From NCBI GenBank assembly GCA_021846275.1, contig JAJZBZ010000001.1:744001-808000 (forward strand): a stretch of 64,000 nucleotides of DNA, written 5' to 3'. Under the pieces are notes generated by a model. It was not told where the DNA came from and ran no database searches. It saw nothing but the letters and a program-made list of their open reading frames with translations. Each line of letters starts with the position of its first letter. The first letter of the stretch is position 1. The stretch is from Acidobacteriota bacterium. Lineage in GTDB: Bacteria; Acidobacteriota; Terriglobia; Terriglobales; Acidobacteriaceae. The position numbers and the translations under genes were made by a program. Shown in pieces: positions 1-64,000 of this stretch.

Positions 1-850
1 CGGCGGGGATTTTGACCTCGCCGGGAGCAGCGGGATAGCACGGCGGCTGAGTGGCAAGACGGGCGGCGAGAGCTTCGTAGCGCGCGGTGGGAAGGATGGG
101 ATTGCGGAAGAAGCTGCCCACGCTCCGGGTGTCCGGGTCGCCTGGAACGAGGAGCATGCCTTTGCCGCGACGGATGGTGCGGACTTTGTCTGCGACCTCG
201 GCGAGGGTGGGACGCGGCTGACCGACGAAGGCGCGTTCGAGGTCGGCGTAGCGCAGAGTGGGCGCGCCGCCGGGACGGAGCGCGAATTCGACGGCGGTGA
301 CGACGAAGCGGTCGCGGGCGGTGGAGTTGAAGATGCTCTGGCGGTAGGCGAAGCCGCATTCCTCAGCTGCAAGCTCGTGGAACTGAAGCGTGGAGCGGTC
401 GAGGACGCGGACGTGGCGGATGGTTTCGGCGACCTCCTGGCCGTAGGCACCGACGTTCTGGACAGGCGTTCCGCCGACGGTGCCGGGGATTCCGGCTAGG
501 CACTCCAGGCCGGCGCAGTCGAGCGCGATGGTCTCGGCGACGAAACTGTCCCAGGGTTCGCCGGCGGCGGCGCGGAGCAGGCAGAGGTCGCCGTCGAAGG
601 CGCGCGTGATGCCGAGCAGAGCGGGCTGAAGGACGAGGCCGTCGAAGCCGGAGTCGGCGACGACGAGATTGCTGCCGCCGCCGAGGATGAAGACGGGAAC
701 ATTGCTCCGGCGCGCCCAGTTGAAGGCTTCGACGAGTTGCGCCTCCGTGGTGACGCGGGCGAACCAGCGCGCGGGACCGCCGAGACCGAGCGTGGTGAGC
801 GGGGCAAGTGGGCGGTTGGCTTCGAGAGCAAGTCCGGAGGGCAGGATCAT
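1..850 (-). CDS. murB: UDP-N-acetylenolpyruvoylglucosamine reductase (MurB), C-terminus cut by window edge
   Basis: MurB reduces UDP-GlcNAc-enolpyruvate to UDP-MurNAc with NADPH and FAD in the cytoplasm, the second committed step of peptidoglycan synthesis. The 283 visible codons begin at an ATG (complement of 848-850) and show the FAD-binding stretch FILGGGSNLVV, the flavin-site loop GIPGTVGGTPVQNVGAYGQE and the signature GSFFRNP, whose Ser is the catalytic proton donor in the family. The C-terminal catalytic Glu would lie beyond the left edge. No strong Shine-Dalgarno is visible before the ATG. The gene diverges from the bacilliredoxin gene across about 120 bp. The family call is firm; the protein is incomplete only because of the window border. 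Confidence 0.93.
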   Translation of the reverse strand, partial: MILPSGLALEANRPLAPLTTLGLGGPARWFARVTTEAQLVEAFNWARRSNVPVFILGGGSNLVVADSGFDGLVLQPALLGITRAFDGDLCLLRAAAGEPWDSFVAETIALDCAGLECLAGIPGTVGGTPVQNVGAYGQEVAETIRHVRVLDRSTLQFHELAAEECGFAYRQSIFNSTARDRFVVTAVEFALRPGGAPTLRYADLERAFVGQPRPTLAEVADKVRTIRRGKGMLLVPGDPDTRSVGSFFRNPILPTARYEALAARLATQPPCYPAAPGEVKIPA

Positions 851-970
851 GGTTACTGTCAGGCTATAACAGGGGGCGGAATTTGCCGGGCGTGGGCTGT
901 GCAATGCGGCGCAGGCCGATGCAATGCCGGTACAATGGAAGTGCGGGGAATTTTCTCCGCCGGAGGCACG

Positions 971-1396
971 ATGTATCCAGAGATTATGGTGATCCCGATG
1001 CGCGAGGATCTGACGCGGGCCGGAATCGCGGAGGCGCGCACAGCCGAGGAAGTGGATGCTGCGCTGAAGCAGCCTGGGACGACGATGGTGGTGGTGAACT
1101 CGATCTGTGGCTGCGCGGCGGGCAAGATGCGGCCTGGAGTGCGCATGGCGCTGGGACACGGCACACTGCCGGATCGCTCGATCACGGTGTTTGCGGGACA
1201 GGATCGCGAGGCGACGGAGCGCGCGCGGTCGTACTTCGAGGGGCATCCGCCGACCTCGCCGGCGATTGCGATTCTGCGCGACGGGAAGCTGGTGTACCTG
1301 ATGCAGCGCTACGTGATCGAAGCGGCGACGGCACCACAGATTGCGGGCGAGCTGGCGCGCGCGTTTGACGAGCTGTGCGCGAAGACGAACGCCTGA
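971..1396 (+). CDS. BrxA/BrxB-family bacilliredoxin (YphP/YqiW type)
   Basis: This 141-residue protein belongs to the bacilliredoxin family, thiol-disulfide proteins that remove bacillithiol from mixed disulfides in the cytoplasm. It begins MYPEIMVIPMREDL and carries the family active-site motif Cys-Gly-Cys (NSICGCAAGKMRPG) about 45 residues in, followed by the conserved GHPPTSPAIAI segment. The ATG at 971 is preceded by GGAGG at 962-966. A longer frame reaching back to 737 overlaps murB and is not supported. A bacillithiol synthesis gene (bshC) lies 23 kb away in the same window, which fits the function. An imperfect hairpin with a T-tract follows the stop. Confidence 0.9.
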   Translation: MYPEIMVIPMREDLTRAGIAEARTAEEVDAALKQPGTTMVVVNSICGCAAGKMRPGVRMALGHGTLPDRSITVFAGQDREATERARSYFEGHPPTSPAIAILRDGKLVYLMQRYVIEAATAPQIAGELARAFDELCAKTNA

Positions 1397-1419
1397 CGGG
1401 AACGCAAATTGGCAAATAC

Positions 1420-1462
1420 AACTCCGCGCCGGAGGCAATCTTCGGCGGGGAGTTTTCTTTTT
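1420..1462 (+). terminator. Rho-independent terminator after the bacilliredoxin gene
   Basis: AACTCCGCGCCG (1420-1431) pairs with CGGCGGGGAGTT (1443-1454) with one internal mismatch around an 11-nt loop, followed by TTCTTTTT. It starts 24 bp after the stop codon. Confidence 0.6.
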
Positions 1463-1550
1463 GTGGCCGCGGATTTTCAGTCTGAAAGCGCGGTTGAGCG
1501 CTGGCAGGCGAAGCGATGGGAAGATCGGTCGCCGCACGGCACGGGCAGGA

Positions 1551-1575
1551 TTTCTGTGGCACAAAGCCACAGGAA
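1551..1575. promoter_or_regulatory. Inverted repeat in front of the LacI-family gene
   Basis: CTGTGGC (1554-1560) and GCCACAG (1566-1572) form a 7-bp dyad around ACAAA, with partly matching flanks, about 20 bp before the GTG start of the LacI-type regulator. Its position suits an autoregulatory operator, but it lacks the central CG typical of LacI-family operators, so this is only a candidate. Confidence 0.3.
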
Positions 1576-1592
1576 CACTATAGGATGGCGAG

Positions 1593-2645
1593 GTGGCCCG
1601 AAGAAGCATAAAGAGCAATCCGGATGGGAAGCCGGATATTCGCACGGTGGCGTCGCTGGCGCGTGTCTCGATTGCGACGGTCTCGCGGACGATCAATCGA
1701 TCGACGGCGGTGAGCGAGAAGCTGTCGAAGCGCGTGTGGCAGGCGATTGAGCAGTTGAATTATTTTCCGAACACGCATGCGCGCAGCCTGGTCTCGGGCA
1801 GAAGCCGCATCGTTGGCATTGTTGTCGAGAACATCACGAACCCGTTTTTTCCGGAGCTGATTGCGAGCTTCGAGGAAGTGGCGGTTGCGAACGGCTACGA
1901 ATTGCTGGTGAGTTCGGGGAAGATTGAAAACGCGGCGCAGATTGAGCGGATCGTGCGGCGGATGCTGGAGCGCAAGGTGGAGGGCGTGGCGGTGCTGACG
2001 TTTGGCAGTGAAGAGTCGGTGCTGGATCAGCTTGCGATGCACGGGATACCGCTGGTGCTGGCCGAGTTTGTGGTGGACAACCCGATGGTGAGCACGATTG
2101 AGATTGATTACGCGACGGGTGTGCGCGAAGCGGTGGAGCATCTGGTGGGGCTGGGACATCGCAGGATTGCGTATCTGGCCGGGCCGCACACGCTGCACTC
2201 GGCGGAGACGCGGCTGCACTGCTTTGAAAGCTCGGTGGTGGCATGCGGGCTGCGCGCGCGGAAAGAATGGGTGGTCGATGGCGATCACACGCTGCAGGGG
2301 GGCGTGACGGGAATGCAGAAGCTGCTGGCGCTGAAAGAGCGGCCGACGGCGGTGATCTGCTCGAACGATATGACGGCCATCGGTGTGCTGCATGCGGCGC
2401 ATCAGGCGAAGATGAGCGTGCCGGAGGATCTGTCGGTGATCGGGCTGGATGATATTGCGTTCACGGAGTTCACGCTGCCGCCGCTGACAACGATCGGGCT
2501 TTCGCGGCATGCGCTGGCGCGCGCGGCCTTTGAAGCGCTGCAACGGCAGGCGGAGCCGGACGAGGCGCACGTCGGCAAGCGCATTACGACGGTGGGAACG
2601 AAGCTGGTGGTGCGCGAAAGCACGGCACCGCCGAAGACGCGCTGA
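1593..2645 (+). CDS. LacI-family transcriptional regulator
   Basis: A 350-residue DNA-binding repressor with the standard LacI layout. The N-terminal helix-turn-helix is seen in DIRTVASLARVSIATVSRTIN, the hinge follows (NYFPNTHARSLVSGRS), and then the periplasmic-binding-like sensor domain (VGIVVENITNPFFPELI, PTAVICSNDMTAIGVLHA, LSVIGLDDIAFTEFTLPPLTTI). The start is a GTG. The gene is convergent with the xylonate dehydratase operon 43 bp downstream, so the most economical inference is that it senses an intermediate or sugar of that pathway and represses the operon. No operator could be assigned with confidence, and the ligand cannot be read from sequence. Confidence 0.9.
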   Translation: MARRSIKSNPDGKPDIRTVASLARVSIATVSRTINRSTAVSEKLSKRVWQAIEQLNYFPNTHARSLVSGRSRIVGIVVENITNPFFPELIASFEEVAVANGYELLVSSGKIENAAQIERIVRRMLERKVEGVAVLTFGSEESVLDQLAMHGIPLVLAEFVVDNPMVSTIEIDYATGVREAVEHLVGLGHRRIAYLAGPHTLHSAETRLHCFESSVVACGLRARKEWVVDGDHTLQGGVTGMQKLLALKERPTAVICSNDMTAIGVLHAAHQAKMSVPEDLSVIGLDDIAFTEFTLPPLTTIGLSRHALARAAFEALQRQAEPDEAHVGKRITTVGTKLVVRESTAPPKTR

Positions 2646-2690
2646 CAACTGATCCCTGACAACTGATCCCTGACGGCTGACGACTGTCTC
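2643..2690. repeat. 14-bp direct repeats between convergent genes
   Basis: TGACAACTGATCCC occurs twice back to back (2643-2656 and 2657-2670) and is followed by a degenerate TGACGGCTGACGAC. It fills the gap between the LacI gene stop and the stop of the convergent FAH-family gene. The same unit (with G for A at one place) is repeated three times at 46234-46275. Confidence 0.75.
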
Positions 2691-3522
2691 AGCCGCAAAC
2701 GACTGGATTGGCCAGTTCGCCGAGACCTTCGATGCGGATGCGCACGAGGTCGCCGGGCAGGAGCGTGAAATCGTCGGCGGGGACGATGCCGGTGCCGGTC
2801 ATGAGAAAAACGCCGTGCGGGAAGAGATTGTCGCGGAAGAGATATTCGACCAGCGAGGCTGGAGTGCGGCGCAGCTCGGCAAGAGTGGTGGAGCCTGCGA
2901 AGACGGCGGCCTGGCCGCGCTCGACGACGACTTCGATCGCGGTGGTGGCTGGCAGCGGATCGGGCGTGAGCAGGATGGACGGGCCGAGCGCACAACTGCC
3001 CTGATAGACCTTGGCCTGGGGCAGGTAGAGCGGGTTTTCGCCTTCGATGTCGCGCGAACTCATGTCGTTGCCGATGGTACAGCCGAGGATGCGACCGCGC
3101 GGGTCGATGAGCAGGGTCCACTCCGGTTCCGGGACGGACCATTGGGCGTCGCGGCGGATGCGCACGGGCTGGCCCGGACCGACGACGCGGCTGGCTGTGG
3201 CCTTGAAAAAAAGCTCGGGGCGTTCGGCGGTGTAGACGCGGTCATAGAAGCTGCCGCCGCCGGCTTCGCGGGACTCTTCCATGCGCGCGTCGCGGCTGCG
3301 GTAATAGGTGACGCCGGCGGCCCAGACCTCCTGATTCTCAATCGGTGGGAGCAGGTCTTCGGCGGCAAGCTGCTCGGCGACGCTGCCCTCGCGGACGATT
3401 TCGGCGAGGTAGCCGTGGAGGTCATCGATGCGCAGGAGCTTGTCGAGGCCGGATTCGGGGACGGGGTAGACCTGCTGGCCAGAGGTGAGAAACAGACCCT
3501 TGCGTGTGTTCCAGAGTTTCAT
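2689..3522 (-). CDS. Fumarylacetoacetate hydrolase family protein, probable 2-keto-3-deoxy-pentonate dehydratase
   Basis: A 277-residue FAH-fold protein. The sequence shows the metal-site segment [11 protein letters not shown] and the subgroup signature [22 protein letters not shown] followed by [10 protein letters not shown] recall the latter from FAH members that dehydrate 2-keto-3-deoxy sugar acids rather than cleave C-C bonds. Its ATG overlaps the stop of the upstream xylonate dehydratase gene (ATGA, 3519-3522), so the two are translationally coupled. The inferred role is conversion of 2-keto-3-deoxy-xylonate (or arabinonate) to 2-oxoglutarate semialdehyde, as in the Weimberg pathway. The exact pentose is not decided by sequence. 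The start is unambiguous because of the overlap. Confidence 0.85.
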
Positions 3523-5534
3523 GAGGCTCCTTGTGCCGCGGACGAGGATCGTGAGGAATGTGGCGCTGCGTGAGTGCCTGCCAGCCGCGCAACGATGGAA
3601 TCTGCGTCATAGACGCATCCACCCCAGACGCCGCCGGAAGCGGTGACGAGAGCGGCCCAGAGGCGCGTGTCGTCGGGCAGCGCGGGGTGAGGCTGGAGAT
3701 CGGAGCGCGGCGCGCGCGATGCCAGTTCCCGCGCGGCGAGTTGGCGCGTGGCCGGGCCGTCGGCGTCGCTTTCGGGAAGAAAATCGACAGTTCCAGTGAG
3801 CTGGTTACGGTCGATGACGATGCGGATGCGGTCACCGTCTCGGAGGCGTCCAATGGGTCCGCCGGCGAGGGCTTCCGGGCTGATGTGGCCGATGCAGGCT
3901 CCGGTGGAGACGCCGCTGAAACGGGCGTCGGTGAGGACGGCGACGTGTTTGCAGTGAGGCAACTGACGCAGCGCGGAGGTGATTTGGTAGACCTCCTGCA
4001 TGCCGGCACCTAGTGGCCCGCCGCAGATGAGCACGACGACATCGCCGCTGCCGATCTGGCCGGATTTGATGGCGGCGATGGCGGCTTCCTCGGTGACGAA
4101 GACGCGCGCCGGGCCGGTGTGGCGATAGACGTTGTCGGCGTCGATGAGCGAGGGATCGATGGCGGTGCACTTGATGACGGCACCGTCGGGCGCGAGATTG
4201 CCGGAGGGAAAGCAGACGGTGGAGCTGAGACCGGCGGCGCGCGCGGCCTCTGGCGAGTGGATCACATGGTCCGGGTCGATCCCGTCGATCTGGCGGAGGC
4301 TGGCGCGGAGTACGGCACGGCGTTCGCTCTGGCGCCACCAGTCGAGCGCGGCGTCGAGCGTGAGGCCGGAGACGGTGCGGACGGAGGTGTCGAGCAGGCC
4401 GGCCTGTCGCAGGTGGAGCATGACTTCAGGCACGCCGCCGGCGAGAAAAACCTGGACGGTGGCGAAGTTGCGCGGGCCGTTGGGCAAGGCATCGACGAGG
4501 CGCGGGACGGCGCGGTTGACGGAGGTCCAATCCTCGACCGTGGGGCGGCGCAGACCGGCGGAAAAAGCGATGGCGGGCAGGTGGAGCAGGAGATTGGTGG
4601 AGCCGCCGAAGGCGGCGTGAACGACCATGGCGTTGCGCACGGCGGCGTCGGTGAGGATGTGGCGCATGCCGGTGCCGTTCTGGTGCATGCGCAGGAGTGC
4701 GAGCGCGGAGCGGGCGGCTGCGTCGAGCCAGATGGGCTGGCCGGAGGGCGCGAGCGCCGAGTGAGGCAGGGCGATGCCGAGGGCTTCGCCGACAACCTGA
4801 GCCGTGGCCGCGGTGCCGAGGAACTGGCAGCCGCCACCGGGCGAGGCGCAGGCGCGACAGCCGGCTTCGGCGGCGGCTTCGAGGGTGATCTGGCCCTGTG
4901 CGAAGCGTGCGCCGATGGTCTGGACTTTGCCGGCGTCTTCGCCGGATTCCGGCAGGAGCGTGACGCCGCCGGGCACGAGGATGGCGGGAAGATCGCCGCT
5001 CGCTGCCAGCGCCATCATCATGGCGGGCAGGCCCTTGTCACAGGTGGCCACGCCGAGCACGCCCTTGCGCGTGGGCAGCGAACGCGTGAGGCGGCGCAGG
5101 ACCATGGCCGCGTCGTTGCGAAAGGGGAGCGAATCGAACATGCCGGTGGTTCCCTGGGTGCGTCCGTCGCAGGGATCGGTGCAGGCGGCGGCGTAAGGGA
5201 TGGCTCGATGGTCGCGCAGGGTTCGGGCCGCTTCGGCGACGAGCAGGCCGACCTCCCAGTGGCCGGTGTGGAGGCCGAGGGCGATGGGCTGGCCGGAGTC
5301 CGAGCGCAGGCCGCCGTGCGTGCTGAGGATGAGAAATTCAGGGTCGAGCAGGCGGGATGGCTCCCAGCCCATGCCCGCGCCCTGGCTGAGGCCAAAGAGA
5401 TTGCCGGAGGGCTGGGTGAGCAGCATCTCCGGCGTGATGGGCAGCGCGCCCGCGGGACCGGCGGCGTGGGTCACGAGGCCGACGAAGAGTTCCGGTTTGG
5501 AGTCGAGAATGGACTCGGCGGGAATGGACGACAC
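3519..5534 (-). CDS. D-xylonate dehydratase, YjhG/YagF subfamily of IlvD/Edd
   Basis: This enzyme removes water from D-xylonate to give 2-keto-3-deoxy-D-xylonate. It belongs to the Fe-S IlvD/Edd superfamily, and the whole length resembles E. coli YagF/Yjh[89 protein letters not shown] and [16 protein letters not shown]. The Cys residues in DPCDG, TCDKG and SPGGGC are the expected cluster ligands. The frame is open back to a TTG at 5654 (711 residues), but homology begins near THAAG. The GTG at 5534 gives 671 residues, close to the family's ~655, although it has no clear Shine-Dalgarno. It is first in an operon with the FAH-family dehydratase. Confidence 0.9.
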
Positions 5535-5722
5535 GGGCGGGCGGCTCCGACACGGCGCAGATTGACGGGGAAAAATCCGTTGGGATGATTGTAGACCGGA
5601 GGGGGAATCCGGCGTGGAGCCTGGGTTGTTCGGAATTTCGGCATCGGCAGACAAAAGCCCAGCCGCGAGGCCTGGGGACTGCGCGGCTGGAGCCGGATTG
5701 TCGATGAGGCGGATTGTCGGCG

Positions 5723-5905
5723 CTAGTGACCGTCTCCGTCGCCGTCGTGCTCGAGAGCAGCGCGACCGGCTTCGCTGATGGAAGCGGTATCCTGCTGAAG
5801 CATGGCGTTCTGGTTCTGCGCCTGCTGCGCGGAGGCCAGGCTGGCGGAGAGTTGCTGCGTCATCTGCACGGCTTGAGTTGCCGCTCCGATTGCTGCGATA
5901 CTCAT
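5723..5905 (-). CDS. Small Ala/Gln-rich protein, possibly YjfB-like putative motility protein
   Basis: A 60-residue protein starting [18 protein letters not shown], preceded by a clear GGAG ribosome-binding site (GAAAGGAGTATCTTC before ATG). It is mostly a predicted amphipathic helix rich in Ala, Gln and Ser, and ends in an acidic/histidine tail (EHDGDGDGH). Length and N-terminus recall the short putative motility (YjfB) family, but the match is from memory and weak. A longer frame back to 5968 has no support. It stands alone on the minus strand, divergent from the histidine kinase. The function is not known. Confidence 0.6.
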
Positions 5906-6125
5906 GAAGATACTCCTTTCTGTTTCCGTCTTCGGCAAGCGCAAATTGAGGCTTGAGCGCCAGGGCAAACTATGACGAACTCTTCATAGCTGGCGCGCGG
6001 ACGCGTAGAATGAGGTCGAACGGAAACGAACGATTGCTGCAAACCTGAGACGAGCAAAAGGATCGGATTTGCAGGAGACAGAGAGCACTTCCCTGCTGTG
6101 CAAGGTGACCCGGAGGGTCTCCGAA

Positions 6126-7601
6126 ATGCCTGTACATCTTCCCCCATCGGTGATTCCGGAAACTCCGACTCCGCTAAATGAGATCGCCGAGGCGGTTGAG
6201 CGGATTGCGCCGCTGCACGGGCTAAGCTCCGACGAGCGGCTGTGGCTGGCCGGGCATGGGCAGGAAATTCGCCTGAAGACCGGAGAGACGCTGTTTGAGG
6301 AGGGTCAGGCTGCGGAGCAGATGATCCTGATTCTGAAGGGCGAGATTCATGTTCGTCGGCACAGGACCGGGCCGATGACGCTGTTTATCGGGCGCGCGGG
6401 GCAGATGACCGGGCTGTTGCCGTACTCGCGCATGACGAATTACGGCGGCCAGGGTTTTGCTGTGCAGGACGTGTGGGCGCTCCTGTTTCATCGCTCGCTG
6501 TTTCCGGAGATGATGCAGGCGATTCCCAGCTTTGGTCAGCGCGTCGTCAACACACTGCTCGATCGCGTGCGCGAGGTGACGCGGATTGAGCAGCAGAGCG
6601 AGAAACTGGTGGCGCTGGGCAAGCTGGCAGGCAATCTGGCGCACGAGCTGAACAATCCCTCGGCGGCGGCGCAGCGCGCGGCCAGCGGCATTCTGAGCGA
6701 GCTGCGCCACTTTGCCGATGGCCGCTACGGACTGGTTTCGCTGTGCCTGAGCGCGGAGCAGGTGATGGCCGTGCAGGGATGGGCGCGCGAGGCGCGGGCG
6801 CGAGCGGCGGAAGCCAGCGGCGAAACGCAGGCGCTGACGGCCGAGCGCGAGGATGTGGTTCTGCGCTGGCTGAGCGAGCAGGGCATCACAGACGGCTGGA
6901 AGATTGCGCCAGAGCTGGCGGAACTGGGCGTGACGCGCGAGGATTTGCAACTGCTGCCGGAGTTTCTCTCGCGCGATGCAATGCAGGTGGTGCTGGATCA
7001 GTTTGCCTCGTCACTGCGAGCCGAGCACTATGCGAAGGCGATGCTGCACTCCTCGGAGCGGATTTTTGATCTGATTCAGGCGATCAAGAGCTACTCCTAT
7101 ATGGATCGCGCGCCGATTCTGGAGGTGGATGTGCCGGAAGGACTGGAGGCGACGCTGCGCATGCTGCAATCGCGCATGAAGGGCGTGGAAATCGAGCGCG
7201 AGTTCCAGAGCGGGATTCCGGCAATCAGCGCGTATGGAAGCGAACTGAATCAGGTGTGGACGGCGCTGATTGAGAATGCGCTGGAGGCGATGAAGCAGAG
7301 GAAGACCGAAGGCGGCCAGTCTGAAGGTTACCAGCCGAAGCTGAAGCTGACCTGCTGCATCGAGGGCGACATGCTGCTGGTGGAAGTCTGGGACAACGGG
7401 CCGGGGATTTCCGCCGAGTTGCAGGACCGCATCTTCGAGCCGTTTTACACGACCAAGGCACCGGGGCACGGACTTGGGCTGGGGCTGGACAGTGCGATGC
7501 GCATCGTGCGCAAGCATCGCGGGCATCTGGGCGTGCGGTCGGAGCCAGGTGCGACCTGCTTCCGTGTGCGGCTGCCGCTGAATCAGCTTCAGGCATATTG
7601 A
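6126..7601 (+). CDS. Soluble sensor histidine kinase with N-terminal cyclic-nucleotide-binding-type domain
   Basis: A 491-residue cytoplasmic kinase. Residues about 30-150 form a CAP_ED-like effector domain (GETLFEEGQAAEQMILILKGEIHVRR). The phospho-acceptor H-box follows (KLAGNLAHELNNPSAAAQRA), and the C-terminus is a GHKL ATPase with an N-box (NQVWTALIENALEAM), G1 (VWDNGPGIS) and G2 (GHGLGLGLDSAMRIVRKHRG). About 150 residues separate the H-box from RIFDLIQAIKSYSYMD, so the dimerisation helices carry a long insertion. No transmembrane segment or signal peptide is seen, so it senses something intracellular. The ATG at 6126 has GGAGG nine bases upstream; a TTG at 6069 is less likely. No response regulator is adjacent. 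Confidence 0.85.
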   Translation: MPVHLPPSVIPETPTPLNEIAEAVERIAPLHGLSSDERLWLAGHGQEIRLKTGETLFEEGQAAEQMILILKGEIHVRRHRTGPMTLFIGRAGQMTGLLPYSRMTNYGGQGFAVQDVWALLFHRSLFPEMMQAIPSFGQRVVNTLLDRVREVTRIEQQSEKLVALGKLAGNLAHELNNPSAAAQRAASGILSELRHFADGRYGLVSLCLSAEQVMAVQGWAREARARAAEASGETQALTAEREDVVLRWLSEQGITDGWKIAPELAELGVTREDLQLLPEFLSRDAMQVVLDQFASSLRAEHYAKAMLHSSERIFDLIQAIKSYSYMDRAPILEVDVPEGLEATLRMLQSRMKGVEIEREFQSGIPAISAYGSELNQVWTALIENALEAMKQRKTEGGQSEGYQPKLKLTCCIEGDMLLVEVWDNGPGISAELQDRIFEPFYTTKAPGHGLGLGLDSAMRIVRKHRGHLGVRSEPGATCFRVRLPLNQLQAY

Positions 7602-7678
7602 GCCGCCGACAACAGCCTCGCTCGCGTATCTGGTGCTGCAAGGTTTTACTGCGCTGTGCCTTCCTCCGAATAGAAAAA

Positions 7679-7720
7679 GCCTGCGACGGCGAGAAACCGT
7701 CGCAGGCTGGTCTGTTTTGC
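7679..7720. terminator. Bidirectional terminator between histidine kinase and M16 peptidase genes
   Basis: GCCTGCGACGG (7679-7689) and CCGTCGCAGGC (7697-7707) form a perfect 11-bp stem with a 7-nt loop. A-rich sequence lies on the left and TGGTCTGTTTT on the right, between two convergent genes, so it can serve both. Confidence 0.8.
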
Positions 7721-7740
7721 TGCGTACTGTTTGCGCCTGA

Positions 7741-10632
7741 CTACTGCTTCGCAGGGTCCGCAGGAGCAGCGACCGGGTTGCCGCTTGGGTCGCGGTACTC
7801 GATTGGGCCGAGATTGGCCGTCTTCAACTGCGACTCGATTTTGGCGCGGTCTCCGACGGCGAGAACGATCAGGTGGTTGGGATGAACGTACTGCTGCGCG
7901 ACGCGCGCAACGTCAGCGGGCGTGACCGCAGCGTAGCGTGCAGGCAGCGTGGCGAAATAATCCTGCGGCAGGCTGTAGACGAAGAGTTCCGACATGAGCG
8001 CCGATTCACTGCCGACGGTTTCAAAGCTGCCGGGCAGCGAGCGCAGCGCGTTGTCTTTGGCCAGCGTCAGTTCGGTGGAGGACGGAGGGTCGGTGCGGAT
8101 GCGATTCAGTTCGGAGAAAAGCTGCGTCGCCGCTGGTCCGGTGACGTCGGTGCGCACCTGAGCGCCAGCATAGAACGGGCCGCCTTCGCGATCAAAGAAG
8201 AAGCCGGAGAATGCGCCGTAAGTGTAGCCGTGCTGCTCGCGCAGGTTCATGTTGATGCGGCTGGAGAACAGGCCGCCGAGGACGCTGTTCATCTCCACGA
8301 TGGCCGTGTGGTCGGGGGTTTTGCGCGGCACGCCGAGACCAAGCGCGAAGAGCGTGGTCTGCGGCGATCCGGGCTTGTCCACGATGACGACCTTGCGCTC
8401 CGGCGCGGCGGGCGGCGCGGGCAGCGTGACCGGACTGGCCGGGACGGAGGGGTTGCTCCAGGCGCCGAAGTATTTCTGTGCGAGCGCGCGGGCCTGAGCC
8501 GGAGTGAGATCACCGGCCAGGACCAGTGCTGAGTCCTGGGGCGCGTAATGAGCCGCCCAGAACGAGGCGATCTGCGGCTGCGTGGTCGCCTTCACGGAAT
8601 CCATCGTTCCAACAGGTGTGAAGCCGTAGGGCTGGTTGCCGTAGAGGAGCTTCGAGCCGACGCGCAGCATGGAGGCGATGGGCTGATCGGACTCCTGAAG
8701 GATGGCGATCATGCGCTGCTTGCGGACGCGCTCGACCTCCTCAGGCGAGAACGCCGGATGCAGCGCAACGTCGGAGAGAATTTCCATGGCCGGGCCGGTG
8801 TTGTTGGTGAGCGAGTCAATGCTGACTCCGGCGGAATCCATGCCGGCGGCGGAACCGATGCTGGCGCCGATCTGGGCCACATCATCGGCAAGCTGGGTCG
8901 CGGAGCGAGTCCTGGTGCCCTGCGTGAGCATGCTGGCGGTGAAGGAAGCGAGGCCGGGCTGATTTGCCGGGTTGGTTTCTCCACCGGCGCGCGTGACCAG
9001 ATTGGCGCTGAGCACGGGCAGTTCGTGCTGCTGAATCAGGTAGACCCTGAGGCCGTTAGAGAGCGTGAAGGACTCCGAGGCTGGCAGATGGAGCTTCGAC
9101 TCGGGGCCGGGCTTCGGCGAATCCTTGCGCCAGTTCTGAGACGCTTCAAAAGCCTGCGAGTAGGGCGGCGTGACGACGGTGTGCAGGTCCGTATCCGCCG
9201 GGCTTCGCGGCACGTCGTCGGTGACCTTCTTGCCGGGGACGCACTGGATGACGACGCGCTGGTTGTCGCCAAAGTACTTCATGGCCGCCTGTTGAATGCT
9301 GGCCGGGGTGAGCGCTTCGTAACCGGCGACATCTTTGGCCAGGTAGCCGGGATCGTGCTCGTACTGGTTGTAGCGGTCCATCATGTCGGCCACGCCACCG
9401 AAGCCGCCGAGGCGCTGGAGGCCCTCAATCATCGAGGTCAGCGTCTTGTTGCGCGCGCGGTCAAGTTCGGCCTGCGTGGGTCCGTTCTTGCGCAGGCTGG
9501 CGATCTCCTCATCGACGCGGCTCTGAATGTCGGCGAGTTTGACGCCGGGGCGCGCGATGATGTCGCACTGGGCCATGGAGGTGATCATGACCTGCTCATC
9601 GGAGCAGCTTACGCTCTGCGCCACCTGATCCTTGTAGACCAGGCGCTGATAGAGTCGGCTGATCTTGCCGCCGCCGAGAATGTCAAGAAACATCTCCGAG
9701 GCGCGATCGCCGGGCGTGAAGGCAGCGGGCGTGAGCCAGCCGAGGCTGAGGCGCGGAAGTTGGACGGTGTCGGTGACGGTTTCGACGCGCTCCTGCGTGA
9801 TGGGCGGCGTGACGACGTGGACAGGAGCGACGGCGGGACCGCGCGGTATGGGACCAAAATACTTCGCAAGCTGCGCCTTGACCTCGGCGGTGTTGAAGTC
9901 GCCGACGATGGCGATGCTGGCGTTGTTGGGCGTGTAGTACTCGTGGAAGAATTCGCGAACGTCGTTGAGGCGCGCGGCTTCCACATCGGCGTGGGAGCCG
10001 ATGACGTTGCCGTAGTAGGGGTGCGTCTTCGGGAACATCAGGTGTCCGACGGCTTCATCGGCCACGTCGTAGGGCTGGCCCTCGTCCTGGCGCAGTTCGT
10101 TGCGGACGACATCGCGCTGGTTGGTCAGCTTGGCGCGGTCGAGCGTCTCCAGCAGGAAGCCCATGCGGTCGCTTTCCAGCCACAGGGCGAGATCAAGCTG
10201 GTTGCTGGGGACGGTCTCGAAGTAATTGGTCCGGTCATAGCTGGTGGTGCCGTTGATGTCGGTCGCGCCCGCGCCTTCAAGATAGCGGAAATGGGCCTTT
10301 TCGCCGACGTGCTCGGAGCCTTCGAACATCATGTGCTCGAAGAGGTGAGCGAATCCGGTGCGTCCGGCGCGCTCGTTGGCCGGGCCAACGTGATACCAGA
10401 GATCAACGGCAACCAGAGGCAGGCGATGATCCTCGCGCAGGATCACAACCAGGCCGTTGGGCAGCGTGTACTTCTCGTACTTGAGGTCGGGAACCTTCAG
10501 CGGCGCGGTTGCGGCAGCCGTGAGCGCCATGCAGGCCGAGAGCAAAGCAACCAGGGCGGATTTTCCGCGGGAGATGGAGCCGGAATGACGCACTGGAGCG
10601 GGACAGGCAGTGCGAACCTTGAATGAATGCAT
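7741..10632 (-). CDS. Secreted M16 (pitrilysin/insulinase) family zinc metallopeptidase, two-domain
   Basis: A 963-residue protein with an N-terminal signal peptide (basic residues, then ALVALLSACMALTAAATA). It contains two M16 halves. The first carries the inverted zinc motif HxxEH (FAHLFEHMMFEGSE) with the downstream Glu in VVRNELRQDEG. The second half (from about FTLSNGLRVYLIQQHELPV) lacks HxxEH and is the usual inactive partner that helps enclose the substrate. The function inferred is degradation of peptides in the periplasm. The ATG at 10632 follows a GGAG site; a longer frame reaching 10692 would bury the signal peptide. The gene stands alone, ending at the shared terminator at 7679-7720. 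Confidence 0.9.
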   Translation of the reverse strand: MHSFKVRTACPAPVRHSGSISRGKSALVALLSACMALTAAATAPLKVPDLKYEKYTLPNGLVVILREDHRLPLVAVDLWYHVGPANERAGRTGFAHLFEHMMFEGSEHVGEKAHFRYLEGAGATDINGTTSYDRTNYFETVPSNQLDLALWLESDRMGFLLETLDRAKLTNQRDVVRNELRQDEGQPYDVADEAVGHLMFPKTHPYYGNVIGSHADVEAARLNDVREFFHEYYTPNNASIAIVGDFNTAEVKAQLAKYFGPIPRGPAVAPVHVVTPPITQERVETVTDTVQLPRLSLGWLTPAAFTPGDRASEMFLDILGGGKISRLYQRLVYKDQVAQSVSCSDEQVMITSMAQCDIIARPGVKLADIQSRVDEEIASLRKNGPTQAELDRARNKTLTSMIEGLQRLGGFGGVADMMDRYNQYEHDPGYLAKDVAGYEALTPASIQQAAMKYFGDNQRVVIQCVPGKKVTDDVPRSPADTDLHTVVTPPYSQAFEASQNWRKDSPKPGPESKLHLPASESFTLSNGLRVYLIQQHELPVLSANLVTRAGGETNPANQPGLASFTASMLTQGTRTRSATQLADDVAQIGASIGSAAGMDSAGVSIDSLTNNTGPAMEILSDVALHPAFSPEEVERVRKQRMIAILQESDQPIASMLRVGSKLLYGNQPYGFTPVGTMDSVKATTQPQIASFWAAHYAPQDSALVLAGDLTPAQARALAQKYFGAWSNPSVPASPVTLPAPPAAPERKVVIVDKPGSPQTTLFALGLGVPRKTPDHTAIVEMNSVLGGLFSSRINMNLREQHGYTYGAFSGFFFDREGGPFYAGAQVRTDVTGPAATQLFSELNRIRTDPPSSTELTLAKDNALRSLPGSFETVGSESALMSELFVYSLPQDYFATLPARYAAVTPADVARVAQQYVHPNHLIVLAVGDRAKIESQLKTANLGPIEYRDPSGNPVAAPADPAKQ

Positions 10633-10801
10633 CGAGTTTCTCCGGGGAAATGGGGATTGGATCAACAGAAGTTGGATTGGAACAGCGAGCACAACCGTAC
10701 ATCAGCATATACGACGAAGGTGGCTGCGGCGTTCCAGTTGGGGCGCGCCGGGCAGGGCGCAGGGGTGACCGCGCACAGGAGGGTGCAGTCGAGAGGAGGT
10801 G

Positions 10802-11086
10802 TTATTTTTCCACTTCCACACCACGCCAGAAGGCGACGTGATTCTTGATCTTGCGCGCGGCTGGCTTGGGGTCGGGATAGTACCAGGCGGCGTCGAGATT
10901 CTCCTGGTCGCCCCAGACGAGCGTGTAGTAGCGTGCCTGGCCCTTCCAGGGGCAGGTGGAGGTGGTGGAGCTTGTACGAAAGTACTCGCGCTTCAGGGCG
11001 GATTCAGGGAAATAAACATTGCCTTCAACCACTTCAAACTGATCGCTTTCGGCGATCACAAGACCATTCCAGACGGCTTTTGCCAT
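10802..11086 (-). CDS. DUF427 family protein
   Basis: A 94-residue single-domain protein: MAKAVWNGLVIAESDQFEVVEGNVYFP, then SCPW-type core TSTCPWKGQARYYTL and the C-terminal DAAWYYPDPKPAARKIKNHVAFW. This matches DUF427, a small beta-barrel-like family of unknown function. The ATG at 11086 is preferred because the family usually begins just before this point; a GTG at 11098 adds four residues and cannot be excluded. It is monocistronic as far as can be seen. Confidence 0.85.
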   Translation of the reverse strand: MAKAVWNGLVIAESDQFEVVEGNVYFPESALKREYFRTSSTTSTCPWKGQARYYTLVWGDQENLDAAWYYPDPKPAARKIKNHVAFWRGVEVEK

Positions 11087-11119
11087 AAATGAGGGCACCT
11101 TTGTTTTGTATACGAGAGA

Positions 11120-11163
11120 AGCCTGTCGGCCTGCGCACGGATTAGTGGCGGGCCGAACAGGCT
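11120..11163 (-). terminator. Hairpin downstream of the small secreted protein gene
   Basis: AGCCTGTCGGCC (11120-11131) pairs with GGCCGAACAGGCT (11151-11163) with one bulged base. It lies 37 bp after the stop of the minus-strand gene ending at 11200, followed on that strand by TTCTCTCG. Confidence 0.5.
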
Positions 11164-11199
11164 GTACTCGGTGAAATTGTGCGGTCAGCCGGACCGGAA

Positions 11200-11526
11200 T
11201 TAAGCCATCGGCTTGACGCTGGTGATGTGAACGCTCTTCTTGGATGCATCCACGGTGGCGGTGATCGTCACATGGTCACCATAGACGCTCTTGACCGCAT
11301 CCGGGTTGTCGATGGCCCAGACCATCTTCTTGGCGTCATCGACGAAGACCGGCTTCTCGCCCATGGCGATGCACTTCTTGACGCAGGCCGCGCCAGTGCC
11401 GGCATGCTTGGCTCCGCACATGGCGTCGGAGACGTAGCCGGTGATCTTGGTGGAGGTGCCGGCTGCGAACGAAGCCACGGAGGCCATCGCCGCGACAGAG
11501 AGTGTGAGTGCAAGAATACGCTTCAT
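11200..11526 (-). CDS. Small secreted protein of unknown function
   Basis: 108 residues with a clear Sec signal peptide (MKRILALTLSVAAMASVASFAAG) and a mature domain of about 85 residues containing three cysteines in the spacing SDAMCGAKHAGTGAACVKKC. The rest is a small beta-rich domain ending KSVHITSVKPMA. The ATG at 11526 has an AAAGGA site; a longer frame back to 11706 is not needed. I do not recognise a characterised family. The DAMC...KKC pattern suggests a metal- or disulfide-stabilised periplasmic domain, which is inference only. Confidence 0.75.
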   Translation of the reverse strand: MKRILALTLSVAAMASVASFAAGTSTKITGYVSDAMCGAKHAGTGAACVKKCIAMGEKPVFVDDAKKMVWAIDNPDAVKSVYGDHVTITATVDASKKSVHITSVKPMA

Positions 11527-11683
11527 TGGTTTTTTCCTTTGCTGTGGAACTGGTTTCTGGTGAAACTCGTTGGAGGACGCATGCCCCTGACTGGCAGCGA
11601 CACAGTAAGAATGCTCCCGCAGGACGGGTTTTGGCAAGCAATCTTTTCCGGACGCCAACCGCAATTGCGGCCAAGCGAAAAAC

Positions 11684-12127
11684 TCATGCGGTTTTTCGCG
11701 CCTCACGCATCCGGGCGATATTTTTCTTCATCCCTTCGAACATCGTCGAGGCCGCCGGATACATTTCCACCAGTTTGAGCACCTTGCCCATGTATCCGGG
11801 CCGCTGGGCGTGAATCTCCGGCAGGAGGTGAGCGAGCTTCGCCGCATAAAAGAACGGCTCGCCGTTGGTATCGAGAAAAAGATCGGCGGAGACGGCTCCG
11901 TGCAGGACAAAGGCCGCAGCCATCTCCCAGTAACTGACCACCTGGCGCAGATAGGCGTTGCGCTGCGAGCCGAACTCATTGAGCACCGTGAAGAACTCCT
12001 CAACCGTCTCCGGCCAGAATTCGATCAGAAACCATTTGCGCGCCTCGCGCATGGTGGCCTCCGTGCGCAGTTCATAGAGCTTCAGAATCAATTCGGCATC
12101 CGCGTGCGAAGCCAAAGCCTTTTCCAT
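11684..12127 (-). CDS. Hypothetical protein, mostly helical
   Basis: 147 residues starting MEKALASHADAELILKLYEL with a strong GGAGGA ribosome-binding site. It is predicted nearly all helical (ATMREARKWFLIEFWPETVEEFF, YLRQVVSYWEMAAAFVLHG) with no signal peptide and a basic C-terminus. It sits 63 bp downstream of topA on the same strand and could be the last gene of the dprA-topA transcript. No family is recognised with confidence. Confidence 0.7.
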   Translation of the reverse strand: MEKALASHADAELILKLYELRTEATMREARKWFLIEFWPETVEEFFTVLNEFGSQRNAYLRQVVSYWEMAAAFVLHGAVSADLFLDTNGEPFFYAAKLAHLLPEIHAQRPGYMGKVLKLVEMYPAASTMFEGMKKNIARMREARKTA

Positions 12128-12190
12128 TGCATTTCCTCCGGAAGATTCCTGCTGAAACAACAAGTGTAACGGTTGCGGCGCGTGATCGGT

Positions 12191-14899
12191 TCAACCGACC
12201 GGCTCCAGTTCGGCCTCTTCCCTACCCTGAGCCAGCGGCACCGGACCGTGCGTCTCGGCTGTCGGAGCGGGTGGTGGCGGCGGCGCGTCGCCGATCCGCT
12301 TTTCGTACTCGCAGACGACGGCGGCGCGAGCGGGTTTCCGGACGGCTTTCTCGGAGAGCTTTGCCTTGCCGCGCTTGCTGGCTGGTTTAACCGTCTCCCC
12401 GGCTGCTTCTTCCTGCGGCTTGCTGTTCGGGCAGAAGAGATAGATGCCGGATTTGAGCGTCTTTTCCAGCAGGTATGGGCTGTGGCATTTGGGGCATTTC
12501 TTCGCCACCGGCTTGTAGTTCGACGTGAAGTCACACTTCGGATAATTCGTGCAGCCCCAGAAGAGGTTGCCGCGCCGCGCCTTGCGCTCGGCCAGGTCGC
12601 CCTCGCCGCACTTCGGACACTTCATGCCCTCGATCAGATTCTGCTTCACGTACTTGCACTTCGGGTAGCCCGAACAGGAGACGAATTCGCCATACGCACC
12701 CTGGCGCAGGACAAGGTCTTTGCCGCAGACCGGGCACGGCTCGCCGGTGGGCTGCGGCGCGCTTAGCTTCTGCTGCTGCTTCTGGCTCAGCTTGCGGATG
12801 GTCTTGCACGGCGGATCATCGCTGAAGCCGGGGCAGGCCATGTACGGGCCGAAGATGCCGCGGCGGAGCACCATCACACGACCGCAGTTGTCACAGTACT
12901 CCTCGCTCTGCTCGGACTCCAGCACATCCTTGTAGACCAGGTCCGGCTTGGCGGCGACGTTTTCCCGCGTGTAGGTGCAACTGCTCTTATCCTTCTTGTT
13001 GTAGGCGCTGCATGAGTAGAACGTGCCGAATTTTCCCCACTTGAGCACGAGCGGCGAGCCGCAACGCTCGCATTTTTCGTCGGTCGGAATCTCCATCGCC
13101 TTGATGGATTCCATCTCGTGTTCGGCAACCTTCAGTTCCGCTTCAAAGTGGGCGTAAAAACCCTTCAGCAGATCGGTCCAGCGCTCCTTGCCGTCCTCGA
13201 TGTCGTCGAGTTCCTCTTCGAGTCGTGCCGTGTAGGCGGGGTCGAAGATGTAGCCGAAGTTCTTGACCAGCAGATCGCAGACGACCATGCCAATCTCCGT
13301 CGGGTAGAAACGCCCGGAGATCTTTGTCACGTACTCGCGATCCTGAATCGTGTTGATGATGGAGGCGTAAGTGGACGGGCGACCGATGCCGCGCTCTTCC
13401 AGCACCTTGACCAGCGAAGCTTCGTTGAAGCGCGGCGGAGGCTGAGTGAATTTCTGCTGCGGCAGAATCTCTCGGCAGTTCAGCTCGCGCACATTCCCTA
13501 GTGAAGGCAGGCGCTGATCGTCGCCATCCTCGTCCTTGCGCTCTTCAAACATCTCGTAAACCTTGAGGAAGCCGTCAAAGCGCAGTACACGCCCGCTGAC
13601 GCGGAAATCGTAGTTGCGGCCATCCCTCCGCGAGCGCGCATCGATCTTCGCCGTCGTCACGTCGTAGATCGCCGGCGTCATCTGTGAGGCGATGAAGCGC
13701 TGCCAGATGAGGCGATAGAGCTTAAGCTGCTCGTCGGTGAGGTACTGCGCAATGGACTCGGGAGTGCGCGTGGCGTCGGAGGGGCGAATGGCTTCGTGCG
13801 CGTCCTGCGCATCCTTCTTGCCCTGATAGGAGTTCGGCTCCTTGGGCAGATACTCGGCCCCGAGCCGTTCGCTGATCCACTGACGCGCGCTTTCCTTGGC
13901 TTCCGGGGAGACGCGCGGCGAGTCTGTACGCATATAGGTGATGAGGCCGACGATGCCCTCTGAGCCAATATCGATGCCCTCGTAGAGTCGCTGCGCCACG
14001 CCCATCGTGCGGCGCACGTTGTAGCCGAGCTTGCTGGCGGCGTCGCGCTGCAACTGGCTGGTGATGAACGGAGCCAGCGGCTTGCGGCGCTGCTCGGTCT
14101 GGGTGACCGAACCGAGCGTCCACTCGGCCTGCTCCAGCGCGGCAAGGACGGCATCGACAGCAGCCTTGTCCGGCAATGCGTTGCTGAGGAACTGCGGCTT
14201 GCCGTCCTTGTCGGTTCCATTGGCCACGCGGATCGGCTCGCCGTCGATGCCGACGAGCGCGGCGCGGAAGCTGCGCTCGCTTTTGCCCTTTGGCTGCAAC
14301 TCGGCTGTGACATTCCAGTACTCGACCGGCAGAAAGGCACCGATCTCGCGTTCGCGCTCGACGATGAGGCGAACGGCAACCGTCTGCACACGACCGGCGG
14401 AAAGACCGCGACGCACCTTGTCCCACAGCAGCGGCGAAACCTGATAGCCGACCAGGCGGTCGAGGACGCGTCGTGTCTGCTGCGCATCCACAAGATCCTG
14501 ATCAATATCGCGGGCGTGTTGGAATGCCTCCTTCACAGCCTTTTTGGTGATCTCGTTGAAGGTGACGCGCTGAATTTTTTTGCGCAGTGCTGCCGTGGTG
14601 CCAAGCTGCAATGCGAGGTGATGGGCGATGGCCTCGCCCTCGCGGTCCGGGTCAGGCGCGAGATAAATATGGTCGGCTTTGGCGGCGGCGCGCTTGAGCT
14701 GCTGCACCAGTTTTTCCTTGCCCGGCGAGACGATCAGAGTCGGCTCGAAGGTTCGCTTCTTCAGCTCGACACCAATATCGTTCTTGGGCAGGTCCATGAT
14801 GTGACCGACCGAGGCCTGCACCTCAAAATCCTTGCCAAGATATTTTCCAATCGTCTTTGCCTTGGCGGGCGACTCGACGATTACCAGTGATTTGCTCAT
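12191..14899 (-). CDS. topA: DNA topoisomerase I
   Basis: A 902-residue type IA topoisomerase that relaxes negative supercoils by transient single-strand cleavage. The TOPRIM domain opens the protein (SLVIVESPAKAKTIGKYLG, DPDREGEAIAHHLA). The catalytic tyrosine lies in IVGLITYMRTDSPRVS. The C-terminus carries five Cys-rich zinc ribbons: CERCG...C, CDNCG...C, CPVCG...C, CPKCG...C and CPKCH...C. The length is close to the 865 of E. coli TopA. The start ATG is unambiguous. dprA precedes it on the same strand with a 260-bp gap, a common bacterial pairing. Confidence 0.97.
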   Translation of the reverse strand: MSKSLVIVESPAKAKTIGKYLGKDFEVQASVGHIMDLPKNDIGVELKKRTFEPTLIVSPGKEKLVQQLKRAAAKADHIYLAPDPDREGEAIAHHLALQLGTTAALRKKIQRVTFNEITKKAVKEAFQHARDIDQDLVDAQQTRRVLDRLVGYQVSPLLWDKVRRGLSAGRVQTVAVRLIVEREREIGAFLPVEYWNVTAELQPKGKSERSFRAALVGIDGEPIRVANGTDKDGKPQFLSNALPDKAAVDAVLAALEQAEWTLGSVTQTEQRRKPLAPFITSQLQRDAASKLGYNVRRTMGVAQRLYEGIDIGSEGIVGLITYMRTDSPRVSPEAKESARQWISERLGAEYLPKEPNSYQGKKDAQDAHEAIRPSDATRTPESIAQYLTDEQLKLYRLIWQRFIASQMTPAIYDVTTAKIDARSRRDGRNYDFRVSGRVLRFDGFLKVYEMFEERKDEDGDDQRLPSLGNVRELNCREILPQQKFTQPPPRFNEASLVKVLEERGIGRPSTYASIINTIQDREYVTKISGRFYPTEIGMVVCDLLVKNFGYIFDPAYTARLEEELDDIEDGKERWTDLLKGFYAHFEAELKVAEHEMESIKAMEIPTDEKCERCGSPLVLKWGKFGTFYSCSAYNKKDKSSCTYTRENVAAKPDLVYKDVLESEQSEEYCDNCGRVMVLRRGIFGPYMACPGFSDDPPCKTIRKLSQKQQQKLSAPQPTGEPCPVCGKDLVLRQGAYGEFVSCSGYPKCKYVKQNLIEGMKCPKCGEGDLAERKARRGNLFWGCTNYPKCDFTSNYKPVAKKCPKCHSPYLLEKTLKSGIYLFCPNSKPQEEAAGETVKPASKRGKAKLSEKAVRKPARAAVVCEYEKRIGDAPPPPPAPTAETHGPVPLAQGREEAELEPVG

Positions 14900-15159
14900 T
14901 TTTTTCCTTTTGAAAACTTCCTGCCCGAAACTTTCCGCGCGGCACTGTATCCCACTCTACCGCGCTATTCGCTGCTTCCCTTTGACTGAGGCGGATTCAT
15001 TCCGTTTCACGGACCAATCTGCGCTTGACCCGCTTGGCTCGTTTCGTTCCTGCAAGAAGTTGGACGAAATTTCGCGGCAGAACACTGCAAGCTAACACGG
15101 ATGGCCGGGGCGTTACCAGTCCGCGACGAAAATGGATCGGGCAATCAAAGCTCAACCCG

Positions 15160-16311
15160 CTAAAAAGACAATACATAAAAATTACCGGGCAGCTTGCGAA
15201 CGCGGCCAGCCATCTCCAGCTCAAAGAGCGCTGTGAATACCTCGGAGGAGGTCATCTGCGTGTCCAGTTTTTCCAGGAGTTCGTCCAGTTGGGTGGAAGC
15301 GTCCGGCTGAAGCTGCTCCAGAACCATGGCCTCCTGCGGTCGCAGTGTCGGCTCTGGCAATAAGGATGCGGGAACCTCCGATTTGGATGCAGAACCCTGC
15401 TCCAGTTGCAGACGCACCTGCGACGGCAACGCCTCCCACACATCCTCCCAGCTCGCCGTCAGTTGCGCACCCTGCTTGATGAGCGTGTTCGGCGTCCACG
15501 ATCCCTTGCTGGTCACGTTGCCGGGAACGGCGTAAACGTCGCGCCCCTGGTCGAGCGCGCAGCGAGCGGTGACGCGCGTGCCGGAGTGTTCGCTGGCCTC
15601 GACGACGAGCACGCCGACGCTCATGCCGGAGAGAATGCGGTTGCGGCGCGGGAAATTCTGCGGCGCGGGAAATGTGCCCACGGGCAGTTCGCTCGCGATG
15701 ACGCCGCCGGTGGCAAGAATTGCGTCGGCGAGTTTGCGATTCTCCTTCGGATAGACGACATCGATGCCCGTGCCCCAGATGGCCGCGGTGGGTCGCTGCG
15801 CGGCCAGAGCGCCCCTGTGAGCGGCGGAGTCGATGCCACGGGCCATGCCGCTGAGGATAAGCACGCCGCGCGCGGCAAGATCACGCGAGAGCATCTCCGC
15901 CATGCCCACTCCGTAGGGCGTGGGGTGGCGCGTGCCAACAACGGCAATCGACGGCACGCTGAGCAGGCGCGGATCGCCGCGCGTCCACAGCACCGGCGGC
16001 GGATCGTAGATCTCGCGCAGACGCTCCGGGTAACGCTCGTCGTCGAAGCAGAGAATCTCGGCATCGACCTCAGCCGTGCGCAGAAGCTGCTGCTCGGCGA
16101 CTTCGCGCGCTTTTCCGTCAAAGATGAACTGCGCCGCTGCTGCTGAGAGCGAGAGCGACTCCAGTTCCGTGAGCGAAAGCGAGAACACCGCCGCCGGGCA
16201 ATCCAACTGGCGCATGGCGTCGAGCGTGCGGCGCGGACCAAGCGTGGGCGCAAGCGACATGGCAAGCCAGGCCAGCGTGTCTTCCGAGATTGCCTGATTG
16301 CGAGTGGTCAT
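15160..16311 (-). CDS. dprA: DNA-processing protein DprA
   Basis: DprA loads RecA on incoming single-stranded DNA during natural transformation. The 383-residue protein has an N-terminal helix-hairpin-helix/SAM-like part, the Rossmann core with VVGTRHPTPYGVGMAE, SGMARGIDSAAHRGAL and WGTGIDVVYPKENRKL, the ARCALDQGRDVYAVPG segment, and a C-terminal winged-helix domain (LDELLEKLDTQMTSSEVFTAL). The ATG at 16311 (MTTRNQ) is chosen over a GTG at 16335; neither has a good Shine-Dalgarno. Together with cinA later in the window it gives two competence-associated genes, though each is near-universal in bacteria and does not prove transformability. Confidence 0.93.
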   Translation of the reverse strand: MTTRNQAISEDTLAWLAMSLAPTLGPRRTLDAMRQLDCPAAVFSLSLTELESLSLSAAAAQFIFDGKAREVAEQQLLRTAEVDAEILCFDDERYPERLREIYDPPPVLWTRGDPRLLSVPSIAVVGTRHPTPYGVGMAEMLSRDLAARGVLILSGMARGIDSAAHRGALAAQRPTAAIWGTGIDVVYPKENRKLADAILATGGVIASELPVGTFPAPQNFPRRNRILSGMSVGVLVVEASEHSGTRVTARCALDQGRDVYAVPGNVTSKGSWTPNTLIKQGAQLTASWEDVWEALPSQVRLQLEQGSASKSEVPASLLPEPTLRPQEAMVLEQLQPDASTQLDELLEKLDTQMTSSEVFTALFELEMAGRVRKLPGNFYVLSF

Positions 16312-16548
16312 TCGGAGGAGTTCCAATCCGCGCACGCCAAAACAGATGCTGCGCTGTGTTGCGGCTCAAGCTGCTGGTCGTGATCTTCAACTCGTGCGAT
16401 AGCTTCCGATTATAACCAGAGTGCGCGGCGTCAACGTCGTTGCTGGCGGAAATTTCTCCGTCTCGTCGATCCCGAGTCAACAGCGAGGCTGCATTCGGCC
16501 ACACCGCGGTCTGAGACCTCCGGCATTCGGAGTTGATACCCTGAGGAC

Positions 16549-17424
16549 GTGAATCGTTTGGGTCATCCGCTGCGCGTTGCCGCCATCCGTTTTCTGAATC
16601 CCGCGCCGCTGATGTGGGACTTCGAGCACATGCCGCGCAGCGCGGAACTGGCGACGCGCTACAGCCTGGACTGGATGATGCCGTCGGAGTGCGCGGAGCG
16701 GCTGGCGCTGCCTGCGGACGCGCCGAGGGCAGCCGACCTGGGGCTTGTGCCGATTGCTGCGCTGGCCACCAATCGCGCGCTGAAGCTGGTACCGGGTTGT
16801 GCGATTGCTTCGCGCCATCGTGTGCGCTCGCTGCTGCTGGTGCGCCGGGCGAATCAGCCGTTGCAGGCGGTGCGCAGCGTGGCTGCGGACACCTCTTCGC
16901 GGGCAACACTTGCGTATACGCAGATACTCTTTCGCGAGTGGTGGCAGCCGGGTGCGGGACCAGAGTTTCGGCAGCACGCGCCAAATCTGGACGGGATGCT
17001 GGAGGCTGCGGATGCGGCGCTGCTGATTGGCGACCCGGCCCTGCTGGCACTCGAAGAGCAACAGTCGCGCAGGCTGAGCACGGGCGAGGAACTGATCTAT
17101 CACGATCTGGCAGCGGAGTGGATTGCGCTTGCTGGTGTGCCGTGGATATCAGCCGTGTGGGCGGTGCGCGAAACCGCGCTCACTGACGATGTGACGCTCC
17201 AATCCATTGCCACAGACACCTGCGCCTCGCGCGATCACGGGCTGGCGAATGTTGAGTCGCTGGTGGCGGAGTGGAGCGCGCGGCTGCCGCTGAGCGCGGA
17301 GACGGTGCGCGCGTATCTGACGGAGAATATCTACTATTCGCTCGACGAGGATTGCCTACGCGGGATGCGGGAGTTTTATCGGCTGGCCGCTCTGCATGAC
17401 GTGCTGCCGACGTACACGCTTTGA
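16549..17424 (+). CDS. mqnA: Chorismate dehydratase MqnA (futalosine menaquinone pathway)
   Basis: MqnA converts chorismate to 3-enolpyruvylbenzoate, the first step of the futalosine route to menaquinone. The 291 residues show the periplasmic-binding-like fold of the family: VAAIRFLNPAPLMWDFE near the start, AADLGLVPIAAL, SVAADTSSRATLAYTQIL, and the signature DAALLIGDPALL. The start is a GTG with a weak GAGGA upstream. It diverges from dprA and is convergent with fabH. Other mqn genes are not in this window. Confidence 0.9.
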   Translation: MNRLGHPLRVAAIRFLNPAPLMWDFEHMPRSAELATRYSLDWMMPSECAERLALPADAPRAADLGLVPIAALATNRALKLVPGCAIASRHRVRSLLLVRRANQPLQAVRSVAADTSSRATLAYTQILFREWWQPGAGPEFRQHAPNLDGMLEAADAALLIGDPALLALEEQQSRRLSTGEELIYHDLAAEWIALAGVPWISAVWAVRETALTDDVTLQSIATDTCASRDHGLANVESLVAEWSARLPLSAETVRAYLTENIYYSLDEDCLRGMREFYRLAALHDVLPTYTL

Positions 17425-17538
17425 GCGGCGACGGACGCACAAGCCGAGTGGAGTGATGCGACGGCTTGCACAGAGCTGGCCGCGCGCAGCACGCCCTGCG
17501 CCGCAGCGGCCGCGTGGCAGGTCGTGCACACGCCGCGA

Positions 17539-18555
17539 TCAGAACTCCCAGCGAAGCAGCGCTGCGCCGACGGTGAATCCGGCACCGGCTGCGGCGATGA
17601 GCACGAGGTCGCCCTTGTGCAGTTTGCCCTCTTCGATGGCTGTTCCCATCGCGAGCGGGATGGTTCCGCCGGAGGTGTTGCCGTACTTTTCGATGTTGAC
17701 GATGACGCGGCTTTCGTCCATGCCGAGTCGCTCGGCCGTGGCGGTGATGATGCGCTTGTTGGCCTGGTGCGGGATGAAGCACCCGATTTGCTGGCCGGAG
17801 ACGCCGTTGCGCTCCAGCACGCGCGTGGTGGCCTCGGCCATCTTGCGCACGGCGAATTTGTAGACGGTCTGGCCGTCCTGGTGGATGTAATGCTGCTTGG
17901 CGGCGACGGTCTCCGCGCTGGCCGGGCGCAGGCTGCCGCCGGCGGCGAGATTGAGCGCCGGACCGCCGGAGCCGTCGATCTCGTGGACAAAATCGATGAG
18001 TCCGACCTCGCCCTCTTCGCAAGGCTCCAGCAGCACGGCCCCGGCGCCGTCTCCGAAGAGGATGCATGTGGTGCGGTCGGAGTAATCGACCATGCGGGAG
18101 TTGGCGTCGCCGCCGATGACGAGGACTTTTTTGTGAGCGCCGCTTTCGACGAGCTTGGCTCCGGCCTGAAGAGCGAAGACAAAGCCGGAGCAACCGGCGG
18201 AGACATCGAAGCCCCACGCTCCGGCTGCGCCGAGCTTGTCCTGGACGAGGCAGGCGGTGGAGGGGAACATCATGTCCGGCGTGACGGTGCCGACGATGAT
18301 GACTTCAACATCGGTGGCAGTGATTCCGCGCTGAGCCAGGCAGCGGCGCGCCGCCTCGGTGGCCATGTCGCTGGTGCCCAGTCCCTGGTCGAGGATGTGC
18401 CGCTCCTTGATGCCGGTGCGCTCGGTGATCCACTGGTCGTTGGTCTCGACCATCTTTTCCAGATCCGCGTTGGTGAGGACTTTCGGAGGAACGTAGGTGC
18501 CGATGGCGCTGATCTTGGCGCGTGTGGCAATGGGCGAGCGAAATGTGTGGCTCAA
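17539..18555 (-). CDS. fabH: 3-oxoacyl-ACP synthase III (FabH)
   Basis: FabH condenses acetyl-CoA with malonyl-ACP to begin type II fatty acid synthesis. The catalytic triad is visible: Cys in [14 protein letters not shown], His in [12 protein letters not shown] and Asn in [13 protein letters not shown]. Substrate-pocket motifs [11 protein letters not shown] and [11 protein letters not shown] are also typical. The frame is open to a GTG at 18645 (368 residues), but a TTG at 18555 has an AAGGAG ribosome-binding site seven bases before it and gives 338 residues, closer to the family's ~320-335. The SRP RNA gene lies just upstream on the same strand. Confidence 0.93.
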
Positions 18556-18649
18556 ACCAACTTCTCCTTCGGCGCTGCTTGCGCCGAGTTTGGCCGGGTG
18601 GCCGATTCCCGATTCGCCCGTGTTCACGAGAACATGGGCGCACAAAAAA

Positions 18650-18747
18650 GTACCGGGACTCCTACTGCGCCCGCACTAGCCCGTTACCGTTGCTTCCTTC
18701 CGGACCTGGCGGAGTTGGCGGGATTGCGTCGCGTAGGACCCGGCACT
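18650..18747 (-). ncRNA. ffs: Signal recognition particle RNA, small bacterial type (4.5S)
   Basis: The minus strand carries the invariant SRP domain IV sequence: the asymmetric-loop and tetraloop stretch CCAGGTCCGGAAGGAAGCA, read as the complement of about 18689-18707. The two ends pair: GTGCCGGGTCCTAC at the 5' end with GTAGGAGTCCCGGTAC at the 3' end, one unpaired base and a G-U pair aside. This gives the expected ~97-nt single hairpin without an Alu domain. It binds Ffh for co-translational membrane targeting. The end positions are set by the terminal helix and may be off by a few bases. Confidence 0.92.
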
Positions 18748-18752
18748 AAGCG

Positions 18753-18758
18753 ATGATA
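18753..18758 (-). promoter_or_regulatory. Candidate -10 box for the SRP RNA gene
   Basis: TATCAT on the minus strand ends about six bases before the predicted SRP RNA 5' end, the right distance for a sigma-70 -10 element. The -35 region (TGCCGG) is poor. Confidence 0.35.
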
Positions 18759-18816
18759 CCACTTTGACACGGTCCCGGCAGCTGGTGGAAAGACAGCGGA
18801 AGATTACAATGAAGAA

Positions 18817-20325
18817 GTGAGTGAATCTGCGACGAAAACCGGACCGAGGGTTGGATTTGTTTCGCTTGGATGCCCGAAGAATCTGGTCGATTCCGAGGTG
18901 ATGATGGGCATGCTGGATCGCGCGGGCGCTCGGCTGACGGCTGCTGTGGACGAGGCCGATGTGCTGGTTGTGAATACCTGCTCGTTCATCGATTCGGCGA
19001 AGCAGGAGTCGGTGGATACGATCCTCGAAATGGTGCGGCACAAGGCGGCTGGAACGGCGAAGCGGGTGATCGTGGCCGGGTGTCTGGTGGAGCGCTATCG
19101 GGACGAGATTCAGAGGAACATTCCGGAAGTGGACGCGGTTGTTGGCACCGGCGAGCTGGACGCGATACTGGCTGCGGCTGGGCTGGCTGCGGTGCAATCC
19201 AATGCTTCGCCGTTTCCGATTCTTGCGCAGACCGGGCGGCAGGAATCGCAATTGATTGAGCGCGCGCCGAGCGCGGTGAATACGCACAGCAGGCCAGAGG
19301 GAAATCTGCGCGAGCAACAGGGGCGCTATGATCGCGCGGAGTGGGCGGGCGCGATTTCTGCGCTGCCGAATTATCTTTATGACGATGCGACGCCGCGGCT
19401 GCTGACGACGCCGCGCTCGTCGGCGTACATCAAGATTGCCGAGGGCTGCGATCATCCCTGCGGCTTCTGCATCATTCCGCAGCTTCGCGGGAAGTTTCGC
19501 TCGCGGCGATTTGCGTCCGTGGTGGCCGAGGCGGAGCAACTGGTGCGGCAGGGCGTGCGCGAGATTACGCTGATCGGGCAGGACACGACCTGCTATGGCG
19601 AAGACCTGGGCATGAAGGATGGGCTGGCCGACCTGCTGGACGCGCTGGCGCGGATTGAGGGACTGAAGTGGCTGCGTTTTCTCTATGCGTATCCGAACAA
19701 GGTGACGACGAAGCTGCTGGAGACGATGGCGCGCCACGAGACGATTGCGAAGTATCTGGACGTTCCGCTGCAACACGCCTCGGCGAGTGTGCTGAAGCGC
19801 ATGAAGCGCGGCGGCAGCGGCGAGATTTTCCTGAAGATGCTGGAAAAGGCGCGGCGCATTGTGCCGGATCTGGTGGTGCGGACGACGTTCATTGTCGGAT
19901 TTCCGGGTGAGACGGCGGAAGAGTTTGCCGAGCTGGAGCAGTTTGTGCGCGAGGCGCGGCTGGACTGGATGGGAGCCTTCAGCTATTCCGACGAAGAAGG
20001 TTCGGCGGCATTCCGGTTGGAACCAAAGGTTCCCAGGCGCACGATTGAGGCGCGGCGCAAGCAGCTGATGAAGCTGCAACAGCGCATCAGCGCGGAAAAA
20101 CAGGCGAAATGGATTGGGCGGCGCATGCCGCTGCTGGTGGAGGGCGTGAGCGAAGAGTCCGACCTGCTGTGGCAGGGACGAACGCTGCTGCACGCGCCGG
20201 AGATCGATGGAAAAGTGCTGATCAATGACTTCGGCCCACACGAGATGCTGGTGCCGGGCAGTTTTTACGAGTGCGAGATTACGGAGTCGCATCACTACGA
20301 CGTGGTGGCGAGGATCGTGGCATGA
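18817..20325 (+). CDS. rimO: Ribosomal protein S12 methylthiotransferase RimO
   Basis: RimO adds a methylthio group to an Asp of ribosomal protein S12 using radical SAM chemistry. The N-terminal MTTase domain begins RVGFVSLGCPKNLVDSEVMMG, with further cluster cysteines in VLVVNTCSF and VIVAGCLVERY. The radical SAM motif CxxxCxxC is GCDHPCGFCIIPQLRGKFRSR, and a TRAM domain closes the protein. At 502 residues it is longer than the usual ~440; the extra length is a linker of about 60 residues between GTGELDAIL and SSAYIKIAEGCD. The GTG start has only a weak ribosome-binding site. It opens a plus-strand run continuing to cinA. Confidence 0.94.
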   Translation: MSESATKTGPRVGFVSLGCPKNLVDSEVMMGMLDRAGARLTAAVDEADVLVVNTCSFIDSAKQESVDTILEMVRHKAAGTAKRVIVAGCLVERYRDEIQRNIPEVDAVVGTGELDAILAAAGLAAVQSNASPFPILAQTGRQESQLIERAPSAVNTHSRPEGNLREQQGRYDRAEWAGAISALPNYLYDDATPRLLTTPRSSAYIKIAEGCDHPCGFCIIPQLRGKFRSRRFASVVAEAEQLVRQGVREITLIGQDTTCYGEDLGMKDGLADLLDALARIEGLKWLRFLYAYPNKVTTKLLETMARHETIAKYLDVPLQHASASVLKRMKRGGSGEIFLKMLEKARRIVPDLVVRTTFIVGFPGETAEEFAELEQFVREARLDWMGAFSYSDEEGSAAFRLEPKVPRRTIEARRKQLMKLQQRISAEKQAKWIGRRMPLLVEGVSEESDLLWQGRTLLHAPEIDGKVLINDFGPHEMLVPGSFYECEITESHHYDVVARIVA

Positions 20326-20359
20326 GGTCAGTTCGAGCAGGGGCTTGCGACGAGAGACG

Positions 20360-20581
20360 ATGACGGAAGCGAAGAAGACAAGGAGACGCGCGAAGAGTTT
20401 TCGCTGCCCGACCTGTGGCGATCCGGTGAAGAGCGGCGGCGAGGATTTCCCTTTCTGTAGCGATCGCTGTCGCAAGATCGATCTGGGCAAGTGGGCGATG
20501 GGCGTCTATCGCATCAGCTCGCCGGTGCTTGATCCGGAGTTGTTGGAAGAGATCGAAGAGAATGGCGGGCGGAATGAATGA
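20360..20581 (+). CDS. yacG: DNA gyrase inhibitor YacG family zinc protein
   Basis: 73 residues with the YacG zinc finger: FRCPTCGDPVK followed by PFCSDRCRKIDLGKW, giving four cysteines (CxxC...CxxxC). In E. coli YacG binds GyrB and inhibits gyrase. The ATG at 20360 lies 34 bp after rimO, and the end overlaps the start of pgpA (ATGAATGA), so it is in an operon. The basic N-terminus (TEAKKTRRRAK) is slightly longer than in many homologues. Confidence 0.88.
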   Translation: MTEAKKTRRRAKSFRCPTCGDPVKSGGEDFPFCSDRCRKIDLGKWAMGVYRISSPVLDPELLEEIEENGGRNE

Positions 20582-21110
20582 CGGCGGCGGATTTCGGCTG
20601 CTCGACCTGAGCGGCAGGCGCGTGACAGCGTGGGCGTGGACGGTGGCGACATTCCTTGGCGCTGGATTTCTGCATCCCGGTCCGGGCACCTGGGGGTCTG
20701 TCGCAGCGACACTGGTGTATGCGGCCGCTGTGGCACTGCTGCATCCAGCGCCGATGCCGCTGCTGCTGGGAACGCTGGCTGCGTTGCTGGTTGTGGTCGT
20801 TCTCGGAGTTCCCGCAGCCACCATCGCCGCACGCGAAAGCGGGCGCGAGGATCCGGGGTTCGTGGTGATTGACGAAGTGGCCGGAATGGCGATTGCGCTG
20901 CTGCCGACGGCGGCGTTTTCTCATTCGGCTTTTGCCTGGAAGCCGATGCTGGGCGCGCTGATTCTGTTTCGCATCTTCGATGTCTGGAAGCCGTTTCCTG
21001 TTCATCTGCTGGAAAAGCTGCCGGAAGGCTGGGGGATTGTCTTCGATGATCTGGCAGCCGGATTGTATGCTGGAATCTGCCTGCTGCCGCTGATGCGCTG
21101 GATCAGCTAA
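20574..21110 (+). CDS. pgpA: Phosphatidylglycerophosphatase A
   Basis: PgpA removes the terminal phosphate from phosphatidylglycerophosphate to make phosphatidylglycerol at the inner membrane. The 178 residues include several hydrophobic helices (LVYAAAVALLHPAPMPLLLG) and the family motifs FLHPGPGTWGSVAAT, FVVIDEVAGM, FRIFDVWKPFPV and GIVFDDLAAGLYAG, which hold the acidic metal-binding residues. The start at 20574 overlaps the yacG stop; an ATG at 20562 adds four residues and is also possible. It is linked to cinA two genes later, a pairing seen widely in bacteria. Confidence 0.92.
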   Translation: MNDGGGFRLLDLSGRRVTAWAWTVATFLGAGFLHPGPGTWGSVAATLVYAAAVALLHPAPMPLLLGTLAALLVVVVLGVPAATIAARESGREDPGFVVIDEVAGMAIALLPTAAFSHSAFAWKPMLGALILFRIFDVWKPFPVHLLEKLPEGWGIVFDDLAAGLYAGICLLPLMRWIS

Positions 21111-21131
21111 ACAACGGGATCAGCGAACCGT

Positions 21132-22178
21132 ATGCCACGCGCGCGAACTGCTTCCAATCCGATGTTGACACAGAGTTTTCCCGCAGCGGCGTTGCCGGGC
21201 GCGGAGATTGCGCTTCTGGGCAGCGCGCTGGGAGCAACGACGACACGGCTGCCAGCGGCGGTTCTGGATGGCGAAGAGACGAGCCTGGTGATGAGCCGCT
21301 CGGATCGCCTGGTGGTGCGGCTGCCGGAGCAGGCGCGGACGGGCTTGATGGAAGTGCTGCGCGATGGCGAGCGCAGCAATCCGATTCCGCTCATTGTTGG
21401 GCGGCAGCTTTCCGACGGGCTGCATCCGGTGACCAGCCCGGCGGTCAGCCGATCGGGAATGATCTTCACCACGATCTCCGGGCCTCGCGGAAAACAGACG
21501 CCCGTGTCGATTGTGCGCATCAGTCCGGATGGCGAGGGAACGCCGTTCGTCAGCGGCATTCTGAATGCGACGGGAGTGGCGATTCATCCGGGCGGCGATC
21601 TGTTTGTCTCTTCGCGCGCCGAGGGAACGATCTATCGGATCGATGCCGGTGGAGATGCGGTTTCCTACGCCGACAGCATGGGCGTGGCGACGGGAATTGC
21701 ATTCGACGGCGAGGGCAATCTCTTCGTTGGCGACCGCTCCGGCACGATTTTCAAGATTGCACCCGGACACAGCGAACGCGACAAGCGGATTTTTGTCTTT
21801 GCCACGCTGGAGCCAAGTGTGGCGGCCTATCATCTGGCGATTGGACCGGACGGCACGCTGTTTGTCACGGCTCCGACGCTGGCCTCCCACGATGCCGTCT
21901 GGGCGATTGATCATGACGGCGCTGTCAGGCCCTGGTATCGCGGGCTGGGGCGTCCTCAGGGGCTGGCTGTCGATGCGGAGTCCAATGTGTATGTGACGGC
22001 GTCGCTGCATGGCCAGCGCGGCCTGGTGCGGATCGATCCCGATGGCAACGCGGAGCTGGTGGTGGCCGGACAGAATGTCGTCGGAGTCGCGTTCTCGCCG
22101 CTGGGATCGACCATCCTGACGACGAACAATGCGATTTATGAAGTCGAGCTTGGCGTGGATGCGATGGCGGCGGAGTAG
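21132..22178 (+). CDS. IPT/NHL-type beta-propeller protein (SMP-30/gluconolactonase-like fold)
   Basis: 348 residues without a signal peptide. The first ~85 residues look like an IPT/TIG immunoglobulin-like domain (AALPGAEIALLGSALGA, DRLVVRLPEQARTGLMEVL). The rest is a six-bladed NHL/SMP-30-like propeller with repeated blades of the kind GVAIHPGGDLFVSS, GIAFDGEGNLFVGD, LAIGPDGTLFVTA and GLAVDAESNVYVTA. It sits between pgpA (21 bp) and cinA (56 bp) and is probably co-transcribed. No catalytic metal residues could be assigned, so enzymatic activity is not claimed. Confidence 0.8.
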   Translation: MPRARTASNPMLTQSFPAAALPGAEIALLGSALGATTTRLPAAVLDGEETSLVMSRSDRLVVRLPEQARTGLMEVLRDGERSNPIPLIVGRQLSDGLHPVTSPAVSRSGMIFTTISGPRGKQTPVSIVRISPDGEGTPFVSGILNATGVAIHPGGDLFVSSRAEGTIYRIDAGGDAVSYADSMGVATGIAFDGEGNLFVGDRSGTIFKIAPGHSERDKRIFVFATLEPSVAAYHLAIGPDGTLFVTAPTLASHDAVWAIDHDGAVRPWYRGLGRPQGLAVDAESNVYVTASLHGQRGLVRIDPDGNAELVVAGQNVVGVAFSPLGSTILTTNNAIYEVELGVDAMAAE

Positions 22179-22234
22179 CGCTGGAACTGGCGCAGCTTTT
22201 CGGATCACGCAAACGAGTGAGAATCAGGGGGACA

Positions 22235-23482
22235 ATGAACTGCGAGATCATTGCAATCGGCACCGAGTTGCTGACGCCGTGGCGACAGGACACGAACTCG
22301 CTGTTTCTGACCGAGGAGCTGAACAGGCTGGGCGCAGTCGTGCGCTACAAGACGATCGTTGGCGACCGCAGGCCGGATCTGGTGCGGGCGGTTCGGACGG
22401 CGCTGGCGCGGACGGATATTGTGATTGTAATGGGCGGGCTTGGCCCGACCGAGGACGACCTGAGCCGCGAGGCCGTGACCGAAGCTCTCGGCCTGAGCCT
22501 GCGGCGCGATGGCAGCCTGGTGGCGGCGCTGAGCGCGCGTTTTGCGGCGCGACGCACGCCGATGACGGAGAACAACCTGAAGCAGGCCGACGTCATCGAA
22601 GGCGCGGAGGTGATGGCCAATCCCAACGGCACCGCGCCGGGACAGTGGCTGGACACGGCGCATGAGGGCTATCGCAAGCTGGTGATGCTGATTCCGGGGC
22701 CGCCGGGTGAATGCAAGCCGCTGTTTCAGGAGCAGTGCGTTCCGCGATTGAAGCAGATTCTTCCGGCGCGGCACATTGCGCGGCGCACTCTGAAGGCGAC
22801 TATGATTGGCGAGTCCGCCGCGGATGCGCTGCTTGCGCCGATCTACACGACCTATGCCGATGTGGAGACGACGATACTGGCCGGCAACTGCGAGATTCAG
22901 CTTCAGCTTGCCTGCGCGAAGCCTTCAGCGGAAGCGGCGCAGGAGCGCGTGGACGAACTGGCGGGCAGGCTGGAAGAAGCGCTGGAGGAGTATCTTTTTG
23001 CCTCGCACGACGAAACGCTGGAGCAGATTGTTCTCTACTACCTCGAAATGAAGCAGGCGACGCTGGCTGTGGCGGAGAGCTGCACGGGCGGCATGCTGGG
23101 CGAGCGGGTTACGTCTGTCAGCGGCAGCTCGCGCTCTTTTCTGGGCGGAGCGCTTGTCTACTCCGACGCGCTGAAGACTGCCTTCTGCGATGTTCCGCCG
23201 CAGTTGATCTCCGCGCACGGAGCGGTGAGCGCTGCTGTGGCGCAGGCGATGGCCGACGGCATCCGCCGCAGGACGAGCGCGACCTACGGCATCGGCATCA
23301 CGGGCATTGCAGGCCCTGGCGGCAGCTCGGACGAGAAGCCGGTCGGGCTGGTTTACGTAGCGCTGAGCGACGCGCAGGGCACCGAGTGCAGCGAAAACCA
23401 GTTTCGCGGCGACAGGCAGAAGGTGCGTCAGTGGGCGACGCAAAAAGCGCTGGACATGCTGCGCCGAAGGCTGATGCAGTAA
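22235..23482 (+). CDS. cinA: CinA-family protein (competence/damage-inducible; NMN amidohydrolase domain)
   Basis: 415 residues with two domains. The N-terminal MoCF-type domain (MNCEIIAIGTELLTPWRQDTN, IVIVMGGLGPTEDDLSREAV, LIPGPPGECKPLF) is associated with ADP-ribose pyrophosphatase activity in CinA. The C-terminal PncC domain (LAVAESCTGGMLGERVTSVSGSS, GIGITGIAGPGGSS) is associated with NMN deamidation and pyridine nucleotide recycling. The ATG at 22235 has an AGGGGG site five bases upstream; a GTG at 22217 is less likely. It ends the rimO-yacG-pgpA run. Confidence 0.93.
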   Translation: MNCEIIAIGTELLTPWRQDTNSLFLTEELNRLGAVVRYKTIVGDRRPDLVRAVRTALARTDIVIVMGGLGPTEDDLSREAVTEALGLSLRRDGSLVAALSARFAARRTPMTENNLKQADVIEGAEVMANPNGTAPGQWLDTAHEGYRKLVMLIPGPPGECKPLFQEQCVPRLKQILPARHIARRTLKATMIGESAADALLAPIYTTYADVETTILAGNCEIQLQLACAKPSAEAAQERVDELAGRLEEALEEYLFASHDETLEQIVLYYLEMKQATLAVAESCTGGMLGERVTSVSGSSRSFLGGALVYSDALKTAFCDVPPQLISAHGAVSAAVAQAMADGIRRRTSATYGIGITGIAGPGGSSDEKPVGLVYVALSDAQGTECSENQFRGDRQKVRQWATQKALDMLRRRLMQ

Positions 23483-23534
23483 CAAAGCCGATTTTCACTA
23501 CCGACGTTCTGCAATTGGAAAGGCGCGAAGGCTT

Positions 23535-24467
23535 TTAGCGCGGCAACCAGTCCATGCCGCGCAGCCAGGCCTCCAGGAGCACGGTCCACTGATCGAGCGC
23601 CGCATCGCCTTTGCCCAGTCCGCTGCCGTGACCGCCGTGGGCGAAGATGTGCATCTCCGCCGAGACGCCGGAGTCAAGCAGAGCCTGATAAAAACCCAGT
23701 GCCTGCTGTACGGGAACGGTTGTGTCCGCAGTGGTGTGATAGAGGAACGTGGGCGGCGTCTGCGGCGTGACGTAGAGTGCCGGCGTGTAAGCCTTCTGAA
23801 GCGCGACGCACTGGTCCATCACATCCATCAGTTTGCAGTAACTCAGATGCGAGGTGTCCGGCGAAACGCCGCCGAGCCAACCGTAGCCAAGGATCAAAGC
23901 ATCCGGGCGGCTGCTGACGCGGGCAATCGCGTCCGTGGCCGAGGGATCACCGGCGACAAACTGCGTGGCCGAGAGAGCGGCGAGATGACCGCCGGCTGAG
24001 AAGCCGATCACTGCGATGCGCTGCGGATCGAGTTGATAATCGGTGGCCTGCGCGCGCACCATCTGGATCGCGCGGCGGGCGTCGAGAAGCGGCACCGGCA
24101 GCAGGTAGTTTTTACCCAGCCGATAATGAAGCACGAACGCCGTGAAGCCGCGTGCGGTGAACCAGTCGGCGACTTCGCGACCCTCCAGAATCGAGGCCAG
24201 GCCAAGATAAGCGCCGCCCGGCATGATGATGACGGCGTTGCCGTTTTTCCGCACATACTGCGGCTTGAAGACAGTCAGGAACGGAATATCGCCGCAGGCT
24301 GTCCCCTTTGCCTGGGGCGCGTCGCCAGGCCACAGGCGCACGGTGGAGATGCCGAGATAATCACTGTGCGTGGCCAGTTCCGGGCAGTCGGCGCGGAGCA
24401 ACGGCGCGGCAAGAAGGGCAAGAAGACAAATGCAAAAAATGCTGCGCAGGCGCGGAAATAGGCTCAT
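23535..24467 (-). CDS. Secreted alpha/beta-hydrolase, probable carbohydrate or acetyl esterase
   Basis: 310 residues with a signal peptide (MSLFPRLRSIFCICLLALLAAPLLRA). The alpha/beta-hydrolase core has an oxyanion segment VIIMPGGAYLGLA, the nucleophile elbow AVIGFSAGGHLAALSA, an acidic residue in YHTTADTTVPVQQAL, and the catalytic His in HIFAHGGHGSGLG. This set is typical of the BD-FAE/acetyl-xylan esterase-like group. The ATG at 24467 has a GAGGAG site; the frame continues to 24689 without support. It lies 52 bp after bshC on the same strand, but the functions do not obviously connect. Confidence 0.85.
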   Translation of the reverse strand: MSLFPRLRSIFCICLLALLAAPLLRADCPELATHSDYLGISTVRLWPGDAPQAKGTACGDIPFLTVFKPQYVRKNGNAVIIMPGGAYLGLASILEGREVADWFTARGFTAFVLHYRLGKNYLLPVPLLDARRAIQMVRAQATDYQLDPQRIAVIGFSAGGHLAALSATQFVAGDPSATDAIARVSSRPDALILGYGWLGGVSPDTSHLSYCKLMDVMDQCVALQKAYTPALYVTPQTPPTFLYHTTADTTVPVQQALGFYQALLDSGVSAEMHIFAHGGHGSGLGKGDAALDQWTVLLEAWLRGMDWLPR

Positions 24468-24519
24468 CGGAAACTCCTCGGATGGAACGGCGTATGGCGC
24501 GGGTGTGTGCGCGAAAGAA

Positions 24520-26178
24520 TTATAGCCAAAGCAGTCGATGTCCCGGCGTGAGGTTTGCGGCCTCGCGCACGACGCGGTCAAGGAAATCTTCCCCTGCAAG
24601 CGAGAGAATCGCTGCGGAAGCCAGCACGCGCTCCTGCGGCGCTTGCTGCGGAAAGATGGCGCGCACCACTGCCTCCGCGTCGCGAGCAATGGAGTTTTCG
24701 CGCTGCAACTGGTGGTTGGCGGCCAACCGGCGCAGGCGATTCATCTGGTATCGCATCTTGCTGGCGGAAACCACAGCGGCTTTGCCCAGATTTGCATCCA
24801 TCGCGGCGAGATGCCCGGTCAGCGCCGTCAGTTCCTGATCGAGCGCGTTGCCGACAGAGGCGAGCGCGCGTTTGGTTTCGATGGGCATCGCGCGCGCGGC
24901 GAGCGACTGGCGGAGCGTGTCGGCATCCGTGCCGAGAATGCGCTCCGGCGCCTGGTCATAGCGATGGAGCAGCGCAGCCGTTGTCGCGTCCACTACGGTC
25001 GCCGAGAAGCGGGGCAGGACGGGCGTGATCCGGCCCAGAAGCTTTTCGTAGAGGACCGCCGTCTGGGCGAAGTAGGCGACCTCGGCGGGTCCTCCGACGT
25101 AAGCGGAGTGGGGGAGGATGAAATCCTGAAAGACAGGGCGAAGCAGCGCGGACGGGGAGATGCGCTCAGGCTCGGCATCGAGGATGCCCAGCAATTCGCT
25201 GGTCGAGAGCGTGAGGCGTCCGGCCTGCCAGATTCCGGCAGGCTCGGCGGCGGTGGCTGGAGTGCGTTTCAGAGCGACGCGCGCGCCGGTCTGAGCGTCG
25301 ATGAGAAAGAGCAGGCTGGATCGCTCTGCGACAGCGACCTGAGCGTGATAACCGGCGGATTCCAGCTCGCGATTGCGCTCCAGCAATGCCGCGTGAAACT
25401 CATCGGCGCGCTCGATGGCCGCGCGCAAGACAGGCGCGCCCTGCCGATGCGCTTCCCTGCCCGCGGGGTCGAGAATGAGCAGGCCGAAGCGCGAAAAAAT
25501 GCGGGAGTAAAACGCGCGGAAGGCTTCGGCCAGCGTGACGCCGGGGCGATATGCGGCGGCGAGATGCTCGCCAATTTCGGACCATCCGAGCAGGCTCTGC
25601 GCCTGCTCGACGAGGGGTGCGATGGCCTTCGTGAGCGCGAGACGTCCGACAGGAACGGGATGCTCCGGCGCTGCGTCGTAGCGAAGGGTGACGAGCGCGC
25701 GGCGATCAGGAAAAGTCAGGTGATTGATCTCGGCGAAGTCGTGATCTTCGCTGGCAAGCCAGAAGATGGGCTGATGCGGGTGACCCGCGGCGCTCGCCTC
25801 GGCTGCCTGGGCGATGGCCGTTGCGGCCTTGTAGAGGATCATGGCCGCGCCGCCGAAGAGTCCGACCTGCTGCCCGGTGACGACGGTGCGCGCGCCGTTG
25901 CGAAGCTGATTCAAAGAGACCTGACAGGCGGGGTCAGGATTCTGCGCGGCGAGCAGGCGGAGCATTGGCTCGGCGATGCGATCCGGAGCGATGGAGCAGG
26001 ACGGAGGCGCGGGATTCTTCGGATCCCAGTCCGCGTAAAAACGGGTGAGAGCGGATGGCGCACCCGGCACAGCGCCACTCGACGGCTGGCCATGCCGATC
26101 CTCGAGTCTGCGACAGAAGTCCAGAAAGATGAGCTGCGATCCGGGCAGAGTGGCCGGAGACAAAAATTCCGTTTTCAA
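24520..26178 (-). CDS. bshC: Putative cysteine ligase BshC (bacillithiol biosynthesis)
   Basis: BshC is assigned to the last step of bacillithiol synthesis, adding cysteine to glucosaminyl-malate. The 552 residues show the family signatures VVTGQQVGLFGGAAMILYKA, PIFWLASEDHDFAEINHL, DFILPHSAYVGGPAEVAYF and a C-terminal coiled-coil region (LDQELTALTGHLAAMDANLG onward). The start TTG at 26178 has no clear ribosome-binding site, so the N-terminus may be a little shorter. bshA and bshB are not in the window, but a bacilliredoxin is, which supports active bacillithiol metabolism in this organism. Confidence 0.9.
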   Translation of the reverse strand: MKTEFLSPATLPGSQLIFLDFCRRLEDRHGQPSSGAVPGAPSALTRFYADWDPKNPAPPSCSIAPDRIAEPMLRLLAAQNPDPACQVSLNQLRNGARTVVTGQQVGLFGGAAMILYKAATAIAQAAEASAAGHPHQPIFWLASEDHDFAEINHLTFPDRRALVTLRYDAAPEHPVPVGRLALTKAIAPLVEQAQSLLGWSEIGEHLAAAYRPGVTLAEAFRAFYSRIFSRFGLLILDPAGREAHRQGAPVLRAAIERADEFHAALLERNRELESAGYHAQVAVAERSSLLFLIDAQTGARVALKRTPATAAEPAGIWQAGRLTLSTSELLGILDAEPERISPSALLRPVFQDFILPHSAYVGGPAEVAYFAQTAVLYEKLLGRITPVLPRFSATVVDATTAALLHRYDQAPERILGTDADTLRQSLAARAMPIETKRALASVGNALDQELTALTGHLAAMDANLGKAAVVSASKMRYQMNRLRRLAANHQLQRENSIARDAEAVVRAIFPQQAPQERVLASAAILSLAGEDFLDRVVREAANLTPGHRLLWL

Positions 26179-26426
26179 GGCTCGGTGTCTCTTGCTTCAG
26201 GTTGCGCCCGCAACGGGCGATTCAATTTGAGTCTACAGACTTTGAGTTTACAGATTCGGATACGCGGGTGTCGCGCTGCGAACGGGATATAGATGATGCG
26301 GGCCGAATGGAGGATGCAGAAGCAGCCCTGGAGGAAGCCAGCCTGAGTGACGCTGAGAGTTTTGCGTTGCAATCCTGACGAAGTGTTACCGTAGGAGTGA
26401 ATCGAAGGAAGACGAGGCATTGCTCA

Positions 26427-27182
26427 ATGGCACCGAAGGCGAAGATCGCGGCAGCGAAAAAAACTCCTGGGACCATCAAGGCCATTCCGAAGGCCAAAGC
26501 GGCGGAAAAGAAAACGGCCAGGCCCACGGCTGGCGCTGGCGCGGCGAAGAAGCTGAAGAAGAACGCGGCTAAGCGCGCGAAGGCGAGTACGAAGAAGAGC
26601 ATTGCCTCCGTCCGGCCGCTGGCGAAGGTGATCGAGTCAACCATCGCCTTCGAGGGGCCGCTGTTTCGCATTCACCGCGAGCACATTGTTGAACCGGGCG
26701 GGCGCGACGGCTGGCGCGACGTAATTCGCCACAACGGCTCGGTGGTGATTCTGGCCGTGGATTCGGGTAAGCGCAAGGACCGCAAAGATCCGTGGATTGT
26801 GATCGAGCGTCAGTATCGCCATGCCACCGGGCAGTATCTGTGGGAACTGCCCGCCGGAAAGCTGGATCGCGGCGAAGACCCACTGCACGGGGCGCAGCGG
26901 GAACTGGCCGAGGAGACCGGCTACGCCGCGCACCACTGGAGCAAGCTGATTTATTACTACCCCAGTCCGGGATTTCTGGGTGAAGGCATGCACATTTTCC
27001 TGGCTGAGGGATTGATTCCGGGCGAAGCCCATCCGGAAGAGGACGAACAGATTGATTTCCGGCTGGTGCGGCTCTCCGATCTGCTGGAAAAAATCCGAAA
27101 AGGCTCGATCCTCGACGGAAAAACGCTGGTCGGCGCGTTGCTTTTTGCTCAGATGCTGAGCCGAAAGCCACGCAAAAAATAG
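26427..27182 (+). CDS. Nudix hydrolase (ADP-ribose pyrophosphatase-like) with lysine/alanine-rich N-terminal tail
   Basis: 251 residues. The first ~60 are low-complexity Lys/Ala/Pro (KAKAAEKKTARPTAGAGAAK and onward), like histone-H1-type tails. The catalytic part from about SVRPLAKVIESTIAFEGPL contains the full Nudix box: GKLDRGEDPLHGAQ followed directly by RELAEETGY, with upstream ERQYRHATGQYLWELPAG, as in ADP-ribose pyrophosphatases of the NudF group. The expected reaction is hydrolysis of ADP-ribose or a related nucleoside diphosphate. The ATG at 26427 has GAGG nine bases upstream; a GTG at 26397 is possible. The tail may bind nucleic acid or a polyanion, which is inference. Confidence 0.88.
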   Translation: MAPKAKIAAAKKTPGTIKAIPKAKAAEKKTARPTAGAGAAKKLKKNAAKRAKASTKKSIASVRPLAKVIESTIAFEGPLFRIHREHIVEPGGRDGWRDVIRHNGSVVILAVDSGKRKDRKDPWIVIERQYRHATGQYLWELPAGKLDRGEDPLHGAQRELAEETGYAAHHWSKLIYYYPSPGFLGEGMHIFLAEGLIPGEAHPEEDEQIDFRLVRLSDLLEKIRKGSILDGKTLVGALLFAQMLSRKPRKK

Positions 27183-27437
27183 CGTTTTCGCAAAACATCC
27201 GCTCCTCGGAAGCCCCCGCCCGGCTTGCGTAAGATTCTCGATCCCCACACGGGTTTACACTCCGATTTCGGCTCCGGTCTCAGCTACGATTTCGGCTGCG
27301 GTACGGCGCTCCGAAGCCGCCAGCAGGGCCGCGCTGATTTTCCACGGCCACATGGATCGTTTTTCAAACGCAATCAACCTTTCGCACGCTACTTGCGTCT
27401 TAGCAATAGCGGCTCGCACGTCTGTCGCGATCACCGG
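27183..27437 (+). other. Long leader before the cold-shock gene
   Basis: A 255-bp gap precedes the cold-shock start. The frame of the cold-shock gene stays open through most of it, but the translated part (for example [17 protein letters not shown]) does not resemble Csp proteins. Cold-shock mRNAs often have long structured leaders; nothing more specific can be identified here. Confidence 0.35.
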
Positions 27438-27692
27438 ATGAAGGATGGTGCAGAACCTGTGGCGCAATATAAGGGCACGGTCAAGTGGTTTAACAACGCG
27501 AAGGGCTTTGGCTTCATCGGCCGCGAGGATGGCCCGGATGTCTTTGTGCATTACACAGCCATTCAGGTGGAAGGCTACAAATCACTGAAAGAGGGCGATG
27601 CGGTCGAATTTGACATTATCGTCGGCCAGAAGGGTCCGCAGGCGGATGCGGTTGTGCGCTACAAGTCCGCCTCAAAGGACGAAGCGGCATAA
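27438..27692 (+). CDS. Cold-shock domain protein (CspA family)
   Basis: An 84-residue single OB-fold nucleic-acid chaperone. The RNP1 and RNP2 motifs are intact: [20 protein letters not shown] and DVFVHYTAI. Family members melt RNA secondary structure and act in the cytoplasm. The ATG at 27438 is used; a GTG at 27459 ([10 protein letters not shown]) would give a more typical ~77-residue protein and has a GGATGG stretch about ten bases upstream, so either start is possible. It is monocistronic. Confidence 0.93.
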
Positions 27693-27924
27693 AAAAGCCG
27701 AATCGCCTCGCTCCGGAAGAGACGCCCGATCCTTTCGCTGAAGCCAGGTTGGCCTCGCGTGAGTGCATTGCATTGTCGCGCGACCCCATGCGCGGTTTAC
27801 CCTCTGAAACTGTTTCGCCAAAAACTGGACAACGTTCGTTCCGCCGTTCGACAATGGCGGCGTGTCCGCGCGCGTTGCCAAATGCGCAGGGAGCAACTCT
27901 CGCGCTGGATGAGGGGGTGGCGAA

Positions 27925-28524
27925 ATGAGCCTGCTGGAACTGGAAGGCAACTCTGCCCAGAATACGAATCCCTCGCGAAATTCGATGGTTCGCAGCGCGC
28001 TGATTGCCGGCGCGATTCTGGCCGTTGCGCTTGTGGGTTTATGGTTTTATGCGCATCAGCCTCCGCCGCTGGAGGGCCAGGTGGTCCAGCTTTGGATTCA
28101 CCCCATGCACACGGTTCTGTCGCGGCGGGACGCGGCTGGAGTGATTCAGGCACCGGAGCAGTTTGATCAGGTGCTGGTGCTGGCCCAGATTCACCTGCAC
28201 AATCGCAGCGGGCAGCCGGTGATCCTGAAGCAGTTGATGACGAATCTGACGCTGCCGGACGGAATGGATTCAAGCTACGCCGCGACGGCGACGGATTATG
28301 ACCGCGTCTTCGCGGCGTATCCTGAGCTGGCAAGGCTTCGCACCGAGCCGCTGCGCAGCGATACGATGATTGCTGCGAAATCAAGCGTGGATGGAATGAT
28401 CGTGTCCAGCTTCCAGCTCACGGACGAACGATGGAAACAGCAAAGCGGAATGAACTTTGAGATTGATCTCAAAATGCATCCCGCCCTGATCCTGACGGCG
28501 AAGACTCCGGGGACCATCCTTTAG
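27925..28524 (+). CDS. Membrane-anchored protein of unknown function
   Basis: 199 residues with one N-terminal transmembrane helix after a short cytoplasmic stretch (SALIAGAILAVALVGLWFYA) and an exported domain of about 150 residues. The exported part has an immunoglobulin-like beta pattern (QVLVLAQIHLHNRSGQPVIL, MNFEIDLKMHPALILTAKTPG). The ATG is preceded by GGGGGTGG. It is convergent with another single-helix membrane protein. No named family is recognised with confidence. Confidence 0.75.
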   Translation: MSLLELEGNSAQNTNPSRNSMVRSALIAGAILAVALVGLWFYAHQPPPLEGQVVQLWIHPMHTVLSRRDAAGVIQAPEQFDQVLVLAQIHLHNRSGQPVILKQLMTNLTLPDGMDSSYAATATDYDRVFAAYPELARLRTEPLRSDTMIAAKSSVDGMIVSSFQLTDERWKQQSGMNFEIDLKMHPALILTAKTPGTIL

Positions 28525-28570
28525 CCTGGCTGGCCAGCGTCGCCCGCGAACCCTTTGCGCAGGCTGAAAT

Positions 28571-29404
28571 TTATTTGGTCACGTCCACCGGCTTCGGCGC
28601 GTCCTTCGGCGTGGAAAGATAGCCCGTTACCTGGTTCTTGTTGTCGATGGAGTTGATCACAATCTCGTAGAGCATGGGATTGCGCCCGGTGTAGAACTGA
28701 AGCGGCTCGTCGGTGTTGCGATCCTTCTTTTCGTACTTGCGGTCGTCGGCCAGGACATCGAGTGTGAAGCGATTGTGCTTCGGGTCGGCTTTGCGCAGTT
28801 CCAGGCTTACCGTTGCCACCGGCTGCCTGCGTCCGCGAACGAGCTTGAACTCGTAGTAGTTGCGGTCGCCGCGATGCTCCAGCGCCTGCAGTTCGGTGGC
28901 GTTGCGCGCGATCAGGCCGGACTGCATGCCCATGTCGCCCTTCATGGACTGCAACTGCGCGACGGTGTTGGCCAGGTCGGTCTGGGTTTTGGCCACGTCG
29001 GTCTTCACGCCGCCAACATCGGTCTTCACGTTCGAGACTTCGTTGGAAACGGAACTGATCTGTTGCGAATTTTCCTTCTGTGCCGTCTCCAGCCGCTGGC
29101 TATCGGCCTGCTCGCGGCGCAGGATGTCCTGGGCGCGCGCCTCAAGCTGCTTCTGCGTGAGGCCGAGCGACTGGCCCATCTCTTCGCTGGTCACCTTCAG
29201 CCGGGCGTTGGTTTCGCGCAGTTCGGCGGCGAGGCTTGCGGTCTGCTGGTTGGCGTCGCTCAGGGCAGCCGTCTCGCGGCTGATCCTGCCGGAGAGCACG
29301 TAGTTCCAGCCGAGGCTGGCGATGCCAAGCACGAGGCTGGCCGCCACGATGCCGAGCAGTGCGCCGGAGACGGATCGAGAGGGCGTTGCATCAAACTCAC
29401 TCAT
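28571..29404 (-). CDS. Single-pass membrane protein with long coiled coil
   Basis: 277 residues: a short N-terminus, one transmembrane helix (VSGALLGIVAASLVLGIASL), then about 130 residues of coiled coil rich in Gln, Glu, Ser and Val (SSVSNEVSNVKTDVGGVKTD and the following KTQTDLANTVAQLQ show a near-heptad repeat), and a C-terminal globular beta domain (YYEFKLVRGRRQPVATVSLE). The ATG at 29404 has an AAAGGAAG site. The topology suggests a trimeric or dimeric periplasmic stalk. No family name is assigned; the role is unknown. Confidence 0.75.
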   Translation of the reverse strand: MSEFDATPSRSVSGALLGIVAASLVLGIASLGWNYVLSGRISRETAALSDANQQTASLAAELRETNARLKVTSEEMGQSLGLTQKQLEARAQDILRREQADSQRLETAQKENSQQISSVSNEVSNVKTDVGGVKTDVAKTQTDLANTVAQLQSMKGDMGMQSGLIARNATELQALEHRGDRNYYEFKLVRGRRQPVATVSLELRKADPKHNRFTLDVLADDRKYEKKDRNTDEPLQFYTGRNPMLYEIVINSIDNKNQVTGYLSTPKDAPKPVDVTK

Positions 29405-29740
29405 GAAAACTTCCTTTCGCGGGCGGAACATTGAGTAGAAAAATTAACCGGCTCTCGCCGCTGGCCCGCACCATTGTCAGACGCATGGAGTAAAACGCGG
29501 GATGCCAATCCACTCAAAAAGTGTACCGGAGAGGACCGGCCCAGATACGGAAGCCAACGAAATTCCGGAAGGAAAACAGCCGGAGTTTCATCCAGCAGAA
29601 CAAATGCGGGGGGAAAAGTGACAACCAGTAAATCGCTGCGCTATAAAGAGGCTGGTGGTGAAACCGGGAAACGAAGCAACGAATCGCTCGAAGTCCGGCT
29701 CTAACCTGATGGCAAATTGAGACTGGGAGCGAATACATTT
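29405..29740. other. Divergent intergenic region
   Basis: 336 bp between the coiled-coil membrane protein and citrate synthase. A 76-codon frame inside it (29474-29704) is rich in Ser, Arg, Lys and Gly and looks non-coding. The only element I can point to is the sigma-70-like promoter listed separately. Confidence 0.5.
29618..29647 (+). promoter_or_regulatory. Candidate sigma-70 promoter of citrate synthase
   Basis: GTGACA (29618-29623) and TATAAA (29642-29647) are separated by 18 bp and lie about 95 bp before the citrate synthase ATG. Confidence 0.4.
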
Positions 29741-30871
29741 ATGTCGACTGCTGGCAAGGGACTGGAAGGAATTGTAGCCGCGAACTCGGGCATCTGCTGG
29801 ATTGATGGAGACGCGGGGATTCTTTCCTATCGCGGCATCGATATTCACGAACTGGCCAGCCACTCCAACTTTGAAGAGACGACGTTTCTGCTGTGGAATG
29901 GCCGCCTGCCCAACGCAGCCGAACTGAAGGATTTTTCGCGTTCGCTGGCCGAGGCTCGCGTGGTGGACGGGCGGATCATCGACCTGCTGCGCTCGTTCCC
30001 GAAGACGGCCACGCCGATGGAAGTGCTGCGCACGGCGGTCTCCGCGCTGAGCTTTTATGACGCGGACGAACTGGACAACACGCACGACGCAAACGTTCGC
30101 AAGGCTTTTCGCCTGACCGCGCAGGTGGCGATGATCGTGGCTGTTTATGATCGCATTCGCAAGGGAAAGCCTGTTGTGGAAGCGGACAAGAGCCTGACCC
30201 ACGCGGGAAATTTTCTGTGGATGCTGACGGGCGAAAAACCGTCGGAGACGGCGACGCGGACGCTGGATATTGCACTGATCCTGCATGCCGACCATGAGCT
30301 GAACGCATCCACCTTCGCCGCTCGCGTGATCGCGGCCACGCTGTCCGATATTCACTCCGCTGTGACGGGGGCCATTGGCGCGCTGAAGGGACCGCTGCAC
30401 GGCGGAGCCAACGAAGCCGTGATGCGCATGCTCTTCGCCATCGACAAGGCGGGCGCGGATCCGGTGGAGTTTGTGAAGCAGATGCTGGAGGACAAGAAAA
30501 AAGTCTCCGGCTTTGGCCATCGCGTCTACAAAACCGAAGACCCGCGCGCCACGCACCTGCGGCGGATGAGCGAACAGCTTGCGCATGACTCCGGGGTGAC
30601 GAAGTGGTTTGACTGGTCGCGCAGGATCGAGCTGTATATCAACGCGGAAAAGAAGCTGAACGCGAATGTGGACTTCTATTCGGCCTCGACGTATACGACG
30701 CTGGGGATCGATGTGGACCTGTTCACGCCGATCTTTGCCGTGAGCCGCATTGCGGGCTGGTCTGCGCATGTGATCGAGCAACTGGATGACAATCGATTGA
30801 TTCGTCCGCGCGCGGAGTACATCGGACCGGCGTATCCCGCGCCGTATGTGCCGCTGGCCGAGCGCGGATAG
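29741..30871 (+). CDS. Citrate synthase (short, type I/2-methylcitrate-like)
   Basis: 376 residues, the short form without the N-terminal domain of E. coli GltA. Family features are GILSYRGIDIHELA near the start, ILHADHELNASTFAARV with the first catalytic His, PLHGGANEAVMRML with the second, and KVSGFGHRVYKTEDPRA. The expected reaction is condensation of acetyl-CoA with oxaloacetate; short citrate and 2-methylcitrate synthases are hard to separate by sequence, and no prp genes are nearby. The ATG at 29741 is used because homology starts there and GGGAG precedes it; the frame opens at 29717. Confidence 0.9.
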   Translation: MSTAGKGLEGIVAANSGICWIDGDAGILSYRGIDIHELASHSNFEETTFLLWNGRLPNAAELKDFSRSLAEARVVDGRIIDLLRSFPKTATPMEVLRTAVSALSFYDADELDNTHDANVRKAFRLTAQVAMIVAVYDRIRKGKPVVEADKSLTHAGNFLWMLTGEKPSETATRTLDIALILHADHELNASTFAARVIAATLSDIHSAVTGAIGALKGPLHGGANEAVMRMLFAIDKAGADPVEFVKQMLEDKKKVSGFGHRVYKTEDPRATHLRRMSEQLAHDSGVTKWFDWSRRIELYINAEKKLNANVDFYSASTYTTLGIDVDLFTPIFAVSRIAGWSAHVIEQLDDNRLIRPRAEYIGPAYPAPYVPLAERG

Positions 30872-30941
30872 CTCTTCCATTGGAGAATGAGCCTACATTC
30901 AGCGCCCAGTCGCAGAATAGGTTTCGTGGTAATCTGTTGGC

Positions 30942-31163
30942 ATGACTCGCTCAACCGAAATAACGACTCCGATTCCTTCCCTTGAAGACATGGGTGATCG
31001 TCTGGGCCTGAGCAAAAGAGAGCGAAATTCGCTGCAGCGACTCATTTCCAATCCGTCTGGGGACGTCCCTTTCACACGAGCGAAAGCTGGATCCAACGGG
31101 AATCGGTACAGACACTCCTCTACATCCGGCAATCGCTCCGGGAATGCTCGAAGCAGCAAGTGA
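30942..31163 (+). CDS. Small ORF overlapping the TIR-like gene; possibly the frameshifted N-terminus of it
   Basis: 73 codons starting MTRSTEITTPIPSLEDMGDR. The first ~45 residues look like a real small helical domain (LGLSKRERNSLQRLISNPSG). The last ~25 (SNGNRYRHSSTSGNRSGNAR) look like out-of-frame translation. Its stop overlaps the GTG of the next gene (GTGA, 31160-31163). In the reading frame of the next gene the upstream 160 bp is open and encodes WIQRESVQTLLYIRQSLREC, which looks more protein-like. So this may be a genuine coupled partner or the N-terminus of one longer protein split by a -1 frameshift near 31075-31090. Base composition is less GC-rich than neighbours. Confidence 0.5.
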   Translation: MTRSTEITTPIPSLEDMGDRLGLSKRERNSLQRLISNPSGDVPFTRAKAGSNGNRYRHSSTSGNRSGNARSSK

Positions 31164-31792
31164 AGATGCTGCTCTTGAGCAACAACGAAAAGCCGGTTCC
31201 GGATGCCGTTTTCCTCAATATCCCATACGACAAAGATTTTGAACCGCTTTACCTCGCCTACATCGTCGGCCTTGTTCACCTTGGGTTGGAGCCTCGCGCC
31301 ACTCTGCAAATAACCGATGGCACAAGACGCCTGGACAAAATCTTCGAGCTGATCAAGAGCTGCCGATACTCAATCCACGATCTGTCGCGGGTACAACTCA
31401 ACAAGAATAAACCGCGCGTTCCGCGCTTCAACATGCCATTTGAACTGGGCATGGCAGTTGCCTGGGAATCAACTGCTCCGAGCAATTCACACACCTGGTT
31501 TGCCTTTGAAGAAGTTCCGTACCGGTTGCAGATGTCCTTGAGTGATCTGAATGGCACTGACCCACATATTCATGAAGGAACGGCGGCTGGCGTTTTTCGG
31601 GGACTTCGCAACGCATTGATTCGAGTAGATGCGCAGCCTACCGCAAGACAGATGATGCGAACATACGACGCAATCTCCTCCAGACTACCCGCGATTATGA
31701 AAAAGACAGGTGCCGAAAGCTCTTTTGAGGCGAGGGCGTTTCAAGCCATTATCTACACGACCAGAGCCATGATGAATCAAGGCATGGAATAG
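31160..31792 (+). CDS. TIR/nucleoside-deoxyribosyltransferase-like protein of unknown function
   Basis: 210 residues. The N-terminal half has a Rossmann-like order seen in TIR-like and deoxyribosyltransferase-like enzymes: VFLNIPYDKDFEPLYLAYIV, then a DKIFELIKSCRYSIHDLS helix-strand, then RFNMPFELGMAVAW. The Glu of the FELG motif occupies the place of the catalytic Glu in those folds. The rest (HTWFAFEEVPYRLQMSLSDL and onward) is specific to this family. I know similar sequences as unnamed accessory proteins, not as a characterised enzyme. It starts with GTG overlapping the upstream ORF. Lower GC than both flanks suggests transfer. A defence role (NAD or nucleotide processing) is inference only. 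Confidence 0.7.
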   Translation: MKMLLLSNNEKPVPDAVFLNIPYDKDFEPLYLAYIVGLVHLGLEPRATLQITDGTRRLDKIFELIKSCRYSIHDLSRVQLNKNKPRVPRFNMPFELGMAVAWESTAPSNSHTWFAFEEVPYRLQMSLSDLNGTDPHIHEGTAAGVFRGLRNALIRVDAQPTARQMMRTYDAISSRLPAIMKKTGAESSFEARAFQAIIYTTRAMMNQGME

Positions 31793-31892
31793 TTCCGGAA
31801 CACCTCCGCCGATTGGATTTATCGTACTGTCCGACGCTGCTTTGGGACTGCGACGACGATATACGTACAATCATGGAATAGGAGTCTGGACG

Positions 31893-33053
31893 ATGCAGCG
31901 AATCTATATGGATGCCAATGCGACGACGCCGCTGCTGCCGGAGGTTCTGGCGGCGATGGAGCCTTTCTGGATGGAGGATTTCGCGAATGCTTCGTCGATT
32001 CATCATCACGGTCAGGCGGCTCGGCGCGGGGTGGATCATGCGCGGGAGCGGATGGCTGCGTTTCTGGGCTGCCAGGCGGCGGAGGTGGTCTTCAACTCCG
32101 GCGGCACGGAAAGCGACAATACGGCGCTGCGTGGCGTGCTGCGTCCTGGCGACCACCTGATTACGACCGCGATGGAGCACTCGGCGATTCTGACCACGGC
32201 GGCGCATCTGGAGAAGCTGGGCGTGGAGGTGACGCGCGTCGCGCCGCTGGCGGATGGAAGCATGGACCCGGAGGCGATTCGCGCGGCGATCCGACCGAAT
32301 ACGCGGCTGATCAGCATGATGCTGGCCAACAACGAGACAGGCGTGATTCAACCGGCTGAAGCGGTGGGGCGCGTTGCGGCGGATGCTGGCGTGTTGCTGC
32401 ATCTGGACGCCGTGCAGGCGGCGGGCAAGATTCCGATTTGCGTGGAGGAGATTGGCTGCCATCTGCTGTCGATCAGTGCGCACAAGATGCACGGGCCGAA
32501 GGGCGTGGGCGTTCTGTATGTTCGGCGCGGGACGCAGATGGAATCGCTGGTGCTGGGCGGCGGACACGAGCGCCGGCGGCGCGCGGGGACCGAGAACGTA
32601 CCCGGCATTGTTGGGTTTGGCGCGGCGGCGGAGATTGCGAGGAAGTCGCTGGCCGACGGCGCGATGGAGCGGCTTTCTGTGCTGCGCGACCGGCTGGAGA
32701 ACGGATTGCTGAGCCGCATTGCAGGCTGCGGCGTGAACGGCGGCGCTGCACTGCGCGTGGCGAACACGACGAATCTCTGGTTTGACTCGGTGGACAGCGA
32801 GGCGCTGGTGATTGCGCTGGATTTGAAGGGCGTTTCGGTCTCTGGCGGCTCGGCCTGCCACTCCGGGGCGACGGAGCCATCGCATGTGCTGATGGCGATG
32901 GGGCTGGACAAGACGCGCGCGCGGGCGAGTCTGCGGCTGAGCCTGCTGAAGACGGCCACTGAAGCGGATGTGGACGCGGTGCTGGAGATTTTGCCGCCTG
33001 CCGTGGAGCGGCTGCGGGCGCTGTCACCGGCGCTGGCGGGAACGCTGGCATGA
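31893..33053 (+). CDS. Cysteine desulfurase (IscS/NifS family)
   Basis: A PLP enzyme of 386 residues that takes sulfur from cysteine as a protein persulfide. It shows MQRIYMDANATTPLLPEVL, the NSGGTESDNTAL loop, the PLP-lysine region HLLSISAHKMHGPKGVG, GGHERRRRAGTENVPGI, and the catalytic-loop Cys in SVSGGSACHSGATEPSHVL. The ATG at 31893 has an AGGAG site; the longer frame from 31842 is not supported. Its stop overlaps the mnmA start by four bases, so the sulfur donor for tRNA thiolation and the thiolase are made together. No iscU or iscR is adjacent, so it is probably dedicated mainly to MnmA. Confidence 0.93.
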   Translation: MQRIYMDANATTPLLPEVLAAMEPFWMEDFANASSIHHHGQAARRGVDHARERMAAFLGCQAAEVVFNSGGTESDNTALRGVLRPGDHLITTAMEHSAILTTAAHLEKLGVEVTRVAPLADGSMDPEAIRAAIRPNTRLISMMLANNETGVIQPAEAVGRVAADAGVLLHLDAVQAAGKIPICVEEIGCHLLSISAHKMHGPKGVGVLYVRRGTQMESLVLGGGHERRRRAGTENVPGIVGFGAAAEIARKSLADGAMERLSVLRDRLENGLLSRIAGCGVNGGAALRVANTTNLWFDSVDSEALVIALDLKGVSVSGGSACHSGATEPSHVLMAMGLDKTRARASLRLSLLKTATEADVDAVLEILPPAVERLRALSPALAGTLA

Positions 33054-34249
33054 GCACGGCGACGGCAATTTCGGCTGCGAACGCGGCGAAGGATCTGATC
33101 GCGGTGGCGATGTCCGGCGGCGTGGACTCTTCGACCGTGGCGGCGATGTTGCGCGCGCAGGGCGCGGATGTGATTGGGCTGACGCTGCAACTGTGGGACC
33201 AGAATCGGCTGGCGGGCAAGCCGGGCGTGCCGACGCGCTCGACGGGACGGTGCTGTTCGCTGGATGATGTTTACGATGCGCGGCGTGTGGCCGAGACGCT
33301 GGGCATTCCCTACTATGTGGTGAACCAGCAGGATCGATTTGAGCACGACGTGGTGCAGCCGTTTGTGCGGGATTACCTGAACGGGCGGACGCCGATTCCC
33401 TGCTCGCTGTGCAATAACCACCTGAAGTTTGACCAGCTCTTGAAGACGGCGCGGCAGATTGGCGCGACGAAGATTGCGACGGGCCACTACGCGCGCAATG
33501 AGTACGATGCCGCGCGCGGGCGATGGATTCTGCGGCGTCCGGCGGACCTGGCCAAGGATCAGACGTGGTTTCTGTTTGGACTGACGCAGGAGCAGCTTGC
33601 GCATACGCTGTTTCCGCTGGGCGAGAGCACAAAGCCGGAAGTGCGGGAGATTGCCCGGAGCAGCGGCCTGACCCTGGCCGACAAGCCGGATTCGCAGGAG
33701 ATATGCTTCATTCCCGGCGGCGACTACAAGCAGTTCATTGCCAACTATCTGGACGAGCAGGGCGAGCGGCTGCCGGACTCGGCTGGCGAGCTTGTCTCGA
33801 CGAGCGGCGAGACGCTGGGGCAGCACGAGGGGATTCACAACTTCACCATCGGGCAGCGCAAGGGACTGGGCATCTTCGCGCCAAACCCGCTCTATGTGCT
33901 GCATATCGATCCGGCGTCGAAGAGTGTGACGGTTGGGCCGGAGATGGAACTGAACCGGGCGTCGCTGCTGGTGCATCGGCTGAACTGGATCGGGATTGCC
34001 GCGCTCGACGAGCCGCGCCGGGCCGAAGTGCGCATACGGCACAGCCAGCAGCCGACGGCGGCAACGCTGGAACCTGTCGGCGAGGATCGCGTGCGTGTGC
34101 GCTTTGACGAGCCACAGCGGGCCGTGACGCCGGGACATTCGGCTGTCTTCTATGACGGCGATGAGGTGCTGGGCGGCGGATGGATTCTGCCGCCCGAAGC
34201 CGCCGCCGGAGCGATGGGATCAGCGGCCACCGCTCAAGGCTGCTGCTGA
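33050..34249 (+). CDS. mnmA: tRNA-specific 2-thiouridylase MnmA
   Basis: MnmA thiolates U34 in the anticodon of tRNA Lys, Glu and Gln. The 399 residues contain the PP-loop ATP site IAVAMSGGVDSSTVAAML, the first catalytic Cys in TPIPCSLCNNHLKFD and the second in DSQEICFIPGGDYKQFI, which receive and transfer the sulfur. GHYARN and the FTIGQRKGLGI segment are also typical. It is slightly longer than the ~360-380 usual length owing to a short N-terminal extension. It is translationally coupled to the preceding cysteine desulfurase and convergent with the BtuB-like gene. Confidence 0.95.
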   Translation: MSTATAISAANAAKDLIAVAMSGGVDSSTVAAMLRAQGADVIGLTLQLWDQNRLAGKPGVPTRSTGRCCSLDDVYDARRVAETLGIPYYVVNQQDRFEHDVVQPFVRDYLNGRTPIPCSLCNNHLKFDQLLKTARQIGATKIATGHYARNEYDAARGRWILRRPADLAKDQTWFLFGLTQEQLAHTLFPLGESTKPEVREIARSSGLTLADKPDSQEICFIPGGDYKQFIANYLDEQGERLPDSAGELVSTSGETLGQHEGIHNFTIGQRKGLGIFAPNPLYVLHIDPASKSVTVGPEMELNRASLLVHRLNWIGIAALDEPRRAEVRIRHSQQPTAATLEPVGEDRVRVRFDEPQRAVTPGHSAVFYDGDEVLGGGWILPPEAAAGAMGSAATAQGCC

Positions 34250-34285
34250 CCTGCTCCGGCGTAGGCTACACTCGGCAAACCATCC

Positions 34286-36808
34286 TCAGTGCAGCGGCGT
34301 GGCGGACTGCTTGCCGACGGCGATGCGCAGGCCAAGCCGGAAGGTGAATGGCAGGCTGGGATAGCCGATGGGAGCCATGTGCTGGTCGCTGAGCAGGTTT
34401 TCCGCCTGGCCGTAGAGGGCCAGGTGCTGGAGCAACTGGAAGCTGCCGCCGAGGTCGAGATCAGCGTAGCCGAAATCGAGGTTGCGGTTTGGAAGCAGCA
34501 GCGAGTTGCCTTGGTTGATGTCCATGTAGCCAAGGAAGGTGGAGTCGTCGCTGCGGCTGGTGAAGGCTCCGGTGCCGAGGACGGTCCAGCGCGTGCCCGC
34601 ATAGCTGGCGGAGAAATAGCCGCTGTTGGGCGGGCGACGGAATGGGCGAGCGCCATCGAGCGGCGAATAAATGCCGATGGGAATGCCGTTCAATGTTGGC
34701 TCGGTTCCGCTGAGCAGGGCCTGATTGTCGCTGCTGAAGGAGCGCTGAATCACCGCGTCGAGATAGGTGTAACCGGCCTTGTAACGGAAGCCGTGGCCGA
34801 CGCCGCCGTCAATCGTGGCTTCGATGCCCATGGCGCGGAAGGCTTCGGAGTTGATGGTCAGCGAGAAGGCTCCGTCGTTGTTCAGCTCGGCTTCAAGCTG
34901 CTGCTGTTGCGCGGCGGTGAGGCCGGGCAGTAGCTGCGGAATGAGGCCGACGCCGACGGACTCGATCTGACGGCCGAATTCGTTGTGAAAAAGGTTGAGG
35001 TGGAAGAACATTCGCTCGCCGAGCAGGCCCTGATCGAGGCCGCCCTGCCAGGTGCGCGAGGTGGGCGCTTCGAGTTGTGGAATGTGCAGCGCCTGAATGG
35101 TGGACGCGCCGCCATTTTCTTCGAGGAATGTGTAGAGCGAGCCGGACTGATCGGCGACGGTTGGTTCGCGGACGCCCTCGGCGAAGTCGAAGTTGAGGCG
35201 CGTGCCGTTGAAGACGCCGTGGCGCGGGCGGATGAGGTAGTAGCTGAGTCCGAAGCGCGGCGTGACCTGGGTGCCGAAAAGCTGGTAGCGTTCGAGGCTG
35301 CCGCCGAGGGTGTAGAAGAACCGGCTGTGAAAATCGCCGGTCAGCTCGGCCAGGTAGTCGTAGTTATTGCGCTCGACCTCGTCGTTGAGCGCGTAGACCG
35401 GCTCTCGCTCGGCTCCGCGCTCGTTCTGGTAGAAAAAGCCGATGAGTCCGGTGATGTGCGGCGTGAAGTGGTAGTCGCCCTGGTACTGCACCTGATCGCG
35501 ATTGGAGACGAGATCGAGTCGGTTGGGGTAGACCGCGCCGTTGCCGGTGGAGTAATCGAGCAGCGCCTGTCCGACGACCTGGTAGCCGTTGGCGCCGCGA
35601 ATCGTCACGTCCTCGCCGTAGAAGTTGCCGGCGTTGGGATAGGCGAGATTGCAGGTGTTGATCGGCTCGCAGATGCCGGCGGCGTACCACTGCTGGGACT
35701 GCTCGCGCTTGCGCGTGGCCCCGTATTCGACGCGGTTGTGGAAGTCGGGCGTGGCCTGATAGTCGAGCATTCCGGCAACGTAGAGATTCTGGTCGCTCTG
35801 TTTGCGGTCGTCGGGAATGAAGTAGAAGTTCCAGGCGTTGGGCACGCCGACGGCGGAGACGATGTAGTGAGCAGTTCCGCGCAGGGCGAGATTTGCCGTC
35901 GGCTGCCAGCCGATGTTTCCCGCTGCCGCGCCCTCATGGTACTGGTCCATGGGGAGCGCGTTGGCGGTTTGCAGCCAGGAGTACGCGCCGTAGTAATCGA
36001 ATTGCGTGTGACTGCCGGCCAGCTCCAGTTCGTTGCGCGAAGTGTTGAAGTTGCCCACGTCGCCGCGATAGGTGACCGTGGGCGAGCTGGTGAATCCTTG
36101 TGGCGTGTGAAACTGAACGACGCCGGAGGCGGCGTCGGCTCCGTAGAGACTGCTGTCCGGCCCGCGATAGGTTTCGACGCTCTGAATGCCGGTGGTGGCC
36201 ATGTTGCCGTAGTCGAAGACGCCGCCGATCTCATCGATGGGGATGCCGTCGAGCAGGGTGAGGCTGGCGTCCGAGTCTCCGCCACGAATGAAGAGCGATG
36301 TCTGCGCGCCGTACTCTCCGGTTTGCACGACGCCGACGCCAGGCTCGATGCGCATGGCGTTGACGAAGTCTTCCTGGCGATCGAGATCAATGGGCGTGAG
36401 CACGGAGGTTGGCTCGCTGGTTTCGTCCTGGGGAACGGGCGTGCCGGTGGCGGTGACGACGATGGATTCATGGACCCACTCCGGCTCCAGAACCAGCGTG
36501 CGCTCGACGGTGTCGGAGCGTCCGGCGTAAAAGGCGGGGACGTTGAGCTGGCGGAAGGTGCTGGCCTGAATGACGAGCGTGAAGCGACCGCTCTGGCCGG
36601 TGACGAACTGGAATGTGCCGTCGGATCGCGAGCGCGTCTGGTGGATGTATCTGCCGTTGACGCCGAGCAGGATGGTTGCGCCCTGAATGGTTGCGCCCTT
36701 GGTGTCGCGGACGGTGCCGCTGATGACGGCGGCAAGGGCGAAATGGGCTGGGAATAAAGCCAGGCAAAGCAGAATGGACAGGCGCGAACGCCAGCGAAGA
36801 ATACGCAT
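34286..36808 (-). CDS. TonB-dependent receptor under B12 control (BtuB-like)
   Basis: 840 residues with a signal peptide (LSILLCLALFPAHFALA), a carboxypeptidase-regulatory-like beta-sandwich (ISGTVRDTKGATIQGATIL), a TonB-box-like and plug region (SIVVTATGTPVPQ, LDRQEDFVNAMRIEPGVGVV, SLFIRGGDSDASLTLLDGIP), and a 22-strand barrel ending GLRIAVGKQSATPLH. The ATG at 36808 lies about 45 bp downstream of a cobalamin riboswitch on the same strand, which points to corrinoid uptake across the outer membrane. BtuB-type receptors are usually ~600 residues; the extra domain is common in acidobacterial receptors. No btuCDF or cobalamin synthesis gene is in the window. Confidence 0.88.
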   Translation of the reverse strand: MRILRWRSRLSILLCLALFPAHFALAAVISGTVRDTKGATIQGATILLGVNGRYIHQTRSRSDGTFQFVTGQSGRFTLVIQASTFRQLNVPAFYAGRSDTVERTLVLEPEWVHESIVVTATGTPVPQDETSEPTSVLTPIDLDRQEDFVNAMRIEPGVGVVQTGEYGAQTSLFIRGGDSDASLTLLDGIPIDEIGGVFDYGNMATTGIQSVETYRGPDSSLYGADAASGVVQFHTPQGFTSSPTVTYRGDVGNFNTSRNELELAGSHTQFDYYGAYSWLQTANALPMDQYHEGAAAGNIGWQPTANLALRGTAHYIVSAVGVPNAWNFYFIPDDRKQSDQNLYVAGMLDYQATPDFHNRVEYGATRKREQSQQWYAAGICEPINTCNLAYPNAGNFYGEDVTIRGANGYQVVGQALLDYSTGNGAVYPNRLDLVSNRDQVQYQGDYHFTPHITGLIGFFYQNERGAEREPVYALNDEVERNNYDYLAELTGDFHSRFFYTLGGSLERYQLFGTQVTPRFGLSYYLIRPRHGVFNGTRLNFDFAEGVREPTVADQSGSLYTFLEENGGASTIQALHIPQLEAPTSRTWQGGLDQGLLGERMFFHLNLFHNEFGRQIESVGVGLIPQLLPGLTAAQQQQLEAELNNDGAFSLTINSEAFRAMGIEATIDGGVGHGFRYKAGYTYLDAVIQRSFSSDNQALLSGTEPTLNGIPIGIYSPLDGARPFRRPPNSGYFSASYAGTRWTVLGTGAFTSRSDDSTFLGYMDINQGNSLLLPNRNLDFGYADLDLGGSFQLLQHLALYGQAENLLSDQHMAPIGYPSLPFTFRLGLRIAVGKQSATPLH

Positions 36809-36851
36809 CTTTCTCCTTCCGTCCCCCTCGGAACGTCAGCATGGAAATCAC

Positions 36852-37085
36852 CGCAGGACCGGTCTCCTGACTTACGCCTCAGCCACTCATCGCCTTCCCG
36901 GAGTTTGCCGGTTGCCCGGATTCTCCAGTGGCTTTGATGAATGAAGAACCATTCTCGGCGGGTTGAATTTCTCCACGCTGGAATCGTTCGTGCGCTTACA
37001 GTTGCGGGGCAGTGGCGGATTTTCACCGCCTTCCCGAGCATCCTGGTGGTTACAGTTATTTTTTGCCGCGCGCGGACGGTTTGCG
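36852..37085 (-). promoter_or_regulatory. Cobalamin (adenosylcobalamin) riboswitch
   Basis: The minus strand reads, 5' to 3', the conserved core of the cobalamin riboswitch. First comes GGGAAGGCGGTGAAAATCCG, followed by CCACTGCCCCGCAACTGTAA. After a variable arm come AGCCACTGG and a second CGGGAAGGCG, and then the B12 box AAGTCAGGAGACCGGTCCTG. All parts are in the correct order and spacing upstream of the TonB receptor gene. Cobalamin binding is expected to reduce expression. The outer ends are approximate because the closing stem P1 could not be placed exactly. Confidence 0.93.
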
Positions 37086-37273
37086 TCACTCCGCCTGCGA
37101 CTGGATGGAACTCAGTCCCCTCAGGATACGAGGCGTGCGGAGCGAAGTCAAAAACGGAGATTATTTTGTTCGCCGCATCAAACGTTGCTCGATGAGGAGA
37201 ACGGATGCGGAGGTTTCCAGCGCCGTGCGCGCTGAGCGCTGGCTGATGACCCGGTGGCACGCAATGCAGCCGC

Positions 37274-37311
37274 AAAAGCCAGAGCCGAAGCGTATGGCTT
37301 CGGCTCTGGCT
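37274..37311 (-). terminator. Rho-independent terminator of the HtrA gene
   Basis: AGCCAGAGCCGAAGC (37277-37291) and GCTTCGGCTCTGGCT (37297-37311) form a perfect 15-bp stem with a 5-nt loop. On the minus strand it is followed by TTTTGC and lies about 80 bp after the htrA stop. Confidence 0.85.
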
Positions 37312-37392
37312 GGGATTGCGGGTTTCGTTCCGCGTATGGAGCCGGTTTCGATTGCAGTTTTGGATTGCAGGCTCCGTTTTCAGGGTTCGATT

Positions 37393-38991
37393 TCAGTCAC
37401 CGTTCTGAATGGACTGCGACGGCTGGAGAACGCGGTAGGTGGTGCCGCCGCGGGACCAGACGAGCAACATGACGCTCTGATTGGCGGGCATCGCGTGGAC
37501 GGAACTGGCGAACTGTTGCGCCGATGTGACGGGCTTGCGATCGAGTTGCAGGATCACGTCGCCGGGCGCGATGCCGGCCTCGTCGGCTGGGCTGCCGGGC
37601 TTCACGTTTGCGACCGCGACGCCGTTGACCTGATCGGGCAGGTTAAGCTGGCCACGAACATCGGGAGAGAGATCGGTGACGGCGAGGCCGAGCCGCGCGC
37701 CGCGCATCGAGGCGCCGTCGCCGTTGTCGGCGACTTCGGCGTTGTTGTGATATTCGCCGATGGAGACCGGAATGGTGATTGACTTGCCATCGCGGACGAC
37801 GCCGAGGCTGATTTTGTTGCCCGGAGTCATCTCGCTGACATCGACCTGAAGGTCGCTGCCGCTTTCAATCCGGTTGCCGTTGAGGGAGCGGATGACATCG
37901 CCCTGTTTGAGGCCCGCTTCCGAGGCCGGCGAGGACGGCGCGACCTGGCTGATGATGGCGCCGGAGGCGTCGGGCAGATTGAAGAAGCTGGCATTCTGCG
38001 GCGTCACGTCGTTGAGCGTGATGCCGAGGTAGCCGTGGTGGACCGCGCCGTGGGCGATGATCTGCTGGGAGATGGATTGCGCGATCTGAGCGGGAATGGC
38101 GAAGCCGGCGCCGGCAAAGGATCCGCTGTTGGAGATGATGAAGGTGTTGATGCCGACGAGTTCGCCGCGCGCGTTGACAAGCGGGCCGCCGGAGTTGCCG
38201 GGATTGATGGCCGCGTCGGTCTGGATGAATCCGCCGGGCTTGCGCGGATCATTGGTGAATGGGTTGGGACGGTTGATGGCGCTGACGATGCCGCGCGTGA
38301 CCGAGAAACGGAAGTAGCCGAAGGGGCTTCCGAAGGCGAGGACGGTTTGGCCGGGATGAAGATTCTGAGAGTTGCCCCAGCCGATGAAGGGCAGTTTGGT
38401 TGCGTCAATCTTGAGCACGGCAAGGTCGGTGAGCTTGTCCGCACCGACGAGTTTGGCCGGGAAGACGCGGCGGTCATCGAGTGTGACCTGAATGTTCACG
38501 GCACCGTTGACGACGTGATTGTTGGTGAGGATGTAGCCGTCGGGCGAGATGATGACGCCGCTGCCGACGGCGTGCTCGACAGGGTTTTGCTGCTGTTGCT
38601 GCGGAGCCATGGGGCCGCCGAAGAAGAACTGTTGCAGGCCGGGCGGGAGCTGGCCGGGCTGCATGCCCTGCGGTCCGGGCTGCATGCCCTGCGGGCCGCC
38701 TTCGGCCTGATCGTCATCGTCGCTGGTGGGGCGGGCGGTGACGGAGACGTTGACGACAGTGGGCGTGACGCGCGCGGCGACGGCTTCGACGGCGTTGTCG
38801 AGCGACTCCAGAGCGGAAACGCTGCTGTCGTCGATGGGCGAAACGGCGGCGCTTGCGGCGTGAACGTCGGCATAGTGGGTTCCGAGGACGGCGGCGCCGA
38901 GCGTGACTGCGATGGCCGCCGCCGGAACGGCTGCGGCGGGAATGGCCACACGGCGGAGGGTGTCAACTAATCGATTAGTTACTTTGTTCAT
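37393..38991 (-). CDS. HtrA/DegP-family periplasmic serine protease with two PDZ domains
   Basis: 532 residues. The N-terminal hydrophobic stretch (AAAVPAAAIAVTLGAAVLG) is a signal or anchor. The trypsin-like domain has all three catalytic residues: His in YILTNNHVVNG, Asp in KLTDLAVLKID and Ser in INPGNSGGPLVN. A Gly/Met/Gln-rich stretch (GMQPGPQGMQPGQLPPG, then a run of Gln) precedes it. Two PDZ domains follow (GYLGITLNDVTPQNASFF; LGLAVTDLSPDVRGQLN). It degrades or refolds damaged envelope proteins. A strong AAGGAG site precedes the ATG. It starts 56 bp after blaR1, and a BlaI-type palindrome overlaps codons 4-9, so it is probably a member of the BlaI regulon. Confidence 0.95.
   Translation of the reverse strand: MNKVTNRLVDTLRRVAIPAAAVPAAAIAVTLGAAVLGTHYADVHAASAAVSPIDDSSVSALESLDNAVEAVAARVTPTVVNVSVTARPTSDDDDQAEGGPQGMQPGPQGMQPGQLPPGLQQFFFGGPMAPQQQQQNPVEHAVGSGVIISPDGYILTNNHVVNGAVNIQVTLDDRRVFPAKLVGADKLTDLAVLKIDATKLPFIGWGNSQNLHPGQTVLAFGSPFGYFRFSVTRGIVSAINRPNPFTNDPRKPGGFIQTDAAINPGNSGGPLVNARGELVGINTFIISNSGSFAGAGFAIPAQIAQSISQQIIAHGAVHHGYLGITLNDVTPQNASFFNLPDASGAIISQVAPSSPASEAGLKQGDVIRSLNGNRIESGSDLQVDVSEMTPGNKISLGVVRDGKSITIPVSIGEYHNNAEVADNGDGASMRGARLGLAVTDLSPDVRGQLNLPDQVNGVAVANVKPGSPADEAGIAPGDVILQLDRKPVTSAQQFASSVHAMPANQSVMLLVWSRGGTTYRVLQPSQSIQNGD
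38965..38980. promoter_or_regulatory. BlaI-type operator inside the 5' end of htrA
   Basis: AACTAATCGATTAGTT is a perfect 16-bp palindrome starting about 11 bases into the htrA coding sequence. It shares the AACTAA-N4-TTAGTT plan with the palindrome upstream of blaI. A repressor bound here would block transcription or elongation into htrA. Confidence 0.65.
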
Positions 38992-39047
38992 GGCGAATCT
39001 CCTTGCTGTTGAGGGCCGTGGTCAGGCCCGGTTGATTGAATGAAGGG

Positions 39048-40697
39048 TCAGAGTTTGCGAGCCAGCCAGGCCTGCTCCAGCCGAATGTGCTCGGCGGGCG
39101 TGATGCGCAGGGTGGTGGTCACGATGGAGTAGAAAATCTGTCGCGTGGCCGGGGCGGATTCAGAAGCCTGCCGCGGCTTCTGTTCGGTGGGCTGCGCGGC
39201 GCGGATGGCTGTGGCCTGCGCCGACGGAGTCGGCTGTGGAAGCGAAGCGTCTTCGGGGCCGAGCGAAGCCGGTCCGATGACGAAGGATGATTCGGTGATG
39301 GTCGTGGACTCGACGACCAGCGCGTAGACTGGCTCCTCCACCGGCTGCGCGTTGCTGAGCGAGGCTTCCAATACAGGCTGGCGCGGAGCAGGATGTCGGG
39401 TTGCGGGCGCGGGCAGTGGCACCGGCGCGGGTTCGCCCCACGCTGTATTCACAGCGCGAACGGGAGAGTGAGCGCGGCGGGACGACGATCCAGGCGTGGC
39501 GAGCGACTGTTCTTCCGGTCGCGCTGGCGCGGGTTCGCGAAAAGCGGTGAGAACCATGCGCGGTGCGGGCGGCAGGTAGGAGTTGGCTGGCTCGGTCGAG
39601 GATCGAGCGGCCTGCTCGTAAGAATGATTTGCGGAATGATTTGTCGCATTCACCGGGGAAAAGGAGATGGACGGCGTAAGGTGGATGAGCAGCGCGGCCA
39701 GCGATGCGCTGCCTGCGGTGAGCAGGATGGCGAGCGTCGCGGCGAGCCGACGCGGCAGCGCGGGCACGGGACGGACGATGCGCTCGATGCGCGAAGACAG
39801 CTCCGAACGAGAACCGACGGCGGCGAGCGGGGCGGCGAATGCTGCGACGCTGACTGCGGCACTGGCAACGTCGACAAGGCTGGCGGCGTAGTCGCACGCG
39901 GCGTGGGAGCGGAGCAGAACCCATTCGTCGCAGGCGTGCTCGCGCTCGCGGCTCATCCAGCGGTCAAGCAGGTGTAGGCCGGGATGAAGCGGGAAGGCAA
40001 CCAGCGCGAGCTTCTGGAGGAGATTGGTGAGGGGATCGTGGCGGCGCAGGTGAGCGAACTCATGCTCAAGGATGGCGGCAAGCTGAGACGGAGCGAGCTG
40101 AGCGGGCAGCGATGCGGGCAATAGAACCAGGGGCGAAAACAGTCCCGTGAGGCAGGGTGACGAAATCTGAGTTGAGATTGCAATCGGGCACGGCTGGTTT
40201 GCGATGATTTCATCGTGAAGCGGCTGGGCGGAGCGACGCAACTGGCGCACGCGCAGAAAATCACGGAACAGTCGCAGCGCGAAACTGGCGGAGGCGAGCA
40301 GCCAGAGGAGCGCAACGGCTGAGGCAAAGACGGGCAAAACGCGCATGGAAGAGACAGGATGCGAAACGGAGTGAGCGGCGGTGGCGGCGAGCGCGTGAGA
40401 AAACAGATGGGGCGAAGTGGGCCAGGTCTCGTTAAGTATGGACGCGGCGGGTAAGTACGCAGTGAGCAGGGGCGCGGCGAGCATGAGCGCGAAGGATGCG
40501 GCGAGTACGCGGAAGCGCAGGCGGGCCGGGATGCGGCGCGACCAGCGGGGCGCGAGGCGGAATGGGTCGGAACTGAGCAGGACGCAGAGCAGCGGCGTGG
40601 CCAGGCTGGCGGCGAAGCCGAGCAGAAGCAGGCGCGTGAACAGGTGGGCGAGCGGCGCGGGAACGGCGGTGCTGATGGAGTTGAGGATGCTCGCCAT
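39048..40697 (-). CDS. BlaR1-family M56 membrane metallopeptidase (antirepressor)
   Basis: 549 residues. The N-terminal third has several transmembrane helices (LFTRLLLLGFAASLATPLLCVLL, VLAASFALMLAAPLLTAYL, VALLWLLASASFALRLF). The cytoplasmic zinc peptidase motif HExxH is in LAAILEHEFAHLRRHDPLTN, with further M56 features in MSREREHACDEWVLL. After another helix (LAATLAILLTAGSASLAALL) the C-terminal ~200 residues are Pro/Ala/Ser/Thr-rich. They show no penicillin-binding sensor domain, so the inducer is probably not a beta-lactam. It starts three bases after blaI and should cleave or inactivate BlaI on sensing an envelope signal. Confidence 0.9.
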   Translation of the reverse strand: MASILNSISTAVPAPLAHLFTRLLLLGFAASLATPLLCVLLSSDPFRLAPRWSRRIPARLRFRVLAASFALMLAAPLLTAYLPAASILNETWPTSPHLFSHALAATAAHSVSHPVSSMRVLPVFASAVALLWLLASASFALRLFRDFLRVRQLRRSAQPLHDEIIANQPCPIAISTQISSPCLTGLFSPLVLLPASLPAQLAPSQLAAILEHEFAHLRRHDPLTNLLQKLALVAFPLHPGLHLLDRWMSREREHACDEWVLLRSHAACDYAASLVDVASAAVSVAAFAAPLAAVGSRSELSSRIERIVRPVPALPRRLAATLAILLTAGSASLAALLIHLTPSISFSPVNATNHSANHSYEQAARSSTEPANSYLPPAPRMVLTAFREPAPARPEEQSLATPGSSSRRAHSPVRAVNTAWGEPAPVPLPAPATRHPAPRQPVLEASLSNAQPVEEPVYALVVESTTITESSFVIGPASLGPEDASLPQPTPSAQATAIRAAQPTEQKPRQASESAPATRQIFYSIVTTTLRITPAEHIRLEQAWLARKL

Positions 40698-40700
40698 GGG

Positions 40701-41102
40701 TTATTTCTCCGGCTCTTTATGGCTGGTAGTGGCCTGGTCGATGACGGTGCGAAGGCGGTCGATCTCTTCGCGGCTGAGCGAGGCGTCGCCCAGAAGTGAT
40801 AACACGAGTTGCTCGCGGGAGTTGCCAAAAAAGCGCGTGAGCAGATGCTGGACTGCGGACTGGCTGGCTTCGTGCTGAGCGACGGCGGGGCGGTAAAGGA
40901 ATGCGCGGCCAGCCTGACGGTGCGTGACGTAGCCTTTCTTTTCGAGGATGCGGATGGTGGTGAGGGCGGAGTTGTAGGCGATGGATTCGCCGTCGGGAAT
41001 TGCCGCGACCAGTTCGGCGACACCGGATTCGCCGCGAGTCCAGAGGATTTTCATGAGTCGAAGCTCGGCTTCGGTGAGCGTTGCGGACTTTTTGGGCGGC
41101 AT
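40701..41102 (-). CDS. BlaI/MecI/CopY-family transcriptional repressor
   Basis: 133 residues: a winged helix-turn-helix (LTEAELRLMKILWTRGESGV, YNSALTTIRILEKKGYVTHR) and a C-terminal dimerisation part (VQHLLTRFFGNSREQLVLSLL). The dipeptide region around the winged helix end is where BlaR1-type proteases cut in characterised systems. It is the first gene of blaI-blaR1-htrA, with a palindromic candidate operator about 70 bp upstream. Family members repress their own operon as dimers until the membrane partner inactivates them. Confidence 0.93.
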   Translation of the reverse strand: MPPKKSATLTEAELRLMKILWTRGESGVAELVAAIPDGESIAYNSALTTIRILEKKGYVTHRQAGRAFLYRPAVAQHEASQSAVQHLLTRFFGNSREQLVLSLLGDASLSREEIDRLRTVIDQATTSHKEPEK

Positions 41103-41170
41103 CGCAGTTCCCTTTCGCAGCTTTCGGAGTTCGCAGCCCGTGATCCGGGCGTCACTGCATAGGACGCATC

Positions 41171-41186
41171 AACTAAAGATTTAGTT
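41171..41186. promoter_or_regulatory. Candidate BlaI operator upstream of blaI
   Basis: AACTAAAGATTTAGTT, 7-bp arms around GA, about 70 bp before the blaI ATG. It matches the palindrome at the start of htrA in all six outer bases of both arms. Confidence 0.7.
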
Positions 41187-41404
41187 ATCCAGATTGGGAG
41201 ATTTTTTTTGGTTGGAGGATTGAAGCTTGGGTTTGCCGGGACTGGCGGTTGGAACCGACGGCAAGCAATGCATCCGACGGCGACGAGGGTGCGAAGGCGG
41301 CTGCGCGTTTCGACTGGCTTCTGACTTTACACTTATCCTCTATCTGATTGATTTCTATTCCTTTCCATGACTGATGTTTACTCTTTTGTCTCTGGTATTT
41401 TGGT

Positions 41405-41434
41405 TACCACCCCCATGGGGGGGGGTGGTATTTT
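41405..41434. terminator. C/G-rich hairpin, possible terminator
   Basis: TACCACCCCC (41405-41414) and GGGGGTGGTA (41421-41430) form a perfect 10-bp stem around ATGGGG, inside a run of nine G. TTTT follows on the plus strand only, so its role as terminator for the minus-strand gene ending at 41496 is unsure. Confidence 0.4.
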
Positions 41435-41495
41435 GCGTAATTCACTGATTTCATTTGGTTTGCACGGGTTTCGCGTGATTTCAGTTTTGGTAGGC

Positions 41496-42032
41496 TCATG
41501 ATTGCACGTCGCTTACGGGAATTTCGTTTTGCGATTTGGAACGGGTGTTGTACGGGCCGCGACGTTTGTTCTTTTCCTCCAGGGCGGCAGCGGCTGACTG
41601 GATTTTCAGGTTGCTCTGAGCGACCTGGGCGGCGTAGAGCATGCGCGCGGCCTTCTGCTCGCCGACCATTTCCGTGGCCAGGCCGTAGGCGACGCAGGCG
41701 ACGAAGTCGCGGATGTTGTCAGAGGTGGTGAGCGGCGGGAGCGCGGCGTGCCAGACGGCACGGGCCTTCTGCCTGGCTTGCGGTTCGCCGCAGTCACTCT
41801 CGACGAACTCGAGGTAGACCTCGTTGTAGGCGGCGGCGCAGGCGACGATGGCCGCGTTCCCGGCGGCGGCTCCGCTGACGCGCAGGTAGGAGCCGGCACG
41901 GCTCTCGGCAAGAACGCGCTCCAAGAGACTTTGGTAAAGGAGTTTGTCCAACTGACTGTGACCGGGCCGCGAGGCTCGCTCAGCCAGACGCACCAACTCC
42001 ACTTTGAGTTCCGCCAATACAGATGCTTCCAT
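41496..42032 (-). CDS. Hypothetical helical protein
   Basis: 178 residues starting MEASVLAELKVELVRLAERA. It is predicted almost all alpha-helical, with no signal peptide and a basic disordered tail (LEEKNKRRGPYNTRSKSQNE). The central part (GAAAGNAAIVACAAAYNEVYLEF) could be a helical bundle. I do not recognise a family. Its promoter side faces the 135-bp tandem repeats at 42121-42545, so those repeats lie in its upstream region. Confidence 0.7.
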   Translation of the reverse strand: MEASVLAELKVELVRLAERASRPGHSQLDKLLYQSLLERVLAESRAGSYLRVSGAAAGNAAIVACAAAYNEVYLEFVESDCGEPQARQKARAVWHAALPPLTTSDNIRDFVACVAYGLATEMVGEQKAARMLYAAQVAQSNLKIQSAAAALEEKNKRRGPYNTRSKSQNEIPVSDVQS

Positions 42033-42120
42033 CTTTCGCTTCCTCCATCAAATGAAAAACGGCCCATCTGACGAGCAGACGGACCGCAATGCAGTGACTG
42101 TAGCACAAAGCGAAATAATT

Positions 42121-42545
42121 GCATTGCATGCAGGCATTGCATGCAGCGGACGGCATTGCATGCAGCGGACGCGCGCTTCGCGCGCCACGACTGTTTGTGG
42201 CGCTTCCGTTGGTCGCGGGTGGGCGCTTGCAGAGGACGACAGGAAAGACAGAAGCAGATTCCCTGCGGGAATGAGCATTGCATGCAGGCATTGCATGCAG
42301 CGGACGCGCGCTTCGCGCGCCACGACTGTTTGTGGCGCTTCCGTTGGTCGCGGGTGGGCGCTTGCAGAGGACGACAGGAAAGACAGAAGCAGATTCCCTG
42401 TGGGAATGAGCATTGCATGCAGGCATTGCATGCAGCGGACGCGCGCTTTGCGCGCCACGACTGTTTGTTGCCGCTCCCGCTGGTCGCGGTTGGGCGCTTG
42501 CAGAGGACGACAGGAAAGACAGAAGCAGATTCCCTGCGGGAATGA
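42121..42545. repeat. Three tandem ~135-bp repeat units
   Basis: The sequence CGACAGGAAAGACAGAAGCA recurs with spacings of 135 and 136 bp (first bases near 42237, 42372 and 42508). Units two and three run 42275-42409 and 42410-42545; the first, with a shorter 5' part, begins near 42121. Each contains GCATTGCATGCAG copies, the dyad GCGCGCTTCGCGCGC (GCGCGCTTTGCGCGC in unit three) and TTCCCTGCGGGAA, a second dyad. Frames stay open through it in several phases, but no gene is believed to lie here. Related partial units occur at 46058-46192. Confidence 0.9.
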
Positions 42546-42658
42546 CAACAAAAATGCAAAGGCACGGGAAACAACAAAAGCAACGGCAAGGGCTTTACTG
42601 ACGACTGACGACTTGCTGACGTCGGGGAGCCGCGCGGCTGCTCTGCTCCATGCAATGG

Positions 42659-45600
42659 TTACCAGAGGAGTTTGAGGGCGAACTGGATCTGGCGGGAGGT
42701 GGTGCTGGTGCTGGTGATGACGCCGGCGGTGGGCGAGACGCCGGAAGGCGTGAAGGTGACCAGATTCGGCGTGTTGAAGTTGGCGTGGTTGAGAAGGTTG
42801 AAGAACTCGGCGCGGAACTGGGCGGTGAGGGTGTGGTGGACGGGGATGGACTTGAACATGGAGTAGTCCCAGGTGGCGATGGCGGGGCCGGTGAGGGAGT
42901 CGCGGGTGAGGTTGCCGTAGAAGCCGCTGTCGGTGGGTGGAGCGAGGAATGCGGCGGGGTTGAACCACTGTGTGGGCGTGTGCTCGATGGGCGAACCGTG
43001 GAAGTCGGGGTTGGCGAAGGGGCGGACGGGGTTGCGGATGTCGCCGTTGTTGGAGGGGTTGTAGCTGAGCTGGGGCGTGAAGGGAAATCCGGACTGGAGG
43101 GTGACGATGGAGTTGAGGGTCCAGTCGCTGAGGACGGCGGTGACGAAGGGGTTGGCGTTGTGGAGCAGCGCGCGGTCGGAGCCGAAGGGGAGTTCGTAGC
43201 TGCCGTCGAGGACGGCGACGTTGCGGACGTCGTAGGTGGCCGGACCCCAGTCGGCGTGAATGTCGAAGGGATTGGAGACGAGTCCGGGGGCGTTGCCGGC
43301 GGCGGTGGCGTTGAGGGAGTCGCCGTCGTCGAGGGCTTTGGACCAGGTGTAGACGGCGCGGAACTGGAAGCCGTGGCTCATGCGGTGGTTGAGGTCGGCC
43401 TGGAGGGCATTGTAGGACGAGCTGCCGACGGAGAACCAGGCCCAGGCAGCGCCGAGGGCCGGGTTGGCGGCCGGAGTGCCGGCGGGGATGTAATAGCTGC
43501 CGGCTGGAACGGGCGAGCCGGCGAGCGGCGCGGGGAATTTGCCGGAGTAGGTGGCTGGGCAGGCGGCGGATGGGCACTGGTCGGGGGTTGGTTCGTTGTC
43601 GTCGAGGCTGACGATCTGGTGGTAGCCGTGGGAGCCGATGTAGCCGAGGGTGAAGACGGTGTTTGGGGTGAGTTCGCGCTGGACGCGCAGGGACCAGGAG
43701 AGCAGCGTGGGGGTGCGAAGATCGGGCTGGACGCCGCCGGGAGCGATTTTGGCGTTGGCGGGGATGGGCGAGACGGGCAGCGGAAGCGACGAGACGGGCA
43801 GGTTGGCGATGGAGTAAGAGGGATTGAAGGGCGCGTTCTGGTCCATGCGGTAGCCGAGAGCGTCCTGAAGCTCGTTGTACATGCCGAAGCCGGCGTGGAG
43901 GACGGTTTTGGAGTCAAAAGGCGACCAGGCGAGACCGAGGCGCGGCTGCGGGAGAAACTTCGCGTGGTTGGCGGTGAGGGCGGAGCTGGCGATGCGGGGC
44001 TGGGTCTGGATGATGCCGTTCTGGAAGACGAAGGTGGAGGCGCGGCCATGCGCTTCGTTCCAGCCGTCGGTGAATTCGTCGCGGAATCCGGCGGTGAGAG
44101 TGAGCGAGGGCGCGAGTCGGATGGTGTCCTGAACGAACCAGGCCCCGAGGAGCGAGCGCCAGTTCATTTCGGTGGGCGTGGGATCGTAGAGGAAGCTGCC
44201 GACGGTGCCGGAGAGGAACTGCTGGAGTCCGGTGAAGGTGGCCTGGCCGAACTGGGTGAGCGCGAGGTCTTCGTTGGACTGGAGCTGCTGGAGCCAGAGG
44301 CCGGCGCTGATGTTGTGGCGTCCGGAGTCACGGGTAAGCTTGTCGTCGTAAGTGAAGAGGTTGCGGTTGATGTCGAGATTGCTGCCGGTGTTGCTGCCGG
44401 CGAGGCTGACCTGGGCGGCGGGGTTGGCGGCGGCGCTGCCACCGACGACGACGGTGCCGACGGGATGGCCGGAGACGAATCCGCCGACGCTGGCGGCGGG
44501 AGTGGCGGGAGTGGGTTCGCCGGTGTAGTAGTAAGCTCCGCGGGAGAAGCCGACGCGGGCGGTGTTGAGCAGGGATGGGGAGAAGACGTGGGTTTCGCTG
44601 AGGCTCAGGACCTGTTCGCGGAGGGATTCAAGGTCGGTGCTGTAGAGGTTGGCGCTGGTGGGGGTGACGGAGGCGCTGTCGTCGATGGTGTAGACGGCGG
44701 TGAGGGTGTCGGCGGCGGAGAAGATCTGATCGAGGCGCGTGGTGCCGTAGTCATCGCGGATGGTCTGGAGCGGACTGCTGAAGGATTCGGCAATGCCGCC
44801 GAAGTCGGGTGCGCCGACGGATTGAGTGGGCCAGAGCGAGAGCAGCGGGGTGACGGAGTTGGCGACGCCGACGTAATACAATCCGTCCGCCGGGCAGGGA
44901 TCGGGCGTGGGCGAGACGAGCTTGCAGGGGAGATAGCCGTTGCGGGCGTTGGTGTCCGGTACGAGCGCGACGCCGGTCTGGTGGAGATGCTGGGTGAGTC
45001 CTTCAAAGTTGGCGAAGAGGAATGTTCGGTCGTGGCGAATGGGTCCGCCAAGGGCCGCGCCGAACTGGTTGCGCTGGAAGGGCGGCGTGGAGCCTTTGTC
45101 AAAGTAGTTGGGCGCGTCCAGGGCGCTGTTGCGGAGGAACTCGTAGAGCGAGCCGTGGTATTGGTTGGTGCCGCCGCGGGTGACGATGAGCACCTGTGCG
45201 CCGGGCCGCTTGCCGTATTCGGCGCTGTAACTGTCGCGGAGGACGTTGAACTCCTGAACGGATTCGACGCCGAGCAGGAGCTGGCTGACGCCGCCGGGCT
45301 GCATGTTGTTCTCCGCCGCGCCGGTGAACTCGATGCCGTTCAACAGGAAGAGATTCTGCTGGGGACGGTTGCCGGAGACGGAGAAGTTGTTGCCGACGGT
45401 GGAGTTGGTGATGCCCACGCCGCCGACCTTCTGGTCGGTGAAGTTGACGATGCCGGGATTGAGGGTGAGCAGCTCGTCGTAGCTGCGGCCGTTGAGCGGG
45501 AGATTGCGAATCTGAGCGCCGCTGACGAGGCCGGAGATGTCGGACGTGGACAGACTGACGGGCGAGGCGTCGGCGTTGACGACGACGCGCTGCGGGACGG

Positions 45601-45952
45601 CGCTGGGATGGAGGGTGAAGGTCAGTTGCGCGTCCTGGCCGATGACGAGGTGGATGCCGGTGCGGGTGATGGCGGCGAATCCGGAGCCGGAGACCTGAAG
45701 CTGGTAACTGCCGACAGGCAGGGACTGGACCTCAAAATGACCGCTGCCGTCGGTGACGGTGGCGCGTTGCAGGTCCGTATCGAGGCTGGTGACGGCGACG
45801 GATGCGCTGGGAACGACAGCGCCGGAGGAATCCTGGACGGTGCCGGCGAGAGTGGCCTGCGCGCGGGCGCGGAACGGGAACAGCGCGAAGAAAAGAATAA
45901 GAATCCACCATCGAAACGCACAGCAGCGGGAGAGAAAAGCAGGACGAGCCAC
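42659..45952 (-). CDS. Oar-like TonB-dependent receptor with carboxypeptidase-regulatory domain
   Basis: 1097 residues with a signal peptide (WWILILFFALFPFRARAQ), a CarboxypepD_reg domain (ATLAGTVQDSSGAVVPSASV, SLPVGSYQLQVSGSGF), a plug (IRNLPLNGRSYDELLTLNPG) and a large barrel with typical acidobacterial motifs (FDSKTVLHAGFGMYNELQDA, YTWSKALDDGDSLN, FFNLLNHANFNTPN) and a C-terminus rich in aromatics (IQFALKLLW). These receptors import large ligands across the outer membrane; the substrate is unknown. The start is a GTG. The gene is alone on its strand and flanked on both sides by members of one repeat family, which is unusual. Confidence 0.92.
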   Translation of the reverse strand: MARPAFLSRCCAFRWWILILFFALFPFRARAQATLAGTVQDSSGAVVPSASVAVTSLDTDLQRATVTDGSGHFEVQSLPVGSYQLQVSGSGFAAITRTGIHLVIGQDAQLTFTLHPSAVPQRVVVNADASPVSLSTSDISGLVSGAQIRNLPLNGRSYDELLTLNPGIVNFTDQKVGGVGITNSTVGNNFSVSGNRPQQNLFLLNGIEFTGAAENNMQPGGVSQLLLGVESVQEFNVLRDSYSAEYGKRPGAQVLIVTRGGTNQYHGSLYEFLRNSALDAPNYFDKGSTPPFQRNQFGAALGGPIRHDRTFLFANFEGLTQHLHQTGVALVPDTNARNGYLPCKLVSPTPDPCPADGLYYVGVANSVTPLLSLWPTQSVGAPDFGGIAESFSSPLQTIRDDYGTTRLDQIFSAADTLTAVYTIDDSASVTPTSANLYSTDLESLREQVLSLSETHVFSPSLLNTARVGFSRGAYYYTGEPTPATPAASVGGFVSGHPVGTVVVGGSAAANPAAQVSLAGSNTGSNLDINRNLFTYDDKLTRDSGRHNISAGLWLQQLQSNEDLALTQFGQATFTGLQQFLSGTVGSFLYDPTPTEMNWRSLLGAWFVQDTIRLAPSLTLTAGFRDEFTDGWNEAHGRASTFVFQNGIIQTQPRIASSALTANHAKFLPQPRLGLAWSPFDSKTVLHAGFGMYNELQDALGYRMDQNAPFNPSYSIANLPVSSLPLPVSPIPANAKIAPGGVQPDLRTPTLLSWSLRVQRELTPNTVFTLGYIGSHGYHQIVSLDDNEPTPDQCPSAACPATYSGKFPAPLAGSPVPAGSYYIPAGTPAANPALGAAWAWFSVGSSSYNALQADLNHRMSHGFQFRAVYTWSKALDDGDSLNATAAGNAPGLVSNPFDIHADWGPATYDVRNVAVLDGSYELPFGSDRALLHNANPFVTAVLSDWTLNSIVTLQSGFPFTPQLSYNPSNNGDIRNPVRPFANPDFHGSPIEHTPTQWFNPAAFLAPPTDSGFYGNLTRDSLTGPAIATWDYSMFKSIPVHHTLTAQFRAEFFNLLNHANFNTPNLVTFTPSGVSPTAGVITSTSTTSRQIQFALKLLW

Positions 45953-46057
45953 GGAACCTCACAGGATGGAGACGCGCGGGATCCGCTTGCTGAAACCGAC
46001 CGCGCCGGATGCTACGAATTTATATTTATCGAATCGTTACGTCAACCACTGCGTGGG

Positions 46058-46192
46058 GCAGCCGCGCGCTTTGCGCGCCACGAACTGCTGTGGCGCTCCC
46101 GATGGTCGGCATTGCATGAAGCAGCCGCACGCTTTGCGCGCCGTGCGTGGAGGACGCGGAGATTGTAGCCGCTCCCGCTGGTCGCGGGATGG
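46058..46192. repeat. Two partial copies of the 135-bp repeat family
   Basis: GCAGCCGCGCGCTTTGCGCG begins at 46058 and continues as CCACGAACTGCTGTGGCGC; a second copy starts GCATTGCATGAAGCAGCCGC near 46109 and ends with CCGCTCCCGCTGGTCGCGGG by 46190. Both match the units at 42121-42545. They lie upstream of the receptor gene, with the three full copies downstream of it. Confidence 0.8.
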
Positions 46193-46233
46193 TTTTACGG
46201 AGGTTGACGGGAAGCTGAGGACGAATAGCCTCA

Positions 46234-46275
46234 GACGACTGACCCCTGACGACTGATCCCTGACGACTGATCCCT
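46234..46275. repeat. Three 14-bp direct repeats
   Basis: GACGACTGACCCCT, GACGACTGATCCCT and GACGACTGATCCCT follow each other without gaps, just downstream of the stop of the HTH-TOBE gene. It is the same unit as at 2643-2670. Confidence 0.8.
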
Positions 46276-46310
46276 AGCGGCTGAGGTCTCAGCGATCCTC
46301 CACAGCGATT

Positions 46311-46730
46311 TCAGAGGTCGAGGCGCTCGATCATGACGTCGGTGGATTTGACGAGGGCGGCGACGCGTTCGCCTTTGGCGAGGCCGAGTTCGCGGGCGGC
46401 GTCGGCGGTGATGATGGCCATCATCTCGAAGTCGCCGACGGTGAGGACGACCTCGGCCATCAATCCTTCGATGCGGAGGCTCGTGATGGTGCCGACAAGT
46501 TGGTTGCGTCCGCTGACGCGGCGGTAGCGAGTGCGGGATTGCTGGTCGGCGCGCGCGCTGTCGGCGACGAGGAATGGGCGGAGATGGGCCAGGCTGAGGC
46601 GATGATGGCCGCCGGGAGTGAGCGTGGTCCTGAGCTTGCCGTCGAGAATCCACTTCTTGATGGCGGGGTAACTGATGCCGAGCATGCGCGCGGCTTCCCG
46701 CGGGGTGTAGAGCTGGGTGCGGTCTTCCAT
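46311..46730 (-). CDS. Helix-turn-helix regulator with TOBE (molybdate-binding type) domain
   Basis: 139 residues. The N-terminal ~55 are an excisionase/MerR-like helix-turn-helix (YTPREAARMLGISYPAIKKW, TLTPGGHHRLSLAHLRPFL). The C-terminal ~70 form a TOBE/Mop domain (SGRNQLVGTITSLRIEGLMA, DAARELGLAKGERVAALVKS, TDVMIERL), which in Mop and ModE proteins binds molybdate or tungstate. It is therefore probably a molybdate-responsive regulator. The ATG at 46730 has GAGG before it. The frame extends far upstream antisense-like over the peptidase gene but that part is not coding. No mod transporter genes are adjacent. Confidence 0.85.
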   Translation of the reverse strand: MEDRTQLYTPREAARMLGISYPAIKKWILDGKLRTTLTPGGHHRLSLAHLRPFLVADSARADQQSRTRYRRVSGRNQLVGTITSLRIEGLMAEVVLTVGDFEMMAIITADAARELGLAKGERVAALVKSTDVMIERLDL

Positions 46731-46806
46731 CCCCTCACTTGTAGCACGTTTCTGGCGCGCTGTGGGCGGAGAAAATCGGACGGAATTGGGAGAAATCGGC
46801 GCGCAG

Positions 46807-49800
46807 CTACTGGACCGTGACGGCGACCGTGGCGCTGGTGGTGATGGCCGAGTTCTGGCTGTCGGTGGCGGTGACCTGAATACTGTAGGTTCCGGCGGTG
46901 ATGAGTGAGGATGAGCCTCCGCAGGCCGTGAAGGGCAGCGCGGCGGTGGCCAGGAGCAGCGCGAGCAGGAGCAGGCGGGCTGTGTTGCGACTGATGCTCG
47001 AAAGGCTGGCCCGGCGGCGCGCGCGGCAGAGCGGAAGAAGCAACAGAGCGACCAGGAACGCAAGTCCGGGCGGAGCGATGCCTCCGGCTGTGACACCGGA
47101 TGGAAGCTGGGTTCCGGCGCCGAAGATGAGCAGCAGCGGCTGGGCCGTGGCGTTGGCGGCGAGCGGGACCGAGGCAGGGTCAAGGCCGCACTGCGGCGGG
47201 TTGGGAGCGGTGGTGGAGCCGGTGAGCTTGCAGGTGAGCAGGACCGTGCCGGAGTAACCGGAGAGCGAGGTGAGCGTGAGCGTGTCGGCGGCGGTCGAGT
47301 GAATGGAGTTGACGGTGACGGGCGGAGCGGTGAGCGAGAAGTTGGCAACGCCGTGGATGAGGACGCCGGGCGAGGTGGACGCGGCATAATTGGCGTCGCC
47401 TGAGTAAGTGGCGGTGAGCGAGTTGGCGCCGGGCGGCGGAGGGTTGAGCGTGAGAGTGGCCGAGCCAGAGGCAAGCGATGTGGACGAGGCGGCGAGACCG
47501 GCGAGCGGGACGGTGGCAAGGGTTGTGGAGCCGTTCCTGAGCGCGATGGAGCCGGTGGGCGCGACGCCGAGACTGTCCGCCGCAAGCTGGACGGTGAAGG
47601 TGATGGGCGAGCCGGTGTACGTGGTGGCCGAACTGGTGAGCGTGAGCGTGGTGGTGGCCGGGGCGACGGTGAGCGGCGCGGCGGCGGTGCTGGGGTTGAA
47701 GCTGGCGTCGCCGGAGTAACTGGCCGAGACGGTGGCGGTGCCGGTGGGCAGCAGCGAGGGGGTGGTGGCGGCGGTGCCGCCGATGCCGAGCGGCTGGGTG
47801 CTGAGCGGGGTGGTTCCGAAGGCGAAGGAGACGGTGCCGGTGGCTGCGCCGTCGGGCTGGAGCGTGCCGTTGACGGTGGGCGAGGCGTTGCCGTAGGGCT
47901 GCGCGAGAAACTGGACGAGCGAGCCGTAGTGTATGGCGGAGTTGGCGGCGACGGAGCCGGTGGCCGGGTCGGTGACCGACCAGGTGAGCAGAGTGGTGCT
48001 CGACTCCGGCGTGATGGAGATGGTGACGGGTTGGGAAGTGCTGCCGGCGAGCGAGGCTGCGCCGCCGTAAGAGGCGGTGAGCGGGTAAGTGCCGCCGGGA
48101 AGGCTGGTGAGCGTGAGCGGGCCGGTGGAACCGTTGGCGACGAGCGGGTAAGCGCCGACGGCGACGCCTTCCGGCGTGAAGACAGGGTTGGCGTTGTCGG
48201 CGTGGAGGGCGACGGAGCCGGTGGGCGTGGCAGGGCTGGTGGGGGTGGACGAGCCGGCGGTGACGGCGATGGTGACGGTGACGGGCTGGCCGTGCTGGAC
48301 GCTGGACGGGGTGACGGTGAGCTGGGTGGTGGTGGAGGCGAGCGGGACGGACGACCAGGCGGCGACGAGCGCGGCGGCGTCGACACTGCCGAGGCCGGTG
48401 GCCTGGTCCCATCCGGCGGCGGCGTTGAAGCCGGTGAGGAAGTCGGAGCCGAGGGAGTTGGACTGGCAGTTGGGCGTGGCGGCGAGGCAGGCGACGGAGT
48501 TGTTGCCGGTGGTGACGTCGTGGAAGACGGATGGCTGGGTGCGGGCGAGGTTATAGAGCACGGCAGCGGGCTGGCCGAGCCGCGCGCCGGTGGACTGGCG
48601 GACGAGCGCGAGGATGGCGGCGATGGCGGCGGTGGCCGAGGATGTTCCGCCGGTGGAGGTGAGGTTGAACTGGCCGTTGGTTCCGGGCTGGCAGTCGGGG
48701 ACTGGATTGCCGGAGGCGTCGGTGTCCTGGTCGGTGCAGATGCCCCAGGCGGCGTAATCAAAACCAGTGGAGGCAAAGAGCGAGAGATCGGGCAGGTCGC
48801 GAACGCCGTCGGACGGCACGCCGGGCGCGGATTGCCAGTAGGGCTTGGCGTAGCCGCTGGCGCAGGTGCTGGCCTGGGTGGCGGTGAGCGTGGCGGTCGA
48901 GCAGGAGCTGGCTCCGCCACCGGCGGCGAGGATGGAAGCGTAGGGCACAGGCAGGGCGATGTTCTGGGCGAGCGTGGCGGGTGGGTAGGCGGTGGAGGAT
49001 TCGTTCCAGGGGACTTCCGGGATGTAACCGAGGACGGAGAGCAGCGAGCCGGGAGCGTTGGTGGTGGAGACGTAGTTGGGGAAGTTGGCTCCGCCGCCGT
49101 CGGGTCCGGCGAGGACGGCGAAGTCGGTGCCGCCTATGGCGAGATTCCAGGGCGTGGAGGCAAGGCCGTTGACGGCGAGTCCGCCGGTGGCGGCGGTTTC
49201 GAGGGTCGGGTCGTCGCAGGCCGCTGTGCCGGAGTCTCCGGCGGCGACGAGCACGGAGATGCCCTGCGCGGCGGCTTGTTCCCAGAGAGTGTTGTAGAAG
49301 GCGTTGCCGCTGGTGCCGAGTGAGGATTCACAGGCCGAGGCGCTGACGACGAGGATGTCGGCGAGGTTGTCGTCGATGGCGCGGACGAGGGCGAGATTGA
49401 GGCCGGAGTCGACGTTGGTGTCGGCGGCGGTGTAAAGCAGGATGCGGGCGGCGGGCGCGAGTCCGCCGGCGACCTCGGTGTCGAGGTAGGACTGGACGGC
49501 GGTGGAGGTGATGCCGGGATCGGTGGCTCCGTCAAGGACGACGGTGGGCGCGTTGGCGGCGAGGCCGAAGAGCGAGCGGTAGTTGGCGACCTGGGTGGGG
49601 TCGATGTTGGAGGTGGCGGCGATGGCGATGGTCGCGCCGGTGCCGTCGAGCGAGGTGCCGGTGAAGGCGGCGTTGAGGGCGTGATTGGGCAGGTCGTAGA
49701 GCGTGGCCGCGTCGGAGGGTCCGAGAGCGAGGAAGTTTCCTGTGGCCGAGGTGGTGGTGTATTGAGGATGGATTCCGGGCAGTGCGGAACTGGACGCAGC

Positions 49801-50631
49801 GGAATTGGGCTGGGCGGGGTTGGCGTGAAAGCTGCGGGTTTCGGCGTTGAAGCTGAGGGAGGGTCCGCGATGGGCGGCGCTGGCGAGGGGAATGTTGCCG
49901 AGAGCGGCGAAGCCACGGATGACTGGAGCAAGCGCGGCGGGGATTTGCGGGTCGTTGATGGCGATGAGGCGCTCGCCCGCGTCCGGATTGCCGGTGGGGT
50001 TGCCGTTCTGGCCGCTGGCGAGATTTTCGTCGCCGGGGACGGAGACGCGGTGGATGGCGACGTGGAAGGCGGATTGCAACTGCGCGACGGAGCCGGAGAA
50101 TTCGAGGACGGTGCGACCGGCGCTGACGCGGGCGATGGTGAATCCCTGGGACTGGAGCCAGGCGGTGACGGCGGCGAGGTCGGAGTCAACGAGGCCGAAG
50201 CGCGCGGCGAAATCGGCGGGCGTGAGCCAGCGATGGAACGCGGGCGAGGCGGGGTTTTGCTGGGACTGGAGCAGGGATTGGAGGGATGGCTCGTTCTGAG
50301 CGCCGAGGAGCAGGAGCAGGCGTGGCGCGGCGGTATCGGGCGTGGCTGGGCCGAGATCGACAGCACGACGCGGCAGAACGGGATGGGAACCGGGGAGCGT
50401 GACGCGCTGGTCGAGGTCGATGGGCTGGGTGATGAGCGGGGAGCGATGGAACTGGGCGGCGGCATCGGCGGATGAGTCGGAAATTGGGCTGAGTGCGGAC
50501 TGTGCCAGCGCGGGTGCGGCAAGCGAGGAAGCAGCGAGACAGAGCGCGAAGCCGAGAACCGGACTGGGCGTGAGAGATCGGACAGAGCAGCGCTGGCGGC
50601 GGCGGGACGGTGAGAAAAAAGAGCGTTGCAT
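46807..50631 (-). CDS. Large secreted S53 (sedolisin)-family protein with Ig-like repeats; catalytic Glu position is Gln
   Basis: 1274 residues. A signal peptide (LGFALCLAASSLAAPALAQS) is followed by a pro-kumamolisin-type propeptide (FHRWLTPADFAARFGLVDSD, TIARVSAGRTVLEFSGSVAQ) and the S53 core. The serine motif is intact (STGGTSSATAAIAAI, Ser about residue 664), and the Asp of the E-x-x-x-D pair is present (about 384), but the Glu place is Gln (AVQSYLDTEVAGG, residue about 380). Three to four Ig-like domains follow (TLTSLPGGTYPLTASYGG, LLPTGTATVSASYSGDAS, GANSLTATYSGDANY). Then come two hydrophobic helices and a final Ig-like piece. The ATG at 50631 has a GGAG site. Acid-active peptidase activity is doubtful. 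Confidence 0.88.
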   Translation of the reverse strand: MQRSFFSPSRRRQRCSVRSLTPSPVLGFALCLAASSLAAPALAQSALSPISDSSADAAAQFHRSPLITQPIDLDQRVTLPGSHPVLPRRAVDLGPATPDTAAPRLLLLLGAQNEPSLQSLLQSQQNPASPAFHRWLTPADFAARFGLVDSDLAAVTAWLQSQGFTIARVSAGRTVLEFSGSVAQLQSAFHVAIHRVSVPGDENLASGQNGNPTGNPDAGERLIAINDPQIPAALAPVIRGFAALGNIPLASAAHRGPSLSFNAETRSFHANPAQPNSAASSSALPGIHPQYTTTSATGNFLALGPSDAATLYDLPNHALNAAFTGTSLDGTGATIAIAATSNIDPTQVANYRSLFGLAANAPTVVLDGATDPGITSTAVQSYLDTEVAGGLAPAARILLYTAADTNVDSGLNLALVRAIDDNLADILVVSASACESSLGTSGNAFYNTLWEQAAAQGISVLVAAGDSGTAACDDPTLETAATGGLAVNGLASTPWNLAIGGTDFAVLAGPDGGGANFPNYVSTTNAPGSLLSVLGYIPEVPWNESSTAYPPATLAQNIALPVPYASILAAGGGASSCSTATLTATQASTCASGYAKPYWQSAPGVPSDGVRDLPDLSLFASTGFDYAAWGICTDQDTDASGNPVPDCQPGTNGQFNLTSTGGTSSATAAIAAILALVRQSTGARLGQPAAVLYNLARTQPSVFHDVTTGNNSVACLAATPNCQSNSLGSDFLTGFNAAAGWDQATGLGSVDAAALVAAWSSVPLASTTTQLTVTPSSVQHGQPVTVTIAVTAGSSTPTSPATPTGSVALHADNANPVFTPEGVAVGAYPLVANGSTGPLTLTSLPGGTYPLTASYGGAASLAGSTSQPVTISITPESSTTLLTWSVTDPATGSVAANSAIHYGSLVQFLAQPYGNASPTVNGTLQPDGAATGTVSFAFGTTPLSTQPLGIGGTAATTPSLLPTGTATVSASYSGDASFNPSTAAAPLTVAPATTTLTLTSSATTYTGSPITFTVQLAADSLGVAPTGSIALRNGSTTLATVPLAGLAASSTSLASGSATLTLNPPPPGANSLTATYSGDANYAASTSPGVLIHGVANFSLTAPPVTVNSIHSTAADTLTLTSLSGYSGTVLLTCKLTGSTTAPNPPQCGLDPASVPLAANATAQPLLLIFGAGTQLPSGVTAGGIAPPGLAFLVALLLLPLCRARRRASLSSISRNTARLLLLALLLATAALPFTACGGSSSLITAGTYSIQVTATDSQNSAITTSATVAVTVQ

Positions 50632-50730
50632 GAGGACTCCGCAGGGCAGAAAACTGCCGGTCGCAGGTTGAGTATGCAAGCGACCGGCAGAGCGGAGGTG
50701 AGGATTTTCTTAGGGAATTTTTAGTTGAGT

Positions 50731-52542
50731 TCAGAAACGGTACTTTCCGGCGTCGATGCAGATTTGGGCAATCTGTCGGCTGAGGGCTACGGAGTCGATG
50801 GGAGTGGATTTGGCGAAGCGGCGGAGGACGGCCATGCGCATGGAGAGCGCGTCGCCTTCGTTGGCGGCGGCGAGGACGCGGCGGGCGCTGGATTCGACGA
50901 GGGCGAGGGATTCCTCGGCGAAGACGGCGCAGATGTGCTGGGCGAGCGGGGCGTTCGGGGCACGGGCGGCGGTGAGCTTGCGGGCGCGCAGGATGGAGGA
51001 ATCGAGCGCGAAGATGGCGCTGATGCAGTCGGCGAGATCGGCCATGACCTCCTGCTGATCGGCGAGGGCGGTCATGAAGCGCTCGGAGGCGGCACCGGCG
51101 GCGACGAGGGTGATTTTGCGCAGGCTGGCGAGGATGAGGGATTCGCGGGCGAGTGGGGATTCGTCGGCGGGAGCTGCGTCGAAGGACGGCGGCTGCATGA
51201 GTTCGTCCATGAGTTTGCGAATGGCGGCCAGAAGCGGAAGCTGGCCGCTGAGGGCGCGCTTCATGAGCCAGCCGGTGACGATCATGCGGTTGATTTCGTT
51301 GGTGCCCTCGAAGATGCGGTTGATGCGTGCGTCGCGGTAGAAGCGCTCGGCGGGGTAGTCTTCGACGTAGCCGTAGCCACCCATGATTTGTACGAGTTCG
51401 TCGGCGACGAGGCCGAGCATCTCGGAGCCGACGACCTTGAGGATGGAGCACTCGACGGCGTACTCTTCGATGCACTTCTGGATTTCGCGCGGGCCTGCGC
51501 TGGCGGGCAGGGCGGCGAGCGCGGAGTCCATCATGCCGATGGTGCGGTAGGCCATGGATTCGGCGGCGAAGAGATGGGCGACGGAGCGCGCGATTTTGCG
51601 CTGGATGAGTCCGAAGCTGGCGATGGGCTTGCCGAAGGCGACGCGATCCTTGGCATAGCGGATGGACTCTTCGATGGCGAGACGCGCGCCGCCGACGCAG
51701 GCCGCGCCGAGCTTGAAGCGTCCGACGTTGAGGATGTTGAAGGCGATGTGGTGGCCTTTGCCGGCTTCGCCGAGGAGGTTGGCGGCGGGAATGCGGCAGT
51801 CGGCGAGGATGAGCGGACAGGTGGAGGAGCCGCGGATGCCGAGTTTGTGCTCTTCGTGGCCGATGGTGAGGCCGGGGGTGGTGCGCTCGACGAGAAAGGC
51901 GGAGAATTTGTCGCCGTCGAGTTTGGCGAAGACGGTGAAGAGGTCAGCGAAACCGGCGTTGGTGATCCACATTTTTTCGCCGTTGAGGATGTACTCGCTG
52001 CCGTCTGGCGAGAGCGTGGCACGGGTGCGGATGTTCATGGCGTCCGAGCCGGAGGTGGACTCGGAGAGCGCGTAGGCGGCGACCCATTCGGCGGTGGCGA
52101 GTCTGGGCAGGTAACGCTGTTTTTGTTCTTCGGTGCCGTACCAGAGGATGGGCAGGGTGCCGATGCCGGTGTGAGCGCCGAAGGAGGTGGAAAAACTGGC
52201 GAGCGCGGAGAGATGGTCGGCGACGAGCGCGGAGGTGACTTTGTCGAGGCCGAGACCGCCGTACGGCTCTGGGATATCGACGGCCGTGAAGCCAAGGTCG
52301 GCGGCCTGGACGAGCAGCGAGCGCATGAGGCCGGGTTCCTTGGCTTCGACGCGGGCGGCGGCGGGCAGAAGCTGTTCGCGGGCGAAGCGGTCGGCGGTGT
52401 CGGCGATCTGGCGCTGCTCCTCGGTGAGGTCTTCGGGGGTGAAGACTTCGGCGGGAGAACGGTCGTCGAGCAGGAAGCTGCCGCCGGGCGCGGCGAGAAT
52501 GGACGAAGCGATGGAAGAAGTGACGGACTCGGAAACAGGCAT
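50731..52542 (-). CDS. Acyl-CoA dehydrogenase
   Basis: 603 residues, FAD-dependent oxidation of acyl-CoA to enoyl-CoA in beta-oxidation. The family core is visible: AADLGFTAVDIPEPYGGLGL, WVAAYALSESTSGSDAMNIR, ILNGEKMWITNAGFADLFTV, FGKPIASFGLIQRKIA and VQIMGGYGYVEDYPAERFYR followed by RIFEGTNEINRMI. The length and C-terminal extra domain fit the very-long-chain/FadE-like group rather than the ~380-residue short-chain enzymes. The ATG has a GGAGG site ten bases upstream. It is divergent from the glycosyltransferase; an enoyl-CoA hydratase lies 9 kb away. Confidence 0.94.
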   Translation of the reverse strand: MPVSESVTSSIASSILAAPGGSFLLDDRSPAEVFTPEDLTEEQRQIADTADRFAREQLLPAAARVEAKEPGLMRSLLVQAADLGFTAVDIPEPYGGLGLDKVTSALVADHLSALASFSTSFGAHTGIGTLPILWYGTEEQKQRYLPRLATAEWVAAYALSESTSGSDAMNIRTRATLSPDGSEYILNGEKMWITNAGFADLFTVFAKLDGDKFSAFLVERTTPGLTIGHEEHKLGIRGSSTCPLILADCRIPAANLLGEAGKGHHIAFNILNVGRFKLGAACVGGARLAIEESIRYAKDRVAFGKPIASFGLIQRKIARSVAHLFAAESMAYRTIGMMDSALAALPASAGPREIQKCIEEYAVECSILKVVGSEMLGLVADELVQIMGGYGYVEDYPAERFYRDARINRIFEGTNEINRMIVTGWLMKRALSGQLPLLAAIRKLMDELMQPPSFDAAPADESPLARESLILASLRKITLVAAGAASERFMTALADQQEVMADLADCISAIFALDSSILRARKLTAARAPNAPLAQHICAVFAEESLALVESSARRVLAAANEGDALSMRMAVLRRFAKSTPIDSVALSRQIAQICIDAGKYRF

Positions 52543-52688
52543 TGGGGAAAACCTCCGCAGGTGAGCGTGCCGACGAGAAGACGATACTCCCGCGCAGGCA
52601 CGGGCGGCAAGGAACGGGGGAACGGAAGACGGTGGGAATCGCTTACAATCAGCTTGACTTCAGACGGAATGAAGCCGGGAGCGGAAAT

Positions 52689-54455
52689 TTGCTGAGCGTC
52701 GCTGGATGGCTGGGTGCTGGTCGGGTCGATGCTGCATGGGCCAGGGCTGGTTGGGCCGATGGTGCGTGGGCCGGAATGGCCCACAGTGTCGCGGCTGGAA
52801 TTGGCTCGGCTGGAAACGTCGCGAATGCACGGCTGGCGGAGCTGCTGGCGTTTGCGCCGCAGACCGGGCTGGTGCATTACCTGAAGATGCAGTACGCGGA
52901 CCAGACCTTTCGCGGGCTGTATGAGTGGAACTGGTTTGACGCTTCGCTGATGCTGCCGTACTTCGCGGTGATGGTGATGTTGTCGGTGTATGGGCTGCAT
53001 CGGTACAAGATGGCGTATCTCTACTTCAAGTTCAAGAAGAACTATCAGCCGGAACCGAAGGCTTATTTTGAAGAACTGCCGATGGTGACGGTGCAGTTGC
53101 CCGTGTTCAACGAGCAGTTTGTGATTGAGCGGCTGATGGAGGCGATCTGCGGGCTGGAGTATCCGCGCGAGAAGCTGGAGATTCAGTTGCTGGATGATTC
53201 GACGGATGAGACGCGGGAGGTTGCGGCGGCGATTGTGGCGCGGTACGCGGCGGCGGGCGAGCCGGTTGTGTATCTGCATCGGACGAATCGGCATGGGTTC
53301 AAGGCGGGGGCGCTGGACGCGGGACTGAAGGTGGCGAAGGGGAATCTGATTGCGATCTTCGATGCGGATTTTGTGCCGCCGAAGGACTGGCTGCTGCGCG
53401 TGGTGCATCACTTTACGGATGAGAAGATCGGGATGGTGCAGACGCGGTGGACGCACCTGAACAAGGATTACAACCTGCTGACGAAGATTGAGGCGATTCT
53501 GCTGGATGGGCACTTTGTGCTGGAGCATGGAGCGCGGGCGCGGAGCGGGGATTTCTTCAACTTCAACGGGACGGCGGGAATGTGGCGCAGGCAGGCGATT
53601 ACGGATGCCGGAGGATGGCAGCACGATACGCTGACCGAGGATACGGACCTGAGCTATCGGTCGCAGATGGCGGGGTGGAAGTTCAAGTATCTGCCGGAGG
53701 TGGAATGCCCGGCGGAGCTGCCGATTGAGATGGTGGCGTTCAAGACGCAGCAGGCGCGATGGGCGAAGGGATTGATCCAGACCTCGATCAAGATTCTGCC
53801 GAAGATGTTTCGCTCCGATGTGCCGAGGCAGATCAAGGTGGAGGCGGTGTATCACCTGACGGCGAACCTGAGTTATCCGCTGATGGTGCTGATGACGGCG
53901 CTGCTGATTCCGGCGATGATTGTGCGGTTTTATCAGGGCTGGCTGCAGATGCTGCTGATCGATGTGCCGCTGTTTACGGCTTCGACGCTGTCGATTGCGA
54001 TTTTCTATGTGCTGAGCCAGCGGGAGCTGTATCCGCGAACGTGGAAGCGGACGTTTTTGTATCTGCCGATGCTGATGGCGCTGGGGATCGGGCTGACGAT
54101 TACGAATACGAAGGCCGTGATGGAGGCGCTGCTGGGGATCAAGAGCGCGTTTGCCAGGACGCCGAAGTATTCGGTGTCAAAGAAGGGCGAGAAATCGAAG
54201 GCGACGAAGTACAGGAAGCGGCTGGTGTGGGCGCCGTGGCTGGAGCTGGCGGTGGGGACGTATTTTGCGCTGGCGATTGCGTACACGTTTACGAACAACA
54301 ATTTTTTTACGGCTCCGTTTCTGATTCTGTTTGTGGTGGGGTACTGGTATACGGGGTTGATGAGTTTGTTGCAGGGACGGTTTGATCGCTGGCGCGGCGG
54401 CGCGATGGCGAATGCGGAGGAGTCGAGTCCGAGGCCGTTTCCAGTGGGTGTGTGA
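52689..54455 (+). CDS. Membrane family-2 glycosyltransferase (cellulose/mannan synthase-like)
   Basis: About 588 residues. After a first membrane helix (LMLPYFAVMVMLSVYGLHRY) the cytoplasmic GT-A domain carries MVTVQLPVFNEQFVIERLM, LLDDSTDETREV, the metal DxD in IAIFDADFVPP, FNFNGTAGMWRR with the acceptor-site region, TLTEDTDLSYRSQMAGWKFK, and the QQARWAKG (QxxRW) signature. Four or so helices follow. It is a processive-type polysaccharide synthase; the sugar is not determined. The start is uncertain: TTG 52689 with GGGAG nine bases before it is used; ATG 52776 (559 residues) and GTG 52632 are alternatives. kdsA follows 98 bp later. Confidence 0.88.
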   Translation: MLSVAGWLGAGRVDAAWARAGWADGAWAGMAHSVAAGIGSAGNVANARLAELLAFAPQTGLVHYLKMQYADQTFRGLYEWNWFDASLMLPYFAVMVMLSVYGLHRYKMAYLYFKFKKNYQPEPKAYFEELPMVTVQLPVFNEQFVIERLMEAICGLEYPREKLEIQLLDDSTDETREVAAAIVARYAAAGEPVVYLHRTNRHGFKAGALDAGLKVAKGNLIAIFDADFVPPKDWLLRVVHHFTDEKIGMVQTRWTHLNKDYNLLTKIEAILLDGHFVLEHGARARSGDFFNFNGTAGMWRRQAITDAGGWQHDTLTEDTDLSYRSQMAGWKFKYLPEVECPAELPIEMVAFKTQQARWAKGLIQTSIKILPKMFRSDVPRQIKVEAVYHLTANLSYPLMVLMTALLIPAMIVRFYQGWLQMLLIDVPLFTASTLSIAIFYVLSQRELYPRTWKRTFLYLPMLMALGIGLTITNTKAVMEALLGIKSAFARTPKYSVSKKGEKSKATKYRKRLVWAPWLELAVGTYFALAIAYTFTNNNFFTAPFLILFVVGYWYTGLMSLLQGRFDRWRGGAMANAEESSPRPFPVGV

Positions 54456-54553
54456 GCGCGGGATCCGGGCATGAGCGGATTGGCAGGCGCGCGAACGAAC
54501 TTGCGGGTGATGATTTTTTTGAGCGATAGAGTCTGAAAGATGAAGGACGGCGA

Positions 54554-55369
54554 ATGACGCAGGGTTTTGAAGTGGGTCCGGTGCATGTGGGCGATGGGAA
54601 GCTGTTTCTGATTGCAGGACCGTGCGTGATCGAGAGCGAGTCGCATGCGCGCGGGATGGCGGATGCGATTCAGCGGATTGCGAGCGACCTGGGCGTGCCG
54701 TATATCTTCAAGGCGAGTTTTGACAAGGCGAATCGGACGAGCGTGGGGAGTTTTCGCGGACCGGGACTGCGCGAGGGCGTGAGGATTCTGAGCGGGATTG
54801 CGCGGGCGACGGGGTTGCCGGTGCTGACGGATGTGCATGAGGCGGCGCAGTGCGAGGCGGTGGCCGAGGCGGTGGATGTTTTGCAGATTCCGGCGTTCCT
54901 GTGCCGGCAGACGGACCTGGTGGTGGCGGCGGCGAAGACGGGTCGCGCGGTAAATATCAAGAAGGGTCAGTTTGTGGCTCCGTGGGATATGAAGTATTCG
55001 GTGGAGAAAGCGCGATCGACGGGCAATGAGCGGATTTTCCTGACCGAGCGCGGAGCGAGTTTTGGGTATAACACGCTGGTGGTGGATATGCGGTCGCTGG
55101 CGGTGATACGGGGGATGGCTCCGGTGGTGTTTGACGGGACGCATTCGGTGCAGCAGCCTTCGGCGGCGAATGGGGTGAGCGGCGGACAGCCGGAGTTTAT
55201 TCCGCTGCTGGCGCGTGCGGCAGTGGCGGCGGGTGTGGATGGAGTGTTTCTGGAGGTTCACGACGATCCGGCGCAGGCGAAGTCGGATGGGGCGAATGCG
55301 CTGAAGCTGGAGATGCTGAAGCCGCTGCTGGAGCGGCTGCTGGCGATTCACGAGGCGGCGCGCGCGTGA
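54554..55369 (+). CDS. kdsA: 3-deoxy-8-phosphooctulonate synthase (KdsA), metal-dependent type
   Basis: KdsA condenses phosphoenolpyruvate with arabinose-5-phosphate to Kdo-8-phosphate for lipopolysaccharide inner core. The 271 residues show LIAGPCVIESESHARGMA, IFKASFDKANRTSVGSFRGP, VLTDVHEAAQ, QIPAFLCRQTDLVVAAA, NIKKGQFVAPWDM and FDGTHSVQQP. The Cys in AGPCVIES replaces the Asn found in metal-independent enzymes such as E. coli's, so this should need a divalent metal, as in Aquifex. AAGGAC precedes the ATG. It indicates that the organism makes Kdo-containing lipopolysaccharide. Confidence 0.95.
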   Translation: MTQGFEVGPVHVGDGKLFLIAGPCVIESESHARGMADAIQRIASDLGVPYIFKASFDKANRTSVGSFRGPGLREGVRILSGIARATGLPVLTDVHEAAQCEAVAEAVDVLQIPAFLCRQTDLVVAAAKTGRAVNIKKGQFVAPWDMKYSVEKARSTGNERIFLTERGASFGYNTLVVDMRSLAVIRGMAPVVFDGTHSVQQPSAANGVSGGQPEFIPLLARAAVAAGVDGVFLEVHDDPAQAKSDGANALKLEMLKPLLERLLAIHEAARA

Positions 55370-55441
55370 GCGGTAAGACAACAGCGTGAAGACGAGTGGG
55401 TGTTGGATTTTTTGATTCGATTCAGAGCGAGGGGAGAACGA

Positions 55442-57592
55442 ATGAGGACACTACGGATTTTGATGGGGCTGGCGCTGATGGCGACGGCTTGTGGCGCGTT
55501 GGCGCAGTCAACGCCGGGAGACACGGGCGCGCAGGACAGCGTGAAGGCGCAGGTGACGCAGTTGCTGAAGGCGGCGCAGAAGTCGCATGGGTTCAGCTCG
55601 GCGGCGATTTCGCCGGACGGGAAGCTGATTGCGTACTCGGGCTGGAGCGCGACGGGAATGCGCGTGACGGTGGCGGCGGTGAGCGACGCGACGAAGACGG
55701 TCGCGGTGACGGCGCGGACGGATGACAAGGAGCGTTGCAGCGAGGGCAGCGTGGCGTGGGCACCGGATTCGCGGCATCTGGCGTTTCGTAGCAATTGTGC
55801 GTCGGATGGTCACGAGCAGCAGGATATTTTTGTGGCGGCGCTGAGCGGCGACGTGGCCAGTGGACAGGCGAAGGCGGCGGTGACGCAGGTTTCCGCGGCG
55901 AAGGGTGAGGTTGGGTATCCGACGTATTCGCCCTATGGGGAGCGGATTGCGTTTCTCTACGTGGAAGGCGCGACGCGCGCGGCGGGCGCGCTGGCGGCGA
56001 TGAAACCGTGGTCGGGGGTGATTGGAGAGGACGGAATCGAGGTGCAGCGGATTGCAACGGTGGACGCACGGGCGCTGAAGCCGATGAAGCCGGAGTTTGC
56101 GACGCCGGCCTCGCTGCATGTGTATGAGTACGACTGGTCGCCGGATGGAAAGAAGCTGGCGTATACGGCGGCGAATCCGCCGGGCGAGGACAACTGGTGG
56201 GTGGCGAACCTGTATGTGCAGGCGCTGGGCGGCGAGCCGGAGATTGTCTTCAATCCGACGAAGACGACGGGCGCGATGCATGGGTTGCAGATTGCCGTGC
56301 CGCGCTGGTCTCCGAATGGAAAAGAGATTGCGTTCATTGGCGGGCTGATGAGCGATCAGGGATCGACGGGCGGGGATGTGTGGATGGTCGCGTCGTCGGG
56401 CGCGCAGGCTGAGGCGGGCGCTGTGGACCTGACGCCGGGACGGCTGGCGACGCCGGCGTGGATGACGTGGGCCGACGACAGGACGATGTTTGTGAGCGAG
56501 CTGCGCGGCGGCGAGAGCGAGCTGGTGAAGATGACTCTGGATGAAGACGCTGGCGCGGTGACGACGAGCTTTGGCCAGCCGGTGTATGCGCTGGCAGGGA
56601 CGGTGGGCGATGGACGGCTGCACCTGAGCGTTTCCGCGGCGGCTGACCATCGGACGTTTGCGTTTACGGCGAGTTCGTTCTCGCATCCGCCGGAGGTGTA
56701 TCTGGCGCGTACGATGGGGACGATGGGGATGGGCTTTGCGGCGCTGACGCAACTGACGCATGCCAACGACGGCGTGGCCGAGGAAGCAGGTGCGCTGTGG
56801 GGCAGGACCATCTCGGTGAACTGGACGAACGAGGGATTCCACGTGCAGGGATGGCTGCATCTGCCGAAGGGATTTGATCCGGCGCAGGCGGCGAAGAAGT
56901 ATCCGATGATTGTGCTGGTGCATGGCGGACCGGCGGCGGCGACGATGTCGCGCTGGGGCGTGGGCGGAAGCCTGAATGCGGCGAGTTTTTCGGCGCTGGG
57001 ATATTTTGTGCTGGAGCCGAATCCGCGCGGGAGCTATGGGCAGGGTGAGCAGTTTGCGGCGGCGAATCGGAAGGACTTTGGCTATGGCGATCTGCGCGAC
57101 ATTCTGAAGGGCGTGGACACGGTGATTGCGCGGTATCCGGTGGATGGGAATCGCGTGGGGATTACCGGGTGGAGCTATGGCGGGTTCATGACGATGTTTG
57201 CGGTGACGCAGACGACGCGGTTCCGCGCGGCGGTGGCCGGGGCGGGACTGTCGAACTGGCAGAGCTATTACGGGGAAAATTCGATTGATCAGTGGATGAT
57301 TCCGTACTTTGGCGCGAGCGTGTATGACGATCCGGCGGTGTATGCGAAGAGTTCGGCGATCAACTACATCAAGAACGTGAAGACGCCGACGCTGGTGGTG
57401 GTGGGGGATCGCGATGGGGAGTGCCCGGCACCGCAGTCGTTTGAGTTCTGGCACGCGCTGCGGGACGAGCATGTGCCGACGCGGCTGGTGGTGTATCCGA
57501 ACGAAGGTCACGGTTTTGTGAATCCGGAGCATCGGCTGGACGTGCTGGAACGGGCGGTGGCGTGGTTTGCGGAGTATATGCCGGCGTCGTGA
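55442..57592 (+). CDS. Secreted S9 family (prolyl oligopeptidase-like) peptidase
   Basis: 716 residues with a signal peptide (ILMGLALMATACGALAQSTP). The N-terminal ~400 residues are a WD40/PD40-type propeller (SSAAISPDGKLIAYSGWSA, YEYDWSPDGKKLAYTAAN, VPRWSPNGKEIAFIGG). The C-terminal alpha/beta-hydrolase has Ser in GITGWSYGGFMTMFA, Asp in LVVVGDRDGECPAP and His in YPNEGHGFVNPEH. It is expected to cleave oligopeptides in the periplasm or outside the cell. The ATG at 55442 has GGGGAG; the frame from 55400 would hide the signal peptide. Confidence 0.93.
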   Translation: MRTLRILMGLALMATACGALAQSTPGDTGAQDSVKAQVTQLLKAAQKSHGFSSAAISPDGKLIAYSGWSATGMRVTVAAVSDATKTVAVTARTDDKERCSEGSVAWAPDSRHLAFRSNCASDGHEQQDIFVAALSGDVASGQAKAAVTQVSAAKGEVGYPTYSPYGERIAFLYVEGATRAAGALAAMKPWSGVIGEDGIEVQRIATVDARALKPMKPEFATPASLHVYEYDWSPDGKKLAYTAANPPGEDNWWVANLYVQALGGEPEIVFNPTKTTGAMHGLQIAVPRWSPNGKEIAFIGGLMSDQGSTGGDVWMVASSGAQAEAGAVDLTPGRLATPAWMTWADDRTMFVSELRGGESELVKMTLDEDAGAVTTSFGQPVYALAGTVGDGRLHLSVSAAADHRTFAFTASSFSHPPEVYLARTMGTMGMGFAALTQLTHANDGVAEEAGALWGRTISVNWTNEGFHVQGWLHLPKGFDPAQAAKKYPMIVLVHGGPAAATMSRWGVGGSLNAASFSALGYFVLEPNPRGSYGQGEQFAAANRKDFGYGDLRDILKGVDTVIARYPVDGNRVGITGWSYGGFMTMFAVTQTTRFRAAVAGAGLSNWQSYYGENSIDQWMIPYFGASVYDDPAVYAKSSAINYIKNVKTPTLVVVGDRDGECPAPQSFEFWHALRDEHVPTRLVVYPNEGHGFVNPEHRLDVLERAVAWFAEYMPAS

Positions 57593-57806
57593 GGAGGACG
57601 CGGCCTGCGGCCATCGGTCGGCGGGTGCATTGCTTTCATTTTGCGTGGAGATTCGTCCATGAGGAGAGACAAGCATGAGGCGAATTGGCGGGCGGGCGGG
57701 GAGTTGGTTCGGCCTCGCCTGTTACACTGAGATCACGGAGTCCAGCAAGGAATCCACAAGTTTGGAAGTTGACCGTTTTGTGCTGCGCGCAAGGCGGGGA
57801 GGATGC

Positions 57807-60113
57807 ATGCGGCGGTTGCTGACGCTAGTTTTTCTGTTGTGCCTGACGATTCCGGCTGGCATAACTCTTACAAGCTGCTCTCGAAATCCTCAGGCGGCGT
57901 ATTGCAACGGTGAGGGCTTCGGACTGAAGTTGTCACAGGTTGCGTCGATTGACCTGGAACCGCGAACGACGGGTATTTCGCTGGCCTTCGGACAGACCGA
58001 GCAAATTGCGACGCCGACGGCGTATAACTGCAAGGGCGCGAAGTCGAGCGTGACGACGTTTGCGTATGGCACGTCGAACAACCAGCTTCTGGATATTTCT
58101 CCGACCGGGAACCTGTGCGCGGGAACGTGGAACCGGCGCTCGGGCGGCGGCATTCCGGATTACACGATCTGCAACTATCCCGCGCCGCTGCCGAGCACGA
58201 ATGGGCTGCCGTACAGCTCGGTTACGGTGACGGCGACGGCGGACTCTGTGACCTCGAACACGGTGACGGTGTGGGTGCATGCGCAAGTGACCGCGGTTTC
58301 GCTGGTGCTGCAACAATATGGGACGAATACGACGATCAACGGGTGCCTGTCGCAGCAGCAGACGGCGCAACTGAACTCGCAGGCGTATTACAGCCTGAAC
58401 GGGACGCAGACGCTGCTGTGCAGCCCGAACTCGACGACGGTGCCGGCCTGCTCGCAGGCGATTGGAAACCTGACATACGCCTCGCAGAACCCGACCATCG
58501 CGTCGATTGATGAGTATGGCGTGATTACGGCGGAGCAGCCGGGGACGACGTACATCACGGCTTCGGTGGCGGGGTCGGGATCGTCGGCGGGCGAGTTCTC
58601 GACGTGCCCTCCGGCGTCGATCAACATTGCGCTGAACGGGCAGACGACTGGAACGGTGACGCAGGGTGTGACGCAGAACCTGGTGACGACGGTCTACGAC
58701 ACGAATGGAACCGCGCTGACGGGGCTTTCCCTGGATTATCAGTCGACGAATCCGTTAAATATATCGGCGGGAACGGGCGGCGCGGTGACGGCGAATTTTG
58801 CCGGACAGGCGGCGATCTACGCGGTGTGCCAGCCGACGACCTGCAACACGGCTCCGATTGACGTGATCGGACTGAACCAGACGGGCACGCCGGTGACGAG
58901 CAACGCGGTGACGATTACGACGCCGGGAACGGCGAGCACATTCCTCTGGTTGGCGAATCCTCAGTCGTATTACCTGGTCGCAGTGGAACTGATTACGGGA
59001 ACAATCGGCTCGACAACGAAGTTGCCCTATCTTCCGAACTCGATGGTGATGGATCGCGACGGCAACAATCTTTACCTGGGATCGACGCATGAGCTGATGG
59101 TTTATAGCACGACTACGAACTCGCTGATCAAGGAAGACCCGACCGTGCAGGGTACGGTGCTGGCGGTTTCGCCGAATAATGAGCAGCTGCTGATGAGCGA
59201 TCCGATACGCAAGCTGTTCTATCTGTACACGGTGAATGGCGGACGATCGCAGACCTTTGAGGGAGTGGGCAACTCAGCCTATTGGACGCCGGATGCTAAG
59301 ACGCTGTACGTGGTGGGAACGAGCTATTCGACGAACTCCACGGGGACGCCGACGCTGTTTGTCTACAACGTGAATACGGGCTGGACGACGTACGCGCTGA
59401 ACCAGACGACCCCATCGCAGAGCCTGGCGATTACGGTTCCGAGCGTGGGCGCGTTCCTGAGCGGGTATCCGACGCTGGCGCATGCTTGGTGCCCGAATCT
59501 GGCTCCGTCGCCGGGGTATCCACAGGGACAGGCGTATCCGCAGGCGGCGCAGGTGAATGTGGAGACCGACCAGGTGGCGGCGACCAACAACGGCACGCAC
59601 ATCATCGGCGTGGGGCTGAACGGCGGAACGAAACCGACGCTGAGCGACATCAACATCAACCTGTATGCGAGCCTGGTGAACGGAGCGTGTCCGGCGTCAG
59701 AGAACGGGATCACGATTGCGACGCCGTTTGTGCAGACGCCGCTGCCATTCCAGGCGAGCACGATCACGGGCGTGGTGCCGTCGCCGGCGACGAACCTGTC
59801 CTTTGTGACGTATGACGCGGTGAATGGCGCGACGAGCGGCACTTCCCTGCCCTACTATGAGCCGACGGCGAATGGATCGCTGGGCACGGTTGGCTCGATC
59901 CCACTGGTGGGCGCGGCGACGGCACCCGTGGCCGGCGTCTTCAGCCTGGACAACACGCTGTTCTTCGTCGCCACTTCGGGGGACGACGCGGTGCATTACA
60001 TCAACATGTCCACGCTGAAGGATACGAACCAGATTTCGACCGGCCTGGTGGATGTGAATGGAAATATCGTGCCGGCGACGCTGATGGCCGTAAAGCCGAG
60101 GCCGACGACGTAA
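57807..60113 (+). CDS. Lipoprotein with Ig-like and beta-propeller domains
   Basis: 768 residues with a lipoprotein signal (LLTLVFLLCLTIPAGITLTSC; lipobox LTSC). Residues ~30-330 contain Ig-like, BIg2-type repeats (TYASQNPTIASIDEYGVITA, SLDYQSTNPLNISAGTGGAV). The C-terminal ~430 form a YVTN/propeller-like repeat array (SMVMDRDGNNLYLGSTHELM, GVGNSAYWTPDAKTLYVVGT, GVFSLDNTLFFVATSGDDAV). It is rich in Thr, Asn and Gly, as surface adhesion or binding proteins of this phylum often are. GGAGG five bases upstream fixes the ATG. No catalytic motif is visible; the function is unknown. Confidence 0.85.
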   Translation: MRRLLTLVFLLCLTIPAGITLTSCSRNPQAAYCNGEGFGLKLSQVASIDLEPRTTGISLAFGQTEQIATPTAYNCKGAKSSVTTFAYGTSNNQLLDISPTGNLCAGTWNRRSGGGIPDYTICNYPAPLPSTNGLPYSSVTVTATADSVTSNTVTVWVHAQVTAVSLVLQQYGTNTTINGCLSQQQTAQLNSQAYYSLNGTQTLLCSPNSTTVPACSQAIGNLTYASQNPTIASIDEYGVITAEQPGTTYITASVAGSGSSAGEFSTCPPASINIALNGQTTGTVTQGVTQNLVTTVYDTNGTALTGLSLDYQSTNPLNISAGTGGAVTANFAGQAAIYAVCQPTTCNTAPIDVIGLNQTGTPVTSNAVTITTPGTASTFLWLANPQSYYLVAVELITGTIGSTTKLPYLPNSMVMDRDGNNLYLGSTHELMVYSTTTNSLIKEDPTVQGTVLAVSPNNEQLLMSDPIRKLFYLYTVNGGRSQTFEGVGNSAYWTPDAKTLYVVGTSYSTNSTGTPTLFVYNVNTGWTTYALNQTTPSQSLAITVPSVGAFLSGYPTLAHAWCPNLAPSPGYPQGQAYPQAAQVNVETDQVAATNNGTHIIGVGLNGGTKPTLSDININLYASLVNGACPASENGITIATPFVQTPLPFQASTITGVVPSPATNLSFVTYDAVNGATSGTSLPYYEPTANGSLGTVGSIPLVGAATAPVAGVFSLDNTLFFVATSGDDAVHYINMSTLKDTNQISTGLVDVNGNIVPATLMAVKPRPTT

Positions 60114-60134
60114 AAGCAATCGACGTTGTCCGGG

Positions 60135-60168
60135 ACAGCCCGCGCTGGAAGCAGCGCGGGCTGTTTGC
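60135..60168 (+). terminator. Rho-independent terminator after the propeller lipoprotein
   Basis: ACAGCCCGCGCTG (60135-60147) and CAGCGCGGGCTGT (60152-60164) form a perfect 13-bp stem with loop GAAG, followed by TTGCTTG. It lies about 20 bp after the stop. Confidence 0.85.
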
Positions 60169-60220
60169 TTGTGTGCCGACGCCGCCAGTGCGCTGACGGG
60201 CGCAGGATAGAATCGAGATT

Positions 60221-61099
60221 ATGATCAAGGGCGTGACCATGCTGCGGACGGCGAAGTCCGCGGAGGAGTTTGAGCGGTGGAGCGGGTTTCTGGCCGCGCT
60301 GGGATTTGAGCCTGGTCGCGGATGGGACGATGGGGATGGCCGTGGTGCGCCGTTCGTGGCTCCGCTGGGCAATCTGGAGATTGTGCAGGGGCGTGTGCCG
60401 GCCACGGCGACGATATTGGTCGAGGTGAGACAACTGGACGCGGTCTGGCAGACCGCGCTGCGCTGGGCTGAGAGTCGGGGCGAGAGCGCGGCGGCGATTG
60501 GGCTGACAGAGATTGCCGAGACGCACTGGAAGTCGCGGGCCTTCGACGTGGAGCCGGTCGAGGGCGAGCGGCTGACGTTCTGGGAGTGGAGCGATCCGCT
60601 GCGTGGAAAGCCGGTGGCAGTGGAAGGCGATTTGTCGTCGGCGGGAATGCGGTTTGCGATTGTGGTGGCGCGGTGGAACGCGGTGATTACGGATCGTCTG
60701 CTGGATGGGGCGCTGGACGCTCTGCTGCGGAGCGGAGCCAGTCGCAGGCATGTTCAGATTGTGCGGGTGCCGGGCGCGTGGGAGATTCCGGCGGCGGCGC
60801 GGATGATTGCCGAGCAGCCGGCAGGCAGCGAAAAGGCTGTGGATGCGGTGATTGCGCTGGGGTGCCTGTTGCGCGGAGAGACGGCGCATTATGAGGCCAT
60901 TTACAACGAGGTGGCTCGCGGGATCGGACAGAGCCAGCAGGAGACGGGTGTGCCGCATGCGTTTGGAGTGCTGACGTGCGAGACGCTGGAGCAGGCGCTG
61001 AATCGCGCCGGGATCAAGGCGGGCAACAAGGGATTTGAGGCGGCGGTGGCGGCGATGGAGATGGTGTCTGTGCGGCGGAAGCTGAGCGAGGGCGCATGA
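60221..61099 (+). CDS. ribH: Fusion of an N-terminal VOC/glyoxalase-like domain to 6,7-dimethyl-8-ribityllumazine synthase
   Basis: 292 residues. The C-terminal ~150 (from about SSAGMRFAIVVARWNAVITD) are a complete lumazine synthase, the penultimate riboflavin step: VRVPGAWEIPAAARMIAE, the ALGCLLRGETAHYEAIYNEV segment with the catalytic His, TGVPHAFGVLTCETLEQAL and AGNKGFEAAVAAMEM. The N-terminal ~130 residues are unlike RibH and look like a VOC fold (EEFERWSGFLAALGFEPGRG, TILVEVRQLDAVWQTALRWA, GERLTFWEWSDPLRGKPVAV). There is no stop or good internal ribosome-binding site between the halves. It overlaps nusB by four bases (ATGA), the classic ribH-nusB arrangement. The role of the VOC half is unknown. 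Confidence 0.9.
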   Translation: MIKGVTMLRTAKSAEEFERWSGFLAALGFEPGRGWDDGDGRGAPFVAPLGNLEIVQGRVPATATILVEVRQLDAVWQTALRWAESRGESAAAIGLTEIAETHWKSRAFDVEPVEGERLTFWEWSDPLRGKPVAVEGDLSSAGMRFAIVVARWNAVITDRLLDGALDALLRSGASRRHVQIVRVPGAWEIPAAARMIAEQPAGSEKAVDAVIALGCLLRGETAHYEAIYNEVARGIGQSQQETGVPHAFGVLTCETLEQALNRAGIKAGNKGFEAAVAAMEMVSVRRKLSEGA

Positions 61100-61518
61100 C
61101 CGGGACCGAGCGCAGGAAGGCGCGCGAGATGGCGATGCAGATGCTGTTCCAGGGCGAGATGGGCAGGCAGACGCCGGATGAGGTGAGAAAGACGTTCTGG
61201 ATGGCGCGCGGCGAGTGCGAAGCGGAGACGCGCGGGTTTGCCGAGGATCTGTATCGGTCGGCGACGCTGCGCAGTGAAGAGATTGACGGGCTGATTGAGA
61301 CGCATGCGCGGAACTGGCGTCTGGAGCGGATGGCGGCGGTGGACAGGAATGTGTTGCGCGTGGCGGCGGCGGAGATGCTGGCGTATCGCTCGACGCCGTT
61401 TCCGATTGTGATCAACGAGGCGCTGGAGATTGCGCGGCGCTATTCGGGGCCGGAGTCGGTGGGATTTCTGAATGGGGTGTTGGATGCGCTGGCGCGGGAG
61501 CTGGTGGGACGCATCTGA
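61096..61518 (+). CDS. nusB: Transcription antitermination protein NusB
   Basis: NusB pairs with NusE (S10) on boxA RNA to support rRNA antitermination. The 140 residues show the all-helical NusB pattern: RKAREMAMQMLFQGEMGRQT, LIETHARNWRLERMAAVDRN, VLRVAAAEMLAYRSTPFPIV and NEALEIARRYSGPESVGFLNG. Length and motifs are normal. The ATG lies inside the end of ribH, so the two are translationally coupled. Confidence 0.95.
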   Translation: MTGTERRKAREMAMQMLFQGEMGRQTPDEVRKTFWMARGECEAETRGFAEDLYRSATLRSEEIDGLIETHARNWRLERMAAVDRNVLRVAAAEMLAYRSTPFPIVINEALEIARRYSGPESVGFLNGVLDALARELVGRI

Positions 61519-61533
61519 GCGCGGAGGGACGGG

Positions 61534-62325
61534 ATGGAAGCGTTAGGGCTGAAGAATCTTCGCGTGGAAGTGGATGGGCCGCTGGCGTGGGTGACGATTG
61601 AGCGGACGGCGGCGCTGAATGCGCTGAACCGGGAGACGATTGCCGAGCTGGGGCGGGCGATGGATGGCTGCGCAGCGGATGAGGCGGTGCGCGTGGTGCT
61701 GCTGCGCGGCGCGGGCGGCAAGGCGTTTGTGGCGGGCGCGGATATTCGCGAGCTGACGGAGCTGGACGCCGCGGGTGGGCGCGAGGTTTCGGAAGCGGGT
61801 CAGCGAGTATTTCGACGCATGGAGACGATGGGCAAGCCGGTGATCGCGGTGATCGACGGGTTTGCGCTGGGCGGAGGATGCGAGCTGGCGATGGCGTGTA
61901 CGCTGCGGCTGGCGGCGGAGACGGCAAAGCTGGGACAGCCGGAGGTAAAGCTGGGCCTGGTGGCGGGTTTTGGCGGGACACAGCGGCTGCCGCGACTGGT
62001 GGGGCGCGGCGCGGCGATGAAGATGCTGCTGACGGGCGCGATCATCGGTGCGCAGGAGGCGCTGCGCATCGGGCTGGTGGATGAGGTGGTGGCTGCCGAG
62101 GCGCTGACGGAGCGGGCACACACGCTGGCGATGGAGATTGCGGCGAATGCGCCGGTGGCCGTGAGGCAGACGATGCTGGCCGTGGACGGCGGGCTGGATG
62201 GAACGCTGGACGCCGGGCTGGCGGTGGAAGCGGAGGCGTTTGGCGCGTGCTGCGCGACGGCGGACATGCACGAGGGCACGCGCGCGTTTGTGGAGAAGCG
62301 CGCGGCGCGGTGGAGCGGTCGGTAG
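61534..62325 (+). CDS. Enoyl-CoA hydratase/isomerase (crotonase) family protein
   Basis: 263 residues. The oxyanion-hole and active-site segments are GAGGKAFVAGADIRELTEL and FALGGGCELAMACTLRLAAE. Both acidic residues used by hydratases are present: Glu in GGGCELAM and Glu in LGQPEVKLG. GFGGTQRLPRLVGRGAAMKM and ALRIGLVDEVV follow. This supports a true enoyl-CoA hydratase for beta-oxidation or an amino-acid pathway. It starts 16 bp after nusB with GGAGGG upstream, so it is probably co-transcribed with ribH-nusB, though the functions differ. Confidence 0.92.
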   Translation: MEALGLKNLRVEVDGPLAWVTIERTAALNALNRETIAELGRAMDGCAADEAVRVVLLRGAGGKAFVAGADIRELTELDAAGGREVSEAGQRVFRRMETMGKPVIAVIDGFALGGGCELAMACTLRLAAETAKLGQPEVKLGLVAGFGGTQRLPRLVGRGAAMKMLLTGAIIGAQEALRIGLVDEVVAAEALTERAHTLAMEIAANAPVAVRQTMLAVDGGLDGTLDAGLAVEAEAFGACCATADMHEGTRAFVEKRAARWSGR

Positions 62326-62351
62326 CGCTCGCGGAGAAGCCGGAGCGTGGA

Positions 62352-64000
62352 TCAGAATTCGTAGTCAAGCGAAAACTGAAGTCGGCGCGCGGTGAAGGTG
62401 TCGATGGGCGCGGAGAAATTTTGCATGGGCGCGGTGGCAGTTCCGTAGGCATCCTGAAGAAGCGAAAAGTTAGGATGGTTGAGAAGGTTGAAGCTCTCGG
62501 CGACGACATCGAGGTGGCCGCGCGCGATGGGAATCATGCGCAGGACGCGAAGATCGAAGTCAAGCTGAGCGGGCGTGGCGAGGCTGTTGCGCGCAAATCC
62601 GACGGGACGCGCGGCGAAGGGAAAGATGTGCTCCTGCGTGGTGTCCTCGCCGGTGAGCGGATTGGAGCGGAAGCCGCTGGAGACGAGGAGAATGGGAGTG
62701 AACTCAAAGCCGGTGGCGAAGCGCATGAGCAGGCCCGGGTGCGCGGCGGCGGCGGCATCGGCGGGATCGTCGAGGTCGGGACCGATGAGCCAGAGGCCGC
62801 TGAGCGTGAGGCGGTTGCGCTGGTCCTGAAGCGAGAGAGCGCGTTCGGCGGCGAGGTTGTACGGGTTCATCGGCTGCTCGGCGTCGTAAGAGGCGTCGTC
62901 GATGGTTTTCGACCAGGTGTAACCGGCGAGGATTTCGAGATTGTCCTGAAACTGGCGGTTGAGGGAGACGGTGGCGCCGTTGAAGTTGGAGTTGGCCTCG
63001 GTGGAGAACTGGTTGATGGCGTCGTAAGCGGGATTGAGGCGTGCGGAGCCGAAGACGGGCGCGACGGGTGACTGTGCGACGGGCGGCGGGAGGTTGACGT
63101 TGACGGTGCGGCCGAGGCGCACGCCGTGTACGAACTGATAGGTGGCGGTGAGGGTGGTCTGGAGCGGGAGTTCGTGCTCGATTTCGAGTGAGGCGACTTC
63201 GCTGTAGGGGTTGCGCAGAGTGGGCTGCGCGGTGAAGATGGAGGGCGCGAGCTGAGGGAGTGGTCGCGTGGCGACGGTGCTCTGCCGAAAGATGGCGGCG
63301 GCCTGCGCACCCTCGGCGATCTGGGTGAAGCCGTTGGTGCCATTCCACTCCAGAGCGCGATTGAGCGTGGAGAGCAGGAAACGGTCGTAGAAGAGGCCGA
63401 AGCCGGAACGGAGAACGGTATGCTTCCAGAAGGCTGAATGCGTTGCGGGATTCCAGGCCAGTCCGAGACGCGGGCTGAAGTTCCACGGGGACTGCGGCAG
63501 CGGCTGCGGCAGGTGGTTATCGTCCCAGCGCAGGCCGTAGTCGAGGGTGAGCGAGTGGGTGGCGGTCCAGTGATCCTGCGCCCATGCGGCGGAGCGGATT
63601 TCGGCGAAGTTGGTGTCGGGCTGGCCGAAGCTCTGGACGAAGAAATCAGGATTTGCGGCGGCGAAGGACGCCAGAGACGGGAAGACAAAGAAGCTCTCTG
63701 CGGCGTCAGGCGTGAAGGCTCGAAGCGCGACGTGGTCAGCGCGCGCGCCCAACTGAAAGAGATGGGCGCGATGCTGGAGCGAAAAGCTGTCGGAGAATTC
63801 GGTGTGGGTTTCGACGTGGCGGTCGTTGCCGACGTACGGAGTGCCGAAAAGGGCCACGCCGGGTATGAGCACACCGGGGGTGAGATTGTCCGGGGTGGTT
63901 GCGTCGGCGGTGCGGGCGGTGAAGCGGCGCTGGGCGAGTTCAAAGTTGAGCTGGTTGAGGCGCGTGGGGCTGAGCGCGGAGGTGAGCGTCGCGTTGAGAC
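62352..64000 (-). CDS. Oar-like TonB-dependent receptor, N-terminus cut by window edge
   Basis: The visible 549 codons are the C-terminal barrel of a second large receptor, continuing past the right edge. Typical motifs are TATHSLTLDYGLRWDDNHLP, PRLGLAWNPATHSAFWKHTV, LRSGFGLFYDRFL, YTWSKTIDDASYDAEQPMNP, ESFNLLNHPNFSLLQDAYG and an aromatic C-terminus (RRLQFSLDYEF). An apparent Met near 63872 is internal: the frame stays open to the edge with LNQLNFELAQRRFTARTAD. Plug and signal peptide must lie outside. The ligand is unknown. It is convergent with the enoyl-CoA hydratase 26 bp away. Confidence 0.9.
   Translation of the reverse strand, partial: LNATLTSALSPTRLNQLNFELAQRRFTARTADATTPDNLTPGVLIPGVALFGTPYVGNDRHVETHTEFSDSFSLQHRAHLFQLGARADHVALRAFTPDAAESFFVFPSLASFAAANPDFFVQSFGQPDTNFAEIRSAAWAQDHWTATHSLTLDYGLRWDDNHLPQPLPQSPWNFSPRLGLAWNPATHSAFWKHTVLRSGFGLFYDRFLLSTLNRALEWNGTNGFTQIAEGAQAAAIFRQSTVATRPLPQLAPSIFTAQPTLRNPYSEVASLEIEHELPLQTTLTATYQFVHGVRLGRTVNVNLPPPVAQSPVAPVFGSARLNPAYDAINQFSTEANSNFNGATVSLNRQFQDNLEILAGYTWSKTIDDASYDAEQPMNPYNLAAERALSLQDQRNRLTLSGLWLIGPDLDDPADAAAAAHPGLLMRFATGFEFTPILLVSSGFRSNPLTGEDTTQEHIFPFAARPVGFARNSLATPAQLDFDLRVLRMIPIARGHLDVVAESFNLLNHPNFSLLQDAYGTATAPMQNFSAPIDTFTARRLQFSLDYEF

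Follow-up and report, generated by a model that had tools for sequence, protein, structure and literature searches.

A pair of genes for a small partner and a TIR-type enzyme between citrate synthase and cysteine desulfurase genes of an Acidobacteriota bacterium: a candidate anti-phage cassette

Two small genes on the plus strand lie between the citrate synthase and cysteine desulfurase genes of the window, by which we mean the whole stretch of 64,000 nucleotides that was analysed, from a genome of 3.34 Mb in 13 contigs (best PDB matches of the flanking proteins, E = 9.9e-96 and 3.4e-92, respectively). The first, ORF1 (30942..31163), encodes a small partner protein of 73 aa. The second, ORF2 (31160..31792), encodes a protein of 210 aa which, judged by its sequence, predicted fold and profiles, is a TIR-type enzyme and a putative remote relative of the CAP12/Pycsar TIRs. 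The stop codon of ORF1 and the GTG start codon of ORF2 overlap by four bases (GTGA, 31160..31163, plus strand), making translational coupling of the two genes possible; an alternative ATG start for ORF2 is present at 31166. The first-pass annotation had described two overlapping ORFs at this place, less GC-rich than their flanks, and a closer inspection bears this out. In steps of 500 bases (within 27000-36000), GC content is 0.52-0.54 over the pair, compared with 0.55-0.68 on either side. By gene, it is 0.511 for ORF2 and 0.539 for ORF1; the baseline of 39 crudely called genes of at least 450 nt, all from the window itself, averages 0.630 (sd 0.037), and ORF2 has the lowest value among them. 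ORF1 and ORF2 as one frameshifted gene can be ruled out, because the relatives, too, encode the two proteins as separate ORFs; most of these are read in different frames, the stop of the first being followed by a new start.

Downstream of the pair, a promoter-like site (TTGGGA-18-TACAAT, 31842..31871, plus strand) was located 5′ of the cysteine desulfurase gene by motif scan and comparison with congeners. On its own the site is weak, since one such site was found where 0.7 were expected; the TACAAT ahead of cysteine desulfurase is kept in six near congeners. A second, truncated copy of ORF2, with its own ORF1-like gene, is found on another contig of the same genome (L117, about 7379-10325). 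It adjoins genes for a DNA methyltransferase (PDB match, E = 1.1e-18) and a HindIII-like restriction enzyme (E = 1.5e-34).

Fourteen congeners were screened for ORF2 and none contained a match. The gap between citrate synthase and cysteine desulfurase could be read in 11 of the 14 (the other three loci lack citrate synthase). It measures 1024 bp in the window but only 107-129 bp in six congeners, whose cysteine desulfurases are about 80-83% identical and whose gaps are without a match to ORF1 or ORF2. Five others (L126, L127, L129, L131 and L132) have gaps of 853-1274 bp with different contents, which by eye look like an unrelated gene on the opposite strand, and this gap may therefore take up genes repeatedly. 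No mobile-element gene was visible by eye in the gap of the window. The simplest account is that the pair is a gained cassette, rather than one lost from the near congeners.

Relatives of ORF2 were found at 46 loci in named genomes. Of 200 genomes sampled from the class, 35 carry the family, counting that of the window, and these cover 24 of 82 genera; according to the record titles, the family spans about eight phyla. Moreover, copies from a single class sit in distant clades of the enzyme tree. Horizontal acquisition, as first suggested for this locus, is thus borne out by the absence of ORF2 from the 14 congeners, by a site that is empty in six of the 11 readable ones and by the scattering of same-class copies over the tree. 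No match was found in 50,697 GenBank phage records with the window protein and the member from L174 as queries. In IMG/VR, nine relatives were confirmed from 44 candidate stretches. The phage nature of three of these stretches (L173-L175) is taken from IMG/VR and from reading by eye, since the first gene of L173, which is capsid-like by eye, has no match in the PDB.

The AlphaFold2 model of ORF2 (alignment with 40 relatives) has a pLDDT of 87.8 and a pTM of 0.86. A Foldseek search of the PDB with this model returned SPARTA TIR-APAZ at the top (E = 4.5e-4), followed by TIR-STING and the TIR domain of RUN1, all with modest E-values. VIA-align placed the model closest to DNPH1 (Z = 11.7, 121 aligned residues, 2.7 Å), followed by the SPARTA TIR 8ifl_A (Z = 11.3, 148 residues, 4.8 Å), AbTir (Z = 11.2, 129 residues, 3.0 Å), RUN1 (Z = 11.2) and the CMP N-glycosidase BcmB (Z = 10.7). 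The model supports a fold of the TIR/nucleoside-hydrolase type, with the flavodoxin-like form of a TIR. The first-pass annotation had proposed just such a TIR/deoxyribosyltransferase-like fold, and the model resembles both groups, TIR domains and DNPH1-type hydrolases, to about the same extent; the fold alone cannot part the two because their Z values are tied. The aligned TIR fold stops near residue 159, and the remaining ~50 residues are modelled as two helices (162-183 and 191-206). With its 210 aa, ORF2 has no fused cyclic-nucleotide sensor domain. A PDB profile search with the enzyme set gave three weak rows, the best being phosphopantetheine adenylyltransferase (E = 0.022).

ORF2 received no family call in Pfam, NCBIfam or PADLOC. 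At E-values up to 10 it matched neither PF10137 nor PF05014 in Pfam, nor any PADLOC model, ThsB included; a DndB hit (E = 0.16) was taken as chance. When 41 family members were searched against Pfam at E up to 1, eight weakly reached PF10137 (best E = 1.3e-4) and none matched the deoxyribosyltransferase model. Comparison of profiles was more informative. The enzyme set aligned by hhalign with ten PF10137 members from class genomes at a probability of 94.2 and a score of 50.0, collinear over about 110 columns, compared with maxima of 20.2 for 60 column shuffles and 11.6 for the reversed profile. Against nine PF05014 members, seven of which are near-copies, the probability was 48.4 and the score 31.0, which is still above the shuffles of the PF10137 set. 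Against six TIR_2 neighbour proteins, a small set, the probability was 0.13, and kinship may still exist. Under other hhalign settings the probabilities were 92.8 for PF10137 and 2.6 for the deoxyribosyltransferases, so that the order is stable and the latter figure is not; the values of 94.2 and 48.4 are used here. Among the three profile sets compared, ORF2 is therefore to a degree nearest to the CAP12/Pycsar TIRs, and we file it, on its profiles, as a remote relative of these TIRs. It is placed outside PF10137 itself because it has no Pfam match, and outside Thoeris because it has no match to a ThsB model.

The residues of the predicted active site are strongly conserved. Strand A (residues 16-20, 31205..31219, plus strand, as are all features of ORF2 given here) carries F18 and N20. 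In strand C (residues 70-74, 31367..31381), H73 and D74 are each present in 83 of 84 enzymes. The motif RFNMPFELG (residues 89-97, 31424..31450) contains R89, N91, E95 and G97, and SDLNG (residues 128-132, 31541..31555) contains S128, D129 and G132. All the residues named for these two motifs but G132 (83/84) are found in 84 of 84 enzymes, as is R57. The motifs that had been pointed out at the start, SCRYSIHDLS and RFNMPFELG among them, do occur in ORF2 in the order given, and the Glu of the FELG context is part of helix C, where the profile alignment sets it on the Glu of the CAP12-type TIRs. In the profile alignment, R89-x-N91-MPF-E95-L-G97 falls on RxN...E(L/F)G of PF10137 and S128-D129-x-x-G132 on PSDxxG. 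TIR-STING has a catalytic Glu according to the excerpted text of PMC13142454, and by its position Glu95 is the putative catalytic residue of ORF2.

A different chemistry has to be considered here, in which ORF2 is a nucleotide or deoxynucleotide N-glycosidase of the DNPH1, NDT or CMP-hydrolase kind that serves salvage, sanitation or attack on phage nucleotides, and NAD+ is no substrate. DNPH1 gives the top Z value, BcmB is not far below, the fold and the position of the Glu are shared with DNPH1 and the nucleoside 2-deoxyribosyltransferases, and the profile alignment with PF05014 exceeds the shuffles. However, the profile of ORF2 is nearer to PF10137, none of the 41 members searched matches the deoxyribosyltransferase model and position 18, which probably corresponds to the active-site Tyr, is Phe (81 of 82 filled rows). 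F18 aligns with a Phe of PF10137, and with the strand-A Tyr of PF05014 only in a low-probability alignment. In the part of PMC11204291 available, this position is described as usually Phe or Ala in NADase TIRs and Tyr in deoxynucleotide enzymes. On the placement of F18 and this rule, NAD+ would be the likelier substrate of ORF2, and we consider the N-glycosidase reading very unlikely.

TIR-STING and PycTIR carry a fused cyclic-nucleotide sensor domain. ORF2 resembles these CAP12/Pycsar TIRs in its collinear profile, in both motifs and in the register of the Glu, and TIR-STING is among the first Foldseek matches of its model. It differs in lacking a Pfam match to PF10137, in being too short to include a fused STING or cyclic-nucleotide domain, in having two helices after the TIR fold and in being accompanied by a separate gene for a small partner.

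Nearly every relative is preceded by a small gene that is read in the same direction and abuts or overlaps the enzyme gene. A conserved and exchangeable partner had not been recognised as such in the first-pass annotation. Partner types were compared for 84 enzymes: that of the window, 74 from other genomes or plasmids and nine from IMG/VR. The upstream gene is of DUF2188 type in 33, ORF1-like in 27 (the window's included), Lys-rich in 12 and a TIR gene in six; it is none of these in a further six, four of which have an unclassified small ORF in that place. A small partner of one of three types is thus found ahead of 72/84 enzymes, and a partner or TIR gene ahead of 78/84. These labels were assigned by us, some by eye (including L053, L087, L168-L171, L174 and L175) and others from low profile scores (L109, 0.075), on neighbourhood genes that were crudely called (longest ORFs first), with some ribosomal and phage gene names given by eye. 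All 21 partners of the first DUF2188 set scanned matched PF09954 and all six upstream TIR genes matched PF13676. The partner in L100 (8620-8919), which was counted as ORF1-like, begins like ORF1 and continues with a piece of DUF2188, and so links two partner types. ORF1 itself differs from DUF2188 in having no match to PF09954 at E up to 1. Its model is of low confidence (pLDDT 67.3, pTM 0.32), with predicted helices at residues 14-21 and 25-36 that are helix-turn-helix-like and no predicted structure in the remainder. A hit of ORF1 to DUF434 (E = 0.0027, under that model's cut-off) was taken as chance.

The partner type follows the enzyme tree. Partner labels change ten times over the tree, compared with a mean of 42.5 for shuffled labels, and none of 200 shuffles gave so low a number, although the shuffles are lenient because near-copies make any label cluster. 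All 27 ORF1-like rows fall within one starred clade of 28 rows. The tree is of a quick kind with SH-aLRT support only, and leaves out eight of 83 loci in which the enzyme piece is shorter than 170 aa (L012, L017, L024, L038, L043, L044, L115 and L117). In the class of the window (33 rows) there are 21 ORF1-like, five DUF2188, four TIR and three other partners. Class rows with differing partners sit in distant clades, which speaks for enzyme and partner having been transferred together. A small partner that is swapped between clades yet kept within them is the new part of this finding. The arrangement at the locus, with a small same-strand gene directly upstream and a GTGA overlap, is also that of a type II-like toxin-antitoxin pair.

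The neighbourhoods of the relatives were inspected for links to defence. In one IMG/VR stretch, a Thoeris locus (L176, 377-6358), genes for DUF4062, ThsA_Macro, ThsB_TIR, a ThsB-like TIR, DUF2188, the enzyme, a second ThsA_Macro and a TIR-TM protein follow one another on one strand (ThsA_Macro, E = 2e-55 and 1.5e-46; ThsB_TIR, E = 4.8e-17). In L169 (2275-4600), the HTH (E = 2e-32) and reverse transcriptase (E = 1.4e-75) genes of a type VI retron lie directly 5′ of a Lys-rich partner and enzyme. In L102, a TIR gene is paired with the enzyme, and a Cmr2-like gene, with best matches to GGDEF-named chains (E = 7.9e-24) and to Cas10/Cmr2 (E = 5.9e-20), is about 4 kb away. The pair is beside capsid genes in L170 (E = 6.1e-34) and L171 (E = 1.8e-94, to Rcc01687, the capsid protein of the gene transfer agent of Rhodobacter); in L171 (2528-4618) the DUF2188 and enzyme pair adjoins the capsid gene, which is on the opposite strand. 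A TIR_2 gene is paired with the enzyme in six loci, which may represent one event because all are on one side of a branch. Of the 35 class genomes with the enzyme, 25 also have TIR_2 matches, 71 in all, of which 67 exceed the cut-off. A TIR_2 gene is directly upstream of the enzyme in four cases among about 29 class enzymes, where by our own arithmetic about 0.015 would be expected by chance within 1 kb; this count was made after the pairs had been seen, and the four share one clade. Lastly, four Tenacibaculum loci (L030, L031, L035 and L052, about 7130-7660) have a related short gene, membrane-like by eye, 5′ of DUF2188 and the enzyme. The two of these short genes that were scanned matched DUF4231 and SLATT under the cut-off (E = 3.4e-4 and 1.3e-3; 5e-5 and 4.4e-3), and that of L052 matched SPC25 just over it (E = 2.8e-5).

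A wider comparison did not reveal a defence island. When 20 in-class loci were scanned with PADLOC (E of 1e-8), no clear enrichment was found over 20 control regions of the same class. The former (137 genes) gave 81 families and the latter (140 of 141 genes) gave 20, but these are counts of families listed rather than of proteins with a match, and the lists give no clear difference because many families fall on one protein. The in-class matches listed (25 of the 81) include a methyltransferase, AbiTii, Cmr1/Csm3, PD-T4-6, LmuB, E1-E2, mad3, mad6, a CARF type and candidate families; the control families are Argonaute types, mad3, mad8, RT, bSEFIR and candidates. Of the 32 loci L085-L116, the scan took the 20 that extend for 4 kb on each side, and some partner or TIR genes of at least 100 aa were still in the set. 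Within the class, the comparison leaves a defence-island model unsupported. Our impression, made without a tally, is that the nameable neighbours of the relatives are mostly housekeeping genes, and the pair keeps a fixed position in three loci of alphaproteobacteria (L046, L047 and L051) and in Tenacibaculum.

These observations also bear on whether the pair has a defence role at all. It could instead be a regulatory or metabolic TIR-fold pair that has travelled by transfer and that some lineages retain for housekeeping tasks, as the housekeeping neighbours, the long-kept places in alphaproteobacteria and Tenacibaculum, the PADLOC result and the small number of confirmed viral loci would suggest. 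Set against this are the patchy spread over genomes and genera, the insertion at a site that is empty in near congeners, the truncated second copy beside methyltransferase and HindIII-like genes, and the links to Thoeris, a retron and TIR genes. We regard the lack of any defence role as decidedly unlikely. The anti-phage role that had been proposed for ORF2 from its sequence is thus circumstantial: the Thoeris locus, the type VI retron, the six TIR pairs and the Cmr2-like gene near L102 speak for it, and the housekeeping flanks and the PADLOC comparison of 20 loci do not. Some relatives of the gene are nevertheless found beside defence genes, and the fold is of the kind that had been predicted.

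The Thoeris locus raises a second possibility within defence, that ORF2 is a ThsB-like TIR which uses NAD+ to make a signal nucleotide, the effector that responds to it being encoded at another place, with the partner as phage sensor or adaptor. ORF2 shares the TIR fold with ThsB, and in L176 the pair sits between ThsB-type and ThsA-macro genes; one or several ThsB proteins are possible per Thoeris system according to the available text of PMC11204291. The six pairings with a TIR_2 gene and the short membrane-like genes of Tenacibaculum, with their DUF4231 and SLATT matches under the cut-off, would also fit a signal maker. Unlike a ThsB protein, the enzyme of L176 itself has no ThsB match in PADLOC at E up to 0.001, and 78/84 relatives of ORF2 stand behind a small partner or TIR gene. 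No ThsA or other effector gene was recognised, however, beside the window pair, which is flanked directly by the genes for citrate synthase and cysteine desulfurase, and a search of its own genome for TIR_2 and PF10137 gave no match. The nearest modelled relatives, moreover, are NAD+-depleting (TIR-STING) or NADases upon oligomerization, as the excerpted text of PMC13142454 has it. We therefore judge a signal-making role unlikely.

Taken together, the data are best explained by a horizontally acquired two-gene cassette of immunity type, in which an NAD-cleaving TIR enzyme is coupled to a dedicated small partner and which is probably anti-phage; we give this reading just under an even chance. 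ORF2 would be a single-domain TIR enzyme of a subfamily for which none of the libraries searched has a dedicated model, and would most likely cleave NAD+ via Glu95 upon assembly. ORF1, encoded first, would be its dedicated partner and would bind ORF2 to hold it back or license it, like an antitoxin or a detached sensor. Phage infection would lift this hold, after which NAD+ would be lost and the cell would stop. NatT, a protein of the RES fold, belongs to a pair of comparable logic. In the part of PMC11535050 available, NatR-NatT is a toxin-antitoxin pair and NatT an NAD+/NADP+ phosphorylase, so that by analogy an NAD+-consuming enzyme and its partner may be encoded as a gene pair in both cases. 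Unlike in NatR-NatT, the enzyme here is of TIR type, the partner comes in several forms and inhibition by the partner is putative.

A bolder form of the cassette reading, which we think possible but on balance doubtful, is that a single-domain CAP12-like TIR is gated by a separate and swappable small protein (ORF1-like, DUF2188, Lys-rich or a second TIR), so that the partner would act as phage sensor and be exchanged while the killing enzyme stays. TIR enzymes form a core of immunity that bacteria have in common with plants and animals. According to the excerpted text of PMC11312562, the way in which those of bacteria detect infection is for the most part still to be worked out. If the swappable-sensor reading is true, DUF2188 gains a function, and the small partners would be exchangeable sensors of a defence system found in about eight phyla and in phage or gene-transfer-agent-like elements. 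The cassette, as a widespread TIR-like subfamily whose window member goes uncalled by Pfam, NCBIfam and PADLOC and which is kept with a small partner that follows its tree, may be an unrecognised anti-virus switch. The enzyme and partner, at less than 900 bp, form a testable unit.

The pair also gives a lead to the function of DUF2188. By title and start of abstract, none of the literature that names DUF2188 was about its function, and among the matches listed none concerned the ORF2 family. Nor did DUF2188 have a relative among solved structures (best E = 0.14). The class sample contains 22 DUF2188 genes, of which 14 have no enzyme gene next to them. Neither the enzyme nor PF10137 nor the small TIR set found a match in the stretches around these 14 (up to about 3 kb per side, some shorter). 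DUF2188 therefore has a life outside the pair. Several of these solitary genes (L207-L220) end in a PDKWRK-like motif.
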